Of a stretch of DNA of 64,000 bases, positions 1 through 64,000 are shown piece after piece; the stretch's first letter is position 1; every line of letters starts with the position of its first letter. Below the pieces are notes generated by a model. That model was not told the origin of the DNA and searched no databases. It saw only the letters and a program-made list of their open reading frames with translations. A program made the position numbers and the translations under genes. Location of the stretch: contig JACQFQ010000061.1 in assembly GCA_016199985.1 (NCBI GenBank), forward strand, positions 93,008-157,007, in the 5' to 3' direction. Source of the stretch: Verrucomicrobiota bacterium. Lineage in GTDB: Bacteria > Verrucomicrobiota > Verrucomicrobiia > Limisphaerales > UBA11320.

Positions 1-318
1 GCGCCTCGCCGGCTTTGTGAAAGGGTTTTCTTCGCCTCTCTCGGGCCTCCTGAGGGCGTGTCGCGCCACCAGCGCGGCGGCGAGGCTGAGGAGGGCGAGC
101 CCCCCGATCCGAGGCCACCCGACGCGCGAGCTTTCGCTTCGCGAGGCTTGATAAGCGGATCCGGAGGCATCGTCGACATCGACGGCGAGTCCTGGGCTTG
201 CGGCCGCGAGCATCAGAAGGAGGATGAGAGCGGGGCCCAGGCAAGAGAACGCGCGCCGACGCGTGGGATGGACCACGGGACGGTGGAGAATCCTACTTTC
301 ACGCGGACTCCACTTCAT
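1..318 (-). CDS. Edge-truncated exported membrane protein, unknown
   Basis: An open minus-strand frame runs off the left edge and is missing from the ORF track because it has no stop in the window. From the ATG at 318 it starts with a basic stretch, then a hydrophobic run (GPALILLLMLAAASPGLA) resembling a signal peptide. A second hydrophobic segment (GLALLSLAAALVARHALRR) follows about 45 residues later, then basic residues. An in-frame ATG at 348 would add ten residues ahead of the signal. The gene is divergent from lpxI. I do not recognise the family. A small single-TM assembly factor (FliO-like topology) is one guess, without sequence support. Only about 106 residues are visible. Confidence 0.45.
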   Translation of the reverse strand, partial: MKWSPRESRILHRPVVHPTRRRAFSCLGPALILLLMLAAASPGLAVDVDDASGSAYQASRSESSRVGWPRIGGLALLSLAAALVARHALRRPERGEENPFTKPARR

Positions 319-398
319 GATGGGTTTTGAAGGCGGCTCTTGAACCATGCGTTCAGCGCCGTCTTCGATTAGATCGGAAGTCGAGCGGTTGGCTTGAG

Positions 399-425
399 GG
401 GATTGTCGCCGTGGACGACAATCCC
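399..425. promoter_or_regulatory. Perfect 10-bp inverted repeat upstream of lpxI
   Basis: GGGATTGTCG (399-408) and CGACAATCCC (416-425) are exact reverse complements around a 7-base spacer. They lie in the divergent gap between the truncated minus-strand gene and lpxI, about 60 bases before the lpxI ATG. No T-run follows on either side, so a terminator is unlikely. An operator or an mRNA leader hairpin is more plausible. Function is inferred from position only. Confidence 0.45.
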
Positions 426-487
426 TGAGGGAGGCTTCCGTGGGACCTCGTCTTGAAGTATGAGGAATCCTCGGTAGGGTCTTGGCC

Positions 488-1309
488 ATGTCGGACACGC
501 AGGCGCCTTTGGGCATCATTGCTGGCAGCCGTTCCCTCCCTCTGGAACTGGCGCGACAGGCTCGCGCCCAGGGAGTGCGTCGTCTGGCGGCCGTGGCCTT
601 CGAGGGCGAAACCGATCCGCAGATCGCCGAGCTTGTCGACGAGGTCTGCTGGCTGAAGGTGGGCCAACTGGATCGCATGATCCGTTTCTTCGTCGATCGC
701 GATATCCGGCGCTGCGTGATGGCGGGGCAGATCGCGCCCAGGAATCTCTTCGATCTGCGTCCTGACTTTCGCGCCATGAAGCTTCTCTTTGGCCTGAAGG
801 AGAAGAACGCCCACTCGATTTTTGGCGGGATCGGCGAGGAGTTGGCCAAGGATGGCGTCCGGCTCGTCGAGGCGACTCCGTGGCTGCGACCTCTCATGCC
901 GGGGGTTGGCTTTTCGCTCGGTCGTCCTTTGCGATCCGAGGAGATTGCCGACGTTGCGTACGGCATGGGGATCGCGAAGGAGGTCTCGAGGCTGGACATC
1001 GGGCAGACCGTGGTCGTCAAAGGCGGGACGGTTCTCGCCGTGGAGGGATTTGAAGGGACGGACGCCTGTCTGGAGCGAGGCGGCAAGCTCGCCGGCAAGG
1101 ATGGCGGGGCCGTCGCGGTCAAGGTCGCCAAGCCGAGCCATGACATGCGCTTCGACATCCCTTGTCTGGGCGTCACCACCCTCGAATGCTGCGCGCGGTC
1201 CGGGATCGGCGTGCTGGCGTTCGAACCCGACAAGACCCTCCTTCTGGAACGTCCTCGAGTCGAAGCCTTCCTCAAGACCCGCCCCATGGCCCTGGTGACT
1301 CAGGCCTGA
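488..1309 (+). CDS. lpxI: UDP-2,3-diacylglucosamine pyrophosphatase LpxI
   Basis: A 273-residue protein matching the LpxI (former DUF1009) family, which hydrolyses UDP-2,3-diacylglucosamine to lipid X in lipid A synthesis and replaces LpxH in many Gram-negatives. The N-terminal domain opens with LGIIAGSRSLPLE and carries VMAGQIAPRNLF near residue 77. The C-terminal half contains GQTVVVKGGTVLAVEGFEGTD and DMRFDIPCLGVTT, the conserved LpxI_C signatures. The ORF track begins at a TTG (482), but the ATG two codons later is preferred. It implies an outer membrane with lipid A and fits the LPS-type sugar genes downstream. Length is normal for the family. Confidence 0.92.
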   Translation: MSDTQAPLGIIAGSRSLPLELARQARAQGVRRLAAVAFEGETDPQIAELVDEVCWLKVGQLDRMIRFFVDRDIRRCVMAGQIAPRNLFDLRPDFRAMKLLFGLKEKNAHSIFGGIGEELAKDGVRLVEATPWLRPLMPGVGFSLGRPLRSEEIADVAYGMGIAKEVSRLDIGQTVVVKGGTVLAVEGFEGTDACLERGGKLAGKDGGAVAVKVAKPSHDMRFDIPCLGVTTLECCARSGIGVLAFEPDKTLLLERPRVEAFLKTRPMALVTQA

Positions 1310-1703
1310 AGCCCGCCGTACGTCGCCCTGCCTGCTCTCGCGAGCGCGTCGTATCTTTCTTTGAACACCGCCGCGGGCCGCCGGTCCATATTGCCGGCGG
1401 AGTCCCATGGCTCACCGAGCCTGGCCTCCGCCGTGGTGGGTTCAGGCTGAGAGGTTGCTCAGCCGTGTTCCGTGTGTCGGACGGGTTGTTGTATGGCTGC
1501 CGGCGATGCCGGTGATGCCGATGTGGTTGACATCGCATCCCGGCAGCCCACCCGGTCCGGGAATTTCGAGAGAGGAGGAGGGTGAACAGATTCAGGTTTG
1601 CGACGTTGCTGGCCATGGCGCTGGCACAGCGTTGGGAGGGTCGGTTTCTTTCCCTGGACTCAATGCTGGACGCCTTTGCCTCGATTGGACTACTTTCCCG
1701 GCC
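1310..1703. other. Unassigned gap between lpxI and xseB
   Basis: About 390 bases with no convincing gene. The xseB frame stays open upstream to an ATG at 1407, but the predicted residues there are Trp/Pro/Arg-rich and look nothing like XseB. A GTG at 1582 follows a strong purine run (GAGAGGAGGAGG) and opens a 64-residue frame overlapping xseB; this could be a leader peptide, but its composition is not convincing. A small repetition of GATGCCG units lies around 1500-1520. Confidence 0.4.
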
Positions 1704-1985
1704 GTGCCTGGCGCGGCTAAACCTACAGCTTCCCCCAAGTCGGATCTTGAGTCCGTTGCTTTTGAGGAAGCCTTGAAGCGGCTCGAATCCGTCGTGGAAG
1801 CGATGGAGACGGGGGAGCTGCCCTTGGAAAAGATGCTCTCCCACTACGAAGACGGGATGCGTCTGGCTCAGGCGTGCCAGGGCAAGCTGACAGAAGCAGA
1901 GCTCAAGATTGAACAATTGGAGAAAACCATCGCTGGGGATCTGGCTGTCAAGCCGGTGAAAACAGCGGATTCGGAAGATGAATAA
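1704..1985 (+). CDS. xseB: Exodeoxyribonuclease VII small subunit
   Basis: The C-terminal 80 residues are the XseB family: FEEALKRLESVVEAMETGELPLEKML, then YEDGMRLAQACQGKLTEAELKIEQL, a short two-helix coiled coil that binds the XseA large subunit. The complex degrades single-stranded DNA in both directions. Start is uncertain: the family is about 70-90 residues, and the GTG at 1704 (PGAAKPTASPKSDLES) is the only reasonable in-frame start close to the domain. The ATG at 1407 would add about 100 non-homologous residues. The 3' end overlaps dxs by 8 bases. XseB just upstream of dxs is a common arrangement; xseA is not in the window. Confidence 0.85.
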   Translation: MPGAAKPTASPKSDLESVAFEEALKRLESVVEAMETGELPLEKMLSHYEDGMRLAQACQGKLTEAELKIEQLEKTIAGDLAVKPVKTADSEDE

Positions 1986-3987
1986 ACGTATGAGTCGTTA
2001 CTTGGACATGGTGGACCACCCTTCGCACGTCAAGAAGCTGACGCTCGACCAGTTGAGCGAACTGGCGGTCGAGGTGCGCCAGGAGTTGATCACCAAACTG
2101 GCCAAGAACGGTGGCCATCTGGGACCGAATCTGGGCGTTGTGGAGCTCAGCATCGCGCTCCATCACGTTTTCTCCACTCCGAAGGACAAGTTTGTCTGGG
2201 ATGTGAGCCATCAGTGCTACGTGCACAAGATCCTCACGGGGCGCAAGGACCGCTTCCATACCATCCGCACCACGGACGGCTTGAACGGATTCGCTTTGCG
2301 GACCGAGAGCGAGCACGACTGTTACGGCGCCGGGCATGCCGGAACCGCGCTCTCCGCGGCCCTGGGCATGGCGGCGGCGCGCGATCAACGCAAGGGCGAC
2401 GAGCATGTCGTCTGCATCTTCGGCGACGCGGCGCTGACCAATGGCATCTCCTTCGAGGCCCTCAACAATCTCCATCACACCACCAAGCGCTTCATCGGGA
2501 TTCTCAACGACAACGAATGGAGCATCGCCAAGAATGTCGGAGCGATCGCCACCTACCTGGGCAAGCTCACGACCAACCCGCGCTACAACAGGATAACCCG
2601 CGATTTTGCGACCTGGGTCAAACGTCTCCCCAAGGGCGAGCTCGCCCTCAAGCTGGGGCATAAGGCCGAGGAGTTTCTGAAGGGCGCCGCCACGGCGGTG
2701 TCGCTCGAGCACAGCCCCAGCCAGCTCGAGGCCGACGGACGCGGCGGCCATGGCAGCAGCGTGCTGTTCGAGGAGATGGGCGTTCGCTATCTGGGTCCGA
2801 TTGATGGACACGATTTGCCCTTGCTCATCAGCACGCTGGAGTACGCAAAGACCTTCGACCAACCCATCGTCATTCATATTCTCACCCAGAAGGGTCGGGG
2901 ATATCAGGCCGCGCTCAAGCACCCTGAGAAGTTCCACGGCCTGGGGCCCTACGATATCGAGACAGGGACGACTCCCCCACCCAAACCCGGGACGCCGCCG
3001 ACTTACCAGGACGTCTTCGGTCAAGCCATGGTCCGCCTGTGCCAGAAAGATTCCAGCCTTGTTGGGATCACCGCGGCCATGCCGAGCGGCACGGGCCTGA
3101 AGGCTCTCGAGAAGGCCATGCCGGAGCGCTATTACGACGTGGGGATCGCCGAGGAGCATGCCGTGTTGTTTGCCGCCGGCATGGCGACGATGGGCTTCCG
3201 CCCGGTCGTGGCCATTTACTCCACGTTCCTGCAACGGGCATACGACTGCATCGTCCATGACGTCGCCCTGCAGGAGCTTCCCGTTATTTTCTGCATGGAC
3301 CGCGCCGGTCTTTCCGCCAACGACGGGCCTACCCATCATGGGCTCTTCGACATCTCGTATTTGCGTTGCGTGCCGAACTTGATCTGCATGGCGCCCAAGG
3401 ACGAGGACGAGCTGGTGGACATGATGTACACGGCGTCGCACGCCAAGCATCCTTGCTTCATCCGGTATCCGCGCGGCAACGGCGAGGGCGTGCCCATCAA
3501 GGATCAGCCCAAGCTGCTCGAAGTCGGGCAGGCGGAGGTGGCGCGAAATTTTGCGAACAACAAGGGACCGCGGGTGGCGATCTTCGCGTTGGGCAACATG
3601 ATGAAGATCGGGCACAAGGTCGTCGAGCAACTGTCCGCCGAAGGCTTCGATGTGGCCTTGATCAATCCCCGGTTCACCAAGCCCATCGACGCTCCGTTGA
3701 CCGAGCACTATGGCAACATCTCCGATGTGGTCGTCACGTTGGAGGATCATGTGCTCGTGGGCGGCTATGGCAGCAGCGTCCTGGAGCTCTTCAGCGACAA
3801 GCGCATTCATACGCCCGTGGTGCGCATCGGCTGGCCTGACGCCTTCATCGAGCACGCCTCGACGGTGGATCACCTCCGGGAAAAATACGGCCTCACGGCT
3901 GAACGAACCATCGCCCTGGTCCGCGCCCAGTTCACGATCAAGGCGGAGTCCGCTCCCAAGGACGCGAATAGTCCGAAGGTGACCTGA
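1978..3987 (+). CDS. dxs: 1-deoxy-D-xylulose-5-phosphate synthase
   Basis: A 669-residue thiamine diphosphate enzyme condensing pyruvate and glyceraldehyde 3-phosphate, first step of the MEP isoprenoid pathway and a supplier of DXP for thiamine and pyridoxal synthesis. GHLGPNLGVVEL lies at residues 46-57, YGAGHAGTALSAALG near 116-130, and the ThDP motif starts at GDAALTNG (149) and ends at LNDNEWSIAKN (176-186). The central pyrimidine domain has GIAEEHAVLFAAGMA with the catalytic Glu. A C-terminal transketolase domain follows. Most DXS have NDNEMSIS at the ThDP site, so NDNEWSIAKN marks a divergent subgroup that I associate with the PVC bacteria. The start overlaps xseB; an ATG four codons on is also possible. 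Confidence 0.95.
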   Translation: MNKRMSRYLDMVDHPSHVKKLTLDQLSELAVEVRQELITKLAKNGGHLGPNLGVVELSIALHHVFSTPKDKFVWDVSHQCYVHKILTGRKDRFHTIRTTDGLNGFALRTESEHDCYGAGHAGTALSAALGMAAARDQRKGDEHVVCIFGDAALTNGISFEALNNLHHTTKRFIGILNDNEWSIAKNVGAIATYLGKLTTNPRYNRITRDFATWVKRLPKGELALKLGHKAEEFLKGAATAVSLEHSPSQLEADGRGGHGSSVLFEEMGVRYLGPIDGHDLPLLISTLEYAKTFDQPIVIHILTQKGRGYQAALKHPEKFHGLGPYDIETGTTPPPKPGTPPTYQDVFGQAMVRLCQKDSSLVGITAAMPSGTGLKALEKAMPERYYDVGIAEEHAVLFAAGMATMGFRPVVAIYSTFLQRAYDCIVHDVALQELPVIFCMDRAGLSANDGPTHHGLFDISYLRCVPNLICMAPKDEDELVDMMYTASHAKHPCFIRYPRGNGEGVPIKDQPKLLEVGQAEVARNFANNKGPRVAIFALGNMMKIGHKVVEQLSAEGFDVALINPRFTKPIDAPLTEHYGNISDVVVTLEDHVLVGGYGSSVLELFSDKRIHTPVVRIGWPDAFIEHASTVDHLREKYGLTAERTIALVRAQFTIKAESAPKDANSPKVT

Positions 3988-4088
3988 TCGTCCTTTGGTC
4001 TGCCGCCTGCCTGGATGGGTTGGTCGCGCGCCGCCGCCTGGGGCTAGGACGCCGGCGTGGCTTCGGGTCGGGCGGGTTTCTCCGACAC

Positions 4089-5144
4089 ATGCGTCTCCTA
4101 TTCATCAAGCTGAAGCATATCGGCGACGCGCTTCTGCTCACGCCAACGCTCAAGGCGATACGTGAGACCCATCCCCATGCGGTGATCTGGGTTGTCGTGC
4201 GACAGGGCGCCGAGGGCATTCTTGAGGGATGTCCGCACATCGATCGGCTCCTGACCGCTTCGGCGCCCGAGAAGGAGCGTCGCGGACTGGGCGATTCGTG
4301 GCGGCAGATCGAAATGGCGCGGAGGCTCAGGCAACAGCGATTCGACTTTGCTTTTGAGTTGAGCGACGGCGACCGCGGAAGATGGCTGGCCTGGCTGAGC
4401 GGCGCCGCGGAACGGGTCGCGACCCGGCATTATGTTCGGCTGAACTGGTCGGCCCGCCGCGCGATCACGCGCTTCTCCAGCGCTCCCTGGACTCAGGGCC
4501 ACCGCGTTGAAAAGGATTATCAACTGGTTCGCGAATGCCTCCCGCTTCCCGAGACACCCCCTGGGTTGGTGTTTGTGGAGGAGAGATCGCGGATTCCTCT
4601 CTGCTTTCCAGGCTGGAAGCGGTTTGCGGTGATGCATCCCGGCACGCGTTGGACCCGCAAACAATGGCCCGTTGCGCACTGGATTGAGGTGGGGCGATCT
4701 CTTCAAGGTCGAGGCCTTGGCGTCGTGGTGAGCGCGGGTCCCGACGCCGAGGAGCGCGTCCTGGCCACGACGATTTGCGAGGCTCTTGGCGGGGACGCCA
4801 TAAGCACCGACGGCCAGGCGTCGTGGGCCGAACTGGCGGGGTTGTTGCGCAAGGCCGCTCTCTTCATCGGGGTGGACACGGCGGCGATGCACCTGGCCGC
4901 GGCATGCCAGTGCCCAACGGTCGCGATTTTCGGTCCATCCATCCCGGGTATGTGGCGTCCTTGGAAAACCCCTCATCGATTGGTCACCGCGCCCGAGTCC
5001 CTCGCCGCGCTCCAGCGCCCCGACTTCCTGGAGGCGGTGAGCGCGACTTCCGCCGCCACCGCCCCCTTGTCGGAGGCGATCGAAGCGTGCGAGGAGATGC
5101 TGTCGGCGCATCCACATCCGCATCCGCATCCGGCTATCGCATGA
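4089..5144 (+). CDS. Glycosyltransferase family 9 (heptosyltransferase-like)
   Basis: A 351-residue GT9 protein of the ADP-heptose:LPS heptosyltransferase type. The N-terminus reads MRLLFIKLKHIGDALLLTP, with the GD of the conserved acidic site at residue 13. The C-terminal nucleotide-sugar domain contains MHPGTRWTRKQWP and VDTAAMHLAAACQCPTVAIFGP, both typical of the family. The ATG at 4089 is chosen because the track's upstream 23 residues are Arg/Gly-rich and precede the conserved beta-strand. The protein ends in four His-Pro units from a hexamer repeat. It overlaps the next glycosyltransferase gene by 4 bases (ATGA), so it is probably the first gene of the polysaccharide operon. Acceptor and sugar cannot be read from sequence. 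Confidence 0.88.
   Translation: MRLLFIKLKHIGDALLLTPTLKAIRETHPHAVIWVVVRQGAEGILEGCPHIDRLLTASAPEKERRGLGDSWRQIEMARRLRQQRFDFAFELSDGDRGRWLAWLSGAAERVATRHYVRLNWSARRAITRFSSAPWTQGHRVEKDYQLVRECLPLPETPPGLVFVEERSRIPLCFPGWKRFAVMHPGTRWTRKQWPVAHWIEVGRSLQGRGLGVVVSAGPDAEERVLATTICEALGGDAISTDGQASWAELAGLLRKAALFIGVDTAAMHLAAACQCPTVAIFGPSIPGMWRPWKTPHRLVTAPESLAALQRPDFLEAVSATSAATAPLSEAIEACEEMLSAHPHPHPHPAIA
5109..5132 (+). repeat. Tandem hexamer (CATCCR)4 at the GT9 3' end
   Basis: Four copies of CATCCA/CATCCG in tandem encode the His-Pro repeat at the C-terminus of the GT9 protein, a few codons before its stop and the overlapping start of the next gene. Copy-number change would keep the frame and alter only tail length. 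Confidence 0.8.
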
Positions 5145-6124
5145 ATGTCCGTCGCTATCGCAGCCTGAATTTCGGCGACGACAACTGCGCGAGCTCTCGC
5201 TATCGGATCCTCGCGTACGTGGACGGCCTGAGAGCGCGAGGGGTCGACATCCTGGCCGGACCGGCAGACGACTTTTCCGCATGGGATGATCTGGCTCGAC
5301 TGGACGGGGTGATCGTCCAGAAGAAGCTTTTTTCGGTCGGACGCTCGCGCTGGATTCGTCGGGCCGCGCGTCGCCTGATCTACGATATTGACGACGCGAT
5401 CTGGCTGCCGCAGGGCCGGCGACATCATTGGTGGACGCGGTTGCGCACCGTCTGGCGTCTGCGAACGGCGGCGGCCGGCGCCGATGTGTGCGTGGCGGCT
5501 AATCGAGTCATCGCCGCGCGCCTGGAGCAGTGGGCTCGTCGCGTCGAAGTGATGCCCATGGCTTTGGATGAAGCGACCTGGACTCCGGCGCTTCGCCCGG
5601 CCGGCTCGCGAGATGTCGTTCTGGGTTGGTCGGGCGCCCCCGGGAACCTGCGTTATCTGGAGCCGCTCGAGCCGGCCTTGGTTTCGCTTCAGCAGCGACA
5701 CCCGACCCTGACGGTGCGCGTGGTCTGCGGCGAAAGGCCCCGTTGGACCCGCGCGCGCTTCCAGCACATTCCTTGGCGGCCCGGCGTCGAAGCGGAGGAG
5801 GTGAACCGGTTCGACATCGGCCTGCTGCCTTTGGAGACCAGCGCGTTCGCCGCCGCGAAGTCCCCGATCAAGGCGCTTCAATACATGGCCTCGGGCATTC
5901 CCACTGTGGCCACGCCCCTGGCCGCGACGCGGGAGTTGTTCGGCGATTCGGAAGCCGCCTTGTTCGCGGAAGACTTGCCCCGCTGGGAATCGGCGATCAG
6001 CGAGCTGATCGAACGGCCTGAGGAGCGAGAGCGCCGCGGCGCGTCGGCGCGTCGGTTTTTCCTCTCGCAACACACCCTCTCCCGGGGCATTGAGTTTTGG
6101 GCGCGTCTGCTGACGACATCATGA
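5141..6124 (+). CDS. GT-B glycosyltransferase
   Basis: A 327-residue GT-B fold glycosyltransferase. The N-terminal half has DDNCASSRYRILAYVDGL and LIYDIDDAIWLP, seen in lipopolysaccharide and capsule transferases. The C-terminal donor domain has VVLGWSGAPGN, then SPIKALQYMASGIPTVATP near residues 240-260, equivalent to the family EX7E region. The track ORF starts much earlier (4775) but only the part from 5141 is homologous, and that ATG overlaps the GT9 stop by 4 bases. It is translationally coupled on both sides. It probably adds one sugar to a cell-surface glycan; donor unknown. The closest family is GT4, but I cannot fix the subfamily. Confidence 0.85.
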   Translation: MNVRRYRSLNFGDDNCASSRYRILAYVDGLRARGVDILAGPADDFSAWDDLARLDGVIVQKKLFSVGRSRWIRRAARRLIYDIDDAIWLPQGRRHHWWTRLRTVWRLRTAAAGADVCVAANRVIAARLEQWARRVEVMPMALDEATWTPALRPAGSRDVVLGWSGAPGNLRYLEPLEPALVSLQQRHPTLTVRVVCGERPRWTRARFQHIPWRPGVEAEEVNRFDIGLLPLETSAFAAAKSPIKALQYMASGIPTVATPLAATRELFGDSEAALFAEDLPRWESAISELIERPEERERRGASARRFFLSQHTLSRGIEFWARLLTTS

Positions 6125-7041
6125 TCACTCGCGAGCGATGCCCGATTTGCGGCTCCGGGGCTTCCGACCCGGCGCTCAGCCTGCCCTTTGACGACGCGGA
6201 CCTTCAGCGCTATCTGAGCCACATCGGTTTTGGTCTGCCGCAGGATTGGTTTCGAGACATCCCGTTCGCGCTCCACGAATGCCGACCCTGCGGTCTGCTT
6301 TATCAACGGCATGCCCTGGACCCGGATCAGAGCGCAGTGCTCTATGGCGCGAACAAATCCGGTCGCCGGCTGGCCGCCGACCACGCGCCGCTCGCCTTGG
6401 CCCACCTGGCGCAGGACGCGCTTCTGGCCCGACAGCTTCTTGCGATGGACTCGCCGCGGGTTCTCGACTTCGGAATGGGCTGGGGCCGTTTCGCGCTGCT
6501 CGCTCAGGGGTTTGGCTTCGAGGTTCACGGCGTGGAGATGTCCGAGTCGGCGCGCGAGCACGCGGCCCGTCACGGGATCTGTCTCCGTGAGTTGGAGGAT
6601 CTTCGGCCGGCGGAGTTTGATTTCATCCTGATCGACCAGGTATTGGAGCATCTCGTCGCTCCGTTGCCGCTCTTCCAGCGCCTCGCGGAGTCCGTCAAGC
6701 CGGGCGGCCTTGTTCTCGTGGGCGTGCCTGGACGTCCCGGGCTGCTGAAGAAGATTCGCAGCGGGGCGGGGCGCCCATCGCCCGCGTCGAAGCTTTCTAT
6801 CCAGGACATCGACGCTGTCGCGCCAATGATTCATCTCAACCTGTTCTCCAACCAAAGTCTTCGCGCTCTGGCCTCCCGCGCCGGACTGGAGCCCTACGCG
6901 GCCCCTCTGTTGAAAACATTGGGCTCGGGCATGCTTTGGAACAGCGCGCGGCAGTGGAATCGAACGCCGTTGCTCGCGATGAAATATCGGTGGGGGATGG
7001 GCACGCGTCTCTGGCTGCGCAAACCAGCGGGGCGCCCATGA
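6121..7041 (+). CDS. Class I SAM methyltransferase with N-terminal zinc motif
   Basis: A 306-residue protein. The N-terminus carries CPICGS at residues 6-11 and CRPCGLLYQR near 55, a likely zinc-binding pair common in sugar C- and O-methyltransferases. The SAM domain follows with VLDFGMGWGRFALLAQ (motif I), VHGVEMSESARE (motif II) and FILIDQVLEHL, then KPGGLVLVGVPG. It resembles Methyltransf_23 proteins that act on glycans or nucleotide sugars. Start at 6121 is in an ATGA overlap with the preceding glycosyltransferase, dropping eight track residues. Context suggests methylation of a sugar in the same surface glycan. Confidence 0.85.
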   Translation: MITRERCPICGSGASDPALSLPFDDADLQRYLSHIGFGLPQDWFRDIPFALHECRPCGLLYQRHALDPDQSAVLYGANKSGRRLAADHAPLALAHLAQDALLARQLLAMDSPRVLDFGMGWGRFALLAQGFGFEVHGVEMSESAREHAARHGICLRELEDLRPAEFDFILIDQVLEHLVAPLPLFQRLAESVKPGGLVLVGVPGRPGLLKKIRSGAGRPSPASKLSIQDIDAVAPMIHLNLFSNQSLRALASRAGLEPYAAPLLKTLGSGMLWNSARQWNRTPLLAMKYRWGMGTRLWLRKPAGRP

Positions 7042-7087
7042 AGCCTTGCTTGAACCCTCTCCGGGGATTCTGAATACTCCGCGGGTC

Positions 7088-7828
7088 ATGGCTCTTCCCA
7101 TGCTGAAAGCGCTTAAAGAAATGTTTTACGGATGGCGTCAACAGCGCCATCTCGAGATGTCTGTGGGGCGTCTGCGTGAGTTGGAGTCCTCGGTGCAGGA
7201 TCCGCGGGATCGATGGAATGTTCCTTTCCGATATCGCGGATGCGGCTTCTTCAAGCGCATTCGTCCGATGCAGTCCGAACGCGAGATCCACGGATTGTTC
7301 GAAGCGGTGAGCGCGCAAAAACCTCGGGCCGTGATGGAGATCGGGACTTGTCATGGGGGCACACTCTACATGTGGTGCCAGGCCGCGCATCCCAACGCGC
7401 TCCTCATCAGTCTGGATCTTCCCTCCGGTGAATTCGGGGGAGGGTACCGGGATTGTCGGGCGCCCCTCTACAACGCTTTCAAGCGTCCGTCACAACACCT
7501 CCATCTCGTGCGCGCCGATTCCCATGATCCCTCGAATGTGTCGAGGATTCGTGAGCTGCTGGGCGGAGTCTCGCTCGATTTTCTCTTCATCGATGGGGAT
7601 CACACCTACGAGGGCGTGAAGACCGACTTCGAACTGTACTCCCCGCTGGTTGCGCCTGGCGGACTGGTCGCGCTGCACGATATTGTCAAACGCAGTGACC
7701 AACCCCGCATAGAAGTGTGGCGCTTCTGGGATGAGTTGAAGCAGTCGGCCCGTGTGGCCGGGGAATGGATCGAGTCGGATCCCAACCGCCGTTCCATCGG
7801 CATCGGGGCCATCGAGATTCCTTCATGA
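7088..7828 (+). CDS. SAM-dependent methyltransferase (CmcI/Methyltransf_24-like)
   Basis: A 246-residue methyltransferase. Motif I is AVMEIGTCHGGTLYMWCQ, followed by SLDLPSGEFGGG and then FLFIDGDHTYEGVKTDFEL and LHDIV. The acidic DGDHTYEG stretch is typical of the cephalosporin hydroxylase-like/Methyltransf_24 group, which methylates small molecules or sugars with metal help. The track start is a TTG at 7046; the ATG at 7088 is preferred because MLKALKEMFYGWR begins the helical N-terminus. It lies 46 bases after the previous gene and overlaps the next by 4. Probably part of the same glycan-decoration operon. Confidence 0.82.
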   Translation: MALPMLKALKEMFYGWRQQRHLEMSVGRLRELESSVQDPRDRWNVPFRYRGCGFFKRIRPMQSEREIHGLFEAVSAQKPRAVMEIGTCHGGTLYMWCQAAHPNALLISLDLPSGEFGGGYRDCRAPLYNAFKRPSQHLHLVRADSHDPSNVSRIRELLGGVSLDFLFIDGDHTYEGVKTDFELYSPLVAPGGLVALHDIVKRSDQPRIEVWRFWDELKQSARVAGEWIESDPNRRSIGIGAIEIPS

Positions 7829-8544
7829 GCGATTTGGGCGGATTTCGAGGCTGGCCGCTGTGGCGTCAGGGGATTGCCCTGATCCGCCGACCCTACCGCA
7901 GGGCGCATCGGCAATTCCGCGGCCTCCCTCCCAAGCCGATCCGCACCGTCATGGATATCGGGGCCCACAAGGGCGAGTTCACCGATCTCGCTCTCGACTA
8001 TTTTCAACCCGCGAAAGTGTGGATGGTGGAGGCGATTCCAGATCTTGCGGCGAATCTTTCCAGCCGGTACTCGAATCGGCCCCAGTGCGCCGTCATTCAT
8101 GCCGCCATCACGGCGCAAAGCGGCGACGTGACCTTCCGCGTGAACTCGCACCTGGCCTCAAGCTCCCTGCTTCCGGTGGCGCCCGCGGCCGCGGAATGTG
8201 TTGGGAAAAAGTTTGAAGAGGAGAGAAGAATCACTGTGCCTGGCCTGAGTCTGGACGACCTTTTCACTGAGCGGCGGATCGACTCGATGGATCTGATGAA
8301 GGTGGATATCCAGGGCGCCGAGAGGTTCTTGATTCAGGGCGGACAGCAGGCGCTGCGTCGCGTCTCGATCCTCTCCATGGAGGTGCTTTTTGAGCGGCTC
8401 TACGAAGGCTGTGCTTTGTTCGGCGAGTTGCACGCCGCGCTGATTCCCCTGGGATTCCACCTCTTTGGATTCCACGGATGGCGACGCGGTCCCGGAGGCT
8501 TTCTTCTCTACGCCGACGCGATCTTCACGCGTCGGTCTCCGTAA
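7825..8544 (+). CDS. FkbM family methyltransferase
   Basis: A 239-residue FkbM-type methyltransferase. TVMDIGAHKGEFTDLALDYF is motif I, followed by VWMVEAIPDLAANL. A later conserved stretch is LDDLFTERRIDSMDLMKVDIQGAE, the FkbM signature carrying the DIQGAE motif, then ILSMEVLFERLYEG. FkbM enzymes O-methylate sugars and other hydroxyls and are common in polysaccharide clusters. The ATG at 7825 overlaps the stop of the preceding gene (ATGA), fixing the start; the track's extra 20 residues are out-of-frame spill. Last gene of the operon; a convergent gene ends 31 bases downstream. Confidence 0.88.
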   Translation: MSDLGGFRGWPLWRQGIALIRRPYRRAHRQFRGLPPKPIRTVMDIGAHKGEFTDLALDYFQPAKVWMVEAIPDLAANLSSRYSNRPQCAVIHAAITAQSGDVTFRVNSHLASSSLLPVAPAAAECVGKKFEEERRITVPGLSLDDLFTERRIDSMDLMKVDIQGAERFLIQGGQQALRRVSILSMEVLFERLYEGCALFGELHAALIPLGFHLFGFHGWRRGPGGFLLYADAIFTRRSP

Positions 8545-8575
8545 TCGTAATCGGAGCAAGGCGCACGATTCGTCT

Positions 8576-9298
8576 TCATTTTCCTGAAAGCCCTTCTTTT
8601 TTCATGTCGACGGCCTTTTGCACCTGCGTTTGAAGAACCGCCGCGACGGCCGCAACGACGCTTGAAGCAAGCGTGCCTATCAATCCCAGCATCTTGGGAC
8701 CCGCCGCGTCCTCTCCTGTTCCAGCGGAGAGAAACATGACCCACAAGATTCCTGCCACCATCAGGAAACCGATGGCGAGGGCAGAGTGCTTAATATATCG
8801 CAAAGCCCTGACCGATAAATCCGAGAAAGCCTTGTTCCCGTCGATGTGGCTGAGCAATCGGAACGCCTGATACAGCGCGAAAACGAATAGAGCGGCCTGG
8901 ATGTACGCGCCGACCAAGAAGAGATAGATCTGCCAGGCGGTGTCGGGTGTCTTGGCTGCTTCCTGAGCGATCATTCGCGGCAGCGGAAAAGCGCACACCG
9001 CCAGCGCGGCGATGACGATCAGAGAAATGACCAGCCTTAAGAACAATGTTGAGATTCGATTCATAATGCGTCTCATCGCGACGGTTGCGTTCTCCCGGAT
9101 AATGGCCGCCGACGTTTCGACGAACACCCAGAGAGCCAAACTGAACAGTCCTCTTCCCGCCTTGACGCGCTCGCGGCACAGGTCGTTGAAGGTTTGATCC
9201 ATTCCTTCGCCAAAACGCTCGCGGTAAGCCTTCGGGTACAGACGGAGCAGTTTTGAGTACCAGTTCCGATACAGCCGTGTGCGAGGTTCAGTGGCCAT
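8576..9298 (-). CDS. Permease-prefix / DUF2975 membrane protein
   Basis: A 240-residue inner-membrane protein. Residues 1-70 (LYRNWYSKLLRLYPKAYRERFGEGMDQTF) match the short permease-prefix seen at the N-terminus of acidobacterial/verrucomicrobial MacB-type permeases and PadR-linked proteins. The rest has four hydrophobic segments (LVISLIVIAALAVCAF, IYLFLVGAYIQAALFVFALYQAF, HSALAIGFLMVAGILWVMF, MLGLIGTLASSVVAAVAAVL), the DUF2975 layout. Start at 9298 is the ATG 13 bases after the PadR stop; the track's extra 48 residues overlap padR. With PadR it forms a small stress-responsive module by family analogy. Molecular function unknown. Confidence 0.8.
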   Translation of the reverse strand: MATEPRTRLYRNWYSKLLRLYPKAYRERFGEGMDQTFNDLCRERVKAGRGLFSLALWVFVETSAAIIRENATVAMRRIMNRISTLFLRLVISLIVIAALAVCAFPLPRMIAQEAAKTPDTAWQIYLFLVGAYIQAALFVFALYQAFRLLSHIDGNKAFSDLSVRALRYIKHSALAIGFLMVAGILWVMFLSAGTGEDAAGPKMLGLIGTLASSVVAAVAAVLQTQVQKAVDMKKEGLSGK

Positions 9299-9311
9299 AG
9301 GCGAAGGAGTT

Positions 9312-9650
9312 CTACGCAAGTCGCCTCCTCCTGGCGACCGCCACGACCTCGCGATATCGCTCCAATTCCGCCGCAAGCGCCGATTGTCCCAGTCCCGTGA
9401 TCCTGTAGTACACTCGGCGCTTATCGTCCATTTCGGAATCAACCTTCTTGTCGCTCTCTCGCACCAAACCCGCCTCCATCATCCGGCCGAGCGACCCATA
9501 GAGCGTTCCAGGTCCCATCTTCACTTTGCCTTGGGAATCCCTCTCCACTTCTTTCATGATTCCGTAGCCATGCCGCTCTTGTGTGGAGAGAGCGATCAAG
9601 ATGTGAAGCACCGCCGGAGTTAGCGGCGAGTCGCTGGTATTCGCAGTCAC
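9312..9650 (-). CDS. PadR family transcriptional regulator
   Basis: A 112-residue winged-helix repressor. LHILIALSTQERHGYGIMKEVE is the PadR helix-turn region, KMGPGTLYGSLGRMMEAGLV the recognition helix and wing, and RRVYYRITGLGQSALAAELERY the C-terminal end with a short helix. It starts at a GTG. The downstream gene, 13 bases away, encodes a membrane protein with a permease prefix, so the repressor very likely controls that gene and itself. A small inverted repeat sits 14 bases upstream. The inducer is unknown. Confidence 0.9.
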   Translation of the reverse strand: MTANTSDSPLTPAVLHILIALSTQERHGYGIMKEVERDSQGKVKMGPGTLYGSLGRMMEAGLVRESDKKVDSEMDDKRRVYYRITGLGQSALAAELERYREVVAVARRRRLA

Positions 9651-9663
9651 TTGTTGAGAATAT

Positions 9664-9676
9664 ATCCGTAGCGGAT
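9664..9676 (-). promoter_or_regulatory. Candidate PadR operator
   Basis: ATCCG-TAG-CGGAT is an exact 5-bp inverted repeat with a 3-base spacer inside an AT-rich stretch, immediately upstream of the padR GTG. It is flanked by ACAT/ATAT, as in many PadR sites. Autoregulation is common in this family; the assignment is inference from position. Confidence 0.4.
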
Positions 9677-9740
9677 GTATGTCAATCCTTACCGCAAGCT
9701 TGGGCTTTCATTCTTTTCGGGGAGAGTTATGTTCCTGAGG

Positions 9741-9808
9741 TGATCACCCGACTCCAACCCGAGCCCTCAAGCTTGTTTTCGTAACCATGATCACCCCAAT
9801 CCCAACCT
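9741..9808. repeat. Imperfect 20-bp direct repeat with GGTGATCACC palindrome
   Basis: TGATCACCCGACTCCAACCC (from 9741) and TGATCACCCCAATCCCAACC (from 9788) are near copies 47 bases apart. The first copy lies within the exact palindrome GGTGATCACC (9739-9748). They stand just upstream of the beta-helix protein remnant and may be the old promoter region of that gene, or a boundary scar of the degenerate segment. Confidence 0.45.
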
Positions 9809-9824
9809 TCTTCCCAGGATCCCC

Positions 9825-10235
9825 ATGTCGCTGATGGATGCATTGTTGTTGGATGAGTACCGTGAGCCGAAACCGCTGTGGGTGAATCAACGGGCGGATG
9901 GATCGAAAGGGTCGGCCGCAATCAATGATCCTGCGCAGGGAGGGGTGAAGGCGCTTCCAGACAGCATTTTTGGTCACACCAATGGCATTCCCACGAAGCT
10001 AGACGGCCTTGCCTACCTTTGCCCTGCAGTTCGGATGACGGGGCTGAATGGAGGCATCATCCAATCGAACCTGATCGATCTTGAGTCCCCATTCCCTCTT
10101 CAGTACCTCCGGACCATCCCGGCGCCACCGAGTAACCCAAGCGATATGGCAAACAAACACATCCATGTCTGGAAGGCTTTTGAGGGGCGGCGATTTTCCG
10201 AGCGTGGGGCAAGCTCCGGATCGCCTGTTCGATGA
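9825..10235 (+). pseudogene. Remnant of a secreted beta-helix protein gene
   Basis: The frame starts MSLMDALLLDEYREPKPLWV and continues NQRADGSKGSAAINDPAQGG. This resembles the N-terminus of large Verrucomicrobia right-handed beta-helix proteins as I recall them (a short MSLMDALLLD lead followed by R-x-DG-x-x-GSG-x-x-x-DP). After about 45 residues the likeness fades. Short pieces such as QSNLIDLESPF, and in another frame near 10460 EGNVIDLVYDGL, could be beta-helix rungs. No full-length protein of the expected size is possible here. I read it as decayed. It could instead be a short orphan ORF; no search was available to decide. Confidence 0.4.
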
Positions 10236-10502
10236 ATTGGCGACCCGTATTGAGGACTCACTTGTTTTGTAATATGAGACTTTTTGTCTGGTGTTTTATG
10301 AGAACTTTATTGATATCGGTTTTGCTACGCATTGTTTCTCATCGGAGCCGCATTCGTGATCTCTCGCTCTTCCCTGCGACGAAGGAAAACTCATGTCACT
10401 GGGGATGCGGTGAATGACCTGGGGGTGAATCCAGGTTATCCAAACGCAGAACCTGGGCGTTGAAGGAAACGTGATCGATCTTGTCTACGATGGGTTGAGT
10501 CA

Positions 10503-10936
10503 CCAAATCTCAAACCTGCCGACGGCAAAAAGCCCAACATGGGTCTGACCTCGTGGAAAGGCAGAGTCGTGCGCTAAGCAGATGTGACCGTCGCCAAGAA
10601 TTACCTCAGGGAGACCGAAATCGACGAGTTGAACCGAATCGTAGTGATGTGGCTGGACTACGCCGAGGACCAAGCCCAACGTCGGAAGCAGGTTTTCTTG
10701 CGCGATTGGGAAGCCAAGCTGAACGATTTCCTGCGTTTCAACGAGCGTCGCGTGCTGCCCAATGCGGGCACTATCAGCAAGGAAAAGGCCGACGCCCGCG
10801 CCGAGTTGGAATATAAAAATTTGAAGCGACGCGCCGGGCTTACATCGAGGCCGAAGCCGAACGGGAAATCATCGAGGAGTTGGAGGACACCGCCAAACAC
10901 CTTCCACCATCACCCGAGTCTGACGGAGCACCGTGA
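10503..10936 (+). pseudogene. Broken RhuM-family gene, C-terminal part
   Basis: In one frame the sequence reads KKPNMGLTSWKGRVVR, a TAA stop at 10575, then ADVTVAKNYLRETEIDELNR and MWLDYAEDQAQRR, followed by DWEAKLNDFLRFNERRVL. This is the C-terminal core of the RhuM (virulence RhuM, Fic/DOC-neighbour) family. The TAA replaces what is normally a Lys/Arg codon. Near 10830-10838 the frame shifts: the expected tail (AYIEAEAEREIIEELEDTAK) continues in another frame to a stop at 10934. The N-terminal two thirds are missing. Two independent lesions make it a pseudogene. Such genes often lie inside restriction-modification loci, which fits the Res fragment that follows directly. Confidence 0.8.
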
Positions 10937-11001
10937 AACTTCGCTTCGAGCCCAATCTCGATTATCAGCACGCGGCTATCGAATCCGTGTGCGACCTGTT
11001 C
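10933..11001 (+). pseudogene. 5' fragment of a type III restriction endonuclease (Res) gene
   Basis: A GTG start overlapping the RhuM stop by 4 bases (GTGA) opens KLRFEPNLDYQHAAIESVCDLF, which is how type III restriction Res subunits begin, ahead of the helicase motif I region. After 23 residues the reading becomes unrelated and stops at 11028. The start-stop overlap with rhuM is kept, so rhuM and res were once co-transcribed here. Everything after the first 70 bases of a gene usually near 3 kb is gone. The match is short, so I rely on its position next to RhuM as well as on the sequence. Confidence 0.65.
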
Positions 11002-11005
11002 AGTG

Positions 11006-11164
11006 GAGGACCTAGCCCGATGCATTGAGAAGTTGTATCTGTCTCCCGAACTGCGACAGCAGTATCTGCAAGCGGGGCGCGCGTTTGCCGAGACATTGTC
11101 CTGGGATTGTCTCATGCCTCAGTGGTTGAACGTGCTCTCAAAGGTGAGCGAGGTGGATCCGTAA
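11006..11164 (+). pseudogene. 3' fragment of a glycosyltransferase gene
   Basis: The frame EDLARCIEKLYLSPELRQQY, then LQAGRAFAETLSWDCLMPQW and LNVLSKV to a TAA at 11162 looks like the last 50 residues of a GT4-type glycosyltransferase (pattern: I-x-x-L-x-x-D/S-P-E-L-R, AGRAFAETLSWD, then a W). It joins the res fragment within about 5 bases with no start codon of its own. That implies a deletion fused the 5' end of res to the 3' end of an unrelated sugar-transferase gene. Confidence 0.6.
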
Positions 11165-11286
11165 AGGATCGCGGCAAGACCATCTTCGGCTTTGCCGCTT
11201 GATCGTTGGACTTGGGAGCGCGGCACCCGAGGAGAAAGGACTGTCCGTGGCAGCCAATCCTTGGCCCCGGTTCTGAAGACCTGCCG

Positions 11287-13554
11287 CTAAATCGCGGAGA
11301 GCCGTTCTTTGTGGTCGAGGCAGTTTCGGATGGTTTGCGCGAGGGTCTCGGGGAGATACGGCTTCTGCAAAAAGTTCACGCCTTCCCGGAAGTTGAAATC
11401 CGAGGCCACCACATCGACGCTGTACCCGCTTGTGTAGACCACCCGGAGGGTCGGCTTCTCCTCCATCAGCCGTTGCGCGAGCTCCCGCCCCGACGGTCCC
11501 GCGGGCATCATCATGTCGGTGAAGAGCAGATCGATATCATCCTTCCGCGACTCCCAGATTCTGAGCGCCTCGGTTCCGTTCGCGGCCTCGATGACGCGAT
11601 ATCCATAGCTGGCGAGGATCTCCGTCACGAGATCGCGCAAGGAGGCCTCGTCCTCGACGGCCAGGATGGTCTCCTGGCCTCCGAGCGCCTGCGTCGGCTC
11701 CATCAGCGGCTCCTCCGCCCCCGACATGTGCGCGCTCACCGGCAGGTAGATCCGAAACGTGGTTCCCACGTCCAACTCGCTCTGGACCTCCACCCATCCC
11801 TGGTGCTGTGTCACGATGCCATACACGGTGGCGAGTCCGAGGCCGGTGCCCTTGCCGACTTCCTTCGTGGTGAAGAAGGGCTCGAAGATATGGCTCAGGG
11901 TCTCTGGCGACATGCCCGACCCGGTGTCGGCCACGGACAGGCAGAGGTGGAGGCCGCATCCCGCCTCGGGACGCCGGGCCGCGTAGCTTTGGTCGATCTC
12001 CACGGAGGACGTGGTGATCGTGATCGACCCGCCACGAGGCATGGCGTCGCGGGCATTCGCGGTCAGGTTCACGAGGATTTGCTCCATCATGCCGGGGTCC
12101 GCGTTGATGATCGGAAGCTGTCGCGCGCGATCGAACTGCAGCACGATCTGGTCGCCCGCGAGCGCTCGCAGCATTTTTGTGATGTTCTGCACGATGTCGT
12201 TCAGGTTGAGCAGCTGGGGCTGCATGGCCTGCTTGCGGCTGAACATGAGCAGCTGCCGCGTCAGGTTCGCGGCCCGGTCGGCGGCCTGCGAGATCTGTCG
12301 CATCGAGTCGTGGCCCTTGCCGTCGAGCCCCTTCGCCTGCTGGAGCAGCTGGGCGTGGCCCTGGATGATCGTGAGGATGTTGTTGAAGTCGTGCGCGACG
12401 CCCGCGGCGAGCTGGCCGACGGACTCCATCTTTTGCGACTGACGCAGCTGCGCCTCCAGGTTCAGCCGGTCGGTGATGTCCTCGGACCACGAGTACACCA
12501 CCTGATGGGACACAATCGGCGCGAATGACCACGTGATCGTTCTTCGTCCGAGGTTGGTTTCCATCCGGATCTTGCTCTGTCCGGTGGAGAGGCACATTTT
12601 GACGATTGTGGCGATGTTGAGCGGCAGCACTTCCTTGGGGTGATTCTTCGCGAGGGAGCGCGTGAGGGCGACCACCGCGTCGTTGAAATAGATGAGGCCG
12701 CCATCCGCGGCGAAGGCCCAGACCGGCTGCGGATTGAAGCGGGGGAACGCGGCGAGGCGCTCGATTTCAGTCTCCGCGCGCTTGCGTTCGCTGATGTCGC
12801 GCGAGACCAGCAGCGCCCGCTCCGGCTTGCCGCGCGCGTCGAAGATCCAGCTGCCCGTCGTTTCGAAGCTCTGCCATCCCCGCTCCAGCGTTCGCCATCG
12901 CACCTCGACATTGCACCCTTCGCGGAAGAAGAGCGCCTCCTCGAAGGTGCGGCGCAGGAGCTTCACGTCCGCGGGGTGGATCCACTCCTCGTAGCTTTTC
13001 CCGAGCATCGCCTCGGAATTCTGGCCCAGGACGCGCTGATGCGACGGGCTGGCATAAAGAAACTGGTGATCGAGGTCGAGCAGCGCGATCAGGTCGCGGG
13101 TGTGCTCGGTGATCAGGCGATACTGCTCTTCCCGGCAGCGGAACGCCGTCTCCGCGGACAGCTTCTCCGCTTCCACCTTTCGCTTGGAAAGCGTGTTGAG
13201 CACGGCGCGTGGCAGGCGCTTGAGGCTGGCCTTGAGAATGTAGTCCTCCGCGCCGCGCTTCATGCACTCGACCGCCACCTCCTCGGAGTGATGACCCGTC
13301 ACCAGGATCAGGGGAATGTCCTTCCGCTCCTTTTGAAGCAGAGCGAGGGCGTCCATGACGTTGAACTGGGGCAGGGAGTAGTCCGCCAGGATGAGGTCGG
13401 GCTTGAACTGGTGAATCTCTTGGATGAACTGCGCCCGGGTGCAGGCGCGTCGCCCGTCGAACACGATCTTGGCCCGATGGAGCTCGCGTTCGATAAGCTC
13501 CGCGTCGAAATCGACGTCTTCGACAATCAGTATCCGGTCATTCCGTGGCTGCAT
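11287..13554 (-). CDS. Hybrid sensor histidine kinase REC-PAS-PAS-HisKA-HATPase-REC
   Basis: A 755-residue cytoplasmic two-component protein. Residues about 5-125 form a receiver (ILIVEDVDFDAELIE, LILADYSLPQF). Two PAS domains follow (YRLITEHTRDLIALLDLD; then AFPRFNPQPVWAFAADGGLIYFN). The DHp has GQLAAGVAHDFNNILTIIQGHAQLL with the phosphorylatable His. The ATPase has NLTANARDAMPRGG, VADTGSGMS and GKGTGLGLATVYGIV. A C-terminal receiver (LAVEDEASLRDL, LLFTDMMMPAGPSG) ends it. No transmembrane segment is visible, so it senses an internal signal through PAS or is phosphorylated at REC1. Start: the ATG at 13554 gives MQPRNDRILIVED; the track's GTG at 13587 adds eleven residues. No partner gene is adjacent. 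Confidence 0.92.
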   Translation of the reverse strand: MQPRNDRILIVEDVDFDAELIERELHRAKIVFDGRRACTRAQFIQEIHQFKPDLILADYSLPQFNVMDALALLQKERKDIPLILVTGHHSEEVAVECMKRGAEDYILKASLKRLPRAVLNTLSKRKVEAEKLSAETAFRCREEQYRLITEHTRDLIALLDLDHQFLYASPSHQRVLGQNSEAMLGKSYEEWIHPADVKLLRRTFEEALFFREGCNVEVRWRTLERGWQSFETTGSWIFDARGKPERALLVSRDISERKRAETEIERLAAFPRFNPQPVWAFAADGGLIYFNDAVVALTRSLAKNHPKEVLPLNIATIVKMCLSTGQSKIRMETNLGRRTITWSFAPIVSHQVVYSWSEDITDRLNLEAQLRQSQKMESVGQLAAGVAHDFNNILTIIQGHAQLLQQAKGLDGKGHDSMRQISQAADRAANLTRQLLMFSRKQAMQPQLLNLNDIVQNITKMLRALAGDQIVLQFDRARQLPIINADPGMMEQILVNLTANARDAMPRGGSITITTSSVEIDQSYAARRPEAGCGLHLCLSVADTGSGMSPETLSHIFEPFFTTKEVGKGTGLGLATVYGIVTQHQGWVEVQSELDVGTTFRIYLPVSAHMSGAEEPLMEPTQALGGQETILAVEDEASLRDLVTEILASYGYRVIEAANGTEALRIWESRKDDIDLLFTDMMMPAGPSGRELAQRLMEEKPTLRVVYTSGYSVDVVASDFNFREGVNFLQKPYLPETLAQTIRNCLDHKERLSAI

Positions 13555-13861
13555 AGTCTCAGTTAAGGCAAACGCATGGCGCTGCACGAGTCCGACTGAC
13601 GCGACCCTCTGGGCCCAGGACGCACGACGGGGTCTTTACCGGGGCGGATGGTAGGAGAAGCCCTTACGAGTTCAAGCCTTGGTTATCCGGTCCTCGCGCA
13701 AGGCTGTTGACATTCTTGAAACGAACCCGCTTCAGGAAAGAGGGACCTGTTGAAATAGCCGTGGAAGGGGCAACGATCCTTGGGTATTCAGGCCGCCTGC
13801 GGATTCTGTAGCCGGAACTCTACGGCTCTCTGCTCGTCCTGCCTCTGGGCATCGGACGGAT
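13555..13861. other. Intergenic region upstream of the hybrid kinase
   Basis: About 300 bases without a gene. It contains the promoter side of the minus-strand kinase gene. A plus-strand TTGACA at 13707 has no matching -10 element at the usual distance. A weak hairpin (AGCCG near 13812 with CGGCT) is present. I see nothing else. Confidence 0.4.
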
Positions 13862-13976
13862 GAGGTTGCCCGCTAAACACGCTAAGCACGCGAAAGAGGC
13901 GGGACAGAAAACCGGTGGTTCCACATCCTCGATCCATTCCCATTTCGCGTTTTTAGCGTATTTCGCGAGCAACCTC
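13862..13976. repeat. 115-bp MITE-like inverted repeat
   Basis: The left arm (GAGGTTGCCCGCTAAACACG...) and the reverse complement of the right arm (GAGGTTGCTCGCGAAATACG...) agree at 29 of 34 positions, 13862-13895 and 13943-13976. The core of each arm is a CGCTAAA-x-ACGCGAAA type run. Both strands stay open across it, giving the usual spurious peptides (AKHAKHAKE; YAKNAKWEW). Similar short dispersed elements are frequent in intergenic DNA of Verrucomicrobiota and relatives as I recall. It has no transposase. Other, fainter traces of ACGC-type repeats appear at about 49440 and 63810. Confidence 0.75.
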
Positions 13977-14066
13977 CCCGACCCCGATGTTCCGTATTTC
14001 GCGGTGCTGTCGCGTCGACGCCAGTCGAGCGACACCGAGAGGCTGGGAAGCTGACCCGACGCCGCG

Positions 14067-15314
14067 TCAAAACTCGAAGGTCACGTCGGAGAGCCGGCGC
14101 GCGACTTCCGCGAGCACGCGCTGTTCATCCTCCGCGCTTTTCGCGATGAAGGTCACGCTGAACCGCAGATAGCTTCCCGCGTCGTCCCACGGCACCGTGG
14201 AGATGAGCTTCTCGGTGATGAGCCACTGCGACATCTCCTCGGCGTTCTTGAACTCAATGCGCCCGCCTCCGGATTTCGTCGCCGCCTTGGGCGCCTTGAC
14301 GTAGAGGAAGAAGGAGCCAGCGGGCTTGCGGGCGTTGAATCCCGCCTTCTGGAGCGTTGAGACCAGGGCGCTCATGCGACGGCTGTATTTCGCGGCGATC
14401 TTCTCCGTGATCTCCGGATGATCGAAGCAATACGCCGCGGCGTGCTGCACGGCGAGGAACTGTCCGGAGTCGGTGTTGTCCTTCACGTCGCCATACGCCT
14501 TGATGATGAGCCCATTCCCGACCGCGAATCCCACGCGCCATCCGGTCATGTTGAACGTTTTGCTGCAGGAGTGCAGTTCGATGCCGACGTCCTTGGCGCC
14601 CGGCGTGGCGAGGAAGCTGAGGGGCTTGCCTTCGAAGACGAGCGCCGCATAGGCCGCGTCGTGAATGACAATGAGGTTATTGCGCTTCGCGAAGTCGACG
14701 ACCCTTGCGAAAAACTGCGGCGTCGCGCTCGCGCCGGTGGGATTGTTCGGATAGTTCAGAACCAGGACCTTTGACTTCTTGAGGATGTCCACCGGGACGC
14801 TATCGAGGTCGGGAAGAAACTGATTCGCATCCGTGAGGGGAAGGTTGTGCGTCAAGCCGCCGTAATACTTGGAGTGCGTTCCGAACACGGGATAGCCCGG
14901 CGTTGTCATGAGCACGTAGTCGCCGGGGTTGATGAAGGCCGCGGGAAGAATCGACAGCGCCGCTTTGCTTCCGATGGAGTGGAGCACCTCGGTCTCCGCG
15001 TTGATCCCCTTCACGCCGCAGACCCGCTCCATGTACCGCGCCGCGGATTCTTTCAAGCCCGAGTCGCCGTTGTCCGCGTAGCCGCGGTTCTCGGGCTTCA
15101 GCGCCTCCTTGTGCAACTCGGCGACGACCTCGGGGAAAGCCATTTCATCCGGCTCGCCGACGCCCATGTCGATGATCTCCGCGCCTGGGTTGGCGGCGAG
15201 AGCGGCGCGCTTGGCGCGCTTGATCTTCTCGAACTTGTAGATCGCGGTGGATTTTCCGTAGGACTTCCCGCCAATGCGGTCGGCGAACAGGTTTTGAATG
15301 TAAGGATCGGTCAT
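14067..15314 (-). CDS. dapL: LL-diaminopimelate aminotransferase
   Basis: A 415-residue PLP enzyme converting tetrahydrodipicolinate directly to LL-diaminopimelate for lysine and peptidoglycan synthesis. The N-terminus has FEKIKRAKRAA and IIDMGVGEPDEMAFP. NYPNNPTGASA and VIHDAAYAAL are the fold-type I substrate/PLP strands, and SCSKTFNMTGWRVGF places the Schiff-base Lys at residue 252. DapL is characteristic of plants, Chlamydiae, Verrucomicrobia and some others, so it supports the taxonomic placement. Length is typical. The gene stands alone, divergent from macA, with about 330 bases between. Confidence 0.95.
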   Translation of the reverse strand: MTDPYIQNLFADRIGGKSYGKSTAIYKFEKIKRAKRAALAANPGAEIIDMGVGEPDEMAFPEVVAELHKEALKPENRGYADNGDSGLKESAARYMERVCGVKGINAETEVLHSIGSKAALSILPAAFINPGDYVLMTTPGYPVFGTHSKYYGGLTHNLPLTDANQFLPDLDSVPVDILKKSKVLVLNYPNNPTGASATPQFFARVVDFAKRNNLIVIHDAAYAALVFEGKPLSFLATPGAKDVGIELHSCSKTFNMTGWRVGFAVGNGLIIKAYGDVKDNTDSGQFLAVQHAAAYCFDHPEITEKIAAKYSRRMSALVSTLQKAGFNARKPAGSFFLYVKAPKAATKSGGGRIEFKNAEEMSQWLITEKLISTVPWDDAGSYLRFSVTFIAKSAEDEQRVLAEVARRLSDVTFEF

Positions 15315-15648
15315 AAATGGCCGCTTCGCGCGCTCGATGGGTTCATGTGCGCGAGGCCCGGATCGGGGCCGCGAAGCAAAGGCTGGACGCTAACCAAGGG
15401 AGCGGCGCCTGGCAATTTTCCTTTTCACCATTGAAACCTTTCCCCGCGCCGACTATCTAATGAGCCTTCGAATCCACAGCAAGGCCTCAGACTCTGGACA
15501 GCAGGCCCATTGGTGGATTCCGCGCACGATCGAATCCGCCTCCTCTCGCGGCCCTCCGCCGGGGGGAATCGGCGGCTGGCGAGCGGGCCTCGCGTTGCGG
15601 AAACGGCGCAGTTGTCCAGAATAGCGAACACAACTTTAAGACTCACTT
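15315..15648. other. Divergent intergenic region dapL / macA-like gene
   Basis: 334 bases between divergent starts, so both promoters should lie here. I see no clear sigma-70 pair. Short minus-strand ORFs in it (73 residues) have no recognisable features. The 25 bases before the macA-like ATG are AT-richer than the surroundings (AACACAACTTTAAGACTCACTT). Confidence 0.4.
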
Positions 15649-17136
15649 ATGTCGAGGAACCGCTCTGGCTCAGGTTTCGGATGGATCGTCCTGCTCCTTC
15701 TCATTGGTGGGGGCGGCGGCGGCTACTTCTGGTATCAACGCGGAAACGCCCGGAAGCCGCTCGAATACCGCATCGCGAAGATCACGCGCGGCGAGATCAC
15801 GCAGGCCGTCACGGCCAGCGGCCAGGTCACCCCTTACGTCACCGTCCAGGTGGGCAGCCAAGTGAGCGGGAACATTCAGGCCATCCACGTCGACTATAAC
15901 TCCACGGTCACCAATGGCCAGCTGCTCGCCGAGTTGGAGCCGTCCTCCTTCGCCGCCTCGCTGGCCCAGGCCGAGGGCAACCTCGCCGACGCCCAGGCCG
16001 CCCTCAAGCTCAGCGAGCTGAAGCTCAAGCGCGCGAAGGATCTTCAGGCGCTCAACCCGCTGAAGGAGTACGAGGACTCCCAGATCGAGGTCGAGAGCTC
16101 CAAGGCCCGCGTGAAGATCCAGGAAGCCCGGTTGCTGGAAAGCCGCGTGAATCTCGCCCGGGCGAAGGTGTATTCCCCGATCGACGGCACCGTCATCTCT
16201 CGGAACATGGATGTCGGCCAAATCGTCGCCGCGAGCTTCAACGCGCCCGTGCTCTTCCAGATCGCCAACGATCTTCGCAAGATGCAGGTGCAGGCGATGG
16301 TGTCCGAGGCCGATATCGGAGGCGTGGAGGAAGGCCAGGATGTTTCGTTCAGCGTGGACGCCTTCATCAACCGCACTTTCCGCGGACGCGTGGACCAGGT
16401 TCGCTTCTCCCCGACCACCAACCAGAACGTGGTGACCTATGTGACCGTGATCTCCACCGCGAACGACGACCTGAAGCTGCGTCCCGGCATGACCGCGAAC
16501 GTGTCCATCATCACGGCCCGCCAGAAGGACGTGCTCCGGATCTCGAGCGGCGCGCTGCGGTTCCGTCCCCCGGACGGCGCGAACGTGAAATCAAACAGCG
16601 TGCCGGGTGTCGCGAAGGACAAGGACGCGCCCAAGTCCGTGGCTTCGGCCTCCGGCTCGGGTTCCGGCGATGCCGGGCCTTCCCTGGAGGATCTTCCTGA
16701 CGAGATTCGGCAACGCGTGCTCTCGCGCTTCGACAAGAACGGCGATGGCAAGCTCGACGCCGAGGAGACGAAGGCTTGGCGCGAAGAGCGCGAGAAACGC
16801 GGTCGCGGCCCCGGCGGCGGAGGCGGCGGACGTGGGTTCGGAGGCGGCGGCGGCGGCGGCTCGCGAGGCAGCGGCGGAGCAGGACAGCAAAGCAAGACGG
16901 TGTACAAACTGGAGATGATCGATGGCCCCAATGGGGAGAAGATTCAGCAGCTGACGCCCGTGGAAGTGAAGCTGGGAATCTCCGACGGCACGATGACCGA
17001 GGTGAAGGAAGGCCTGACCGAGGGCGACGAGATCGCTGTCGGCGTGATGGGGCTTGCGCCGACGGGGGCCGCTGGCATGGGGGCGCGCCCGCCCGGACAG
17101 CAGAATCCTTTCGGCGGCCCTGGAATGCGACGCTAG
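15649..17136 (+). CDS. MacA-like periplasmic adaptor with EF-hand and polyglycine insert
   Basis: A 495-residue membrane fusion protein linking a MacB-type ABC transporter to an outer-membrane exit duct. Residues 9-28 are the membrane anchor. TASGQVTPYVTVQVGSQVSG opens the lipoyl domain, 104-170 is the coiled-coil hairpin, and VYSPIDGTVISRNMDVGQ closes the lipoyl half. A beta-barrel domain follows. The usual short linker is replaced by an insert of about 105 residues (311-417). It holds an EF-hand loop (DKNGDGKLDAEE, 362-373), a charged helix and a Gly/Arg-rich run (386-412). Then the membrane-proximal domain resumes (GISDGTMTEVKEGLTEGDEI). The insert is the odd part and could bind calcium. 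First gene of a three-gene operon. Confidence 0.9.
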   Translation: MSRNRSGSGFGWIVLLLLIGGGGGGYFWYQRGNARKPLEYRIAKITRGEITQAVTASGQVTPYVTVQVGSQVSGNIQAIHVDYNSTVTNGQLLAELEPSSFAASLAQAEGNLADAQAALKLSELKLKRAKDLQALNPLKEYEDSQIEVESSKARVKIQEARLLESRVNLARAKVYSPIDGTVISRNMDVGQIVAASFNAPVLFQIANDLRKMQVQAMVSEADIGGVEEGQDVSFSVDAFINRTFRGRVDQVRFSPTTNQNVVTYVTVISTANDDLKLRPGMTANVSIITARQKDVLRISSGALRFRPPDGANVKSNSVPGVAKDKDAPKSVASASGSGSGDAGPSLEDLPDEIRQRVLSRFDKNGDGKLDAEETKAWREEREKRGRGPGGGGGGRGFGGGGGGGSRGSGGAGQQSKTVYKLEMIDGPNGEKIQQLTPVEVKLGISDGTMTEVKEGLTEGDEIAVGVMGLAPTGAAGMGARPPGQQNPFGGPGMRR

Positions 17137-17142
17137 CTCGAA

Positions 17143-17160
17143 CCCAAGCCCAAGCCCAAG
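17143..17160 (+). repeat. (CCCAAG)3 hexamer between adaptor and ATPase genes
   Basis: Three exact CCCAAG units fill the space just before the ATG at 17164, where a ribosome-binding site would be expected. No Shine-Dalgarno sequence is visible there. Change in copy number would move spacing in 6-base steps. It is the second hexamer repeat at a gene border in this window. Confidence 0.75.
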
Positions 17161-17163
17161 CGC

Positions 17164-17928
17164 ATGCCGCCCATCATCCAGCTCGAGAAGATCCACAAGA
17201 CCTACCGCAACGGCGACATGGCCGTCCATGCCGTCCGCGGCGTCGACCTGCAGATCGAGAAAGGCGAGTTTGTCGCGGTGATGGGCGCCAGCGGATCCGG
17301 AAAGTCGACGCTGATGAACATCCTGGGCTGCCTCGATCAACCCTCGGAGGGCCGTTACCTTCTGGATGGAATCGATGTTTCGAGGTTGGGACGCGATGAG
17401 CTGGCCGAGATCCGCAATCGCAAGCTGGGTTTCGTCTTCCAGGGGTTCAACCTGCTCTCCCGCACCACGGCGATCGAGAATATCGAGCTGCCGATGTTTT
17501 ATTCGCGTCCGCCCTTGAGGGGCAGGGAGCGGCGCGAGCGCGCGAACAAGGCGCTGCAGCTCGTCGGCCTGGGACCGCGCGGCGACCATCATCCCAACCA
17601 GCTTTCCGGCGGACAACAGCAGCGCGTCGCCATTGCCCGCGCCCTCGTCATGCAGCCGGCGCTTCTGCTCGCCGACGAGCCGACGGGAAACCTCGACAGC
17701 CGCACAAGCATTGAAATCATGGGCGCCTTCCAGGAGCTGAACGAGCAGGGCATCACCATTGCCATGGTGACCCACGAGCTGGACGTGGCCCATTACGCGC
17801 GTCGGACCGTCATCATGCGCGACGGGCTGATCCTGACGGACAAGCCGGTGGAGTCCCGTCTCGACGCGAAAGTGGAACTGAAGCGGCTGGAGGCCACCCA
17901 TACCCAGACCTTGACGCCGTCCGGATAA
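17164..17928 (+). CDS. MacB-type ABC transporter ATP-binding protein
   Basis: A 254-residue ABC ATPase of the LolD/MacB group. Walker A is GASGSGKSTLMNILGCLD, the Q-loop is FVFQGFNLLSRTTA, the signature is LSGGQQQRVAIARAL and Walker B is LLLADEPTGNLDS, followed by MVTHELDVAHYA with the switch His. In Enterobacteria MacB fuses ATPase and permease; here they are separate genes. It lies 27 bases after the adaptor gene and 9 bases before the permease gene. Substrate is not predictable: macrolides, peptides or lipoproteins are all possible for this family. Confidence 0.93.
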   Translation: MPPIIQLEKIHKTYRNGDMAVHAVRGVDLQIEKGEFVAVMGASGSGKSTLMNILGCLDQPSEGRYLLDGIDVSRLGRDELAEIRNRKLGFVFQGFNLLSRTTAIENIELPMFYSRPPLRGRERRERANKALQLVGLGPRGDHHPNQLSGGQQQRVAIARALVMQPALLLADEPTGNLDSRTSIEIMGAFQELNEQGITIAMVTHELDVAHYARRTVIMRDGLILTDKPVESRLDAKVELKRLEATHTQTLTPSG

Positions 17929-17937
17929 ACCTCGCCT

Positions 17938-19155
17938 ATGATCTTTTTTGTCACCCTGCGCATCGCCCTGAGAGCCCTGAAGCGAAACCTGCTGCGCACC
18001 CTCCTGACCATGCTCGGCATCATCATCGGCGTTGCCGCGGTGATCGCGATGGTCAGCATCGGCAACGGCGCGAAGGCGATGGTGGAGGCCCAGATCGCCA
18101 GCCTCGGGCAGAACGTGATCATGGTCTTCTCAGGAAACTTCTCCCGTGGCGGCGTCGGGATGGGCTTCGGCAGCATGAGCTCCCTGACCGCGGACGACTA
18201 CGCGGGACTCCAGAAGGAGGTGCCCGAAGTCAGCGCGGTCAGCCCCGAGGTTCGAACCGGCGCCCAGGTGACTTTCGGAAACCAGAACCTCAGCACCTCG
18301 ATCCTGGGCGTCAGCGTCGACTACATCGAGATCCGGTCCTGGCCGCTCGCGGGCGGCGCCAATTTCACCGACCAGGATGTTCGCAACGCGAACAAAGTGG
18401 CGTTGATCGGCAGCACAACGGCCAAGACATTGTTCGGCGACGGCGATCCGGTGGGGCAGATCATCCGGATCAAGAATGTTCCTTTCGCGGTCGTCGGGCT
18501 GCTGGGAACGAAGGGGATATCGATGATGGGCAGCGACCAGGACGATGTGCTGATCATCCCTTACACGAGCGCGATGCGCCGGCTGGCCGGCGTGACGAGC
18601 TTCCGCAGCTTCACGATTCAGGCCCGCGGACCTCAAACCATGGCGGCCGCGCAGGAGCAGATCCGCGACCTGCTCCGGCAAAAGCATCGATTGCCCCCGG
18701 CCCGCGACGACGATTTCACGGTTCGCACCCAGCAGGAGATTTCCGACACCGCCACCTCGACGTCCAATGTCATGAAGTGGCTCCTGCTTTCGGTGGCCTG
18801 CGTCTCGCTGCTGGTGGGAGGCATCGGGGTGATGAACATCATGTTGGTGAGCGTGACGGAGAGGACGCGCGAGATCGGCATCCGCATGGCGGTGGGCGCC
18901 AAGGGGCGCGATGTCCTGGTTCAGTTTCTCATCGAGTCGATCGTGCTGAGCCTCATTGGCGGACTGCTCGGGATCATTCTCGGAGTTGTGAGCTCGAAGG
19001 TCGTCTCCGGGCTGATGAACTGGCCGACGTTGATCTCGCCCGAGTGGATTTTCATCGCCTTCGGCGTGAGCGCGCTCGTCGGGATCGGGTTCGGCTACTA
19101 TCCGGCCCATAAAGCCGCCCAACTCGACCCGATCGAATCGCTCCGATACGAGTGA
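17938..19155 (+). CDS. MacB-type ABC transporter permease (FtsX-like)
   Basis: A 405-residue permease. Transmembrane helix 1 ([21 protein letters not shown]) is followed by a large periplasmic MacB_PCD domain (about 50-270) with [14 protein letters not shown] and [14 protein letters not shown]. Three C-terminal helices are the FtsX domain ([21 protein letters not shown], then [55 protein letters not shown]). It ends in DPIESLRYE, the standard tail. With the ATPase and adaptor it forms a tripartite mechanotransmission exporter. An outer-membrane TolC-type partner is not encoded nearby. Confidence 0.93.
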
Positions 19156-19161
19156 GCCCCC

Positions 19162-19911
19162 TCAACCCTGGGTGAGAAGCCGCAGCGCCGCGACGAGCGC
19201 GAACCCCAGGACGAGGGTGTCGAACCACTTCTGCGGAATTCGCGGGATGACCCAGCGTCCGAGGAACAGTCCCGCCACGATGCAAGGAATCAACACCGCA
19301 TTGAACATCAGGCTGTCGCGTCCGATGAATCCCAGCTGCGCGCTGAACGGGACCTTCAGGACGTTGATGATGAGGAAAAACCACGCGCTCGTTCCCACGA
19401 ACTCCGCCTTCGGCATCTCCACCGCGAGCAGGTAGAGCCCCATCACCGGCCCGGCGGCGTTGGCGAGCATCGTCGTGACTCCCGCCGTCAGTCCCATGCC
19501 TGAAGCGAATCCGAGGGTATGCGGGAGCCGGGCGAAGAGCAGCGGCTTCCAGGTGCGGAAGAGCTGGAGCAGCGCGAGCAGCAGCACCGTGCCGCCGATG
19601 ACCGGGCCGAAGGTCACCCGGGGCAGGGCGCCGAGAATCCACCATCCGATGACCACGCCGACGAGCGCTGGAGGCAGGGTGCGGAAGACATGGGACCATT
19701 GGGCATGGCGCCGAAACAGGAGCACCGCGCCGATGTCGCCGCTGATGAGCATGGGGAGAACAACGCCAGTCGAGACAGGCCCGGGGAACAGCTGCGCGAA
19801 GACGAGAACATGCAGGAGGCTGATGCCCGGGAGCCCGCTCTTGGAAACGCCGATCCCCACCGCGGCCACCGCGGCGGCCATCCATTCCCATGGGGAGAAG
19901 TGAGGGAGCAT
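19162..19911 (-). CDS. TauE/SafE family sulfite/sulfonate exporter-like permease
   Basis: A 249-residue polytopic membrane protein. The N-terminus has AAVGIGVSKSGLPGISLLHVLVFA with the family's GxSK-x-G pattern. Later come WWILGALPRVTFGPVIGGTVLLLALLQ, and GFASGMGLTAGVTTMLANAAGPVMGLYLLA, the duplicated TauE motif. About seven to eight helices are visible. Members export sulfite, sulfonates or sulfoacetate. It ends 6 bases from the convergent MacB permease and starts 84 bases after the guaA stop, so it may be read through from guaA. Substrate unknown. Confidence 0.88.
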   Translation of the reverse strand: MLPHFSPWEWMAAAVAAVGIGVSKSGLPGISLLHVLVFAQLFPGPVSTGVVLPMLISGDIGAVLLFRRHAQWSHVFRTLPPALVGVVIGWWILGALPRVTFGPVIGGTVLLLALLQLFRTWKPLLFARLPHTLGFASGMGLTAGVTTMLANAAGPVMGLYLLAVEMPKAEFVGTSAWFFLIINVLKVPFSAQLGFIGRDSLMFNAVLIPCIVAGLFLGRWVIPRIPQKWFDTLVLGFALVAALRLLTQG

Positions 19912-19995
19912 GCGCGTGGGCTCAACGGCGTGGGGCCGTCCCGATGATCCGGGTTCGCCGCGCGGGGGCGGCTGGCCGAGGCTGCTTCCTGGAAC

Positions 19996-21537
19996 TCATT
20001 CCCACTCGATGGTTCCGGGAGGCTTGCTGGTGATGTCGAACACCACCCGGTTGACCCCTTTCACCTCGTTCGTGATCCGGGTGCTCAGGTTTTCGAGAAT
20101 CTCATAGGGCAGGCGCACCCAATCGGCGGTCATGCCATCCTGCGATTCCACCGCGCGGAGGGCGATGGCCTCGTCGTAGGTGCGCTCGTCGCCCATGACT
20201 CCCACGCTGCGAACCGGGAGCAGCACGGCGAAGCTCTGCCAGATCTTGTAATACCAGCCTGTGCGCTTCATCTCCTCCACGATGATCGAGTCGGCCTTTC
20301 GCAGGATCTCGCAGCGCTCTTGCGTCACCTCGCCCAGCACGCGCACCGCCAGGCCGGGGCCTGGGAAGGGCTGGCGATAAACGATCTCCTCGGGTAGGCC
20401 GAGCTCGAGCCCGAGCTGGCGCACCTCGTCCTTGAACAGGCATCGCAGCGGCTCGACGAGCTTGAACCGCATCTTCTTCGGCAGCCCGCCGACATTGTGA
20501 TGGCTCTTGATCAGCGCGGCGGGATTCCCGGCGATCGGGACCGACTCGATCACGTCGGGGTAGAGGGTTCCTTGGGCGAGAAGCTTCGCGCTTCCAGCGC
20601 GTCGCGTCGCGGCCTGGAACACTTCGATGAACGTTCTGCCGATGATCTTGCGCTTGCTCTCCGGCTCCGTGACTCCCTTGAGGCGCGAGAGGAAGAGCTT
20701 CGACGCGTTCTCATATTGCAGGCGGATCCTGAAGTTGCGGCCGAACACCTGTTGCACCACGTCTTCCTCGCGCGCGCGGAGCAATCCGTTGTTCACGAAG
20801 ATGCAGGTCAGCTGGTCGCCGATCGCCTTGTGCAGCAGAGCGGCGGCAACGCTGGAGTCCACGCCTCCGCTCAGCCCGAGGATCACGCGCTCCGAACCGA
20901 CCTGACGCCGGATTTCGTCGACGGCCTGGTCAACGTAGTTACGCATCGTCCACTCCTTGCCGCATTCGCAGATCTCATGAACGAAGTTCGCCAGCAGCTC
21001 GCGTCCCCGCGGCGTGTGGGCGACCTCCGGATGGAACTGAAGCCCGTAGCACTTGCGCTCGCGGTTCTCGATCGCCGCGTAGTCGGAGTTCTCGGTGGTG
21101 GCTATGGCGACAAATCCCTTCGGGAGCCGGGTGAGCTTGTCCGCGTGGGAATTCCAGACCTGCATCGATCCTGGCAGCTTCCGGAACAGCTCGCAGCTGG
21201 GATCCTGGAGGGTGAGCGTGCCTTTCCCATACTCCCGCTTCAGGCCTTTCTCGACCTTCCCGCCGAGGAACTGGGCGAGCAGCTGCACTCCGTAGCAAAT
21301 CCCGAGGATGGGGATGCCGAGGGCGAAAACCCCTTTGTCGGGCAGCGGCGCCTTGGGGGCGTAGACGCTGGAGGGGCTGCCGGACAGAATGATCCCCTTC
21401 GGCTTGAGTCTCGCGATCTCTCGGGCTGGTGTGTTGTAGGGGAGGATCACGGAGTAGACGTGACACTCCCGAATGCGGCGCGCGATGACTTGGGTGTACT
21501 GCGAACCGAAGTCGAGGATGACGATGTGCTCGTTCAT
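19996..21537 (-). CDS. guaA: GMP synthase (glutamine-hydrolysing)
   Basis: A 513-residue enzyme converting XMP to GMP with glutamine and ATP. The class I glutamine amidotransferase domain starts [20 protein letters not shown], has [11 protein letters not shown] with nucleophile Cys81 and [13 protein letters not shown] with the catalytic His-x-Glu. The ATP pyrophosphatase domain has [18 protein letters not shown] (P-loop) and the C-terminal dimerisation part ends in [15 protein letters not shown], a near-universal GuaA tail. Length is normal. It has its own upstream gap to a divergent DUF819 gene. Confidence 0.97.
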
Positions 21538-21672
21538 TGAATGGTGTTTCGAAAAATCGAAGGGTTAGCGTTTGCCACCGTTCGGAAACTTTGACCAGAG
21601 AAATCATGTCGGCCCGCCCGGCCTCCGGAACGATATCGACAGATCCCAAAATGGATTCCACGATCGGGACTT

Positions 21673-22869
21673 ATGCCCTTCCTGAATCCCGATGACACGT
21701 GGCCGCTCATGGCTCTCATGGTGGCGGGCACGACCCTCTCGATCTGGATGGAGCAGCGCTTCCGCTGGGCGGCCAAGCTCAGCGCCCCGGTGATCGCCTT
21801 GCTCGTGGCGATGGCGCTCACCAACGCGCGTGTCATGCCGATGGAGTCCCCGGCCTACGACTTCGTGGGCAAGTGGCTGGTCCCGCTCGCCCTGCCTCTC
21901 CTGCTTTTCCGCGCCAACTTCATGGACATCGCCCGTCGCACTGGGAAGATGATGATCGCGTTTCACATCAGCTCCCTGGGGACCATGCTGGGGGCGGTCC
22001 TTGCCTTCTGGCTCCTGCGGCACGCCGTTCCCGAGCCCGCGAAGGCCGCGGGAATCATGACCGGGAGCTATATAGGGGGCATGATCAATTTCATGGCGAT
22101 CTCCGAAAGCACGCGCGCCGCGGGGTCCATGACGTCCTCCCTCATCGTGGCGGACAACCTCGTCATGGCCGCGCTGTTCCTCGCCCTGCTCTGGATCGCG
22201 GGATCTCCCTTCTTTCTCCGCCACTTCGCGCACGAAAAGGAGTCTGATGCCGCGGGAGCGCAGAACAAGGCCGCGGCTCATTGGGATCGGAAGGGCATCG
22301 CGCTCCTCGACATCGGGAAGTCCCTCGCCGTGGCGAGCGCGGTCGTCGCGGCGGCGATGTTGTTGAAAAAGAGCCTCGATGTCTCCTGCGCGGCGCAGCC
22401 CGCCGACTCCCGGTGGCTGGCGATGGGGAAGGTCCTGGCGACGAATCATTATGTTCTTATCACCGCCCTGTCCTTGGCGGTGTCGACGGTGTTCGCCCGG
22501 CCTCTCGCCGCCGTGAACGGGCCGGAGGAGTTGGGGAGCTTCATTCTCTACCTCTTCCTGTTCACGATCGGGCTGCCCGCCGACCTGATGGCCGTGCTTT
22601 TCAAGAGCCCTGTCCTTTTCGCTTTCTGCGGCATCATCGCTTTCACGAACCTGTTCTTCACCCTCGTCCTTGGAAAAATCTTCCGCCTGAAGCTCGAGGA
22701 CCTGCTTCTGAGCGTGAACGCCACCGTGGGAGGGCCTCCCACCGCCGCCGCGATGGCAATCTCAAAGGGATGGGCGAATTTTGTCCTCCCGGGGATTCTT
22801 GTGGGAATCTGGGGCTACATCATCGGAACGCCCCTCGGATTGTTCATCACCTCCTGGCTCTCCCCATGA
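21673..22869 (+). CDS. DUF819 family membrane transporter
   Basis: A 398-residue polytopic protein of the DUF819 (YjcL) family with about ten hydrophobic segments. It starts TWPLMALMVAGTTLSIWMEQRF. IMTGSYIGGMINFMAISES and SLIVADNLVMAALFLALLW in the first half correspond to VNATVGGPPTAAAMAISKGW in the second half, the repeat pattern of the group, with a hydrophilic loop around residues 190-215. Its start follows a divergent gap with guaA. It overlaps the next gene by 4 bases (ATGA). From memory, this family sits beside peptidoglycan-dipeptide genes in many Bacteroidota. The substrate here is inferred only. Confidence 0.85.
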   Translation: MPFLNPDDTWPLMALMVAGTTLSIWMEQRFRWAAKLSAPVIALLVAMALTNARVMPMESPAYDFVGKWLVPLALPLLLFRANFMDIARRTGKMMIAFHISSLGTMLGAVLAFWLLRHAVPEPAKAAGIMTGSYIGGMINFMAISESTRAAGSMTSSLIVADNLVMAALFLALLWIAGSPFFLRHFAHEKESDAAGAQNKAAAHWDRKGIALLDIGKSLAVASAVVAAAMLLKKSLDVSCAAQPADSRWLAMGKVLATNHYVLITALSLAVSTVFARPLAAVNGPEELGSFILYLFLFTIGLPADLMAVLFKSPVLFAFCGIIAFTNLFFTLVLGKIFRLKLEDLLLSVNATVGGPPTAAAMAISKGWANFVLPGILVGIWGYIIGTPLGLFITSWLSP

Positions 22870-24011
22870 GCGCGGCCCGCTCTTCGAATCCTTGCTTGAT
22901 GGAGTCCGCGCCGGGACCGGAGATTGTCGTCGATGGCGTTCGATATCTGTACTTCGGCGGCACGAGCTACCTCGGGTTGCATGCTCATCCCGGTGTCATC
23001 GAGGCGGGGTGCGATGCGCTGAGGCGCTTTGGCGTCCACTCCGCGACTTCGCGTCAGGGGTTTGGGAACACTCCTTTGTTGATGGATGTGGAGCGGAGCG
23101 CCGCGGCTTTTTTTGGAATGGAGTCCGCGTTCTATTTTTCCTCCGGCTACGCGGCGAACCACATCGCGGTGCAGGCCCTGGCGTCCGGGGCGGATAAAGT
23201 GTTCGTGGACGCGGAGGCCCATTACTGCGTCCAGGAGGCGGCTTGCCTGGCGCGGAAACCGGTCCTGACTTTCAAGCACCGCGATGCGGCCGACCTTCGC
23301 GCGATGCTGACAAAAGGAGAGCGGGCCCTGGTGCTCTCGGATGGGGTGACTCCCGCCAACGGCCATATCGCCCCGGTTCGGGATTACATCGATGTGCTCC
23401 GCGATTTTTCTCCTTCAACCCTGCATCTCGACGACGCGCATGGCGTGGGGGTTCTGGGTCCGTACGGTCGCGGGGTCTTCGAAGAGTGCGGGCTGTGGGA
23501 GCACGTGAATGGAGGGCCGCCTTTCCAGAACGTCGCCCTGAGCGTGTGCGCCACGCTGGCCAAAGCGCTCGGAGGTTTTGGAGGGATCATACCGGGGGCC
23601 GCCGAGTTCGTGGAGAGAACCCGCCGACATTCGCATTACTTTGATGGGGCCAGCGCCCCAGCCTCTCCGGTGGCGGGCTGCTCGCTCGAAGCGCTTGCCA
23701 TCTGCCGACGGGAACCGGAGCGTCGCGATCGGCTGCGACGGAATGTTCAGCGGCTTCGCGCCGGATTGCGCGCTCTCGGCGCGCCCGCGACCGACGAGCC
23801 CACGCCCAATGTCGGCGTCGTCCTCGGAGACGCCGGTTCCATGCGCCGGGCGCATGAGGAGCTGCGGGCTCGAGGGATTCTTGCGCCCTACGTTCCCAGC
23901 TACTCCGGGACCGGACCCGAGGGCTTGATTCGCATCGCGGTCTGCAGCGAGCACTCTTTTGAAATGATTGACCGTCTCCTCGCTGCCCTGCGAGAGATCC
24001 TGCATCCATGA
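22866..24011 (+). CDS. Alpha-oxoamine synthase-like PLP enzyme (BioF/KBL group)
   Basis: A 381-residue fold-type I PLP protein. YLYFGGTSYLGLHAHPGVIEA and SATSRQGFGNTPLLMDVER begin it. HLDDAHGVGVLGPYGRGVFEE holds the PLP Asp-x-x-His pair, and VCATLAKALGGFGGII contains the Schiff-base Lys. These match 8-amino-7-oxononanoate synthase and 2-amino-3-ketobutyrate ligase. No biotin gene is nearby, and it sits between a transporter and a serine hydrolase with ATGA overlaps on both sides, so a biotin role is not supported. The track ORF starts far upstream in the DUF819 gene; 22866 is the true start. Specificity unknown. Confidence 0.83.
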   Translation: MSAARSSNPCLMESAPGPEIVVDGVRYLYFGGTSYLGLHAHPGVIEAGCDALRRFGVHSATSRQGFGNTPLLMDVERSAAAFFGMESAFYFSSGYAANHIAVQALASGADKVFVDAEAHYCVQEAACLARKPVLTFKHRDAADLRAMLTKGERALVLSDGVTPANGHIAPVRDYIDVLRDFSPSTLHLDDAHGVGVLGPYGRGVFEECGLWEHVNGGPPFQNVALSVCATLAKALGGFGGIIPGAAEFVERTRRHSHYFDGASAPASPVAGCSLEALAICRREPERRDRLRRNVQRLRAGLRALGAPATDEPTPNVGVVLGDAGSMRRAHEELRARGILAPYVPSYSGTGPEGLIRIAVCSEHSFEMIDRLLAALREILHP

Positions 24012-25672
24012 AACCTCCAAACGTCCTCGCCCTCCTTGCCCTCTTCGCATTCCTCCATTCCCCATCCCCGACCATGAGCGCCGATATCAACTACTCCTCA
24101 GCGATCAACGCTCTCGAGGGCGCTGTTCAGAACGAGCTCAAGGATTTCGGGATCGGCGGCATCGCCGTCGCGCTGACCGACGGCAAGCGCCTCGTCCACG
24201 CCGCGGGCTATGGCCAGGCGAGCCGAGACAGCGTCTTTCGCGCGGGGTCGATTTCGAAATTGTTCAACGCGGTGGCTGTGATGCAGCAGGTCGAGGCGGG
24301 GAAGCTCAGCCTGGACGCGCCCTTCGGCTCCCTGCCTGGGGCCGTCGAGCCGGCCAACCCTTATCCCGACTCACCGGGTTTTACTTTGAGGCATTTGCTG
24401 TGTCATCGCTCGGGGATTCAACGCGAAGCGCCTGTCGGCGGATATCTGGACCTCACCCAACCGACTCTCGCCGCGACCTGCGACAGCGTCCGCGGATGCG
24501 TGCTGGTGACGCCCCCGAACGCGAAGACGCGGTACTCCAACATTGGTCCCTCATTGGCCGGACGCGTGGTGGAATCGGTCACCGGGTCAACCTTTCAGGA
24601 ATACCAACGGCGCCGCTTGTTTGCTGCCCTGGGCATGACTCACAGCGCGTGGCGGCTTCAGGATCTTTCCGGGGTGGCCGTGATCCCGTCGGGGTTGCGG
24701 GTCGCCGACGGAAAGGGTGGTTTCAGCCATCAACGGACGCCTGTTTTTGATCTGGGGACGATCCCCGCGGGGAACTTATACACCACCGCGCCGGATCTGG
24801 CGCAGTTCATCTTCATGTTGGACGCCAAGGGAGCGGGACAGCGCGGTTCTGTGCTGAGCGAGGCGTCGCTCGCGGAGATGACGCGTCCGCAGCTCGATCC
24901 CGAGGGCGCGTTTGGGCTGGGATTCGCTCTTGGGAAATTCAGGAGCCACAAAACCATAGGCCACAATGGCGCCGTGTACGGCCATTCCACCGCGCTGCTG
25001 TATCTCCCCGACGCACGGATCGGCGTCGTCGTTTTGGCCAACGAGGATATCGTGGGCGCCCGTGTCGGCAGGCTGGCCAACACGGCTTTGGCGCTGCTGC
25101 TCGAGACCCAAGGGGGCGAACGGCCGGCGTCCCCCGCGGCGGACGTGGATATCCCGCGCGAGGCTCCGACCGAGTTCGCGGGCGCCTACGAATCACAGAG
25201 CTTCTGGGCCGAGTTTCACGTCCGCCAGGGAAAGCTGGAAGGGAACTATGCCAGTCAGCCCTGCGTCCTCGCGCGAGTGGGCAAGGACGCGTTCCGGCTC
25301 AACAGCCGGATCCATGACGACGTCGCGATGACGTTCGTCCGGGGGGAATCCGGCGCGATCACAGGATGCACTGTCGGGATTCAAAAGTTTAAGCGAGTTC
25401 CAGAGTCTCGGGACGGGATTCCTGAGGCCTGGAAGCCGCTGCGGGGCAGCTATGGACCCAAGGTCATACCTATAGTTGTGCATGAAAAGTTCGGGCATCT
25501 GTACGTCACCACCGAGAACATGGTCGACTACCGGTTGCGGCCGGTGAATCGAAACGTGTTCTTGATGCCTCCGGGGATGTATGAGGACGAGCAGATCGTC
25601 TTTCTGACAGATGGGCGCGGACGCGTCCCCTCAGTGAACTTTGCCAACATGATCCTGCCGCGTCTGAGGTAG
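24008..25672 (+). CDS. Serine hydrolase, class C beta-lactamase / DD-peptidase fold
   Basis: A 554-residue exported protein. A signal peptide (MKPPNVLALLALFAFLHSPS) leads to the beta-lactamase domain. The catalytic SISK tetrad is at residues 81-84 after FRAG, the second motif is YSN at 176-178, and GHNGAVYGHS supplies the third (HxG) motif near 318. LLCHRSGIQRE is also typical. After about residue 390 a smaller beta-sheet domain resembling the DUF3471-type C-terminal appendage follows. It overlaps the preceding gene by 4 bases. Such proteins cleave D-amino-acid peptides or esters in the periplasm. A role in peptide release feeding the DUF819 transporter is a reasonable inference. Confidence 0.87.
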   Translation: MKPPNVLALLALFAFLHSPSPTMSADINYSSAINALEGAVQNELKDFGIGGIAVALTDGKRLVHAAGYGQASRDSVFRAGSISKLFNAVAVMQQVEAGKLSLDAPFGSLPGAVEPANPYPDSPGFTLRHLLCHRSGIQREAPVGGYLDLTQPTLAATCDSVRGCVLVTPPNAKTRYSNIGPSLAGRVVESVTGSTFQEYQRRRLFAALGMTHSAWRLQDLSGVAVIPSGLRVADGKGGFSHQRTPVFDLGTIPAGNLYTTAPDLAQFIFMLDAKGAGQRGSVLSEASLAEMTRPQLDPEGAFGLGFALGKFRSHKTIGHNGAVYGHSTALLYLPDARIGVVVLANEDIVGARVGRLANTALALLLETQGGERPASPAADVDIPREAPTEFAGAYESQSFWAEFHVRQGKLEGNYASQPCVLARVGKDAFRLNSRIHDDVAMTFVRGESGAITGCTVGIQKFKRVPESRDGIPEAWKPLRGSYGPKVIPIVVHEKFGHLYVTTENMVDYRLRPVNRNVFLMPPGMYEDEQIVFLTDGRGRVPSVNFANMILPRLR

Positions 25673-25805
25673 CCAGGGGCGCTTGCGAAGAAGGTGGATG
25701 GATCCGCGGTTCTGGTGGCGGAGCAATCGGGCTTGGGCTCCGCAGGGAGATCTAAAGGGCTTTGAAAGAGCGCGCGCCTGAACTTCGAAGGTTCGGTGGG
25801 CCCTC

Positions 25806-27095
25806 TCAATCGCCGCCATCGGGCCCGGGATCGACCACGCTCGCGCGAGGGATCACTTTGAAGAATCGTTGGAGCCCTGAGGGAGGCATGCGGAGCCGGG
25901 CGGGGCTTGTGTCCAGATGGTCGAGGAAGAGATAGGGGCCGTCCAGATTCTCCGATTGCAGCAGGGCGCCGTTGCCAGCCCAGGAAACCACCAAGTCGCC
26001 TGGGTCGAAACGGTTGAGGCGCTCGATGCGCGCGTTCAGCAGAGCCACTCGATCCGTGGGCACGAAGAGGAGATAGTCGCCCAGTCCGGCGCCGCATTCG
26101 AAGCGCAATGAGGTTTCCCCTCCCAGAGGCAGGATCGTGCTCTCCCGTCCGGCCGGGTCTATCAGCGGGATCAGCGCACTGACACCCCACCCCGCAGTGC
26201 TGGTTCCGGTGAATGTCCCGAGCAGCCGCCCAGGGCTGTCGCCGCTCGAGGGCGTCGGGGAGAGAAACAATCTGCCTCCAACAACACCGTCTCCCAGCGA
26301 TCCGCTGCTCAGGGCCGCGTAGACATCGTAATAGTTTGTCGGAAAGTTTCGTGTGTATTGGAACCAGTCGCCAGCGCCGGCGGCGAGGAGGAAGCTGCCA
26401 TCGGCCAGGAATCCGCTCCGCTCGCGATTTCGAGTCGGAAGCAGGGAAACATTCGGCTTTTCCCCATCCCGGTAGTTGTCGGTGAGGTCATCGCCCGCCT
26501 CGTGCGCCAGGTAATCGGTTCCCGACGAGCCTGACAGCCCTTTGTAGGCCAGTCCCATGTAGGGCATGACGCTCGCCTCGGGCTTCGATTTCCCTTTCGA
26601 GTAGTTGAAGTCTTCCAACTCGATGATGAAGTCTCCAGCCCCTCGCGCGTCGGTGTCGAAGTAGGCCTGGAAGAAGTATCGCTGCGGCGGTTGGGAGTCG
26701 TCTTGGAATTGGATCGCGTAGTGGTGGCGGGAGGATCGGCCCAGGGACAAGGGGCATGTCAGTCGCATGCCGAGGGAGATCGTCTTGAGCGTGGCCTTCG
26801 ATGTTTGATCGGTTCCATCCACAGAGAGAGTAAAGCTGCTCGTCACCAGGCTGATGTCGGGATCGAAGAAGCTGACGGTCAGCGGAAGATTCGAGCTGTG
26901 AACGGATCCGTCCTCATGCGTGGTCTTGACGCTACCCGGGAACGGCGTCGCTTCGATGTATCCGTGAGCGTCCAGGTTCCCGCTCAACGCCGCGAGCCCG
27001 CCGGCGAGCAAAGCCGCCCACCCCAGGATCGCCAGCGTCGGTCCTTGCGAACTCCGGGCGTGGCGGAAGGGAAAGGGGAGGGGGTGTGGCTTCAT
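25806..27095 (-). CDS. Secreted protein with CBM6-like module
   Basis: A 430-residue exported protein. After a basic N-terminus a hydrophobic segment (PTLAILGWAALLAGGLAALS) serves as signal. Residues about 50-130 look like an Ig-like domain (GSVHSSNLPLTVSFFDPDISL). The central part has FIIELEDFNYSKGKSKPEAS, SGTDYLAHEAGDDL and SFLLAAGAGDWFQYTRNFP, the order found in carbohydrate-binding module 6-type domains (E-x-E-x-F, G-DW-x-x-Y). The end (VVSWAGNGALLQSENLDGPY, FFKVIP) is a tail common on verrucomicrobial secreted proteins. Start is the ATG at 27095; the track's extra 95 residues overlap the upstream gene. Ligand unknown. Confidence 0.72.
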   Translation of the reverse strand: MKPHPLPFPFRHARSSQGPTLAILGWAALLAGGLAALSGNLDAHGYIEATPFPGSVKTTHEDGSVHSSNLPLTVSFFDPDISLVTSSFTLSVDGTDQTSKATLKTISLGMRLTCPLSLGRSSRHHYAIQFQDDSQPPQRYFFQAYFDTDARGAGDFIIELEDFNYSKGKSKPEASVMPYMGLAYKGLSGSSGTDYLAHEAGDDLTDNYRDGEKPNVSLLPTRNRERSGFLADGSFLLAAGAGDWFQYTRNFPTNYYDVYAALSSGSLGDGVVGGRLFLSPTPSSGDSPGRLLGTFTGTSTAGWGVSALIPLIDPAGRESTILPLGGETSLRFECGAGLGDYLLFVPTDRVALLNARIERLNRFDPGDLVVSWAGNGALLQSENLDGPYLFLDHLDTSPARLRMPPSGLQRFFKVIPRASVVDPGPDGGD

Positions 27096-27216
27096 GAGAT
27101 TACTCCGGTCGATACATAATACGTCACTCCTCCCAGTAAACCCCAGCCGCCACACTTCTGCAACCGCCGAGCCCGCCAAAATGACGGGTCGCCGGCGGGA
27201 CGTCGACCTTTGTGCC

Positions 27217-29181
27217 CTAGGGGGCGCTTGCGGGAGGCTTCGGAGAGTACAGCCGAAGGTCGAACCCTTGCGGCGTGAATTCTCCCGCGTAGACGCTGCG
27301 ATAAAAAAACTTCGACACTTTGTCGAAGGAGGGCACCAGGCTGAAGTCGAACCAGTCCTTGAAGGCCTTGGCGTCCTCATCCCAGCCGAACGTGGAGGCG
27401 ATCGGCAGGCTCGCGACGAAGTTCGCCACCGAGCCCGATTCCTTCTTCAACACCTCGAATTGCGCCCGCGCGGATTCGCGGCCGTTGAAGTATCCAAACA
27501 TCCCCGTGGACATTCCCTTGACCTTCTGGGCGTCGTCCGAGAGACCTGTGGCGTCGCGCAAGGCCTTCGGCTTTTTTTCCGAGCTTCTGAGGTATTCTTC
27601 CAGCAGGGCCGGGTCCTGCGACACGACCAGATAGCCGCCATGGGTGGTGATGCTGACGGAGTCGGTGCTGTCAGGCATCCCGAGCACCAGCACCTTGTGT
27701 CCGAGGAACTCACGCTCCTTGCGGCCGCCCTGCCCGGACAGCAGAACCGTCACGGTGCGAATCGCGGTCATGAGCTGCTCAGGATTCTTGGCGCCCACCA
27801 GATGGATCGAAGGCTGGGAGCTGAGCGCCTCCACGGTTTTTTCCTTGGAGGCCCGCGAGTAGTGCATCATGTCGTCGCCCAGATTGCCGAAGAGGCTTTT
27901 CCGGAGATCGAAGCTCGGATCCTTCTCCTTGCCCGCGCTGTCCATCACCATCTTGATGAGGCTCGCGCTCTGGGGAATGACCTTCGTGAGCGTGTCCTCG
28001 AGAACCTGGAAGGCCTTCTGGATGTCCGCTCGTGAGCGGCTGAAACTGAGCACATCGTCGGGCACGAAGTCCGGGGGCGACGACTCCTTGGACTCGAACG
28101 CGAACATCCTCACCAGTCCCACCCGCTCGCTCTCGGGAATCGCGATTTTCAGATCGCCATAGCCGCCATCGGGCCCGTTGCGTCCGGCATACGCGAACGC
28201 GCGAATCGCGCCGAGCCCGAAGCCGTCCACCCATTGCAGCGGCGATCCTCCCGGATTTCCTTTGCGACGGCCTTGGCCCCCCGCGTCGGCGACATTCGCC
28301 AACTCCTTCTTCAGCAGCGCCAGGACCTCCTGGAGGTTGCCGTAAAGGTAGTAGTCCGCCGGGCGCAGGATCGAATCGCGCCATGCGGCGAAGTTCGGGG
28401 ACTCGGAGAGCGTCTCGCCCGATCCGCCGGACTGAAGCGCAAGAATTCGCTCGAGGTCCTTCGCGGAGTTCCCCAAGACCAACAAGGATTCACTCTGGCC
28501 CACCAGCCACTCATGACGCGGCGAGGGGGCCTCTTCCTTGTCCTTGTCCTTGTTCTTGCCCGCGTCCTTATCGCCTTCGCTCTTGTTGCCCTTCTTGGCG
28601 GCGGGCGGCTCGTCCGCGTCCTTGTCCTTCCTCGGGAAGACGGTATCCAGGGTCTTCTTCAGTTCGGCGTCCTGGAAAAGGAGCGTCGTGAATTCAACTC
28701 CGCGGATCTTCTCAGGCCTTGTTTCCCGGCCCGCCGAAACCCACTTCTTCCGCAGATCTTCCAGGGACTTTTTGAGCTGATCGGACTTGGAGCCCGCGTC
28801 CAGCAGAAAAACAAAGGGCGCGGGATCGCCCGGCTTGGCGTCGGGTCCCTTGCTCAGCCAGGCGAGCGTCACCTGACCCTGGGCGAGGCTGGAGTAATCG
28901 GAAAGCTTAACGCCGAACTGCTGCTCCAGCTTGGAGATGACCTCGCTCTGGAACTTGCCGGTGAACTTATCGACGAAAGGCTTCATGGACGGATCCTTCC
29001 ACAGGCCCATCATCGGATTGGCGCTGAAGCGCTCCTGCCACTGCGCGTAGTTCGGCACGGTGAGCACCGCGAAGGCGGAGGCCGGCAGCAACTTGTCCGG
29101 GGAAGGCGTCGCGGCGGCGTGCGCGAAGGGCCGGGGTTGGAGTGTCAACAGCAAGGCCGGGATGAGGCATCGGAGTCGCAT
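27217..29181 (-). CDS. Exported protein of unknown function, Lys/Asp-rich linker
   Basis: A 654-residue protein with a signal peptide (MRLRCLIPALLLTLQPRPFAHA). An ATG at 29202 would add seven residues. The mature start LLPASAFAVLTVPNYAQWQERFS and the segment FVFLLDAGSKSDQLKKSLEDL, repeated in type later (MFAFESKESSPPDF; FGYFNGRESARAQFE), recall planctomycete/verrucomicrobial proteins in the DUF3352 style, but I do not claim that family. Around residues 205-245 is a highly charged linker (KDKDADEPPAAKKGNKSEG...KNKDKDKEEA). No catalytic motif stands out. The next gene upstream (S1C protease) ends about 70 bases away on the same strand, so the two may share a transcript. Confidence 0.7.
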   Translation of the reverse strand: MRLRCLIPALLLTLQPRPFAHAAATPSPDKLLPASAFAVLTVPNYAQWQERFSANPMMGLWKDPSMKPFVDKFTGKFQSEVISKLEQQFGVKLSDYSSLAQGQVTLAWLSKGPDAKPGDPAPFVFLLDAGSKSDQLKKSLEDLRKKWVSAGRETRPEKIRGVEFTTLLFQDAELKKTLDTVFPRKDKDADEPPAAKKGNKSEGDKDAGKNKDKDKEEAPSPRHEWLVGQSESLLVLGNSAKDLERILALQSGGSGETLSESPNFAAWRDSILRPADYYLYGNLQEVLALLKKELANVADAGGQGRRKGNPGGSPLQWVDGFGLGAIRAFAYAGRNGPDGGYGDLKIAIPESERVGLVRMFAFESKESSPPDFVPDDVLSFSRSRADIQKAFQVLEDTLTKVIPQSASLIKMVMDSAGKEKDPSFDLRKSLFGNLGDDMMHYSRASKEKTVEALSSQPSIHLVGAKNPEQLMTAIRTVTVLLSGQGGRKEREFLGHKVLVLGMPDSTDSVSITTHGGYLVVSQDPALLEEYLRSSEKKPKALRDATGLSDDAQKVKGMSTGMFGYFNGRESARAQFEVLKKESGSVANFVASLPIASTFGWDEDAKAFKDWFDFSLVPSFDKVSKFFYRSVYAGEFTPQGFDLRLYSPKPPASAP

Positions 29182-29251
29182 AGTTTTTTGGCTGAATGGC
29201 ATGATTCGAAAAACGGAAAAAAGGCTCTTGGGAGCGGGCAGAATTCGCGTC

Positions 29252-30271
29252 TTAGCCTCCCGCCGGCTTGTGTTGGCCCGTCGCGGCGCCGGACTTGTTC
29301 GGGAGTTGGGGCGGCTCGAGATAACGATAGGCGTTGCTCGGATTGTCATTGTCGTACGCGTAGGCGTCCCGGTGCTCCAGGAAATACTTCACCTGCTCGG
29401 AGGGGATGGCGAACCCGAGCCCTTCATTGAAAGTGATCTTCATGTTCGTTACGCCCACGACCTCTCCGCGGAGGTTGAACAGCGGTCCGCCGCTGTTGCC
29501 GGGGTTGATCTGCGCGGTCGTCTGCAAAAACAGGTTGCCCTGCACGGCGCGGCTCTTGGTGCTGACAATGCCTTCGGTGACGGTGCGTTCGAATCCCAGT
29601 GGACTGCCGATCGCAAACACCCGTTCGCCTTGGCCCAGGGCGTCGGCGCTTCCGATCAGGACCCGCTTGAATTTCGGCGCGCCCTCGTCCTCGATCTTCA
29701 GCAGCGTCAGGTCCTGGAACTTGTTCATCGCCACGATGCGCACCTTCTTATACTGCCGTCGCTCGAGCTGTCCCTTGGGCGATTGGTGATACACCTCCAC
29801 CGAGATTTGGGTTTCGCCTTCAATCACATGAAAATTCGTTATCAGGAATCCTTCGTCGTTCAGGATGAAGCCCGAGCCGAGCCCTCCCGGAGTCCGCACC
29901 TGCACCACAGCCTCGCCCAATTCCTTCGCCCACTCCCGGACAGCCCGCTCGGGTGGCGGAGACTTCGCGCTGAAATACACCTGGGAGTGCTGGCTTGTTT
30001 CGGCGGATTTTGCTTCAGCGGTCTTGCCCTTGGCTTCGCGCTCGGTGGAGATTTTTAGCACCTGGGAGCGCGGGATCGTGATCGCCGTGAATCCGATGTC
30101 CACCACGACGGAGTCCGGCTTGTCCGCGAGCACTTTGCCGGTGATCGAGCTCTGGTCCCGCAGCTGGATGACGTCGGCGCCCGGCGAGCGCTGCGAGATT
30201 CCGCAGACCGCCAACAGGCCCACCGCCGCGCGCGCCGAGAAACGCATCCAGGTGGAAATCCGCTTGAACAT
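29252..30271 (-). CDS. PDZ-less S1C (HtrA-like) serine protease with N-terminal domain
   Basis: A 339-residue periplasmic trypsin-fold protease. A signal region (FSARAAVGLLAVCGISQRS) is followed by a domain of about 50 residues (LRDQSSITGKVLADKPDSVV, then GFTAITIPRSQVLKI), which I recall on related verrucomicrobial proteases. The protease domain has GSGFILNDEGFLITNFHVIEG with the catalytic His, FQDLTLLKIE with Asp, and INPGNSGGPLFNLRGEVVG with Ser. GLGFAIPSEQVKYFLEHRD ends it. There is no PDZ domain, so unlike DegP it should not form PDZ-gated oligomers. The track's first 160 residues are antisense to the pilin gene; 30271 is the start. Confidence 0.87.
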   Translation of the reverse strand: MFKRISTWMRFSARAAVGLLAVCGISQRSPGADVIQLRDQSSITGKVLADKPDSVVVDIGFTAITIPRSQVLKISTEREAKGKTAEAKSAETSQHSQVYFSAKSPPPERAVREWAKELGEAVVQVRTPGGLGSGFILNDEGFLITNFHVIEGETQISVEVYHQSPKGQLERRQYKKVRIVAMNKFQDLTLLKIEDEGAPKFKRVLIGSADALGQGERVFAIGSPLGFERTVTEGIVSTKSRAVQGNLFLQTTAQINPGNSGGPLFNLRGEVVGVTNMKITFNEGLGFAIPSEQVKYFLEHRDAYAYDNDNPSNAYRYLEPPQLPNKSGAATGQHKPAGG

Positions 30272-30478
30272 GAGAGCGAGCCTAGGGGGTGGAGGTCGGC
30301 ATGACAAGCGTCCCTGTGCCCGAACGCGGGGAGGATTGCCACCGCTTTCTTCGCGCCGCGTCGGCACTAACCGCTGCGCCTCTTGTCCAAATCTCTGATG
30401 GGCGACCGTCTCCCTGAGGGCCTTGGGAAACCGAGGATCCTCGGGGCCGAAGCGTTGCTCCGCGCACGCGAGAAAACC

Positions 30479-31168
30479 ATGAAACCCTGCGAAGGTTTGA
30501 ACGGCCGGCGACGTCAGGCGTTCTCGATGCTGGAACTGCTGCTGATACTTGTGACGGTCGGCATCGTGTCGGCGGTCGGGCTGCTGATGCTGGGGCGAGC
30601 CAGGCACAAGTCGATCAGGTCGCAGTGCGTCCAAAACCTGAAGATGATCGGGACGGCGGAGCAGATGTGGCTGCATGAGTACGAGGATCGTCTTCCTTGG
30701 CAGGTTCCCCAGAGCGAGAACGGATCTCAGGGCCTGCCATTCGTCTTTCAACAGTTCCGGGCCATGTCCAACTATCTGTCATCGCCCAAGGCCGTCGGAT
30801 GCCCCGGTCTGCAGTCGTGGCGTCCTCCCGCCGCGTCATGGGATGAAACGACCGACCGGAATGTTGGCTATGGCCTCAATACGACCGCCAGCGGCGCCGC
30901 GAGTTCGATTCTGAGCTTGGACATGGACATTGAAGGCGGCGAGGAAGCAGCCACAGCGGGAGAGGGGAGTCGGCGTCTGATGTTCTGCGGAGATGGATCC
31001 GCATCGATCTCCTCCCGGTTCATCTGGTCCAAAACCAATCACGTCGACTCCGGACAATTCACGCTGATCGATGGATCGGTGGTGGCAGCGGATAATCCTG
31101 ACTTGCAGCGACAGTTCCGCTTTTTCCTCAGCGCCTACACTTGCGTGAGGTTTCTGATGCCACGTTGA
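30479..31168 (+). CDS. Pseudopilin-like (type II secretion GspG/H type) protein
   Basis: A 229-residue protein with a type IV prepilin signal: a short basic leader (MKPCEGLNGRRRQA), then FSMLELLLILVTVGIVSAVGLLM with Glu at +5. Ala replaces the usual Gly at -1. The C-terminal domain has CVQNLKMIGTAEQMWLHEY, then TDRNVGYGLNT and LMFCGDGSASISS, LIDGSVVAADN, the H-X9-DG-type layout of planctomycete/verrucomicrobial pseudopilins, though the His-x9-DG motif is not exact here. It would be processed by a prepilin peptidase and assembled in a secretion pseudopilus or remain membrane-anchored. It is divergent from the S1C protease, with no secretion machinery nearby. Start at 30479 follows from the leader. 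Confidence 0.8.
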   Translation: MKPCEGLNGRRRQAFSMLELLLILVTVGIVSAVGLLMLGRARHKSIRSQCVQNLKMIGTAEQMWLHEYEDRLPWQVPQSENGSQGLPFVFQQFRAMSNYLSSPKAVGCPGLQSWRPPAASWDETTDRNVGYGLNTTASGAASSILSLDMDIEGGEEAATAGEGSRRLMFCGDGSASISSRFIWSKTNHVDSGQFTLIDGSVVAADNPDLQRQFRFFLSAYTCVRFLMPR

Positions 31169-31186
31169 TGGCGGCAGGCGCTCCGC

Positions 31187-31462
31187 TCAAAGCCGCAGCA
31201 GGAGTAGAGCAAAGGCGACGAGCACCAGGACCCCGACGATCCACCAGAGCCACCCGATGCCTCGGGGCTTCACGCTGGCCTTTTTCTCGCCGAACTCCTC
31301 GCGCACAAACTCGTCATAGTCGAACGAGTCATCGGGGAGCCCCAGACGTTGCACGACCGCCTCGTCCTTCCAGCCGGTCTCCTCGTCGGCGCCGCACTCA
31401 GGACAGGCTTTCGCCCGTCGAGGCACTTCAGATCCACAGTTGGGGCAAGTCTCGGGCGGCAT
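31187..31462 (-). CDS. Zinc-ribbon single-TM small protein
   Basis: A 91-residue protein. TCPNCGSEVPRRAKACPECG at residues 5-24 is a four-cysteine zinc ribbon. An acidic middle (DDSFDYDEFVREEFGEKK) leads to one C-terminal transmembrane helix (IGWLWWIVGVLVLVAFALLLL). This is a tail-anchored layout with the ribbon in the cytoplasm. The start at 31462 is the ATG just before the ribbon; the track's 61 upstream residues are spill. It lies 11 bases after the neighbouring membrane hypothetical and is probably co-transcribed with it. Function unknown. Confidence 0.78.
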   Translation of the reverse strand: MPPETCPNCGSEVPRRAKACPECGADEETGWKDEAVVQRLGLPDDSFDYDEFVREEFGEKKASVKPRGIGWLWWIVGVLVLVAFALLLLRL

Positions 31463-31473
31463 GCTGGGGGCGC

Positions 31474-32283
31474 TTACGGGAATCGGGAGGGGAAACGGCC
31501 CGAGATCCCGTGGTGCCCTCGCAGTCGGCGGAAATCCACGGTCGTCGGGTCCACGCTCCACCGCGCGGCCAATGCGGCGACCTTCTCCGTCGCCGCGCCC
31601 AGCGGGTCGATGTGGGAGAAGAACGACTTCGCCGGCGCCTGGCAATAGTCGTAGGTGATGATCCGGAGGCCCTTTTCCGCCTCGGTCGCTTCCCCTTCAT
31701 TCCAGAGCGTCTCGCCGGCGTGCGCGTAGGCGCGTCGGACGCGGCCGCGCTCGAGCATCACCCATGCATGGTGGCTGAACATCCGATTCATGCTGAAGAA
31801 CTGAACCTCCCCGAGCTCCCGGCTCATGCGGGTGAGAAAATGGTAGCTCCGATCCGGGTCGTCCGCGGGATCGGGAAGGTCGGATCCCATCACGAGGATC
31901 CAGCCGTTCACCGACGGGGAGATGAACAGTCGATGGTCCAGGGCCCAGTGCATTCCTTCCTCCCAGGAGCAGGGCTTGGGGTTGCGCAATCCCAGAGCGG
32001 CCTGAATCGTCGCCGGGTTGGAGCCTCGGATGGCGAGCCAGCGGAAGGGCGCGTCGAAGAGCGGCTCCCAGCTCGAGCTTTCCGGCCGCCACAGAAGTCG
32101 TTCTCCCAGGATGTTTCTCACGCCGCGGGCCTGCGGGCTGCCGCGGATCACGAGCGCGACAAACAGGCCCCCGATCCCGACAACAAAGAAGAAGCCCAGA
32201 ATCAGCAGGAAGGGGGTTAAATCATTGGGAACTGCACTGAGGGATTCTCCGGCAGCAGCGATGAGATGCTGGGCTCGAAACAT
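31474..32283 (-). CDS. Membrane-anchored protein, unknown, conserved-looking
   Basis: A 269-residue protein. One transmembrane segment (PFLLILGFFFVVGIGGLFVALVI, about 24-46) is followed by a soluble domain: LFISPSVNGWILVMGSDLPD, FLTRMSRELGEVQFFSMNRM, FSHHAWVMLERGRVRRAYAH and AGETLWNEGEATEAEKGL. The pattern (NGW-x-LV-x-GSDLP; SHHAWV; RAYA-x-AGET) looks strongly constrained and recalls uncharacterised proteins in Verrucomicrobia and Planctomycetes. I know no function. It is co-directional with the zinc-ribbon gene and divergent from the LamG kinase gene. Confidence 0.75.
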   Translation of the reverse strand: MFRAQHLIAAAGESLSAVPNDLTPFLLILGFFFVVGIGGLFVALVIRGSPQARGVRNILGERLLWRPESSSWEPLFDAPFRWLAIRGSNPATIQAALGLRNPKPCSWEEGMHWALDHRLFISPSVNGWILVMGSDLPDPADDPDRSYHFLTRMSRELGEVQFFSMNRMFSHHAWVMLERGRVRRAYAHAGETLWNEGEATEAEKGLRIITYDYCQAPAKSFFSHIDPLGAATEKVAALAARWSVDPTTVDFRRLRGHHGISGRFPSRFP

Positions 32284-32531
32284 GCGACTCTAGTAAGGTA
32301 GCCGTCATCCCGCTTGGGGCAACCAAAAACCCGGGAAATCGTGTTCAGAGCGCCCGCAAGCCGACGGTCGGCGTTCTCCGCGTCGAGGCTGGAGTCTCGA
32401 ACGCGCGCCGAGCTCAACTCCTGCCGCTCGCCGGCGATGCGGCGAGCCATGGAGAGAGACCGCCGCCGGAGATAAAAGTTTCAGATCCTCTCTTTCTTCG
32501 ACGTTTCTTTCTCTCTACAGTCCTTCCCGTC

Positions 32532-35516
32532 ATGGCAATGGCCCCTCAGCGCTTCGGCGCACAGCGCTCCGCGTTCGCTTGCCTCCGCGAGGGGCTTCGC
32601 CGCGTTGGGAGCGGAGTCTGGCTGATCGCGATGATCCTCCTCGCGTCGGATTCGACCGCTCAGCCGCTGACCGTTCCTGCGAATCAGGCGCTCCGGTTCC
32701 GGGGAACCAACAACTACGTCGAGGTTCCCCACAGCCGGATTGCCAAGCTTCGGGAAGCCACGGTGGAGTGCTGGGCCCGATGGAACCGTTTCCGCGAACA
32801 CTCCCGCGTTGTCGAGTGGGGCCGCCCTTTTCATTGCTTTACAATCGCCCATCTCGGCTCGCGGCCCGACCTCGCGTTCGAGATCTGGGCGGGACAGGGG
32901 AATGCCGGCGTCATCCATGTGCCTGGGATCCTTCCTTTGGATGAATGGTGCCATATCGCCGCGGTGTCGGGCGCGGAGGGAATGCGGCTTTATTTCAACG
33001 GATTCCTGGTGGGATCCAACGCGTTCCCAGAAACCTTCGCGGATCTCGGAATAAGATCGCCCGGCCTCCTGGGCAAATCGGTGTGGGGACGCCCGGATCA
33101 CCGGAGCATCGACGCGTCGATCGACGAGGTGCGGATCTGGGATCACGCTCGGAGCGAGGCCATGATCCGCGCGGACTTGGGACGTCGACTGTCGGGCAAA
33201 GAGGCCGGCCTCGTTGCCCTTTGGAACTTCGACTCGGGGCTACAGGACGCGGGTCCCTACCATCTTGACCTCTTCAACGCGCGCGGCGCCGATATCAGGC
33301 CTGACCCCTATCCTGACGCCGCCAGTCTGCTCGCTCCGGCTCTCGTTCGGCTCAGGGTTCTCGCGCCTGGAGGCGGCGACATCGATCGGGCGATTGTTCA
33401 ACTCTTCGGGCCTGAAGGGGTGCTTGCCGAGGCTCGAGGAGCGGAGTTCGGCCGCCGCGACGAGCCTTCTTCCGGGGGCGGATACCTCCTGGCCTGCCCC
33501 ACGCCGTCGCAGCCCTTCGGGATTCGCGTTCAGAGCGAGTTTGGCTCTTTCGAGACGAATGGCCTCACGGTCGAGCGCGGGCGTTCCCTCGCCCTCGCGA
33601 TCCAGTATCCGAGCTCGGCCACGCTGCAAACCACGAACGAGTTTGCGCGATGGCTGGGTCGCGAAATCCGGGACCCTCAAAAAGGGGGGCGACGCGCGCT
33701 GATGCTTCAGCGTCTGCGAGATCTCGGCCCTCGCGCCGCCGAGGCCGGACCGGACCTGATGTTCCTGCTCCGCGATCCCGACCAGGATGTAAGGCTCAAG
33801 GCCTTCGAAACGCTCGCCGGCATCAAGACGCTTTCCACCGCGCAGATCGGCGTTCTCCTGGAGTGCCTGGAGAGCCCGGACAAGGACATCCGAGACCATG
33901 CCAATCGGCTGCTGAAAACGATCGATGTTCCCACGAACCTCGAGCCCTATTTCATGAAGACCAACCAGGCCGTTGGGTATCTGGTCGCCGGTCTGCTCGC
34001 CGCCTTCGCTCTGCTTCACTTTGTGCTGTTCGCGTTCTATCCCGCCGCCAAGAGCAATCTCCATTACGCCGTGTTCTGCGCGACCGGCACGGCGAGCGCG
34101 CTCTTGGTGGACTACCTGGACAGGCCCTCGGGCTCCGTTCTCAAGACCCTGGGTCTCGGCCTTCGCTATACGACGCTGATCCTGGCGTTGCGGCTCCTCT
34201 ACTCGCTCTTCGACCACAAGCTCGACCGCCGGTTCTGGGGATTCCTTGCCTATTGGCCGGTTTTTTTCGTGCTTCAATCGTTCCTGCCCTTCCTGAGTTC
34301 GGGCGGCGCTCTCATCATGGTGACCGCCGGGTTTTACTGGATGCTGGTGCACGAGATGTTTCGAGTGCTGAGATTGAGGCGCAGCCGGGAATACCCCGGG
34401 GCGTGGATTGTGGGCCTGGGCATCGGGTTTTTTATCGCCTGCCTGATGTTGTCCGTCAGTCGCATGCCGCTGCCTTTCCTACGCGACCTGATGGGCATCA
34501 CCTTCACCGACAATCTGCCGCAAATCGGCCTGACAAGCTTCGTCATCGCCAACTCGGTCTATCTGGCTCGGCAGTTCGGACGCACCAACCAGGACCTCCG
34601 GCTGGCCAAGGAAACGCTCGAAACGCAGCGCGCGCAGCTCGCCTTCGCCAAGGAGGTCGCCGAGGACGCCAACCACGCCAAGAGCGCCTTTCTCGCGAAC
34701 GTCAGCCATGAGCTGCGGACTCCGTTGAACGCGATCATCGGCTACAGCGAGATGCTTCAGGAGGAAGTGGAGGAGGCGGGGCGGGTGGATCTGCGGCAGG
34801 ATCTTCAAAGGATCAATGGCGCCGGCAAGCACCTGCTCGGCCTCATCAACGACGTCTTGGATCTCTCCAAGATTGAGGCGGGGCGTATGTCGGTCCACAT
34901 CGACAAGGTGGACGTGAATCGCCTCCTGCAGGAAGTCGCGGCGACGGTCCAACCCCTGATCGAGAAGAATCGCAATCAGCTGGTCCTCGACGCTCCCGTC
35001 GATCTGGGCCCATGCCGCAGCGATGACATGCGCTTGCGACAGATTCTCATCAACCTGCTCAGCAACGCCGCGAAATTCACCGACCAGGGCCGGATCACTC
35101 TGAAGGCGCGGCGTCATTCCCTGGCGTCGCTTCCCCCCCTGGAGGCCGACGCCGACATCGAGCGGATTCCGGCCCCCGAGAACGGAGAGGAAGGCGCGGC
35201 TTCTCGGGACTACTTGTTCCTGCAGATCGTCGACTCCGGGATCGGCATGACGCCCGAGCAGGTTTCGCGGCTGTTTCAGCCGTTCACCCAGGCGGACGCC
35301 TCGATCGCGAAGAAGTACGGCGGCACGGGGCTCGGCCTCACGATCTGCCGCAAGCTCACCACCATGCTCCATGGCCAGCTGAAGATGACGAGCCGGCTGG
35401 GAAAGGGATCCACTTTTCTAGTGATTGCGCCCGCGATCATCGAGCTGCCCCCTCAGCTCGACGTTGGCGCGCCCTCGGAGGACGCGAAGCGGGCGGAAAC
35501 GACGGGAACCCTCTGA
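32532..35516 (+). CDS. LamG-HEAT-multi-TM sensor histidine kinase
   Basis: A 994-residue membrane kinase. A signal/anchor (VWLIAMILLASDSTA) precedes a LamG/concanavalin-like domain at about 55-250 (LRFRGTNNYVEVPHS, ATVECWARW, SIDEVRIWDHARSEAMI). An Ig/CNA-like piece follows at about 270-350, then HEAT-type helices at about 365-465 (LMFLLRDPDQDVRLKAFETL). About seven hydrophobic segments occupy 480-690 and a coiled coil follows. The DHp has NVSHELRTPLNAIIGYSEML with His near 724. The ATPase has INLLSNAAKFTDQG, VDSGIGMTPEQ and YGGTGLGLTICRKL, with a charged insert of about 30 residues near 860. There is no receiver; the next gene supplies one 7 bases downstream. Confidence 0.9.
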   Translation: MAMAPQRFGAQRSAFACLREGLRRVGSGVWLIAMILLASDSTAQPLTVPANQALRFRGTNNYVEVPHSRIAKLREATVECWARWNRFREHSRVVEWGRPFHCFTIAHLGSRPDLAFEIWAGQGNAGVIHVPGILPLDEWCHIAAVSGAEGMRLYFNGFLVGSNAFPETFADLGIRSPGLLGKSVWGRPDHRSIDASIDEVRIWDHARSEAMIRADLGRRLSGKEAGLVALWNFDSGLQDAGPYHLDLFNARGADIRPDPYPDAASLLAPALVRLRVLAPGGGDIDRAIVQLFGPEGVLAEARGAEFGRRDEPSSGGGYLLACPTPSQPFGIRVQSEFGSFETNGLTVERGRSLALAIQYPSSATLQTTNEFARWLGREIRDPQKGGRRALMLQRLRDLGPRAAEAGPDLMFLLRDPDQDVRLKAFETLAGIKTLSTAQIGVLLECLESPDKDIRDHANRLLKTIDVPTNLEPYFMKTNQAVGYLVAGLLAAFALLHFVLFAFYPAAKSNLHYAVFCATGTASALLVDYLDRPSGSVLKTLGLGLRYTTLILALRLLYSLFDHKLDRRFWGFLAYWPVFFVLQSFLPFLSSGGALIMVTAGFYWMLVHEMFRVLRLRRSREYPGAWIVGLGIGFFIACLMLSVSRMPLPFLRDLMGITFTDNLPQIGLTSFVIANSVYLARQFGRTNQDLRLAKETLETQRAQLAFAKEVAEDANHAKSAFLANVSHELRTPLNAIIGYSEMLQEEVEEAGRVDLRQDLQRINGAGKHLLGLINDVLDLSKIEAGRMSVHIDKVDVNRLLQEVAATVQPLIEKNRNQLVLDAPVDLGPCRSDDMRLRQILINLLSNAAKFTDQGRITLKARRHSLASLPPLEADADIERIPAPENGEEGAASRDYLFLQIVDSGIGMTPEQVSRLFQPFTQADASIAKKYGGTGLGLTICRKLTTMLHGQLKMTSRLGKGSTFLVIAPAIIELPPQLDVGAPSEDAKRAETTGTL

Positions 35517-35523
35517 TCATTCT

Positions 35524-35907
35524 ATGCAACGCAACCTGCTACTCGTGGAAGACAACGAGATGAATCGCGACATGCTTTCGCGGCGCCTTCTCAAGCGCGA
35601 GTTTCGAGTCACGCTGGCGGTCGATGGAGCGGAGGCGATCGCCAAGGCGAAATCGGAGCGGCCGGACTTGATTCTTATGGACATGAGCCTGCCTGTCATT
35701 GACGGGTGGGAAGCCACACGGCGGCTCAAAGCCGACCCGGACACCGCGGGGATTCCGATCATCGCCCTCACCGCCCATGCCATGGCGGAGGATGAGCGGA
35801 AGGCGCGCGAAGCCGGATGCGACGACTTCGACGTCAAGCCCGTCGAGCTTCCCCGTCTTCTCGAGAAGATCCAGGGACTGCTCAATCGATCTGCGAATCC
35901 CGGATGA
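35524..35907 (+). CDS. Single-domain response regulator
   Basis: A 127-residue lone receiver. NLLLVEDNEMNRDMLSRRLL holds the acidic pair, LILMDMSLPVIDGWEATRRL the phospho-acceptor Asp, PIIALTAHAM the Thr and FDVKPVELPRLL the Lys. No output domain. It starts 7 bases after the LamG kinase and overlaps the phosphatase gene by 4 bases, so it is the likely first phosphate acceptor. It may shuttle phosphate as CheY or Spo0F-like proteins do. The ATG at 35524 starts directly at the first beta-strand; the track's extra 33 residues lie inside the kinase gene. Confidence 0.92.
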   Translation: MQRNLLLVEDNEMNRDMLSRRLLKREFRVTLAVDGAEAIAKAKSERPDLILMDMSLPVIDGWEATRRLKADPDTAGIPIIALTAHAMAEDERKAREAGCDDFDVKPVELPRLLEKIQGLLNRSANPG

Positions 35908-37574
35908 GCGACGATCCATCGACCTCCCGCCGCTCCGAGCCCTCGGCGCTGGCCCGCGCGCGGCACGATCTGCGCACTCCGATGAACCACGTTCTCGGAT
36001 ACGCCGAAATGCTGCTGGAGGAGAATCCGCCGGAGGAGTTCAGGAGCGATCTCTCGAAAATCCTGGCGAGCGGAAGGCGGCTTCTGGAGCTGATCAATCT
36101 CTATCTCGACGAACGAACATTCGAATCCTCCCGCGCCGACCTGCCCAGGGTCTTCCACGACCTGCGGACGCCGGTGAACCACATCATCGGCTACAGTGAG
36201 ATTCTTCAGGAGAGGGCCGAGGAGTGCGGCAACGCGGAATGGATTCCGGACCTGCGGCGAATCCGGGAGGCGGCGGGGACCTGGCTCCAGCTGATGGAGT
36301 CGCTGCTCGTCCCGCTCTCGGAGCAGTCCGTCGCGTCTGTCGGCATGGGCGCCTCGTCTCCGCCCGCGTCGAGAGCGTTCCACTCGGGAGCTCTACCCTC
36401 CAGAACGACGCGCCGCCTGGCCGGGGTCGTGCTGGTGGTGGATGACAACGCCGGCAATCGGGATCTCCTCGTTCGACGGCTGCGGCGCGAAGGTCACACC
36501 GCGCATGAAGCCGCGGACGGCAATCGCGCGCTGGAGGTTTGGCGCCGCGAGCGGCCTGACGTCGTGCTTCTCGATGTGCAAATGCCCGACCTCGATGGCT
36601 ACACCCTATTGCAGCAAGCCATGGGGGACGCCGAGTTGCGCGAAGCGGCGGTGATCATGGTGTCCGGTTTCGATCGGCAGGAGGGAATCGCGCGTTGCAT
36701 CGAGGCCGGGGCCGAGGATTACCTCATCAAGCCTTTCGACGCGGTGCTCCTGCGCGCGCGCGTGGCGGCCTGTCTGGAGAAGAAGGAGCTTCGCGACCAG
36801 GAGCGGCGCACGCATCGGGCCCTGGTCGAGAGCCAGGCGCGCTTGACCGCGGAGCTGGCGGAGGCCGCCGGCTACGTCCGATCCTTGCTCCCTGCGCCCC
36901 TCTCCGGCGCCATCTCCACGGAGTGGGTTTTTCGCCCTTCGGCCCAGCTGGGCGGAGACGCCTTCGGCTATCACTGGATCGACGACGAGCACTTCGCTCT
37001 CTACCTGCTGGATGTGTGCGGCCATGGCATCGGCGCCGCGCTCCTTTCGGTCTCGGCGTTGAACCTGATCCGATCCGAGGCCCTCCCCGGCGTGGATCCC
37101 CGGGAGCCCGCGGCCGTCATGGCGGGCTTGAACAAGGCCTTTCCGATGGAAGCGCAGAACCAGCAATATTTCACAATCTGGTATGGCGTGTTTCGCTCGA
37201 CGGACCGCGAGCTTCGATTCGCCAGCGCGGGTCATCCGCCCGCGTTTCGGATCGGGGCCGGCGGGGAGCGCGCGCCATCCATCCACGACCTTCGCACTCC
37301 GGCGCCGCCCATCGGCTGCCTCCCCGAGGCCAGGTTCTCGCAGCAGTCGGCGCCGCTCGGACAAGGCGACACGCTCCTCATCTTCAGCGACGGGGCGTAC
37401 GAGTTTCAAAATGCGGATGGCGCTCCGATCACCCTCGCCGATTACAGGCAGTGGCTCGCCCGGCAGGTCACGGTATCGCCGTTGCGCCTGGGGGATTGCG
37501 TCCGGTTTGCCGAGACTCACAGCCGCGGCGCCGATCTGGAGGACGACATGAGCATTCTCTGCGTCCGTTTCTGA
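35904..37574 (+). CDS. Double-DHp, receiver, SpoIIE/PP2C phosphatase protein
   Basis: A 556-residue cytoplasmic signalling protein. Two tandem HisKA-like segments carry RARHDLRTPMNHVLGYAEML (His21) and RVFHDLRTPVNHIIGYSEIL (His85), each about 55 residues. No HATPase domain follows either one. A receiver spans about 173-290 (VVLVVDDNAGNRDLL, VVLLDVQMPDLDGY, EDYLIKPFDAVL). A short coiled coil leads to a SpoIIE-type PPM phosphatase (about 310-555) with QLGGDAFGYHWID, LLDVCGHGIGAALLS and the C-terminal DDMSILCVRF; the metal-binding Asp residues are present. Lacking an ATPase domain, the DHp parts cannot autophosphorylate alone. They may dimerise or act as phosphotransfer sites served by the LamG kinase. 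Confidence 0.88.
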   Translation: MSDDPSTSRRSEPSALARARHDLRTPMNHVLGYAEMLLEENPPEEFRSDLSKILASGRRLLELINLYLDERTFESSRADLPRVFHDLRTPVNHIIGYSEILQERAEECGNAEWIPDLRRIREAAGTWLQLMESLLVPLSEQSVASVGMGASSPPASRAFHSGALPSRTTRRLAGVVLVVDDNAGNRDLLVRRLRREGHTAHEAADGNRALEVWRRERPDVVLLDVQMPDLDGYTLLQQAMGDAELREAAVIMVSGFDRQEGIARCIEAGAEDYLIKPFDAVLLRARVAACLEKKELRDQERRTHRALVESQARLTAELAEAAGYVRSLLPAPLSGAISTEWVFRPSAQLGGDAFGYHWIDDEHFALYLLDVCGHGIGAALLSVSALNLIRSEALPGVDPREPAAVMAGLNKAFPMEAQNQQYFTIWYGVFRSTDRELRFASAGHPPAFRIGAGGERAPSIHDLRTPAPPIGCLPEARFSQQSAPLGQGDTLLIFSDGAYEFQNADGAPITLADYRQWLARQVTVSPLRLGDCVRFAETHSRGADLEDDMSILCVRF

Positions 37575-37626
37575 GGCGCGCCTCATGGACTGCGGCAGTC
37601 CCCCTCGGCTCGCCATAAACAAAGGG

Positions 37627-37640
37627 GCGGCGGCCGCCGC
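37627..37640. terminator. GC-rich palindrome between convergent genes
   Basis: GCGGCGGCCGCCGC is a perfect 14-base palindrome, flanked by AAAGG on the left and TTT on the right, in the 114-base gap between the convergent phosphatase and uvrA-like genes. A smaller hairpin (GGACT-GCGGC-AGTCC) lies 30 bases before it. The symmetry with A and T flanks suits a bidirectional terminator, but the T-run is only three bases. Confidence 0.4.
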
Positions 37641-37688
37641 TTTGACGACGGGCGCGCGAATCTCGACGGGCGAAACACGCGTTGTGGC

Positions 37689-40460
37689 TTACGAACGCGA
37701 AGGGGACCCGGAGAGGGCCGCTTGCAGGTATCGCGCGGTGTGGGATGCGGCGGTCCGCGCGATCGCCTCCGGCGTTCCCTCCGCGACCAGCGCGCCCCCG
37801 CCTTCGCCGCCTTCGGGGCCGAGATCGATGACCCAGTCCGCGTCGCAGATCAGGTCGATGTTGTGCTCGATCACCAACACGGAGTGCCCGCCGTCGACGA
37901 GGCGTTGAATGACATCCACCAGCCGTCGCACATCGGACATGTGCAGCCCCACCGTCGGCTCCTCGAGGATGAAGAGGTTTTTCGCCGCCGTCTTCGGACG
38001 GCGCGAGGGCGATAGCGCGTCCTTCAATCCCGTCAGCAGATGCGTCACCAGCTTGACCCGCTGCGCCTCGCCGCCGCTGAGGGTCGGGCTGGTCTGGCCG
38101 AGCCGCACGTATCCAAGGCCGGTATCGTTGAGGACCTGGAGGGGATGCAGGATGCGAGACTGGCTTGCGAAGAACTCGATCGCCTCCTCGACGGAGAGCT
38201 CCAGCACATCGGCGATGCTCTTGCCCCGGAACAACACGTCGAGGGTCTCTCGGTTGAATCGAGTGCCGAAACAGGCCTCGCATTTCACGTAGGCCGGCGG
38301 CAGGAAGTTCATCTCCAGCTTCACCATCCCCGCGCCTTCGCAGCCGGGGCAGCGCCCCGCGGCGCTGTTGAAGGAGAACCGGCTGGCCGTGTAGCCGCGC
38401 ATGCGGGCCTCGGGCGTTGCGGCGAAGAGATCGCGGATCTCATTGAAGAAGCCGACATAGGTCGCCGGCGTCGATCGCGGTGTTCGGCCGATCGGCGCCT
38501 GGTCCACTTCGTAAACGGCTTTCAGGCTCTCCCATCCTTCGATCGGAAAGGGCGGGCTTGCGGACTTCCGCAGCCGCGCGGCCAGGCTCGGGAGCAGGCC
38601 TTCGCGAACCAGCGTGCTTTTTCCCGATCCGCTCACTCCTGTCACCGCGACGAACCGACCCAAGGGAATGCGAAGCTTCAGCGCCTTCAAGTTGTGAAGA
38701 GTCACGGGTCCAATCGTCAGCCACTCCGCTCCCGGCTCGCCGGCGCCCCTCTTCGGGGCCGATACGGGCCGTCTCTCTCCCCGCGCCGGGTGGTGTCGGC
38801 GCGCCCGCAAGCACTCCCCCGTGACGCTTCGGGGATGCTTTGCGAGTTGGCTCAGCGTCCCTTCCGCGATCACCTCTCCCCCGCGCACCCCGGCCCCGGG
38901 ACCGAGATCAATGATCCAGTCCGCCCGGCGCATCGTTTCCTCGTCGTGCTCCACCACGACCACGGAATTGCCGCGCTCGCGCAATTGCTCCAAGGCCTCG
39001 AGCAGCCGCTCATTGTCCCGGGAATGCAGTCCGATCGTGGGCTCGTCCAGAATGTACAGCACGCCGCTCAGATTCGATCCCAGCTGCGCCGCGAGCCGGA
39101 TGCGTTGCGATTCCCCTCCGGACAAAGTGGTGACGGCGCGACCCAGATGCAGGTAGCCCAGGCCCACCGACTGCAGAAACGAAAGCCGCTCGCGGATCTC
39201 GGGCAGGATGTCGCGCGAGATCTGTTCCGCGGCGCCCTCGAAGCGCAGTCGCGCAAAGAAATCCCCGGCCACCGCGACAGGCATGTCGCTGAACGCCTCG
39301 ACCGTGGGGCCGCGAACCGCTCCCGCCTGGACCGACGACGGCGATCCCCAGTCGGAGACCGGCAGACGGACCGCTCGAGCGATCCGGTTCAGTCGCGATC
39401 CATGGCAGGCCTCGCAGGCTTCGTGATTTCCTTCCGTCCACCCAAACCAGGACTCCTCGATCGCGTCCGCCCTCGCGCCCCGCTCCACGTCCGGAAGCTC
39501 GAAGAGCTCCCCGAAGCCGCGGCACTCCGGACACCAGCCCTGCGCGGAATTGTAGCTGAACATCTTTGGATCCAGAACCGTGAACGATTGGCCGCACTCC
39601 GGACAGGCCCGCTCAGTGGAGTGCACGGTGGCGCGCCCCGCGCTATCCAGGGCGAGGAGGGTTCCCTTGCCGATCTTCAACGCCGCTTCGGCGAGGGCCC
39701 GCGGGCCGGCGATGGAGTCCGCCTTGCCTGGCGACGAGCGCCTGGCTTTCGCCCTGAGCGTCCCCACGACCACCTCCACGTCATGCTCCCGGAAACGATC
39801 CAGGCGCATGGGTTCGGATGTCTTGTAGATCTTTCCGTCGGCGCGGATGGCCTCATACCCATGGGACGCGGCCCATTCCGCGAGATCCGTGTGGAAGCCC
39901 TTCCGATGCTTGACCAGGGGCGCGAGCAACGTGAGATCGCCGCGCTGCGCGGACTCCCGCGCCAGGCGCCGGAGCATCTCATCCCGGGTCTGCGGCTCCA
40001 CGGCGCATCCGCAATCCGGACAGTGCTGGGCGCCCAGCCGCGCGAAGAGCAGGCGGATGAAGTGATAGATCTCGGTGACCGTGGCGACGGTGCTCTTGCC
40101 CCCACCTCGGCTCGTGCGCTGCTCGATGCTCACGGTTGGCGGCACGCCGGTGATCAGGTCCACGTCCGGACGGGACATCTGCTCCACAAACTGGCGGGCG
40201 TAGGCGCTCATCGAATCGAGGAAACGTCGCTGTCCCTCGGCGAATAAAAGATCGAACGCCAGGGTGCTCTTGCCGGATCCGCTGACGCCCGTGATCACCA
40301 CGAATCGATCGCGCGGAATCCGCAGCGAGAGATTCTTCAGGTTGTGCTCCCGCGCTCCGTGGATCTGGATGGCGTCGTCAGAAACTGGCGCCGTCGGCGC
40401 GTCGGGCTTGGAGCTTCTCTGTTTGCGGGCCTTTGGGGACATCGTGTTCGATGAGCTCAT
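37689..40460 (-). CDS. UvrA-family excinuclease ATPase, paralogue 1
   Basis: A 923-residue UvrA. Both ABC modules are complete: Walker A GVSGSGKSTLAFDLLFAEG (58 on) and GVSGSGKSTLVREGLL; signatures LSGGESQRIRLAAQL and LSGGEAQRVKLVTHL; Walker B ILDEPTIGLHSRD and ILEEPTVGLHMSD, the second with Glu-Glu replacing Asp-Glu. Zinc knuckles CPDCG, CPECG...CPECRGFG and CPGCEGAG...CEACFG are kept. A segment like the UvrB-binding domain (LVKHRKGFHTDLAEW, DGKIYKTSE) is present. It should recognise damaged DNA for nucleotide excision repair or an export/tolerance role. The start at 40460 overlaps the stop of the second uvrA-like gene by 4 bases. A canonical single-copy uvrA may lie elsewhere. Confidence 0.9.
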   Translation of the reverse strand: MSSSNTMSPKARKQRSSKPDAPTAPVSDDAIQIHGAREHNLKNLSLRIPRDRFVVITGVSGSGKSTLAFDLLFAEGQRRFLDSMSAYARQFVEQMSRPDVDLITGVPPTVSIEQRTSRGGGKSTVATVTEIYHFIRLLFARLGAQHCPDCGCAVEPQTRDEMLRRLARESAQRGDLTLLAPLVKHRKGFHTDLAEWAASHGYEAIRADGKIYKTSEPMRLDRFREHDVEVVVGTLRAKARRSSPGKADSIAGPRALAEAALKIGKGTLLALDSAGRATVHSTERACPECGQSFTVLDPKMFSYNSAQGWCPECRGFGELFELPDVERGARADAIEESWFGWTEGNHEACEACHGSRLNRIARAVRLPVSDWGSPSSVQAGAVRGPTVEAFSDMPVAVAGDFFARLRFEGAAEQISRDILPEIRERLSFLQSVGLGYLHLGRAVTTLSGGESQRIRLAAQLGSNLSGVLYILDEPTIGLHSRDNERLLEALEQLRERGNSVVVVEHDEETMRRADWIIDLGPGAGVRGGEVIAEGTLSQLAKHPRSVTGECLRARRHHPARGERRPVSAPKRGAGEPGAEWLTIGPVTLHNLKALKLRIPLGRFVAVTGVSGSGKSTLVREGLLPSLAARLRKSASPPFPIEGWESLKAVYEVDQAPIGRTPRSTPATYVGFFNEIRDLFAATPEARMRGYTASRFSFNSAAGRCPGCEGAGMVKLEMNFLPPAYVKCEACFGTRFNRETLDVLFRGKSIADVLELSVEEAIEFFASQSRILHPLQVLNDTGLGYVRLGQTSPTLSGGEAQRVKLVTHLLTGLKDALSPSRRPKTAAKNLFILEEPTVGLHMSDVRRLVDVIQRLVDGGHSVLVIEHNIDLICDADWVIDLGPEGGEGGGALVAEGTPEAIARTAASHTARYLQAALSGSPSRS

Positions 40461-43400
40461 CCTTCCTCCCTCCGCCGCGCCCGGGTTCGTTCCGCGTCGG
40501 CGCTCTGCGCCTCGCGCAACGCCAGGCCCGTGTGACTGGCCAGACACTCGGCCACGACCGACGGCGGGCCCGCCACAACCACATTCCCGCCTCCCGATCC
40601 CGCCTCGGGCCCCAAATCAATCACCCAGTCCGCGGCGCGAACCACATCGAGGTTGTGCTCGATGATCAGCAGGGAATGCCCCGCGTCGACGAGCCGCTGA
40701 AACACGTTCAACAAGACGCGAACATCCTCGAAGTGAAGCCCCGTGGTTGGCTCATCAAAGATGAAGAGCGTCGCCTGGATCGCCGCGACGGACGTCACGC
40801 CTTGTTTCCCCGCGGCGCGCGGCGAAACGGAGGACTCCGCCAGGAAGCTGACCAGTTTCAGCCTCTGGCTTTCCCCTCCGGACAAGGTGTTGATGGGCTG
40901 GCCGAGCCTCAGATACCCCAATCCGACTTCCTGGAGCCACCGCAGCGCGCGCGCCGCGGCCAGCGCTTCCCGGTTCTGCGGGAACGCTTCCAGGAACTCA
41001 ACGGCGTCCTCCACGGTTGCGTCGAGCATGTCCGCGATCGACCAACCTTCCCCCCACTTTGAGCCGATGGGCTCCGACGCGTCCGTCCGCTCAAGATCCG
41101 CCGTCATCCGATCGTTGAGGACAAGCGCCGAGGCGTCCACGCGGGACGATCCGCGGAGCGAAGCGGAGGCGGTCGCGAAGAGGTTGGCCCTCCGGCCCGC
41201 GACGCCGCCGCGCTTCGCGGGGCGATAGCTGACGGTCGGCGCCGGCGATGAAGGCGGTTTCAGTTTCACCTCGAGCACATGCTCGCGGTAGCGCCTGCCG
41301 CCGCAATCGCCGCAGCGCACATAGACATCGCTGAGAAACTGCATCTCGATCTTCTCGAATCCCGCGCCGCGGCAGCGCTCGCACTGGCCTCGCGGGGAGT
41401 TGAAGCTGAATCCGCCCGCCTCCAAGGAGCGTTCCCGGGCCATGGGCGAGTCGGCGAACAGCTTGCGGATCGCGTCGAAGGCGCCGACATACACCACCGG
41501 ATTGGATCGTGGCGTTCGGCCGAGCGCGGTTTGATCCACCATCACCACACGAGTCAAGGACTCCGCGCCGCGCAATTCTCGGAATCGCCCGCGCGCGTCC
41601 GCATCGGGCGCCTCGGTCGGGGACGCGTCGCCGCCGGATTCGGGCGCGTCATCGTCGGCGGTCTTCCCGGCTTCCGGCGTTGAACCGGGGCTCTGCCTTT
41701 GAAGCAATGCGGGCATGAGAACCTCCCGAACCAGCGTGGTCTTTCCCGAGCCGCTGACGCCTGTGACGCACACGAGGCGCTCCAACGGGATATCGACGTC
41801 GAGGTCGCGAAGATTCTGGGCTGTCGCGCCGACGAGTCGCAGCCACTTTTGGGGTGATGGCGTTTGGGACAGACGCGGAGACACGGGCCGTCGCGGCCGT
41901 GTGTCCATTCCCCGCGCGCCCCTCAGGTACTGGCCGGTGAGCGACCGCTTGCAGCTCAGAATCTCTTCGAACGGGCCATGGAAAACAATCTCGCCGCCTT
42001 TCTCCCCCTGGCCCGGGCCCAGGTCAAGAATGCGATCCGCCGCGCGCATGACGCTGGCCTCGTGTTCCACCACCACCACGGTGTTGCCGGTGTCCCGGAG
42101 CCGGTGAAGAATGTTGATCAACCGCCGTGTATCGCGCGGATGCAGCCCCACGCTGGGCTCGTCGAGGACGAAGAGCGTGTTCACCAGGCGCGTGCCCAGG
42201 CAGGTGGTGAGATTCACGCGCTCGGTTTCGCCGCCGGAGAGGGTCCGGGTGGGGCGATCCAAAGTCAGATAGCCGAGCCCCGCTTCGTTGAGATAGTGGA
42301 GACGCGCGTGGACCTCCTCAAGCACCAGACGCAGCGGGTCATGCTGCGGGCGCGCGGGGGAGTGGATCCATTCCTTCACCCAGCGCAGCGCGTCCGCCAC
42401 CGTTAGCCGATAGAAATCGGAAAGTGTCCGTCGGAGCTGAGTTCGTGGCGGCTGCGGCGCCGTCTCGGAGGCCGGGGACCGCGTCCACTCCACCGGCAGC
42501 GGCCAATCCTGAGGCCAGTCGACGCGGAAGTGGAGGCTCTCGGGCCGGAAGCGCCGCGCTTTGCAGACAGGGCAGGGCGTGTAGGCGCGGTACCGGGAGA
42601 GCAGCACGCGAACATGCATCTTGTAGGCCTTGGACTCGAGCCATCGGAAATAGCCCTTCACTCCATACCACGCCCTCGGCCATTCGTGCTCCTCATCCTT
42701 CCCGTAGCCTGGCTCGCCTTGAACGACCCATTCCTGGTGTTCCTTGCTGAGCTGATGGAAAGGGATCTTGGTGGGAATGCCTTGCGCCTTGCAGGCTCGC
42801 ATCAAGTCGCGCTGGCAGTCGGCGCTGACGCCGGACTTCCAGGGTCTCACCACGCCTTCGGCCAGCGTTTTCGAATGATCCGGCATCGCGAGCTGGTAAT
42901 CGATGGTGATGATCCGTCCGAACCCGCGGCATTCTGGGCAGGCGCCGAGGGGATGGTTGAAGCTGAACAGCGCAGGGGAGGGCTCGGAGTAGTCGATGTC
43001 GCAGCTTGCGCAATGGAATCGGTTGGAGAAGCGGCGCGGGCTTCGCGCTTGAGCCTCCGAGCCCTTTTCGGGGGCTGTCAGGCGCCAGACCGTGAGACGC
43101 CCTTTTCCAAAGTGGTAGGCCTGCTCGCAGGCCTCGACAAAGCGGGCGCGATTCTCCGGCTTCAGGGACAAGCGGTCCTGGACAACGATCAGCGAGGAGG
43201 CGGGCGAGGATGCCAGCATGCCCGCGGCCGCTTCGATGCGGACGACGGCCTGGCCCAGCAGCAGTCGCTGATATCCCTGCCGCGCCACGAGCGAGAGGGA
43301 CTCCTGCAGAGGGAGCTTCTCGCTGAGAGGAAGATCGAAAGTCAACAGCGCGTCGCCTTCGGCCGCGCTGGCATCGTCGGAGGGAGGCGACTTGCGAAGG

Positions 43401-43834
43401 CTTTCCCAGACATCCGCCGGGCCTTCGCGTCGGACCTGCTCTCCGCAGCCGGCGCAGTAGAGCGTCGAAAGATGGCGCCAGACCACCTTCATGTGCTCGC
43501 AGATCTCGGTCATGGTGCCGACGGTGGAGCGGGTGCTTCGAACCGCGTTCCGCTGCTCCACCGCGATGGCGGGAGGGATCCCTTCGATCCGATCGACGCG
43601 CGGCTTGTCCATGCGGTCGAAAAACTGTCGGGCGTAAGGGCTGAACGTTTCGATATAGCGGCGCTGGCCTTCGGCGAAGAGCGTTTCGAAGGCAAGGGAG
43701 CTTTTCCCGGATCCGCTCAGGCCCGTGATAACGGTGAGCTGCTTCAGGGGGATATCGAGGTCGAAATTCTTGAGATTATTCTGCCTGACACCGCGTAGGC
43801 GGATGCAAGACATGGGCCGAGGACGCGACATCAC
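40457..43834 (-). CDS. UvrA-family excinuclease ATPase, paralogue 2 (long)
   Basis: A 1125-residue UvrA paralogue, longer than the usual 940. Walker A GLSGSGKSSLAFETLFAEG at 38 on and GVSGSGKTTLVREVLMP; signatures LSGGETERVNLTTCL (Glu-Arg replaces Gln-Arg) and LSGGESQRLKLVSFL; Walker B VLDEPSVGLHPRD and IFDEPTTGLHFED. Zinc motifs CAGCG, CPECRGFG, CPVCKARRF and CERCRGAG...CGDCGG are visible. Extra length comes from a linker rich in Pro/Ser/Asp near the second module (SPGSTPEAGKTADDDAPESG) and about 70 residues after the last zinc motif (LKPPSSPAPTVSYRP...). It is the upstream gene of the pair and ends in ATGA overlap with paralogue 1. MSCIRLRG (43813) is an alternative start. Confidence 0.9.
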   Translation of the reverse strand: MMSRPRPMSCIRLRGVRQNNLKNFDLDIPLKQLTVITGLSGSGKSSLAFETLFAEGQRRYIETFSPYARQFFDRMDKPRVDRIEGIPPAIAVEQRNAVRSTRSTVGTMTEICEHMKVVWRHLSTLYCAGCGEQVRREGPADVWESLRKSPPSDDASAAEGDALLTFDLPLSEKLPLQESLSLVARQGYQRLLLGQAVVRIEAAAGMLASSPASSLIVVQDRLSLKPENRARFVEACEQAYHFGKGRLTVWRLTAPEKGSEAQARSPRRFSNRFHCASCDIDYSEPSPALFSFNHPLGACPECRGFGRIITIDYQLAMPDHSKTLAEGVVRPWKSGVSADCQRDLMRACKAQGIPTKIPFHQLSKEHQEWVVQGEPGYGKDEEHEWPRAWYGVKGYFRWLESKAYKMHVRVLLSRYRAYTPCPVCKARRFRPESLHFRVDWPQDWPLPVEWTRSPASETAPQPPRTQLRRTLSDFYRLTVADALRWVKEWIHSPARPQHDPLRLVLEEVHARLHYLNEAGLGYLTLDRPTRTLSGGETERVNLTTCLGTRLVNTLFVLDEPSVGLHPRDTRRLINILHRLRDTGNTVVVVEHEASVMRAADRILDLGPGQGEKGGEIVFHGPFEEILSCKRSLTGQYLRGARGMDTRPRRPVSPRLSQTPSPQKWLRLVGATAQNLRDLDVDIPLERLVCVTGVSGSGKTTLVREVLMPALLQRQSPGSTPEAGKTADDDAPESGGDASPTEAPDADARGRFRELRGAESLTRVVMVDQTALGRTPRSNPVVYVGAFDAIRKLFADSPMARERSLEAGGFSFNSPRGQCERCRGAGFEKIEMQFLSDVYVRCGDCGGRRYREHVLEVKLKPPSSPAPTVSYRPAKRGGVAGRRANLFATASASLRGSSRVDASALVLNDRMTADLERTDASEPIGSKWGEGWSIADMLDATVEDAVEFLEAFPQNREALAAARALRWLQEVGLGYLRLGQPINTLSGGESQRLKLVSFLAESSVSPRAAGKQGVTSVAAIQATLFIFDEPTTGLHFEDVRVLLNVFQRLVDAGHSLLIIEHNLDVVRAADWVIDLGPEAGSGGGNVVVAGPPSVVAECLASHTGLALREAQSADAERTRARRREEG

Positions 43835-43895
43835 GGCGGACCTTAGGAACAGGCGGCGATCCTGGCAAGTAGCCGTTCAGATGCGGCTTCTTCGA

Positions 43896-46418
43896 TTATT
43901 TGGGGTCGTGGTAGTCCTCGATGGTGATCACGTCGCGGTCGCGGATCCAGAGGGTGGGTTCGGGACCGGGGTTCACCAGATCCACTACCCAGTTTGTCTT
44001 GGGGTGGTTCGCGGACGCGGGACGCTCGACCTTCACGCGCGACAGATCGGAGGAAGACAGGATGAGCCCTTCAGGTTGAGTGATGACCCTATCGATTGAA
44101 AAGGTGACGGGCTGTCCTCCGTTGCCCGAGCGCCAAGTCACATTTGTGGTTGTTCCGCTGATGGAAAGCGTGATCGTGCGACTGAGACTCTCGCCCAGGA
44201 AACGCAGCCACTCCGCTCCCAGCCCTTGGAACGATCCGTTTAGAGGATGCGTGGATTCAGGGATCTCCAGGACGTCGCCCCATTGCAGCTTTTCATCCTT
44301 CCTGCCCACTTTCACCACTTGTGATCCGCCGTCGGGACTAAGGCGGCGGATGCTCAAGGCGTCCATTTGTGGCCACGCAAGGGAAGGCCAACTGGATGAG
44401 CCGTAGTTTGAGACCCGGCCGGGGCTGGAGAGTCCGCCGAATTGAGCGACCGAGCCTCGCGACGGTATTGAGCGTCCTGACGTGGCCGGCGGGTAAGGTG
44501 AAGCCGCGCTCGGCGCCTGAAGTCCTGCGTAAAGCATTCCGAGCGCCTCGTGCAGCGTGAATGTGTTCCAATCATTCGTCCCCCGCCGGAAGAGGACCGC
44601 GCTAAATCCTGTGGATTCCCGGTAGACGCGGATCGTCTTGAAGTCGGGGAGAGAGAGGGAATCCTTTGCGCCGTACCGGACCAAGGCGGCGATCACTTTT
44701 TCGTAGGATGCCGGCGTGTCGGAATTTCCCGGGCGCGGTGGGATGGCGTTAAAGTTTTTGTTCGCTGAACGATTCGAAGCCAGCTTGGCCACATCCAAAG
44801 GCGTCAACCCGTCCTCGCCGCGATCGTTCGGATTCGCTCCGTGTTTCAGCAGCGACTCAACCAGCTCCGAATGAGCATCGCCGTACTGACAAATCTCTTG
44901 GAGCAAGTGGTGGCCCATGGTCGCAGGAAGGTTGGGATCCGCGCCGGCGTCCAGCAGCATCATCACCACGTCTGTGTAGCCCCACGGAACTGCCGTCAGC
45001 GGACGATACCGGGTCTCAGGCAGGAGCAAGTTGGGGTCGGCCTTCTTTTTAAGCAGGCTTCGAATGATCGACTTCACCGCCATTCTGTCCGAGTCATTGG
45101 CGGCCGAAGACACTCTGCCGAGCGCCGCGATGAGGGGAGCGGTCCCTCCAGCCGGCGTTCGGTTCGGGTCCGCGCCCGCCTCCAGCAACGTGTCGACGGC
45201 CTCGGAGTCAGGGAAGACTTGGATCACGCGCGAGACCATCGCATTGCCCCGTTCTGGATCCAAGGGCACGCCTTTGCGTCTGAGGGTGTCAAGAATAGCG
45301 AGTAGATCCTGCCTCCAGGGTCTGCCGCCGTCGGGCACGCGACTAATCAGCCGTTCGTACAGACTGGGCTCGTAATTCCAACTCGGGTCCGCGCCGGATG
45401 AGAACAGTGATTCCACGTCGTCGGAGGTTCCATACTTGATCGCGGTTTCTAGCGGGCTGGATCCGTGTTCGCGGCCCTTGTTGACATCCGCCTTCGCTTC
45501 CAGCAACGCCGCGATGGTCGCTTTCTCCTTCCGGTCTATCGCCAGCGCGAGAGGTGTGAGGTTTCCGTGATGAGGATAATTGAACCAGCTGGAGGCTCTG
45601 CTGTTTCCCGACGTGATCAGAGCGTTCTTGTCCGCTCCCGCTTCGATGAGCAGTTGCGCGACCTGGCGTCGCCCGGCGGCAGCCGCCAAGTGCAGGGCTG
45701 TGTAGCCGTCCGACGCGGCGAGGCTGGGAGGAGCGCCGGCTTGCAGGAGTCGCTGCACGACCGCCCGATGCCCTCGCCACGCCGCCCAATGCAAAGGGCT
45801 CAGATCGCTCGGACCCCCGTTCGTGAATATCACGTGATGGCTCAGCAGAAAATCAACAACCTTCAACTGTCCTCGGGCCGCGGCGTCCTGGAGCGGAGTG
45901 ACGCTCGTGTTCGCCGCCATGTTCCATCCAGGCGCTTCCAGGAGATCCGGACTGCTCTGGATCAGGGTCTCCAGCCGGCGGATCTCCTTGTCTTCGGTGT
46001 CGTCCGCCGACTGCTGCGGCGTGGACGGCGTGGAGGGGCGAAGTCCCAGCATCGCGAGATTCTGCTCGCTCAGCTTGGCCAGCGCCGTCTCGCTCGGAAA
46101 CTCCCGAAGCAACCGTTGATAGTGCTGCGCCGCCTCGTTGGTCTGCCCAAGCTTTCGGTAGCTCTCCCCCAAACGAAAGACAGCGGTCGCCGCGAGCCGC
46201 CGCTGGTTGTCGATCTTCTCGATCAGCTCGCGATACGTCCGGATCGCCGCGGGAAGATCGCGCTGCGCCTCTTCCTCCATCAATCCCTTCTGCAGAAGAT
46301 CAACGAGCGCGTCCGCCGTGAAGGCGCGCAGAGGAAGAAGGATGACCACCAACCACAGAGTGAGTGTTTTCATAATCTCTGGAGGGAGAGTGCGCTTTTG
46401 AGGCGGCGGAGTTGTCAT
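43896..46418 (-). CDS. Exported TPR-ankyrin repeat protein
   Basis: An 840-residue protein with a hydrophobic signal (TLTLWLVVILLPLRAFTADA). Residues about 40-130 form TPR-like helices (LMEEEAQRDLPAAIRTYREL, GESYRKLGQTNEAAQHYQRL). From about 165 to 600 there are ankyrin repeats: SPLHWAAWRGHRAVVQRLLQ, TALHLAAAAGRRQVAQLLIE, then LLEAGADPNR and LLDAGADPNL. The last 230 residues are non-ankyrin, with Ser/Pro-rich stretches and a beta-rich end (LWIRDRDVITIEDYHDP). The ATG at 46418 overlaps the response-regulator stop (ATGA) and follows GAGGA, so it is preferred; the ATG at 46373 gives a shorter signal. Located in one operon with a two-component pair, it is probably their target or a periplasmic partner. 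Confidence 0.82.
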   Translation of the reverse strand: MTTPPPQKRTLPPEIMKTLTLWLVVILLPLRAFTADALVDLLQKGLMEEEAQRDLPAAIRTYRELIEKIDNQRRLAATAVFRLGESYRKLGQTNEAAQHYQRLLREFPSETALAKLSEQNLAMLGLRPSTPSTPQQSADDTEDKEIRRLETLIQSSPDLLEAPGWNMAANTSVTPLQDAAARGQLKVVDFLLSHHVIFTNGGPSDLSPLHWAAWRGHRAVVQRLLQAGAPPSLAASDGYTALHLAAAAGRRQVAQLLIEAGADKNALITSGNSRASSWFNYPHHGNLTPLALAIDRKEKATIAALLEAKADVNKGREHGSSPLETAIKYGTSDDVESLFSSGADPSWNYEPSLYERLISRVPDGGRPWRQDLLAILDTLRRKGVPLDPERGNAMVSRVIQVFPDSEAVDTLLEAGADPNRTPAGGTAPLIAALGRVSSAANDSDRMAVKSIIRSLLKKKADPNLLLPETRYRPLTAVPWGYTDVVMMLLDAGADPNLPATMGHHLLQEICQYGDAHSELVESLLKHGANPNDRGEDGLTPLDVAKLASNRSANKNFNAIPPRPGNSDTPASYEKVIAALVRYGAKDSLSLPDFKTIRVYRESTGFSAVLFRRGTNDWNTFTLHEALGMLYAGLQAPSAASPYPPATSGRSIPSRGSVAQFGGLSSPGRVSNYGSSSWPSLAWPQMDALSIRRLSPDGGSQVVKVGRKDEKLQWGDVLEIPESTHPLNGSFQGLGAEWLRFLGESLSRTITLSISGTTTNVTWRSGNGGQPVTFSIDRVITQPEGLILSSSDLSRVKVERPASANHPKTNWVVDLVNPGPEPTLWIRDRDVITIEDYHDPK

Positions 46419-47164
46419 CGCTTTGTAAAGTCCTCGGGGCTGGCGGATCCGATGGCCGGCGCCTTCGCGATCTCCAGGCGGTACCCGACCCCGGACACGG
46501 TGAGGATCCAGCGAGGGTTGCCCGGATCGGGCTCGAGCTTCTGGCGGAGGGAGGCGATGTGGTTGTCCACGGTTCTCGTTGTGGGGAACGCGGCGTAGCC
46601 CCAGACGACATCCAGGAATCGTTCGCGCGACACCGCTTCGCCGTCGTTTTCGGAAAGGAGACGAAGCATGGCGAATTCCTTCGGCGTGAGATGCAGGGGC
46701 TTTCGTCCGCGAGTCGCTGTCTGACGCGCGAAGTCGATGGTCGTGTCGGCCAATCGCAGGCCGCTTGTCGAGGGCAGGGCGCGCTGTTGTCGTCGGAGGA
46801 GGGCGCGAAGCCTGGCGAGGAGCTCCTCGGATCGGAAGGGCTTCACCAGATAGTCGTCCGCGCCGAGGTCCAATCCCTTGACGCGGTCGGCCCACTGGCC
46901 CTTCGCGGTCAGGAGCAGCACGGCGGCGCGACAGCCCGCGCGACGCAGCGTCTCGCACACCGAAAACCCATCGAGCCGCGGCAGCATCACGTCGAGCACA
47001 ATGAGATCCGGTTGTTCCTCGGTCGCTTTGTCGAGGCCCAGCTGTCCGTCGGACGCGCTCATCACGCGGTATCCCGCCTGGCGGCAGCAATCCTCCAGGG
47101 CACGACGCATCGCGGGCTCATCTTCGACAATCAGCACTCGTGGGCCTGGCGGAGTGGAGCTCAT
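46415..47164 (-). CDS. OmpR/PhoB family response regulator
   Basis: A 249-residue regulator. Receiver: VLIVEDEPAMRRALEDCC, LIVLDVMLPRLDGFSV with the acceptor Asp, VLLLTAKGQWADRVKGLDL and DDYLVKPFRSEELLARLRAL. The winged helix has LHLTPKEFAMLRLLSENDGE, then FPTTRTVDNHIASLRQKLEP and ILTVSGVGYRLE, the Trans_reg_C signature. It starts one base after the kinase stop, and its own stop overlaps the ankyrin gene start. It is most likely phosphorylated by the adjacent kinase and acts as a DNA-binding activator. Confidence 0.93.
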   Translation of the reverse strand: MSSTPPGPRVLIVEDEPAMRRALEDCCRQAGYRVMSASDGQLGLDKATEEQPDLIVLDVMLPRLDGFSVCETLRRAGCRAAVLLLTAKGQWADRVKGLDLGADDYLVKPFRSEELLARLRALLRRQQRALPSTSGLRLADTTIDFARQTATRGRKPLHLTPKEFAMLRLLSENDGEAVSRERFLDVVWGYAAFPTTRTVDNHIASLRQKLEPDPGNPRWILTVSGVGYRLEIAKAPAIGSASPEDFTKR

Positions 47165-47165
47165 G

Positions 47166-49298
47166 TCAGCGGGCGGGTTGAGTTTCGTTTGAACCCGCGG
47201 GGGGTGAGGGCGAGCCGCAGGGGAATTCCAACGTGAAGCAACTGCCCGCGCCCACCTCGCTCTGAACGCGCACGGCGCCGCCATGCGCTTCCATGATGTG
47301 ATGGACGAGAGTGAGGCCGATGCCCACCCCGCGGGTTTCGCGTCGGAGCTCCGAGCCTCGACGGTAGAAAGGCTCGAAGATCCGCTGCCGCTCCGAGGCG
47401 GGGATTCCTGGTCCCTGGTCGACGACCGACAGGCGCAGAGCGTCCGGATCCCGACGCAACTCGACCACCACCTCCGCGTTCGCGGGGCTGTGTTTGAGGG
47501 CATTGTCGATCAGGTTTGTGAGGGCTCGCTCGACGGCGCGTCCATCCAGAGTCCACTCCACGGGACCTTGAGGAGCGATGACCGTCAGCCGCACCCGGGA
47601 CTCCGAGGCCCGCGGGCTCATCGCCCCGCAGACCTGCGCGACCAGGCGCGCCGTATCCGTGGGCTCCGGCTCGAAGGTTTGCGCGGCTCGTTCGAGGCGG
47701 GAGAAATCGAGCGCGTTCTCCACAAGGCTCGCCAGACGCCGGCACTCCTGAAGAATGAGCTGATAGTATTCGCGTCGGCGCGAGGCGTCGCTGAAATCGT
47801 CCTTCGTGAGGTTCTCGGACAAGAGGCTGATCGCGGCCACCGGGGCGCGAAGCTCATGCGACACGCTGGAAACAAAGTTGGACTGGGCTTCCGCCAGCGC
47901 CCGCTGTCGCTGGAAGACGCGCCAAAGGACGCCGAGCCCTATCAAGGCCGTGGCCGTCATGGAGCCCAGGTAAAGAGCCGTGAACCGCGCCCGACGGTCG
48001 TGCTGCGCGTACAGCTGCGCCGGTTGGGCGAGGAGGATCGAGACCGAAAGCGCCATTCGAGAGCTCGGCGGCAGCCCCGGGGCTCGCTCCGAGCCCAGAA
48101 GCACAGGCGAGGCGTCCGTGGGCCATGCGCCAGGAGAGTGTCCGAGCGGGAAATCTCCAAGCCGTAGCTCCAGGCCGGCGTAATCCGGCAGCAACGCCTG
48201 CAAGGAGGCGAGGCTCGATTGCGTGTGCCGGGCCAGAGTTGACCGATCCATGGGCAGCCACATCGTCGATCCGGCCCGGTCCGCTTTTCGGGGGATGGGG
48301 AGGAGCAGCGCCGGCTCGTTTGTTTGGCCCCCGCCAAGCCAGAAGGGCTCCGGCGGAACGCGCGTCAATTCCTGGCGAGGGCATCTAGCCGCCAACTCCC
48401 GGACCCATTGCGATCGATTCCAAATCGCGCGCAGAGCGGCGATCTCGCCGCGGCGCTCGTTCGAGAACCGCGTGGGAGACCGCTCCATGGCCTCGAGCAG
48501 CTTGGATGTCAGGAAGCTGGGGCACTCAACAATGGCGCAGCGCAGCGCGCGGAGCAGCGGGACTTCCTCCTCGGGCGTCGTCTTGCTCTCGCGGAGGAAT
48601 TCCATCGCGGCCACAGCGAGCAGCGGCAGGCCCGATTCTGTCTGCGCGGCGGAAGGAACGGCTCTGAGAAAGGACGCGACCGCGATCTGAAACTCCGATC
48701 TCGGTCCGCAGAGGATCGCGCCGTAACCAGCGAGCGGGGCCGCGTCGGGCGGGCCGATCTCGGCAAAACGCTTCCACGCGACGACGCCATCCGCCGTGTC
48801 GGCGCGGCCATTCCATCGCTCCGCGATGGCGAGTTGTTGCTGCTGTCGGGCCGAAAGCAAAGACACCCAGACCGGGCTGGAAGGGATGTCGATCAGCGGA
48901 GCGGGGCTTTCCCAGGCGCCGTCGAGCGTTAAAGCCAAAGGCGGTGTTGGGAGGAATAGGGACTTCCAGTCCGTCGACCCGTTCGTCGTAGGGGCCGGCA
49001 ACGCCATCGCGTTGGCGGGGGGCCAGGCCGCGGCGTTCCGATCCGCGTATTCCTGGAGAAACCGTTGGAAATCCTGCTGCGCGAGAGTCGCGAGCCGGGG
49101 AGCGAGGACGCGCGCCTCGCGCTCAGCCCGCTGCGTGACGGCTTCGCGATCCCGAATGTGGGAGAGGGCCGCGAACCCTGCGAGCGCGAGGAACGACAAC
49201 AGCACGACCAACGCGATCCCGCGAGCCAGATGAATCGATAATGAGGATCGAAATCGCGGCGCTCTCATGGACGATGCGTCAACACTACGCGCCATCAT
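47166..49298 (-). CDS. Transmembrane sensor histidine kinase, large periplasmic domain
   Basis: A 710-residue kinase. Transmembrane helix 1 (GIALVVLLSFLALAGFAAL) is followed by an unusually long periplasmic region of roughly 390 residues with no domain I recognise. It includes helical repeats (FLRAVPSAAQTESGLPLLAV, LRALRCAIVECPSFLTSKLL) and ends near residue 430 with helix 2 (FTALYLGSMTATALIGLGVLW). The DHp is NFVSSVSHELRAPVAAISLL, and the ATPase has LTNLIDNALKHSPANAEV, VVDQGPGIPASERQRIFEPF and GVGIGLTLVHHIMEAHGG. Start 49298 follows the track; MRAPRFRS at 49268 is also possible. It heads the operon with the OmpR regulator and ankyrin protein. Confidence 0.9.
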   Translation of the reverse strand: MMARSVDASSMRAPRFRSSLSIHLARGIALVVLLSFLALAGFAALSHIRDREAVTQRAEREARVLAPRLATLAQQDFQRFLQEYADRNAAAWPPANAMALPAPTTNGSTDWKSLFLPTPPLALTLDGAWESPAPLIDIPSSPVWVSLLSARQQQQLAIAERWNGRADTADGVVAWKRFAEIGPPDAAPLAGYGAILCGPRSEFQIAVASFLRAVPSAAQTESGLPLLAVAAMEFLRESKTTPEEEVPLLRALRCAIVECPSFLTSKLLEAMERSPTRFSNERRGEIAALRAIWNRSQWVRELAARCPRQELTRVPPEPFWLGGGQTNEPALLLPIPRKADRAGSTMWLPMDRSTLARHTQSSLASLQALLPDYAGLELRLGDFPLGHSPGAWPTDASPVLLGSERAPGLPPSSRMALSVSILLAQPAQLYAQHDRRARFTALYLGSMTATALIGLGVLWRVFQRQRALAEAQSNFVSSVSHELRAPVAAISLLSENLTKDDFSDASRRREYYQLILQECRRLASLVENALDFSRLERAAQTFEPEPTDTARLVAQVCGAMSPRASESRVRLTVIAPQGPVEWTLDGRAVERALTNLIDNALKHSPANAEVVVELRRDPDALRLSVVDQGPGIPASERQRIFEPFYRRGSELRRETRGVGIGLTLVHHIMEAHGGAVRVQSEVGAGSCFTLEFPCGSPSPPAGSNETQPAR

Positions 49299-49549
49299 TG
49301 CCGGAGCAAGACTGATGACGTGTCATGGATTTGCAAAATCCTGATGTGTCGAGGGCGTGCGCCTCCACGAACCCAGACGCGTCTGCCTCGTCCACAGGGC
49401 GCGATCTTTGTCCGTTCACTCCGCGGAACAGGGAGCAAAGCAACGCGGGGGCGCAAGGGCGCTGGGAGGCAAGGACTGAAGAGCCATCAAATAGGGCGTG
49501 AAACGCATGACAACTCCTGTCCTCACCCGGCAAACTCGCCGGCTGCCGC

Positions 49550-50785
49550 TTACTTCCGCCCGCTTGAGGCGCGGGCTCGTTGGCCGATCTCTTGATCCAG
49601 CCACTTCAAGCGCTCCGCGATCCATTCTTTCATCTGCGCGACGTCCTCCTCAAAGGTCAGGCGGTCTGGATAAGCCTCTTTGAAACCACTCCAGCGAACC
49701 GCGTTGCGATGAGCGGCGCCGCCCAGCGCGCGGACGTTGTCATCGATCATGCCGTGCAGGCTTCGCAGGGAAAACAGCGTCCTCCGGAGTTGCTCCCAGC
49801 GCGCCAGGTATGCCTTGCGGTAGTCGGCGTTCGTGAGTAGGCGATCGAAGAGATGGTTCGAGAGCCAGGCGTCGGCGCCCACGCGGCTTGCCTCCCAGTT
49901 GCGTCCGAACGTCGCATCGTAATCCCATGGGGCGAAAAAGAATCGGGGAAGAGGCCCGTTCGTCGTCGGCATGTCGCGCGCGAGTATCAGGTTCTTGTCG
50001 AACCCATCCATATTGCTGGTGAGGAGCACCAGGAGGTGAAAGTCGATGGTGTTCCCTAGATCGAGCCTCGCCGCGATGCCTTTTTCGGGGTCAAAGAAGT
50101 CCGCGTCCTTTGTCGTGCTGACAAAGCGTTGGAATCGATCAAGCGGGCCCCAATACTCTCTGAGGAGAGGGTCCGGCTCCCGCTGCTCGAATCCTCCATG
50201 ACCGAGCCGATTGAAGCCGGCGGCATGGTCCACGGCCTTGTAGATGGCGGCGTGATGGAGCGCGTTGCTGTCAAAACGTCGAAACCCGAACATCGAGCGG
50301 TCGACCCGCTCCATGAGCAGGTAGGCCCCATGATACCTCCCGTTGAGGTTCACCTCCACAAAGCGGCTCGCCGACGCGAACCGTGGAGCGTTCGAAACGG
50401 ACAGGGACCGAAACAGGTCGTAAGACAGCTTATGCCGCATCAGGGAACGGTCGACGAACGCGGCATTGAGGACCCAATGGGAGCTTTCGCGCATCCCCAG
50501 CCACGGCGTCGGCTCGTCCAGCGTCAGGCCGAAGGATTTCTTTGGGTAGCGGAGCGAGCTCGCTCCATGCAGCTTTACGACCCCGGCGTGGACCAGGTTG
50601 CTTCCTGCTTCCTGTCCTTTGGGCGGGACGCATCTCACATGACAGGCCACCTTGCGTTCGGAGACGACGAGTTCTTCCGTTTGGAGAAAAATCACCGGCA
50701 AGTGGGACTCAAGCCCGGCTTCGCCAGCGAGAGTCGCCACGCGCAGCCATTGCGCCACGGCGAGGAGACAAAGCAGCTTTTTCAT
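49550..50785 (-). CDS. Secreted CotH family kinase-like protein
   Basis: A 411-residue exported protein. Signal MKKLLCLLAVAQWLRVATLA, then the CotH fold: VVKLHGASSLRYPKKSFGLTL, SHWVLNAAFVDRSLMRHKLS, FVEVNLNGRYHGAYLLMERVD and FFFAPWDYDATFG, with the metal-binding Asp residues. Spore-coat CotH is an atypical protein kinase, and bacterial secreted homologues are abundant in Verrucomicrobia. It starts 55 bases after the ribulokinase-like gene stop, on the same strand. Start at 50785 is the ATG before the signal. The substrate is unknown. Confidence 0.87.
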   Translation of the reverse strand: MKKLLCLLAVAQWLRVATLAGEAGLESHLPVIFLQTEELVVSERKVACHVRCVPPKGQEAGSNLVHAGVVKLHGASSLRYPKKSFGLTLDEPTPWLGMRESSHWVLNAAFVDRSLMRHKLSYDLFRSLSVSNAPRFASASRFVEVNLNGRYHGAYLLMERVDRSMFGFRRFDSNALHHAAIYKAVDHAAGFNRLGHGGFEQREPDPLLREYWGPLDRFQRFVSTTKDADFFDPEKGIAARLDLGNTIDFHLLVLLTSNMDGFDKNLILARDMPTTNGPLPRFFFAPWDYDATFGRNWEASRVGADAWLSNHLFDRLLTNADYRKAYLARWEQLRRTLFSLRSLHGMIDDNVRALGGAAHRNAVRWSGFKEAYPDRLTFEEDVAQMKEWIAERLKWLDQEIGQRARASSGRK

Positions 50786-50840
50786 AGAGCGTTCCTTCTG
50801 TAGTCGGTGAGCGTCAGAACGCAAGCCGGCTTGAAGCCCA

Positions 50841-52559
50841 TCAGCGTTGAAGTCGGGATTCCCGCCGCAGCGCCTGGGTTCGCAGCTGGCGCAGTCGCTT
50901 CATCGGGCTTTGGGCGTCGCGACCGAAGGTGTCGTGGAGGCGCACATACTCAGCATAGAGGCGATCGTACACCTGTTTGCGCCCGCGGTTCGGCTGATAG
51001 CCGTTGCCTTGCGTTCGCGCCATCGCGCGCGTGGCGGCGGTCATGTCCTTGTGCAACCCGGCGGCGACCGCCCCGTGCATCGCGGCGCCCAACGCGCAGG
51101 TTTGCTCGGAAGCCGCAACACGGATCGGAAGTCCTGTCACGTCCGAATAGATCTGCATGAGCAGCGCGCTCCTTTGCGCCAAGCCGCCGCATCCGACGAG
51201 TCTATGAATCCGCACGCCCTGCGAGGTGAACGCCTCGATGATGCGACGCGTGCCGAAGGCGGTCGCCTCGATGAGCGCGCGGTAGATCTCATGAGGGCGC
51301 GTTCCCAGGGTGGCGCCGAGAAGGCAGCCGCTGAGCGCTGAATCCATGAGCACCGATCGACAGCCGTTCCACCAATCCAACGCGAGCAATCCGCTCTCGC
51401 CCGGAACGAGCTTCGCGGCTTCGCTCTCCAGCCGGGCGTAGACGGTCTGTTTCCGGCGCCTCGCCTCGGCCTGGACGGACGCGGGGGCGCCGTGCTCGAC
51501 ATACCACGCGAACAAGTCTCCGACTCCGGCCTGGCCGGCCTCATAGCCCCAGCTTCCCGCGATCACCCCGTCCTGAACGACGCCGCACATGCCTTCCACC
51601 CATTGCGGTTGGTCGCCAACCAGAAGGTGGCAGGTCGATGTGCCCAGGATCATCACCATTTCCCCCGGGCGGCTCGCGCCGCAGGCGGGAACAGCGACGT
51701 GGGCGTCGATGTTGCCGACCGCCACCGGCGTGCCCTCGCGCAGTCCCAGCCGTCGCGCCATGGCGGCCGTCAGCCCGCCGGCGCGGGCGCCGGGGGGGAG
51801 CAGATCGGTGGAGAGTTTTTCCGCGACGACATTCGCGAGCCTGGGGTGCAGCGCCTTGAAGAAATCGCGCGAGGGGTAGGTCCAGCCGTCGCGGGAGTCT
51901 GGATAGACCCGCATGGCCTTAAAGCCGGCGGCGGACAGCCCGCGACGCTCCTGGCCACAGAGCTTCCAGACAATCCAGTCGCCGGCCTCGATGAAACGGT
52001 CCGCTTCGGCATAAACCGCCGGCGCGTGTCGGAGGGTTTCCAGAAGCTTGGAGAAAAACCATTCGCTGGAATACCGGCCGCCGTAGGCCTTCATAAAACG
52101 CTCGGCGCGCGATTGACCGATGGCATTGATGTGGTCGGCCTCGGGTTGGGCCGCGTGGTGTTTCCAGAGCTTGGCGTAAGCATGAGGCTCGCGGCGCCAT
52201 CGCGGCTCGAGGCAGAGGGGCGTTCCGTCGGCGCGAGTGGGCAACATCGTGCACGAGGTGAAGTCGGTTCCGACGGACAGAATCTGGTCGCCGCGAATCC
52301 CGGCCTGTTTCAGCGCCTTGGGCACCGCTCCGTGGAGAGACTCCAGATAGTCGCCGGGATCCTGGAGGGCGAACTCGGGAGGCAGGCGGTCCTGGGTTCC
52401 GGGGAGGCGCTCTTGGATCGAGCCATGCCGGTAATCGTGAACCGCGCTTGCGGCCTCCTCGCCGGTGTCAACGTCCACGACGAGCGCCCGCGCCGACAAG
52501 GTTCCAAAGTCGATGCCCAGCGCGTAGCGACGAGGGCTCCTGAGTGATCGGGAAACCAT
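50841..52559 (-). CDS. FGGY carbohydrate kinase, ribulokinase (AraB-like)
   Basis: A 572-residue FGGY kinase. RYALGIDFGTLSARALVVDV is the phosphate-binding start. SVGTDFTSCTMLPTRADGTP and GNIDAHVAVPACG follow. MVMILGTSTCHLLV, GSWGYEAGQAGVGDLFAW and LDWWNGCRSVLMDSALSG are specific to AraB ribulokinases, and HRLVGCGGLAQRSALLMQIY is the C-terminal FGGY region. It would phosphorylate L-ribulose in arabinose catabolism, but no araA or araD lies nearby, so the natural sugar is uncertain. Its neighbours are CotH proteins. Start at 52559, just before the fold begins. Confidence 0.88.
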   Translation of the reverse strand: MVSRSLRSPRRYALGIDFGTLSARALVVDVDTGEEAASAVHDYRHGSIQERLPGTQDRLPPEFALQDPGDYLESLHGAVPKALKQAGIRGDQILSVGTDFTSCTMLPTRADGTPLCLEPRWRREPHAYAKLWKHHAAQPEADHINAIGQSRAERFMKAYGGRYSSEWFFSKLLETLRHAPAVYAEADRFIEAGDWIVWKLCGQERRGLSAAGFKAMRVYPDSRDGWTYPSRDFFKALHPRLANVVAEKLSTDLLPPGARAGGLTAAMARRLGLREGTPVAVGNIDAHVAVPACGASRPGEMVMILGTSTCHLLVGDQPQWVEGMCGVVQDGVIAGSWGYEAGQAGVGDLFAWYVEHGAPASVQAEARRRKQTVYARLESEAAKLVPGESGLLALDWWNGCRSVLMDSALSGCLLGATLGTRPHEIYRALIEATAFGTRRIIEAFTSQGVRIHRLVGCGGLAQRSALLMQIYSDVTGLPIRVAASEQTCALGAAMHGAVAAGLHKDMTAATRAMARTQGNGYQPNRGRKQVYDRLYAEYVRLHDTFGRDAQSPMKRLRQLRTQALRRESRLQR

Positions 52560-52629
52560 GGGGGCAAAACTGAGCGACAAGCCCGAGATTGAAAACCACA
52601 AATTGGGCCGGGGGCCTGCCCGACAACCC

Positions 52630-55600
52630 TCACAGATTCGCGACGACTCTCACGAAGAGGAATCCCTGGGGGTCCGCGGCGTTTGGCTTGAGGCGGATCA
52701 CCACCTGGGTCGACGCGTCCGATTGCGGCGTTTCCTGCGCGCTCTCGAGCCGCGCGCCCACCGGCTCCCATCGCGCGAGATCGAACGATATCTCCACCTG
52801 ATAGTTCACCTCGGGCGCCGCCGTTCGCCTCCGATAGCTGAAGACGAACGCGCCGTTGACGTCCACCCCGAGCGATTGAACCGGCCCACGATCCGGCCGC
52901 GTCGGGGAGAGCGCGAACACGTACTCTGCGATGTTGTTGATGCCGTCTCCGTCGGGATCGGCTGTCGGCTGGAGCAGATCGGCCGCGGCCCCCGCAGGGA
53001 AGGCCATGGCGGCCCAGGCTTGATAGCCGGCGATCGGGGGCGCGTTGGGCCCGCCGAGCGTTGGTCCTTGGAGCCACGCGAGCGGACCGGTCGTGTCGGG
53101 CCAGCGTCCGATCACCACGCCGGGCGAGATCGGACCGTAGTCGAATCCATCCACGCGTCGCAGAAGGGCTCCGGTCGCGTCCGCCGACACCAGGAAAACC
53201 TGCTCGCCGGCGCTCGAGAAGGCGAAGGGGACCAGGCTTGCGGGGTTTCCGAGCTTGTTGAAATCCGATTCGCGCAACACGAGGCGCGCGTTCGGCGCGA
53301 GTTGAACGCCCAGGGGAAAGCGGTACTTGCGATAGTTGTCAGCGGAGTCCGTGACGAACCAGCCGCTGAGGTCGATGGCGCTTGAAGCGACGTTGATCAG
53401 TTCGATGGCGTCCGTGGCCGGCGCGATGGAGGCCGCGACGAGCTCATTGATAAGGATCCGACGATCGGTTCCGATCCCGGTGTAGCCCGGCGTTCCATGG
53501 AACTCGCAGCTTGCCCGCCAATGCGCGGGATCCGACAACCACGCCGACCTTCCTGCGGATGTCGGAGGAGCGGACGCCGCGTCGATGAGCTCCAAGCTCG
53601 CGCCCTGTCCATTCGCCAGCGCGGGCCAGGCTCCAGCGACGCCGTACAGACAGGAGAATAGGGGCGCTCCCAGCGCGTCGAGGACCGTGACGATCTCTCC
53701 TTCGTTCGCGAGCGAACCGGTCCAGGGCCCTGTCGCCCGAAGCCCATTGACGTGGTAGGGGGAGCTGTTGCTCAGGTAACGCGCGTCGAAGAGCGCGCGG
53801 TCCTTGGCGACCACGATTCGCTGCTGCGAGGACAACAGCGTCGGACGCGGGAACCGGAACGCCACGGCCTGCGTGATCACCACGTCGGACAAATCGATCG
53901 TGCCGCCCGAGGTGTTCAGAAACTCGAGGAACTCGGTTCCGGATCCGTCCATCGGGTTGTAGTGGATCTCCGAGAGAAGCAGGTTGGCCGCCGAGGCGCG
54001 CGGGACGCTGTCCGGCACGAGGAAGGCCTCGACCAACCCCGACCAGTCGGAGCCGGCGAAAGTGCGCGCCCGGATGAGGCTGGGTTGGTTGACGATGAAC
54101 TGCGCGTCCACAGGCTGCGAAATCGCGATCAGCTCAAACTTGAAGCTCATGTCCGGGCTGGTCGGCGCGCGCTGATGGATCTCAACAGCGAGGAGATTGT
54201 TGGCGGCCTGAAGCGGGACGCTTGAGGGGGGCAGGGTGAGCTCGAGGTAGGTGGATTCGTCGGCGCCCGAGACATCGAGCACCGCTCGTGTCACCGAGGT
54301 CACGATCCCGGTGGGCATGTTGCTGCGCCAGACCTCGGCGCCGTTGAGGTAGACCACCGCGCCGTCGTCCCGGACAAGCCGGAATCGGATCGCGGAGTAT
54401 TTCGCGATCGCGGGCGCGTCGAAGGTTTTTCGAAAGTAGGTGGTGATGTTGCGCTGGATGCCCGCCAGCGCGGGATCGGTGTCCACAAAGCCGGCCACCG
54501 TGCTTTCGTCCCCGTCGCCGTAGCCGATTTCAGCGGCGCCGGACTTCCATGCGGAGTCGTCGAAGCCCTGCGTCTTCCACGCGGCGGCCGGTTCGACACC
54601 GTTGTCGAGGAAGCGCCAAACCGCGTTCGACTGGATCAGCTTGCTCTGCAGGAGCGCCGAGTTGAGCCGCCGGGCCGCCGGATTGATCTTGCCTCCGGGG
54701 AGACGCGGATCCGATCCGTCGGTCGTGAAGTAGACCGCGCCCACCTCGGTGGCGAACAACAGAGGATATCCCAGCGGCACGACGCCGTTGAGCCGGCTCA
54801 GGACCGGCGGGTCGGCGGGCCACCATCCGGCGCGCCTCTTGAACTGACCGATGAGGGCCGCGGTGCGTTGGGGAAAGTAGGTTTCGCGAAGATACTTCCA
54901 CTCGTTCGCCCATTCCTGGTCGCGATCCCAGGGCAGCGCGCTGACGCTGCTGCTCGGCTGCCAGCGCGCGGTCTCCGCGATGATGGCGTTGGTGAGTTCG
55001 TTCATCCGCGCCTCATACAGCGCGCCGGCGCGCGCCGGCGTCAGCATGCCGTCGTTGTAGCAGTGCCGATAGGCCCGATCCCGGAACAAGGACCTGAAGT
55101 CCGGATGAACCATGAGCGCGCTAAAGATCCCGTCGGGGACGTCCTGATCCGTGCAGTCCGCCACGATGTCCTGGAGAGTGATGTCGGAGTCCTGCTCGAA
55201 GAATTTCCATCCGCCCTGGTTGGTCGTTCGCGGCCCCGCGGAGGACCAGTTGTGCTGGCCGGACCAATCCCAGTCGTTCCCCGCGTAGAAGCTCAGCAGC
55301 ATGTAATCGCAAAGATTGGTGAGGTCGATCCACTGTTGCGCGTTGGTGAAGTTGTTGAGGCTGGCCTTCAAGGGGGTCCACGCGTCCCGCCATGTGCCTT
55401 GGTCCCCATGGTCGCTGCCGCTGACCGCCGCCGCGGTGAAATGGAAGTCCACGGAATTGCCCTGATAGTACGAGGCCATGTAGTCGTCGTCGGCGTGCTC
55501 GTGGATGTGGTAGATCCCGTGATACTCGCCGTTCAGGAAGAGGTGCACCTGGCGTCCATGCTTTCCCGGCTGGCCCATGAGCAATTGCATTTCATCAATC

Positions 55601-58125
55601 CAGGGGTTTCGCGTGAGCTGCGCGTCGCCGCTTCGGTTCACGGGCGGATCCCCATAGGGCGTCGGCGGGTTTTCCGCGGTGCCCAGCCAGTAGAACGTGT
55701 CGTGCGAATGGCTGCGCAATCGGATCGATTTGAACGAGGTCGCGGCGTTGTCCGGGACCATCGAGCCGCGCGCGAACAAGGGATACTGGAGTCTCGAATG
55801 CCCGAAGTCCGAGCTGAAGTGAGCGGCCATGCTCAGCTTCGGCGACCCGAGGCTGGTGGTGCCCGTGGCGGTGATGCCGCAATCGATTTGAAAACCCTCT
55901 TCCTTGCCCTGGGGATCGAAGAGCTCAATGGACGCAGGATGCTCGGCGACCTCCAGGTTTTGCGGCAAGACCACGGACACAGCCGGCAGCGCGAGCAGCG
56001 CGTCGTCCATCAACGGTCCGTACACGGGGTGCTTTGTGATCGTGGTGGTGAGAACACTCTGGCTCACCACGCCGTCCACCGCGGGAGAAGTGTCCCCGTT
56101 GATGAACAGATAGGTCTGCGTCTGGATCGGGGCGTAAGCGGCGCGGGCGCTTTGGGCGAAGGCCCGGATGATTCGCGTGCCGCGAGTGCCCCCGCTGGTG
56201 TTCGGCTTGATGGGGATGGGGTTCGTGTAGGTCGTGCCATGCGTCGCGGTCGGGACCGAGCCGTCGGCGGTGTAGCGGATGATCGAATCGGGGATCGTCG
56301 AGGTCAGTGTCAGAAGGAAGGACTTCGTGAAAAACCCATGGGGCGCGCTGAACGTCACTTCATTCGCGCCCACTTCCGTGGTGGGTCCGTTGGTCTTCCC
56401 CGGAGTCGGCGCTGGAATGAAGCCCGGCTTGCCGTCAGGCCCGATGCCGAACGCCACGCCGGGGAAGAATTCCGACGCGCGAAGCTCGCCCAGGATCTGC
56501 GACCCGTCGGGCGCCACAAGCTCAACACGGCTGCCGCCCGAGCTGAGCGCAAAGTTCGCATGGAGCAGCGTCGTCGCAGGCGGACCGAGCCCGCGCCCGT
56601 CGGCGAGGATGACCACAAACCCGTTCGGCGGGACGAGGGTCGACGGAATCTTCCATCGGGTGCGGTCGCTGTGCTGGTCCGTCAAGTAGTAACCGCCCAG
56701 ATCCACCCATTGCGGTCGCTCATTGTAGAGCTCGATCCAGTCCTGCGGCGCGGAGTTTTCGTCGGGGACTCCGCCGATCCCGGTGGCGACCATCTCGTTG
56801 ACGCGGACTTGTGGCTCCTCGATGGGGAGGGCGATGACGCCCGAGGCGGTCAACCCCGCGAGGTCCCGCGCCTGCAACCGAAAGCTCGCCGACGTCGCGC
56901 CCAGCGGCAGCGGCTTGGACAGCCGGAGCTCCGTTCCCTTGATCTCAACCAGCCCGTTGCCGTCGTCGCCCAACCCCGCCACGAGGCTGAACACAACGCG
57001 GTCGAAGGCGTCCGGATCCGCCGCGCTCAGGTTGCCGAGCAACGCGCCGGGTTGGGCGCGCGCGCTCAGCGACGAGGCGTCCAGGAGGATGGCGGTGGGC
57101 GGATGAGGCGCCGCCACGGCGAGGGTGAATGATTTCTCGAGGAGACGCGCCGGTTCCTTGGTGTCCGTGGCGCGAACGCGCACGGAGAATGTCGCGCCCG
57201 GGGCCTGACCGGAGAAATCGAAGGGGCTTGGCAGGATGTCGCCGTTCAGGAGCGTGAACTTCGCGTTGTCCGTGTCGCCGGCTCCCGGGACGAACGTCAG
57301 CGCATGCGTCGCGCCGCTCTTGCGGTCGATCACGTCGAGGTGACCGATGGGGGCGGACTGATTGGGGAAAAACTGGTTGTTGCGGAGCGCGATGTCATCG
57401 GGGGCGGGCGTCTTGGCGATGTGCTCGAGCGTGAGCGCTTGCCAGATGGGGTTGCGATCCCCGCCTTCGTTCGCGCCGAAAAGATCGCCCATCTCGACCA
57501 CGAAGCGGTTCGTCGTCGAGACGAACTGGTAGGTGTAGAGCGTCGCCCGGTTAACGGAGTAGGACTGTCCCGGCGAGGCCCCGAGCGAGGTGATCTCATC
57601 CACCGCCTGCAGCCCTCCCAGCCGGATGTCCCATCTGCGGTTCTCGGGGTTGTTTCCGGAGATCAGGATCTGCAGCTTGTACTCCTCGCCGTTGGTGACG
57701 GTCAGGCTCGCGCGCAGCCTTTCTCCCCCGGCGGAGTTGGCCCAACGGATGTCGAAGAGAATCTCCTCCAGCTGATTGGCGTCCGCGCTCGATCCGAACT
57801 CCGGCTTGGCCTGCCAGGCTTGCACCACCTGCGGGCCGGTCAGCACGGCGCCCTTGATGGTTTGCGTGTCCGGGAGAAACTTGACGCCATGCACCGTGCG
57901 GACGGGATCGTCCGGGCTGAAGTTGATGGCATAGGTGAATTCGCCATCCAGATCCAAGTCCTGGGGCCCCGCAATCTGCTGGATGGCGCCGAGCAGGACG
58001 ACCGTGTTGCCGAAGAGACGGGGCGGGGACACGAAAACAAAGCCGAGAACCAACATCACCCAGGGAAGAATGAGAAACGCGAAGGAGCGCGCCTTGCGTC
58101 CGTGGAACGACAGGGGGTTGAACAT
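52630..58125 (-). CDS. Giant secreted LTD-CotH surface protein
   Basis: An 1831-residue exported protein. Signal: FHGRKARSFAFLILPWVMLVLGFVFV. It then has cadherin-like pieces, a lamin-tail domain (VRVNEMVATGIGG, DWIELYNERPQWVDLGGYYL), a chitobiase C-terminal-like stretch (IIRYTADGSVPTA), and a CotH domain around residues 860-1150 (HLFLNGEYHGIYHIHEHADD, WKFFEQDSDITLQD). A galactose-binding-like part (FRLVRDDGAVVYLNGAEVWR) follows, then two more lamin-tail domains (LLLSEIHYNPMDGSGTEFLE; ILINELVAASIAPATDAIEL). It ends with GDGINNIAEYVFALSPT, a typical tail of such proteins. A start at 58173 is also possible. It is probably cell-surface or secreted matrix material with CotH activity; target unknown. 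Confidence 0.85.
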   Translation of the reverse strand: MFNPLSFHGRKARSFAFLILPWVMLVLGFVFVSPPRLFGNTVVLLGAIQQIAGPQDLDLDGEFTYAINFSPDDPVRTVHGVKFLPDTQTIKGAVLTGPQVVQAWQAKPEFGSSADANQLEEILFDIRWANSAGGERLRASLTVTNGEEYKLQILISGNNPENRRWDIRLGGLQAVDEITSLGASPGQSYSVNRATLYTYQFVSTTNRFVVEMGDLFGANEGGDRNPIWQALTLEHIAKTPAPDDIALRNNQFFPNQSAPIGHLDVIDRKSGATHALTFVPGAGDTDNAKFTLLNGDILPSPFDFSGQAPGATFSVRVRATDTKEPARLLEKSFTLAVAAPHPPTAILLDASSLSARAQPGALLGNLSAADPDAFDRVVFSLVAGLGDDGNGLVEIKGTELRLSKPLPLGATSASFRLQARDLAGLTASGVIALPIEEPQVRVNEMVATGIGGVPDENSAPQDWIELYNERPQWVDLGGYYLTDQHSDRTRWKIPSTLVPPNGFVVILADGRGLGPPATTLLHANFALSSGGSRVELVAPDGSQILGELRASEFFPGVAFGIGPDGKPGFIPAPTPGKTNGPTTEVGANEVTFSAPHGFFTKSFLLTLTSTIPDSIIRYTADGSVPTATHGTTYTNPIPIKPNTSGGTRGTRIIRAFAQSARAAYAPIQTQTYLFINGDTSPAVDGVVSQSVLTTTITKHPVYGPLMDDALLALPAVSVVLPQNLEVAEHPASIELFDPQGKEEGFQIDCGITATGTTSLGSPKLSMAAHFSSDFGHSRLQYPLFARGSMVPDNAATSFKSIRLRSHSHDTFYWLGTAENPPTPYGDPPVNRSGDAQLTRNPWIDEMQLLMGQPGKHGRQVHLFLNGEYHGIYHIHEHADDDYMASYYQGNSVDFHFTAAAVSGSDHGDQGTWRDAWTPLKASLNNFTNAQQWIDLTNLCDYMLLSFYAGNDWDWSGQHNWSSAGPRTTNQGGWKFFEQDSDITLQDIVADCTDQDVPDGIFSALMVHPDFRSLFRDRAYRHCYNDGMLTPARAGALYEARMNELTNAIIAETARWQPSSSVSALPWDRDQEWANEWKYLRETYFPQRTAALIGQFKRRAGWWPADPPVLSRLNGVVPLGYPLLFATEVGAVYFTTDGSDPRLPGGKINPAARRLNSALLQSKLIQSNAVWRFLDNGVEPAAAWKTQGFDDSAWKSGAAEIGYGDGDESTVAGFVDTDPALAGIQRNITTYFRKTFDAPAIAKYSAIRFRLVRDDGAVVYLNGAEVWRSNMPTGIVTSVTRAVLDVSGADESTYLELTLPPSSVPLQAANNLLAVEIHQRAPTSPDMSFKFELIAISQPVDAQFIVNQPSLIRARTFAGSDWSGLVEAFLVPDSVPRASAANLLLSEIHYNPMDGSGTEFLEFLNTSGGTIDLSDVVITQAVAFRFPRPTLLSSQQRIVVAKDRALFDARYLSNSSPYHVNGLRATGPWTGSLANEGEIVTVLDALGAPLFSCLYGVAGAWPALANGQGASLELIDAASAPPTSAGRSAWLSDPAHWRASCEFHGTPGYTGIGTDRRILINELVAASIAPATDAIELINVASSAIDLSGWFVTDSADNYRKYRFPLGVQLAPNARLVLRESDFNKLGNPASLVPFAFSSAGEQVFLVSADATGALLRRVDGFDYGPISPGVVIGRWPDTTGPLAWLQGPTLGGPNAPPIAGYQAWAAMAFPAGAAADLLQPTADPDGDGINNIAEYVFALSPTRPDRGPVQSLGVDVNGAFVFSYRRRTAAPEVNYQVEISFDLARWEPVGARLESAQETPQSDASTQVVIRLKPNAADPQGFLFVRVVANL

Positions 58126-58327
58126 CACAGTAATCGGACCCTTAAACCGTTCATCGAGCAAGTCTTTTGTCATGCAAAGCGTCCGGGATCCATGGTGGAT
58201 CGCGCCGCCCATAGAGTGTTTCGGCAGAACTTGGCGGGGCTGAGGGCGGCAGAGCGGCGACCTAATCCATTGTTGAGGCCGTTCGCGTTCATGTCTGTCG
58301 ATCCACAATGCGCAGAAGAGGAGACGC

Positions 58328-59770
58328 TCACGGGGAGGCGCCATGGAGCTGACGGACATGTTCGGGGAAGGGGCAGTCGTTGCAGAGGGCATCGGAGTGC
58401 TCGCAGAAGTCGCTGACGATTTGCAGCAGGCCTTGTTGCGCCGCCGCGGTCTTGAGCAGGCTGCGGGAGGCTTCGCCCTGCAGGAGTCGATGGCGCGCGA
58501 GGCGCAGCACGGCGTTGTCCTGCGCTGCGGGCCACTCGAAGTAGCGCGATTCGACCGTGTCGGCGACCGCGCGGTCCCCGCCTTCAATCGCGCGCATCCA
58601 CAACCAGGGCAGGATCGCGTTCATCGCCACATCCGTCAGGCGCGCGCGGCCCAGCAGCGCGCGATCCTCCTCGGCCGGCGACGAGCGCAGCGTCCAATGC
58701 CGGCGCCAAAAGGGATCCGCATGATCGCAGAGCCGCTCGCGCAACGATGCGATCCATTCCCTCCGGCCCGGGTGTGATTCTCGCGACCATTGCTCGAGCC
58801 CTTCGGCCCATCGGGGATTCATCAACCAATGCGCCGCGAGCGCGAGCCGGCGTTGGGGGTGATTCGCGGGACGAATGTGGTGCAGCTGCCAGGCGGAGCG
58901 CGGCAAGGGTTGGGCGCGCGCAAACGTCGAGTCCCGTCGCCACCACGTCGAGTAGCGTTCCCAGAGGTCGAGCGCCGCCTCGCCGCCGCGGGGCGGATGC
59001 TCGGGGAGCAGGTTCGCCATGCCCAGGAGGCGCGCCTGCGTCCGCTCCACGGAATCAAGGCCTTTTCCCAGATGGGCGGCTTGCTCGCCGATCCACTGCA
59101 TGGGCCAGGCGTTCTGCTTGTATCCCAGGGCGCGGAAGGCGAAGGCCCACAGCGCGCCGATCCATCCCTGCCATCGCGCGGCGCGCAGGAGCCGCTGTCC
59201 GCGCGCCTCGAGTCGCACGCGCGCCGCGTCCCGGATCAGGGCGGCTTGCGCGGCGTCGGGGAGGGATTGCAGGGGCATGCGGCATTGGCCGGATGTCGGC
59301 GGAGACCAGGGATTCCACGAAGGACTTCCATGCCAGCGGAACAGCTCGGCGATGGGGGCGTCGAGATGGTCCGCAAGAACGAGCGTGGGAAGCTCGGGGG
59401 CCGACTCCGCCGCCCACACGACATGAAGGATCACACGGCTGTAGCGGGGATTGTCCCGATGCCGATGCGCGCGCCATCCGCTGGAGCGAAGATCAATCTC
59501 GACGTCTCCTCGCGCCGCTGAATCGCCCTGCCGTCGGATGAGGGCGTCCTGGAAATCAGGGCCCGCCTCGCGGTTCCAAAACCCCGGATGCAGGATCTCC
59601 AGCGCTCGTCCGTCGGTGGTCGCCAATGGACTTTTTCGAAGCCGCTGATGCGCCCAGGCGGCCTGCAATAGTCGTTCAGGCGGTGTTTCGCCCTCGGCTT
59701 CGCGAAGGAAGGCGGAGTCGAATGCCCGGGCCCGAAGCTCGGAATAGAGTGAAGGAACCTCCCAGCTCAC
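58328..59770 (-). CDS. DUF2851 family protein
   Basis: A 480-residue cytoplasmic protein. It starts PSLYSELRARAFDSAFLREA, and has LQAAWAHQRLRKSPLATTDG, LEILHPGFWNREAGPDFQDA and GDVEIDLRSSGWRAHRHRDN, then VILHVVWAAE, the conserved N-terminal block of DUF2851. The C-terminal end has CNDCPFPEHVRQL, a small Cys pair. Function is unknown; members occur in Bacteroidota and Verrucomicrobiota. The GTG at 59770 avoids overlap with glpD (stop at 59806) and starts at the conserved block; the track start is 65 residues too early. Being 35 bases behind glpD, it may be in the glp transcript without a metabolic link. Confidence 0.78.
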   Translation of the reverse strand: MSWEVPSLYSELRARAFDSAFLREAEGETPPERLLQAAWAHQRLRKSPLATTDGRALEILHPGFWNREAGPDFQDALIRRQGDSAARGDVEIDLRSSGWRAHRHRDNPRYSRVILHVVWAAESAPELPTLVLADHLDAPIAELFRWHGSPSWNPWSPPTSGQCRMPLQSLPDAAQAALIRDAARVRLEARGQRLLRAARWQGWIGALWAFAFRALGYKQNAWPMQWIGEQAAHLGKGLDSVERTQARLLGMANLLPEHPPRGGEAALDLWERYSTWWRRDSTFARAQPLPRSAWQLHHIRPANHPQRRLALAAHWLMNPRWAEGLEQWSRESHPGRREWIASLRERLCDHADPFWRRHWTLRSSPAEEDRALLGRARLTDVAMNAILPWLWMRAIEGGDRAVADTVESRYFEWPAAQDNAVLRLARHRLLQGEASRSLLKTAAAQQGLLQIVSDFCEHSDALCNDCPFPEHVRQLHGASP

Positions 59771-59805
59771 AACGGAGATGGGTATAGAAAGCTCTTCGCG
59801 AGGAG

Positions 59806-61319
59806 TCAAGGATCCGCAGGGACCAGTTGGTAATTCTTTGCGATCTGGGCAAAGCGCCGGCATTGGTCCTCCGACCAGGAGAGCGGGCGTCCGAGCGCCT
59901 CCGCAAGCAGGCTCGCGACCCTCGGCGCGACCTCGAGCGCGGCGGCGACATCCATGAAAAGGCATCGTGTGCGACGCGCTAACACGTCCTCGACGGTGCG
60001 GGCCATGTCCTCGTCGGCGGCCGCGCGAACCTGTCGGGCCGTGACGGGAAGCCTCGGATGCAACGGCTCATCGTCGGGCGAACCAGTCCCGGCGCGTTCG
60101 CCCGCTCCCACATCGATCGCGAGGCCAGCGGTCCCGCAGGCGCGCGGCGGCCATCCGCCGATCCGGAGCGCCGTGTCCACGATCTCCTCGGCCATCGCGC
60201 GATAGGTGGTCCATTTGCCGCCTGTCACTGAAATCAATCCCGTGGGCGAGACGCCGATGTGGTGTTCCCGCGAAACGCCAGCGGTTCGGCGCGCGCGGTC
60301 GGACGAGGGGAGCGGACGCAGTCCCGCGAAGACGCTCAATATGTTTTCCGGACCGATCGGTTGATCGAGATAGCGTCCCGCCTCGCGTCTCAGAAACGCG
60401 ACCTCCGCGGGCAAAGGCATCGGGTGGGAGCGGGCTTGGTCGACGGGGGTGTCCGTGGTGCCGATGAGGCAGCGGTCCATCCAGGGGATGGCAAAGAGCA
60501 CGCGTCCGTCCTCGGTTTGGGGAACCATGAGCGCGCCGGGTCCGGGGAGGAACTCGCGTCCGACAACGAGGTGCGCTCCCTGGCTGATGCGAACGCTCGG
60601 CGCGGCGTTGGGCTCCGCCTGTCGACGGAGGTCGTCGGTCCACGCTCCGGCGGCGTTGACGATGACGCGCGCTTGAATCTCGAACGCGTCGCCGCTTTCC
60701 GAGTCGCGCGCCCGCGCGCCGAAGACCCTCCCTTCGCGAACGAGGAGCGCCGTCGCCTCGCAGTAGTTGAGCGGCAGGCCGCCCTGAGCCGCGAGGGTCC
60801 GGGCGAGCGAGACGGCGAGCAGCGCGTCGTTGAACTGCGCGTCCCAGTATTTCACTCCGCCGCGCAGACCTTGTTTGCGGAGGGTGGGGAGTTCGCGGGA
60901 CGCGGCCTCCGCCGACAGGACCTCGGTGTCGCCGAGTCCCAGCGATCCCGCCAGGCCCTCATACAGCTTGAGTCCCGCGCCGTAGAACGCCTTTTGCCAG
61001 GCGGAATGGACGGGGATGATGAAGGGCAGGGGCCTGACGAGGCCCGGCGCGTTTTGCCGCAGGATCCCCCGCTCGCGGAGCGACGCGCGCACGAGCCCGA
61101 GGCGGCCCTGCTTGAGGTAGCGAACGCCGCCATGAACGAGCTTGGTGCTGCGGCTGGAGGTTTCGGACGCGAAATCGAATCGTTCGAGAAGCACGACGCT
61201 CAGGCCCCTGGAGGCCGCGTCGAGAGCGGTTCCCAATCCGGTCGCGCCGCCGCCGATGACGAGGACGTCCCAGATTCTCGACGCTCCCGCCGCCTCCGCG
61301 AGGAGTCGTTCGCGTCGCA

Positions 61320-61320
<1 letters not shown>
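59806..61320 (-). CDS. glpD: Glycerol-3-phosphate dehydrogenase, aerobic
   Basis: A 504-residue flavoprotein that oxidises glycerol 3-phosphate to dihydroxyacetone phosphate at the membrane and feeds electrons to quinone. WDVLVIGGGATGLGTALDAASRGL is the FAD-binding beta-alpha-beta, SSRSTKLVHGGVRYL the second FAD/substrate motif, and WTTYRAMAEEIVDTAL the C-terminal signature. The start has a strong Shine-Dalgarno (GGGAGGAG) and the ATG shares one base with the glpK stop (TGATG). It completes the glycerol route with glpF and glpK. Confidence 0.95.
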
Positions 61321-62801
<1,481 letters not shown>

Positions 62802-62836
62802 ATCTGGAGAGCGGGTGGGAAATGGGGGGAGATGCC

Positions 62837-63571
62837 TCAGGCGGGTTGCCACGCCCATTGATAGAACAGCGCGCCGACGACTCCGCCGACGATGGGTCCG
62901 AGCACCGGAACCCAGGAGTAGGCCCAATCGGATCCGCCTTTGCCCGGAATGGGCAGCAGCGCGTGCAGGAGTCGCGGGGCGAGGTCGCGCGCGGGGTTGA
63001 TGGCGTATCCGGTGGGTCCGCCCAACGAAACGCCGATCGACCACACCAGCACGCCCACGAGGCAGGGGCCGAACCCTGTCGCGAAGCCCGAGGCCGGGAG
63101 GAGATTCTTCGGGGATTGGATCGCGAGGACACCGCAGACCAGCACAAAGGAGCCAATCGCCTCGGTGAGGAAGTTGGAGGGCAGGTGGCGCAGCGCCGGT
63201 CCTGTGCAAAACACGGCGAGCTTGTCCGCGGGGTCGGGTGTTTCCTTCCAGTGAGGCAGATAGGCCAGCCAAACGAGCGCGGCGCCGATGCCCCCGCCGA
63301 GCATCTGCGCGGCGAGGTAGGTCGGGACGTCCGCCCAGGCGAATTTGCCGATGGCAGCGAGACCGAGCGTGACAGCGGGGTTCAAATGAGCGCCGCTGAC
63401 GGCGTTCGAAGCGTAAACGCCGACCGTCACGGCGAACGCCCAACCGGCGGTGATGACGATCCATCCGCCCTGATGGCCCTTGGTTTTCTTGAGAACAACG
63501 TTCGCGACCACTCCGTCGCCCAGCAGGACGAGCAGGAGGGTTCCGATGAGTTCAGCGGAGAACGGGGACAT
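62837..63571 (-). CDS. glpF: Glycerol facilitator (aquaglyceroporin)
   Basis: A 244-residue MIP family channel with six helices. The two half-helix motifs are GAHLNPAVT (first NPA) and [18 protein letters not shown], where the Asp after the second NPA-R is the GlpF hallmark that distinguishes it from Aqp[21 protein letters not shown] is the first helix. It is the first gene of glpF-glpK-glpD in the minus direction. It would bring glycerol into the cell by diffusion. A terminator-like hairpin lies 60 bases upstream in the leader. Confidence 0.95.
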
Positions 63572-63630
63572 GGGTTTTGGATGACATTATTGGATATGAT
63601 GTTGGAGCGACGCGGGAAGTTAGGCGAAAA

Positions 63631-63654
63631 CCCCGGGCGTTGTCTACCCCGGGG
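63631..63654 (-). terminator. Terminator-like hairpin in the glpF leader
   Basis: On the minus strand CCCCGGG pairs with CCCGGGG across a 10-base loop and is followed by TTTT. It sits 60-83 bases before the glpF start in the direction of transcription. It may end a gene beyond the right edge, or act as an attenuator/anti-termination site for the glp operon, as seen with GlpP in Firmicutes. The sequence alone does not decide. Confidence 0.5.
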
Positions 63655-64000
63655 CCTTATTGGCCGTCACGAGGCCACGTGGAACGCGGGCTGAAGTTTG
63701 GCAATTACCCTCCCTCGCTCCCTCAGTCCTTTGTTGGAATCGGTCTGAATCTTCGTCGAGCACGCGCCGTTTTCGTGGATCCGTTCCATGAAAATGGATT
63801 TAAGCAGGGACGCGGAGTCGCGGGGACGCAGTAGGGACAAGGAATGAAACCGCGGATGGCAGGTATGTGGTTAGTCAAGGGGAGACTGCACTTTCGATAG
63901 GTTTTGTGGGGGTTTCGAGAAAGAGAAAGACCGCTTCGTGAGCGAGTCTCTCTCCTCCCCGTTTTCTTAGGCAGTCGTTGTATACCGCCGCAGGCGGCTA
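63655..64000. other. Right-edge noncoding stretch
   Basis: About 345 bases with no convincing gene on either strand. It contains a short repetitive piece (GGGACGCGG near 63808 and GGGACGCAG near 63825), a purine-rich stretch (GAGAAAGAGAAAGA near 63920), and a small inverted repeat at the very end (CCGCC-GCA-GGCGG). It probably contains the glp operon promoter or the flank of the next locus. Confidence 0.4.

Follow-up and report, generated by a model that had tools for sequence, protein, structure and literature searches.

The closest described systems are the MacA adaptors of the MacAB-TolC efflux pumps (E. coli, 5nik and 9qgy; A. actinomycetemcomitans, 4dk0). MacA works as a hexamer, and in E. 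coli its membrane-proximal (MP) domains touch the periplasmic domain of MacB (PMC5985334), the MP domain being critical to stimulating the transporter (PMC4338810). The adaptor hairpin carries a TolC-docking motif, RxxxLxxxxxxS, at its tip (PMC3391258). Some adaptors bind metal; those of metal pumps, CusB and ZneB, bind the metal substrates of their own pumps (PMC4338810).

Calcium loops of the Dx[DN]xDG type are found in many unrelated folds, and a described pattern is that of homologues distinguished only by a longer loop that bears the motif; the cases given in the part of that survey used here include no adaptor protein (PMC3123361). The part used of the work on EfhP of Pseudomonas aeruginosa reports calcium binding by this bacterial EF-hand protein, which has two EF-hands and is no pump adaptor (PMC9132961).

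Here we describe a MacA-type adaptor that resembles EfhP in having an EF-hand and fits the longer-loop pattern, with a single EF-hand in an insert of its MP domain. A literature search found no description of an efflux adaptor with an EF-hand.

Results

A MacA-type pump operon

The window, which is the whole 64,000-nucleotide stretch of Verrucomicrobiota DNA that was analysed, contains an operon of three plus-strand genes in the order adaptor, ABC ATPase and MacB-type permease (Table 1). The ATPase and the permease with MacB_PCD and FtsX domains lie directly 3′ of the adaptor, as they do in the relatives checked. MacA of MacAB-TolC shares with the window adaptor the domain order, N-terminal transmembrane (TM) helix, fold and an operon with a MacB-type transporter, whereas the function of MacB is split over two genes in the window.

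Table 1 Features of the adaptor operon in window coordinates
Feature	Position	Strand	Details and basis
MacA-type adaptor	15649..17136	+	495 aa, ATG start; TIGR01730, HlyD_D23, AF2 model, Foldseek
MP-domain insert (residues 306-414)	16564..16890	+	Model; alignment against relatives
EF-hand unit with flanks, LEDLPDEIRQRVLSRFDKNGDGKLDAEETKAWREEREKR	16684..16800	+	Model; homologs of the unit in 8 further adaptors
12-residue calcium-type loop DKNGDGKLDAEE, residues 362-373	16732..16767	+	Sequence; EF-hand_5 E 2e-4
Gly-rich tether C-terminal of the EF-hand, imperfect GGN repeats	16801..16878	+	Sequence; residues 385-409 at pLDDT <50
MacB-type ATP-binding subunit	17164..17928	+	ABC_tran E 4e-34
MacB-type permease with periplasmic core domain	17938..19155	+	MacB_PCD E 5e-53, FtsX E 5e-21

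The adaptor scores 141 bits against TIGR01730, the general RND_mfp subfamily (cut-off 94.9), and matches HlyD_D23 at E 2.8e-21. Because it scores 129 bits against the NCBIfam MacA equivalog PRK11578, under the cut-off of 342, we call it MacA-type rather than MacA proper. The top NCBIfam match of the ATPase is MacB at 253 bits, also under the MacB cut-off. The AF2 model has a mean pLDDT of 83, with 10-residue blocks of the core mostly at 93-98, and its top Foldseek matches are MacA of MacAB-TolC (9qgy at E 8e-26, and 5nik). The N-terminus has a predicted hydrophobic helix at residues 10-32 and no Cys, pointing to a TM helix and not a lipobox.

No TolC gene was found among the genes adjoining the operon, and the OEP domain has 26 matches elsewhere in the genome. 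The three gene products presumably form a MacA-type pump with a TolC-like channel encoded elsewhere. The tip of the adaptor hairpin, RAKDLQALNPLKEYEDS at residues 128-145 (16030-16083), is 2 residues shorter than in relatives through a deletion. It keeps R128 and L132 of the docking motif, but the Ser/Thr is replaced; the strict motif occurs in 176 of 261 relatives. No plasmid-borne relative spans 80% of the adaptor.

An insert within the membrane-proximal domain

Compared with MacA of MacAB-TolC, the window adaptor has an extra insert of about 110 residues that carries the EF-hand. The first-pass annotation had placed about 105 inserted residues, at 16576-16904, between the barrel domain and the MP domain. 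We confirm an insert, but its boundaries differ (Table 1) and the end given at first overruns into the next strand. Its location also differs, since in the AlphaFold model the insert exits after strand 282-299 and re-enters at strand 415-425, both within the MP domain. By comparison with known adaptors, the first half of strand 282-299 would be the last barrel strand.

Residues 319-343 and 385-409 have a pLDDT below 50, and the insert is predicted to place a short helix-loop-helix, held by a flexible tether on each side, at the end of the adaptor that faces the inner membrane. The charged helix and Gly-rich run described earlier are both there, the helix following the loop and the run being encoded by the Gly-rich DNA after it. 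Most of this tract (16815-16878) is an imperfect tandem repeat with a period of 24, 2.7 copies and 78% matches, and its length varies from species to species. The model also favors the flexible arm proposed at first, which had been thought able to reach peptidoglycan or a partner. As the arm sits in the MP domain, the MacB end of the adaptor, a partner on the MacB or membrane side fits better than a distant one.

A single EF-hand between the tethers

The canonical calcium loop claimed for the insert was borne out at the level of sequence, with the open reading frame running through the putative loop. Its expected ligands are D1, N3, D5, K7 (through the backbone), D9 and E12, and with Gly at position 6 and a hydrophobic residue at 8, DKNGDGKLDAEE has every feature of a canonical loop (ligands at 1, 3, 5, 7, 9 and 12, Gly 6, hydrophobic 8). 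Predicted helices at residues 351-363 and 371-383 flank it, and with a pLDDT of 65-82 over 351-380 the helix-loop-helix of the window adaptor is modeled at moderate confidence.

The Pfam EF-hand_5 match reaches 21.1 bits, below the curated gathering cut-off of 25.9, although it ranks second of 26 EF-hand_5 matches in a whole-genome scan. A PROSITE-like EF pattern arose in 483 of 200,000 shuffles of the window insert (0.24%), by which a chance pattern was ruled out, and in 9 of 40,000 shuffles of inserts from relatives. The adaptor has one EF-hand and no paired one. Lone EF-hands usually require a partner for good calcium binding.

Occurrence of the insert and the EF-hand among relatives

Inserts were excised from 256 distinct relatives using profiles of the flanking core domains. 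The relatives are mostly from the window's phylum, with some from Nitrospirae, Acidobacteria, Ignavibacteria, Bacteroidetes and others, and because the sample favors close kin, the following counts are not population frequencies. Insert length ranges from 3 to 222 residues with a median of 88, and is at least 60 in 167 of the 256. A Gly run of at least 4 occurs in 103 inserts, an LTPEQ-like helix motif in 89 and GPFAGxPxxPW in 22. The EF-hand was found in 7 of the 256, or in 9 of about 263 after a further search added L304 and L305.

The insert slot is thus ordinary in the family, and only rarely does it hold an EF-hand. This loop of the MP domain forms a slot that is hypervariable across the family and usually filled with a tether, a short helical element and a Gly-rich tether. 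The earlier statement that MacA proteins lack such a feature therefore fails for the insert, yet it holds for the EF-hand, whose rarity also ruled it out as a general MacA feature.

The nine EF-hand adaptors come from several families and classes, all of one phylum. Besides the window protein (L001), they are L002 of the window's genus (58% identical to the window protein), L029 and L288 of other families in the window's order, L033 and L238 of one genus in another family of its class, L304 and L305 of another family in its class, and L031, which is listed as the same phylum only and so belongs to another class. Two of the four other genomes analysed from the window's genus (L003 and L004) have a different insert without the EF-hand. 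Since these two and most of the family lack it, calcium cannot be a general need of this pump type. In the L033 and L238 genomes the EF-hand adaptor occurs alongside at least one further adaptor of MacA type. It also sits on a long branch, and the two features together may point to horizontal transfer.

Conservation of the calcium loop

All nine adaptors keep D1, N3, D5, G6, the hydrophobic residue at 8, D or E at 9, and E12, a conservation that is partly by construction because members were picked with the EF pattern. An independent search of the inserts with an EF-unit profile found no degenerate EF-hands, members scoring about 70 bits and the rest at most 11.5. Poor conservation of the EF-hand residues among close homologues had been named as what would speak against the module. 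The ligands are kept wherever the EF-hand occurs, but most of the family has no EF-hand at all.

Three pairs (L001-L002, L033-L238 and L029-L288) were compared codon by codon. Identity is 83, 92 and 83% in the loop, respectively, 64, 72 and 58% in the EF unit, 52, 61 and 40% in the rest of the insert, and 58, 73 and 60% in the core. With 12 loop codons per pair, pN/pS is 0.08, 0.24 and 0.12 in the loop, against 0.47, 0.48 and 0.64 in the rest of the insert. Silent sites of the EF unit are saturated in L001-L002 and L029-L288. Because in all three pairs the loop is far more alike than the remaining insert sequence, it appears to be under purifying selection, tighter than on the rest of the insert and the core average; the codon counts make this a strong hint rather than a precise estimate. 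The conserved loop and the lack of degenerate copies also stand against a decaying relic.

Phylogeny and likely source of the EF-hand

In core-only trees the EF-hand adaptors cluster, with no shuffle as low. They form two groups, one of which is L029 with L288 (support 100/100), while the others group with the non-EF pair L003/L004 (96/93, and 86/96 in another tree). In a 69-row tree, the AU test rejected a grouping of the seven EF-hand adaptors known at that stage that left out L003/L004 (p 0.017). With 59 rows, L304 and L305 now included, it did not reject the larger of the two groups with L003/L004 left out (p 0.19). Nor did it reject a single clade of L003/L004 and all EF rows (p 0.53 and 0.35). 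Either the insert was exchanged in L003/L004, or the EF-hand was gained more than once. That the insert of L003/L004 was swapped as a cassette is suggestive only.

The EF unit of the adaptor type recurs in 2-4 copies in small proteins with signal-peptide-like starts, two of them (L205 and L207) in the window genome. In such exported tandem EF-hand proteins (L207, L324, L332 and L345) the unit, approximately LLxxFDKNGDGKLDxxExxAMR, matches that of the adaptor. These proteins are free-standing and belong to no pump, and they have 2-4 copies where the adaptor has one. The adaptor unit probably derives from proteins of this exported, tandem kind in the phylum, where many small exported proteins (L322-L345) repeat one EF-hand unit 2-4 times in tandem. 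In the window genome, EF-hands adjoin long Gly-rich runs in the apparently exported L201, L203 and L206 (by eye, L206 is PQQ-propeller-like and L203 CotH-like), so the adaptor is not alone in combining an EF-hand with a Gly-rich stretch.

The same slot without an EF-hand

Non-EF MacA-type adaptors of the phylum (L003, L010 and L071) have a long insert in the same slot, ending in a Gly-rich tether, and in those checked the operon is the same as in the window. They differ in having no calcium loop, many carrying a conserved GPFAGLPxPPW plus LTPEQK block instead. The model of L071 has helices at 351-360 and 363-383 with a pLDDT of 91-96 in this slot, preceded by the block GPFAGLPVMPW at 75-94. 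In L071 at least, the slot is predicted to hold a helical hairpin, and a calcium loop would join the helices in adaptors with the EF-hand. Charged helices in general look alike, and the filling of one slot by helices in both types may be convergence.

The inserts of L003, L004, L010, L014 and L071 share GPFAGLPxPPW...ERRRPTxxER...LTPEQKxKYxxIMAEMRARFAQ, a possible docking element. Over 81 residues the L003/L004 insert shares about 75% identity with the insert of the distant L010, against 56% between the cores.

Discussion

Our best reading, to which we give about an even chance, is a metal-stabilized helical hairpin tethered beside the periplasmic domain of MacB. In the window lineage and a few related ones, the helical element of the slot would be one EF-hand of the tandem kind in the exported proteins of the phylum. 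Calcium or another suitable cation of the periplasm would usually be bound in the loop, and this metal would keep the helix pair folded into a compact, charged hairpin. The tethers would let the hairpin touch the periplasmic domain of MacB, a neighboring adaptor or the membrane surface, and it would do with metal what the metal-free hairpin of relatives does without. Metal binding, near-constant occupancy and contact with a partner are what we infer beyond the fold, and the choice of partner is a guess, as the model is of a monomer and the tethers leave the placement of the insert relative to the core loose.

The first-pass annotation had suggested that calcium could gate adaptor assembly. Such a gate, in which binding and release of calcium at the EF-hand switch assembly or the stimulation of the MacB ATPase so that the pump senses envelope calcium, seems rather unlikely to us. 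The selection acting on the loop would suit it, as would the attachment of the EF-hand to the domain that controls MacB stimulation in E. coli (PMC4338810), but long disordered tethers on either side transmit a conformational switch poorly, and the gate would have to be lineage-specific, given that most relatives, two of the window's genus included, run the same operon without an EF-hand. Envelope calcium is usually high enough for an EF-hand to stay loaded. The parallel with the L071 hairpin is our main ground for favoring a structural role rather than a dedicated calcium gate. Alternatively, the slot may tolerate nearly anything and have captured, with no job for it to do, a repeat unit of an exported EF-hand protein. 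Contents as different as those of the 3-222-residue inserts, and the abundance of EF units in exported proteins of the genome, agree with a neutral passenger, which should nevertheless decay; decayed EF-hands were not seen, and all ligands are kept across pairs at or near saturation of silent sites, even as the adjoining insert diverges. We regard it as unlikely.

Single EF-hands normally pair up, and metal-bound EF-hands of adjacent protomers could pair into a latch that locks the ring or dimers of protomers. The hexameric action of MacA (PMC5985334) and the residue count of the tethers, which makes them long, would allow this, yet adaptors without the EF-hand evidently assemble too, and we consider a latch very unlikely. 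Extremely unlikely is a role in metal cargo or sensing, in which the hairpin passes calcium or a lanthanide to the pump in the manner of CusB and ZneB with their substrates (PMC4338810). The Asp at loop position 9 would be in keeping with it, but this position varies (Glu in L002), the operon is of MacB type and not a metal RND pump, and it has no evident metal-related neighbor.

In a bolder reading, which we hold to be improbable, a lineage of MacA-type pumps has six tethered EF-hands ringing the adaptor at the MacB interface, where metal-dependent pairing or docking tunes ring assembly or ATPase stimulation. Tripartite efflux by such pumps would then respond to metal. Should the unit bind calcium and prove important, it would link a MacB-type pump to envelope calcium, and two point mutations would serve as a simple on/off handle near the MacA-MacB interface. 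The variable MP-domain slot, filled with different helical modules, offers a clear case for how adaptors gain parts.

Follow-up and report, generated by a model that had tools for sequence, protein, structure and literature searches.

A precedent for the system described here is the KinA-Spo0F-Spo0B-Spo0A relay of Bacillus, which consists of a kinase, a lone receiver, a DHp phosphotransferase without a working ATPase domain and a final receiver. A DHp bundle is normally formed from two chains, and the Hpt domain is a single-chain bundle. The Hpt domain is usually a monomeric four-helix bundle, with the Spo0B bundle being assembled from two subunits (PMC3433190). ChpT of Caulobacter is a homodimer with a Bergerat-like domain; its DHp four-helix bundle relays phosphate and is incapable of autophosphorylation (PMC3433190). 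In the MrrA-PhyK-PhyR pathway, also from Caulobacter, a single-domain receiver loads a non-kinase DHp protein, which then passes phosphate to the receiver of the effector (PMC5964349). For the output end, the closest solved structure is RssB of Pseudomonas aeruginosa (PDB 3eq2/3f7a), in which a receiver is joined by a linker helix to a PP2C domain.

The locus reported here has the same complement of parts as the Bacillus relay, but the DHp segment is fused to the final receiver, each chain carries two hairpins, an ATPase-like domain is absent, and a phosphatase or cyclase takes the place of a DNA-binding domain as output. The likeness to ChpT would lie in a DHp bundle that relays phosphate, and the difference in a predicted one-chain bundle within the effector. 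The order of transfer from a single-domain receiver to a DHp phosphotransferase to an effector receiver may be shared with MrrA-PhyK-PhyR, although there the HWE/HisKA2 kinases have ATPase domains, the components are separate proteins and the output is a sigma mimic. RssB lacks DHp hairpins and is found in a different operon. Because the degenerate ATPase-like C-terminal domain is absent, we do not file the third protein as a Spo0B/ChpT member, only as one that may work alike, having the Spo0B/ChpT trait of a predicted DHp four-helix bundle with a phospho-accepting histidine.

Coordinates are positions in the window, a 64,000-nt stretch of the Verrucomicrobiota bacterium contig JACQFQ010000061.1. 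The operon occupies positions 32532-37574 of the + strand and encodes, in order, a kinase, a lone receiver and a tandem-DHp effector. The gap of 7 bp between genes 1 and 2 and the 4-bp overlap (ATGA) between genes 2 and 3 were confirmed from the coordinates, as given in the preliminary description. The operon is isolated, with a divergent gene upstream and a convergent UvrA-type gene downstream, and a promoter and terminator scan gave no matches above chance level. Downstream, on the − strand, are two adjacent UvrA-like genes that overlap by ∼90 bases (37689-43834) and a 1064-aa protein with ankyrin and TPR repeats (43896-47090), which adjoins a two-component pair (46415-49298).

Features of the kinase, lone receiver and effector genes, in window coordinates
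Feature	Position	Strand	Evidence or content
Gene 1, membrane sensor kinase, 994 aa	32532..35516	+	signal peptide, LamG, HEAT-like helices, membrane segments, HisKA, HATPase_c
LamG/concanavalin-like domain, gene 1 aa 58-212	32703..33167	+	PF13385 (Laminin_G_3), E 7e-21
HisKA domain, gene 1 aa 716-784, His726 in SHELRTP	34677..34883	+	Pfam, E 9e-22
HATPase_c domain, gene 1 aa 831-967	35022..35432	+	Pfam, E 5e-22
Gene 2, lone receiver, 127 aa, phospho-acceptor Asp53	35524..35907	+	one Pfam Response_reg
Gene 3, DHp-DHp-receiver-linker helix-PP2C (SpoIIE/RsbU type), 556 aa	35904..37574	+	
First DHp hairpin, gene 3 aa 15-67; His21 at 35964-35966	35946..36104	+	Pfam HisKA, AF2 model
Second DHp hairpin, gene 3 aa 77-146; His85 at 36156-36158	36132..36341	+	Pfam HisKA; packs with first in model
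Receiver, gene 3 aa 176-287, Asp224	36429..36764	+	Response_reg, E 7e-26
Long linker helix, receiver to phosphatase, gene 3 aa 280-327	36741..36884	+	full-length AF2 model
PP2C/SpoIIE phosphatase, Pfam match aa 360-556	36981..37571	+	SpoIIE, E 1e-37

The domain composition first proposed for gene 1 stood as regards the LamG domain, the membrane segments and the HisKA/HATPase core, while the HEAT-like helices gave only a HEAT_2 match slightly under the Pfam cut-off. Gene 1 has a signal-peptide-like stretch, and its aa 484-642 region contains several hydrophobic segments. The Pfam 7TMR-DISM family had no match in gene 1, so a '7TM' label is not established. No orthologue of the whole sensor was found in the sampled genomes of the phylum, where the matches covered LamG only. 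The proposal that a glycan or surface contact provides the signal was not supported, LamG being a broad fold only, and glycan sensing by gene 1 is a guess.

The domain assignments first made for the two downstream genes were borne out. Gene 2 is a lone receiver with a single Response_reg domain. In gene 3, His21 and His85 of the two DHp segments (Pfam HisKA, E 9e-19, in two stretches) lie where they had been placed, and Pfam confirmed the receiver and SpoIIE-type phosphatase and the lack of an ATPase domain. After the hairpins we found no Pfam match to HATPase or a remnant of it; a disordered linker leads directly to the receiver. The catalytic residues of the gene 2 and gene 3 receivers are intact, those of the latter being kept in all members aligned, and Asp352, Asp370, Asp496 and Asp547/548 of the PP2C domain are invariant across aligned relatives. 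A third HDLRTP string (in IHDLRTPAPP) occurs within the phosphatase domain, at window 37285-37304; as there is no HisKA match there, it is probably coincidental.

Within the genome, the HisKA domain that best matches the gene 3 hairpins is that of the kinase in the same operon (47%), and no second tandem DHp was found. The second-best match is a 2493-aa protein outside the window (L132:3818-11296, G000 contig C2), with at least two LamG stretches followed by HisKA-HATPase-receiver-receiver. This orphan, of the same kinase type as those at other cassettes, could feed gene 2 in trans.

To model the hairpin pair, residues 1-158 of gene 3 were submitted to AF2 as a single sequence with no alignment. 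The result was one compact four-helix bundle (mean pLDDT 87.8, pTM 0.78) with main helices at 15-39, 44-67, 77-108 and 111-146; the hairpins are thus modelled as a proper bundle and not as unrelated helices. In a Foldseek search, the nearest PDB chains to this model were single-chain helical (four-helix) bundles, none below E 0.001, and such weak matches are expected, given that the known DHp bundles are built from two chains. When DHp hairpins dimerize, helix 2 of one subunit finishes at the end of the bundle where helix 1 of the other begins, and therefore a short linker is enough to join two hairpins. The spacing between the two histidine positions is narrow (64-73 aa) in all tandem members. 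Judging from the model, each gene 3 hairpin therefore probably supplies one half of a single-chain DHp bundle.

The full-length AF2 model of gene 3 (pLDDT 85.7, pTM 0.52) has a disordered stretch at 144-170 and, among PDB structures, matches P. aeruginosa RssB best. The linker helix between receiver and phosphatase can be compared with the coiled-coil linkers of RsbU and RssB (PMC12143880).

To determine whether the three-gene order recurs, 388 Verrucomicrobiota genomes were searched with two queries, the whole of gene 3 and its first 301 residues. Further proteins were recovered whose alignments cover the two hairpins and the receiver, and loci were read over 12-14 kb around the matches with domain models built in this analysis. 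The order kinase, lone receiver, (DHp)2-receiver-output was present in all 11 Verrucomicrobiota tandem-DHp loci (window included), three of which are on single-contig genomes. The same order was seen in four rhizobial plasmid loci, namely pSymB of Sinorhizobium meliloti 1021, two from Rhizobium and one from Phyllobacterium, and so was kept in 15 of the 15 loci read. As the double hairpin and the gene order are also found in other families and another phylum, the arrangement is more than chance. In the Phyllobacterium plasmid cassette, the lone receiver (L102:5324-5957) reads across two frames and may therefore be broken or misread.

We defined the cassette as two HisKA hairpins 60-75 aa apart with no ATPase domain before the receiver, a lone receiver of the clade described below directly upstream, and an adjacent HisKA/HATPase kinase; the window has each of these. 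In most other cassettes, the kinase is HisKA-HATPase followed by two receivers. Unlike the kinases at the other cassette loci read, gene 1 lacks receiver domains, which are frequent in the cassette but not part of its definition, and the window system may therefore be simpler or rewired. The rhizobial and verrucomicrobial (DHp)2-receiver-class III cyclase proteins share the cassette, the order and the lone-receiver clade with the window; they differ in the cyclase output, in one hairpin being usually His-less and in a kinase with two receivers. Public annotation describes the cassette genes as response regulator, response regulator and adenylate/guanylate cyclase.

A tree of 85 receivers included 15 lone receivers from cassettes, those of the window and the rhizobia among them, and all of these fell into one clade with support of 100/100. 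This clade is separate from the kinase receivers, from the gene 3 receivers and from the lone receivers that stand beside DHp-less receiver-SpoIIE genes. The lone receiver was also considered as a general partner of receiver-SpoIIE genes, but the copies in Burkholderiales and others belong to another clade; the clade link is therefore specific to the DHp cassette. A tree of the DHp segments (63 columns) left most deep forks without resolution and does not decide whether the tandem had a single origin.

The output domain of most tandem members is a class III cyclase, whereas that of the window is a SpoIIE phosphatase. The tandem member of genome G118 has an output region that ends in an ATPase domain, and that of G095 ends after the receiver with no output domain. 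These swaps fit a general scheme in which phosphatase, cyclase and kinase outputs are interchangeable via a shared helical linker (PMC12143880). The nearest relative found (L008) is ∼50% identical to gene 3; its contig ends inside the second hairpin, so the first cannot be judged. Single-hairpin SpoIIE versions occur in G318 and G014 (L067-L069), and G003, from the window's own genus, has a His-less hairpin remnant before a receiver-cyclase (L007/L071). The tandem is therefore not indispensable, which speaks against the relay reading given below.

The phospho-accepting histidine is retained in both hairpins by the window, G118 and G365, in the first alone by eight other Verrucomicrobiota members, and in the second alone by the rhizobia. 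No tandem member lacks it in both, a result that is suggestive only, since the counts are small and the members related. A threonine at H+4 is kept in all His-bearing hairpins. The H+1 residue of these hairpins is Asp (window), Ala, Ser or Thr, with Glu in a single case, and the module kinases all have Glu. In HisKA proteins, the H+1 acid is required for autokinase activity only, and the Thr/Asn for phosphatase activity only (PMC3510030). With the acid often lost and the threonine kept, the hairpins therefore look built for accepting or removing phosphate and not for autophosphorylation. Across five related genomes, dN/dS of the first hairpin falls within the values for the receiver and cyclase. 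Four of the five have no histidine in the second hairpin, which evolves faster, with dN/dS below 1 in nine of ten pairs; within one genus, the sequences thus point to a His-less half that is mostly under purifying selection.

The domains, their order and their conservation were read from sequence, and the bundle fold from predicted structure. From the architecture, residue conservation and precedent we infer that phosphate moves from the kinase to the lone receiver, then to the DHp module and on to the attached receiver. On this basis the three genes would form a dedicated four-step His-Asp-His-Asp phosphorelay with the single-chain DHp bundle as a built-in His step, a reading to which we assign a probability of roughly 0.55. 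The LamG kinase would autophosphorylate on His726 and then phosphorylate Asp53 of the lone receiver, which would hand the phosphate to the gene 3 DHp module (His21 and His85, one per half). The hairpins, folded in-chain as a four-helix bundle, would correspond to the bundle that Spo0B or ChpT builds from two subunits and would pass the phosphate to Asp224 of the attached receiver. The phosphorylated receiver would then set the dimer state of the linker helix and hence PP2C activity. The earlier proposal that phosphate reaches gene 3 via the receiver, the DHp histidines or both is supported on the same grounds.

The retained threonine at H+4, being the residue needed for HisKA phosphatase activity and accompanied by the frequent loss of the H+1 kinase acid, fits a phosphatase role equally as well as a relay. 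The DHp pair might then be a phosphatase or sink that docks the lone or attached receiver and strips its phosphate, resetting or thresholding the system. We consider this unlikely, as each tandem member also retains the phospho-accepting histidine in one half or both, and PMC3510030 links phosphatase activity to the Thr/Asn.

Direct phosphorylation of the gene 3 receiver by the kinase, in which the lone receiver would compete as a sink and the role of the DHp pair would be limited to docking or organizing partners, would be consistent with the phospho-acceptor Asp and the Lys kept in both receivers, with the receiver-facing helix sequence (GYSEM/GYAEM) common to kinase and hairpins, and with the widespread occurrence of DHp-less receiver-SpoIIE relatives. 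Mere docking, however, needs neither the retention of histidine across distant lineages nor a co-occurring lone-receiver clade, and this arrangement seems quite improbable. That the hairpins descend from a kinase by loss of its ATPase domain and are now in decay is very improbable. In favour of this are the degenerate state of one half in many relatives, the faster evolution of the His-less half and the retention of only a His-less remnant in G003. Against it are open frames that are intact in many genomes, some of them single-contig chromosomes, the two intact HDLRTP boxes of the window, the spacing and gene order conserved across phyla and an active half about as constrained as the receiver and cyclase. 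The pair is not plainly a truncated kinase either; that reading was rejected, the homologues showing a cassette conserved across genomes.

The preliminary description had also proposed that the signal could drive a partner switch. This was not supported, there being no STAS or anti-sigma gene near the operon. The copies in the genome are unlinked to it; they include a STAS and RsbW-like pair (G000:C51:143197-143898) and a STAS gene beside a receiver-SpoIIE-HATPase gene (G000:C38:108907-110267), both candidate partner-switch parts. STAS genes do stand next to one DHp-less relative. In that relative (L070 in G300, a genome of the same taxonomic order as the window), a receiver-SpoIIE gene lies in a CheR-containing chemosensory operon and is followed by STAS-TCAD9 and STAS-APH fusions. 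Partner switching by the operon is a reasonable guess only.

In agreement with the earlier statement that no such described system was known, we found no literature on tandem or double HisKA or on tandem ATPase-less DHp domains within an incomplete coverage, and the words 'HisKA' and 'tandem' occur nowhere in a survey of two-component systems (PMC4558063). The cassette thus seems to be undescribed so far. We give even odds to the broader proposal that the cassette is widespread and that its duplicated HisKA hairpin folds into a single-chain pseudo-dimer acting like an Hpt domain, either half of which may lose its histidine in different lineages, ahead of interchangeable outputs. If the bundle is indeed formed from one chain, each of its two sites could be mutated independently, and the asymmetry of DHp phosphotransfer would therefore be directly testable; as the cassette is present on pSymB of S. 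meliloti 1021, genetics are accessible there. If true, two covalently joined DHp hairpins, one of which can do without its histidine, would represent an intermediate between DHp and Hpt, and a route from kinase to phosphotransferase.
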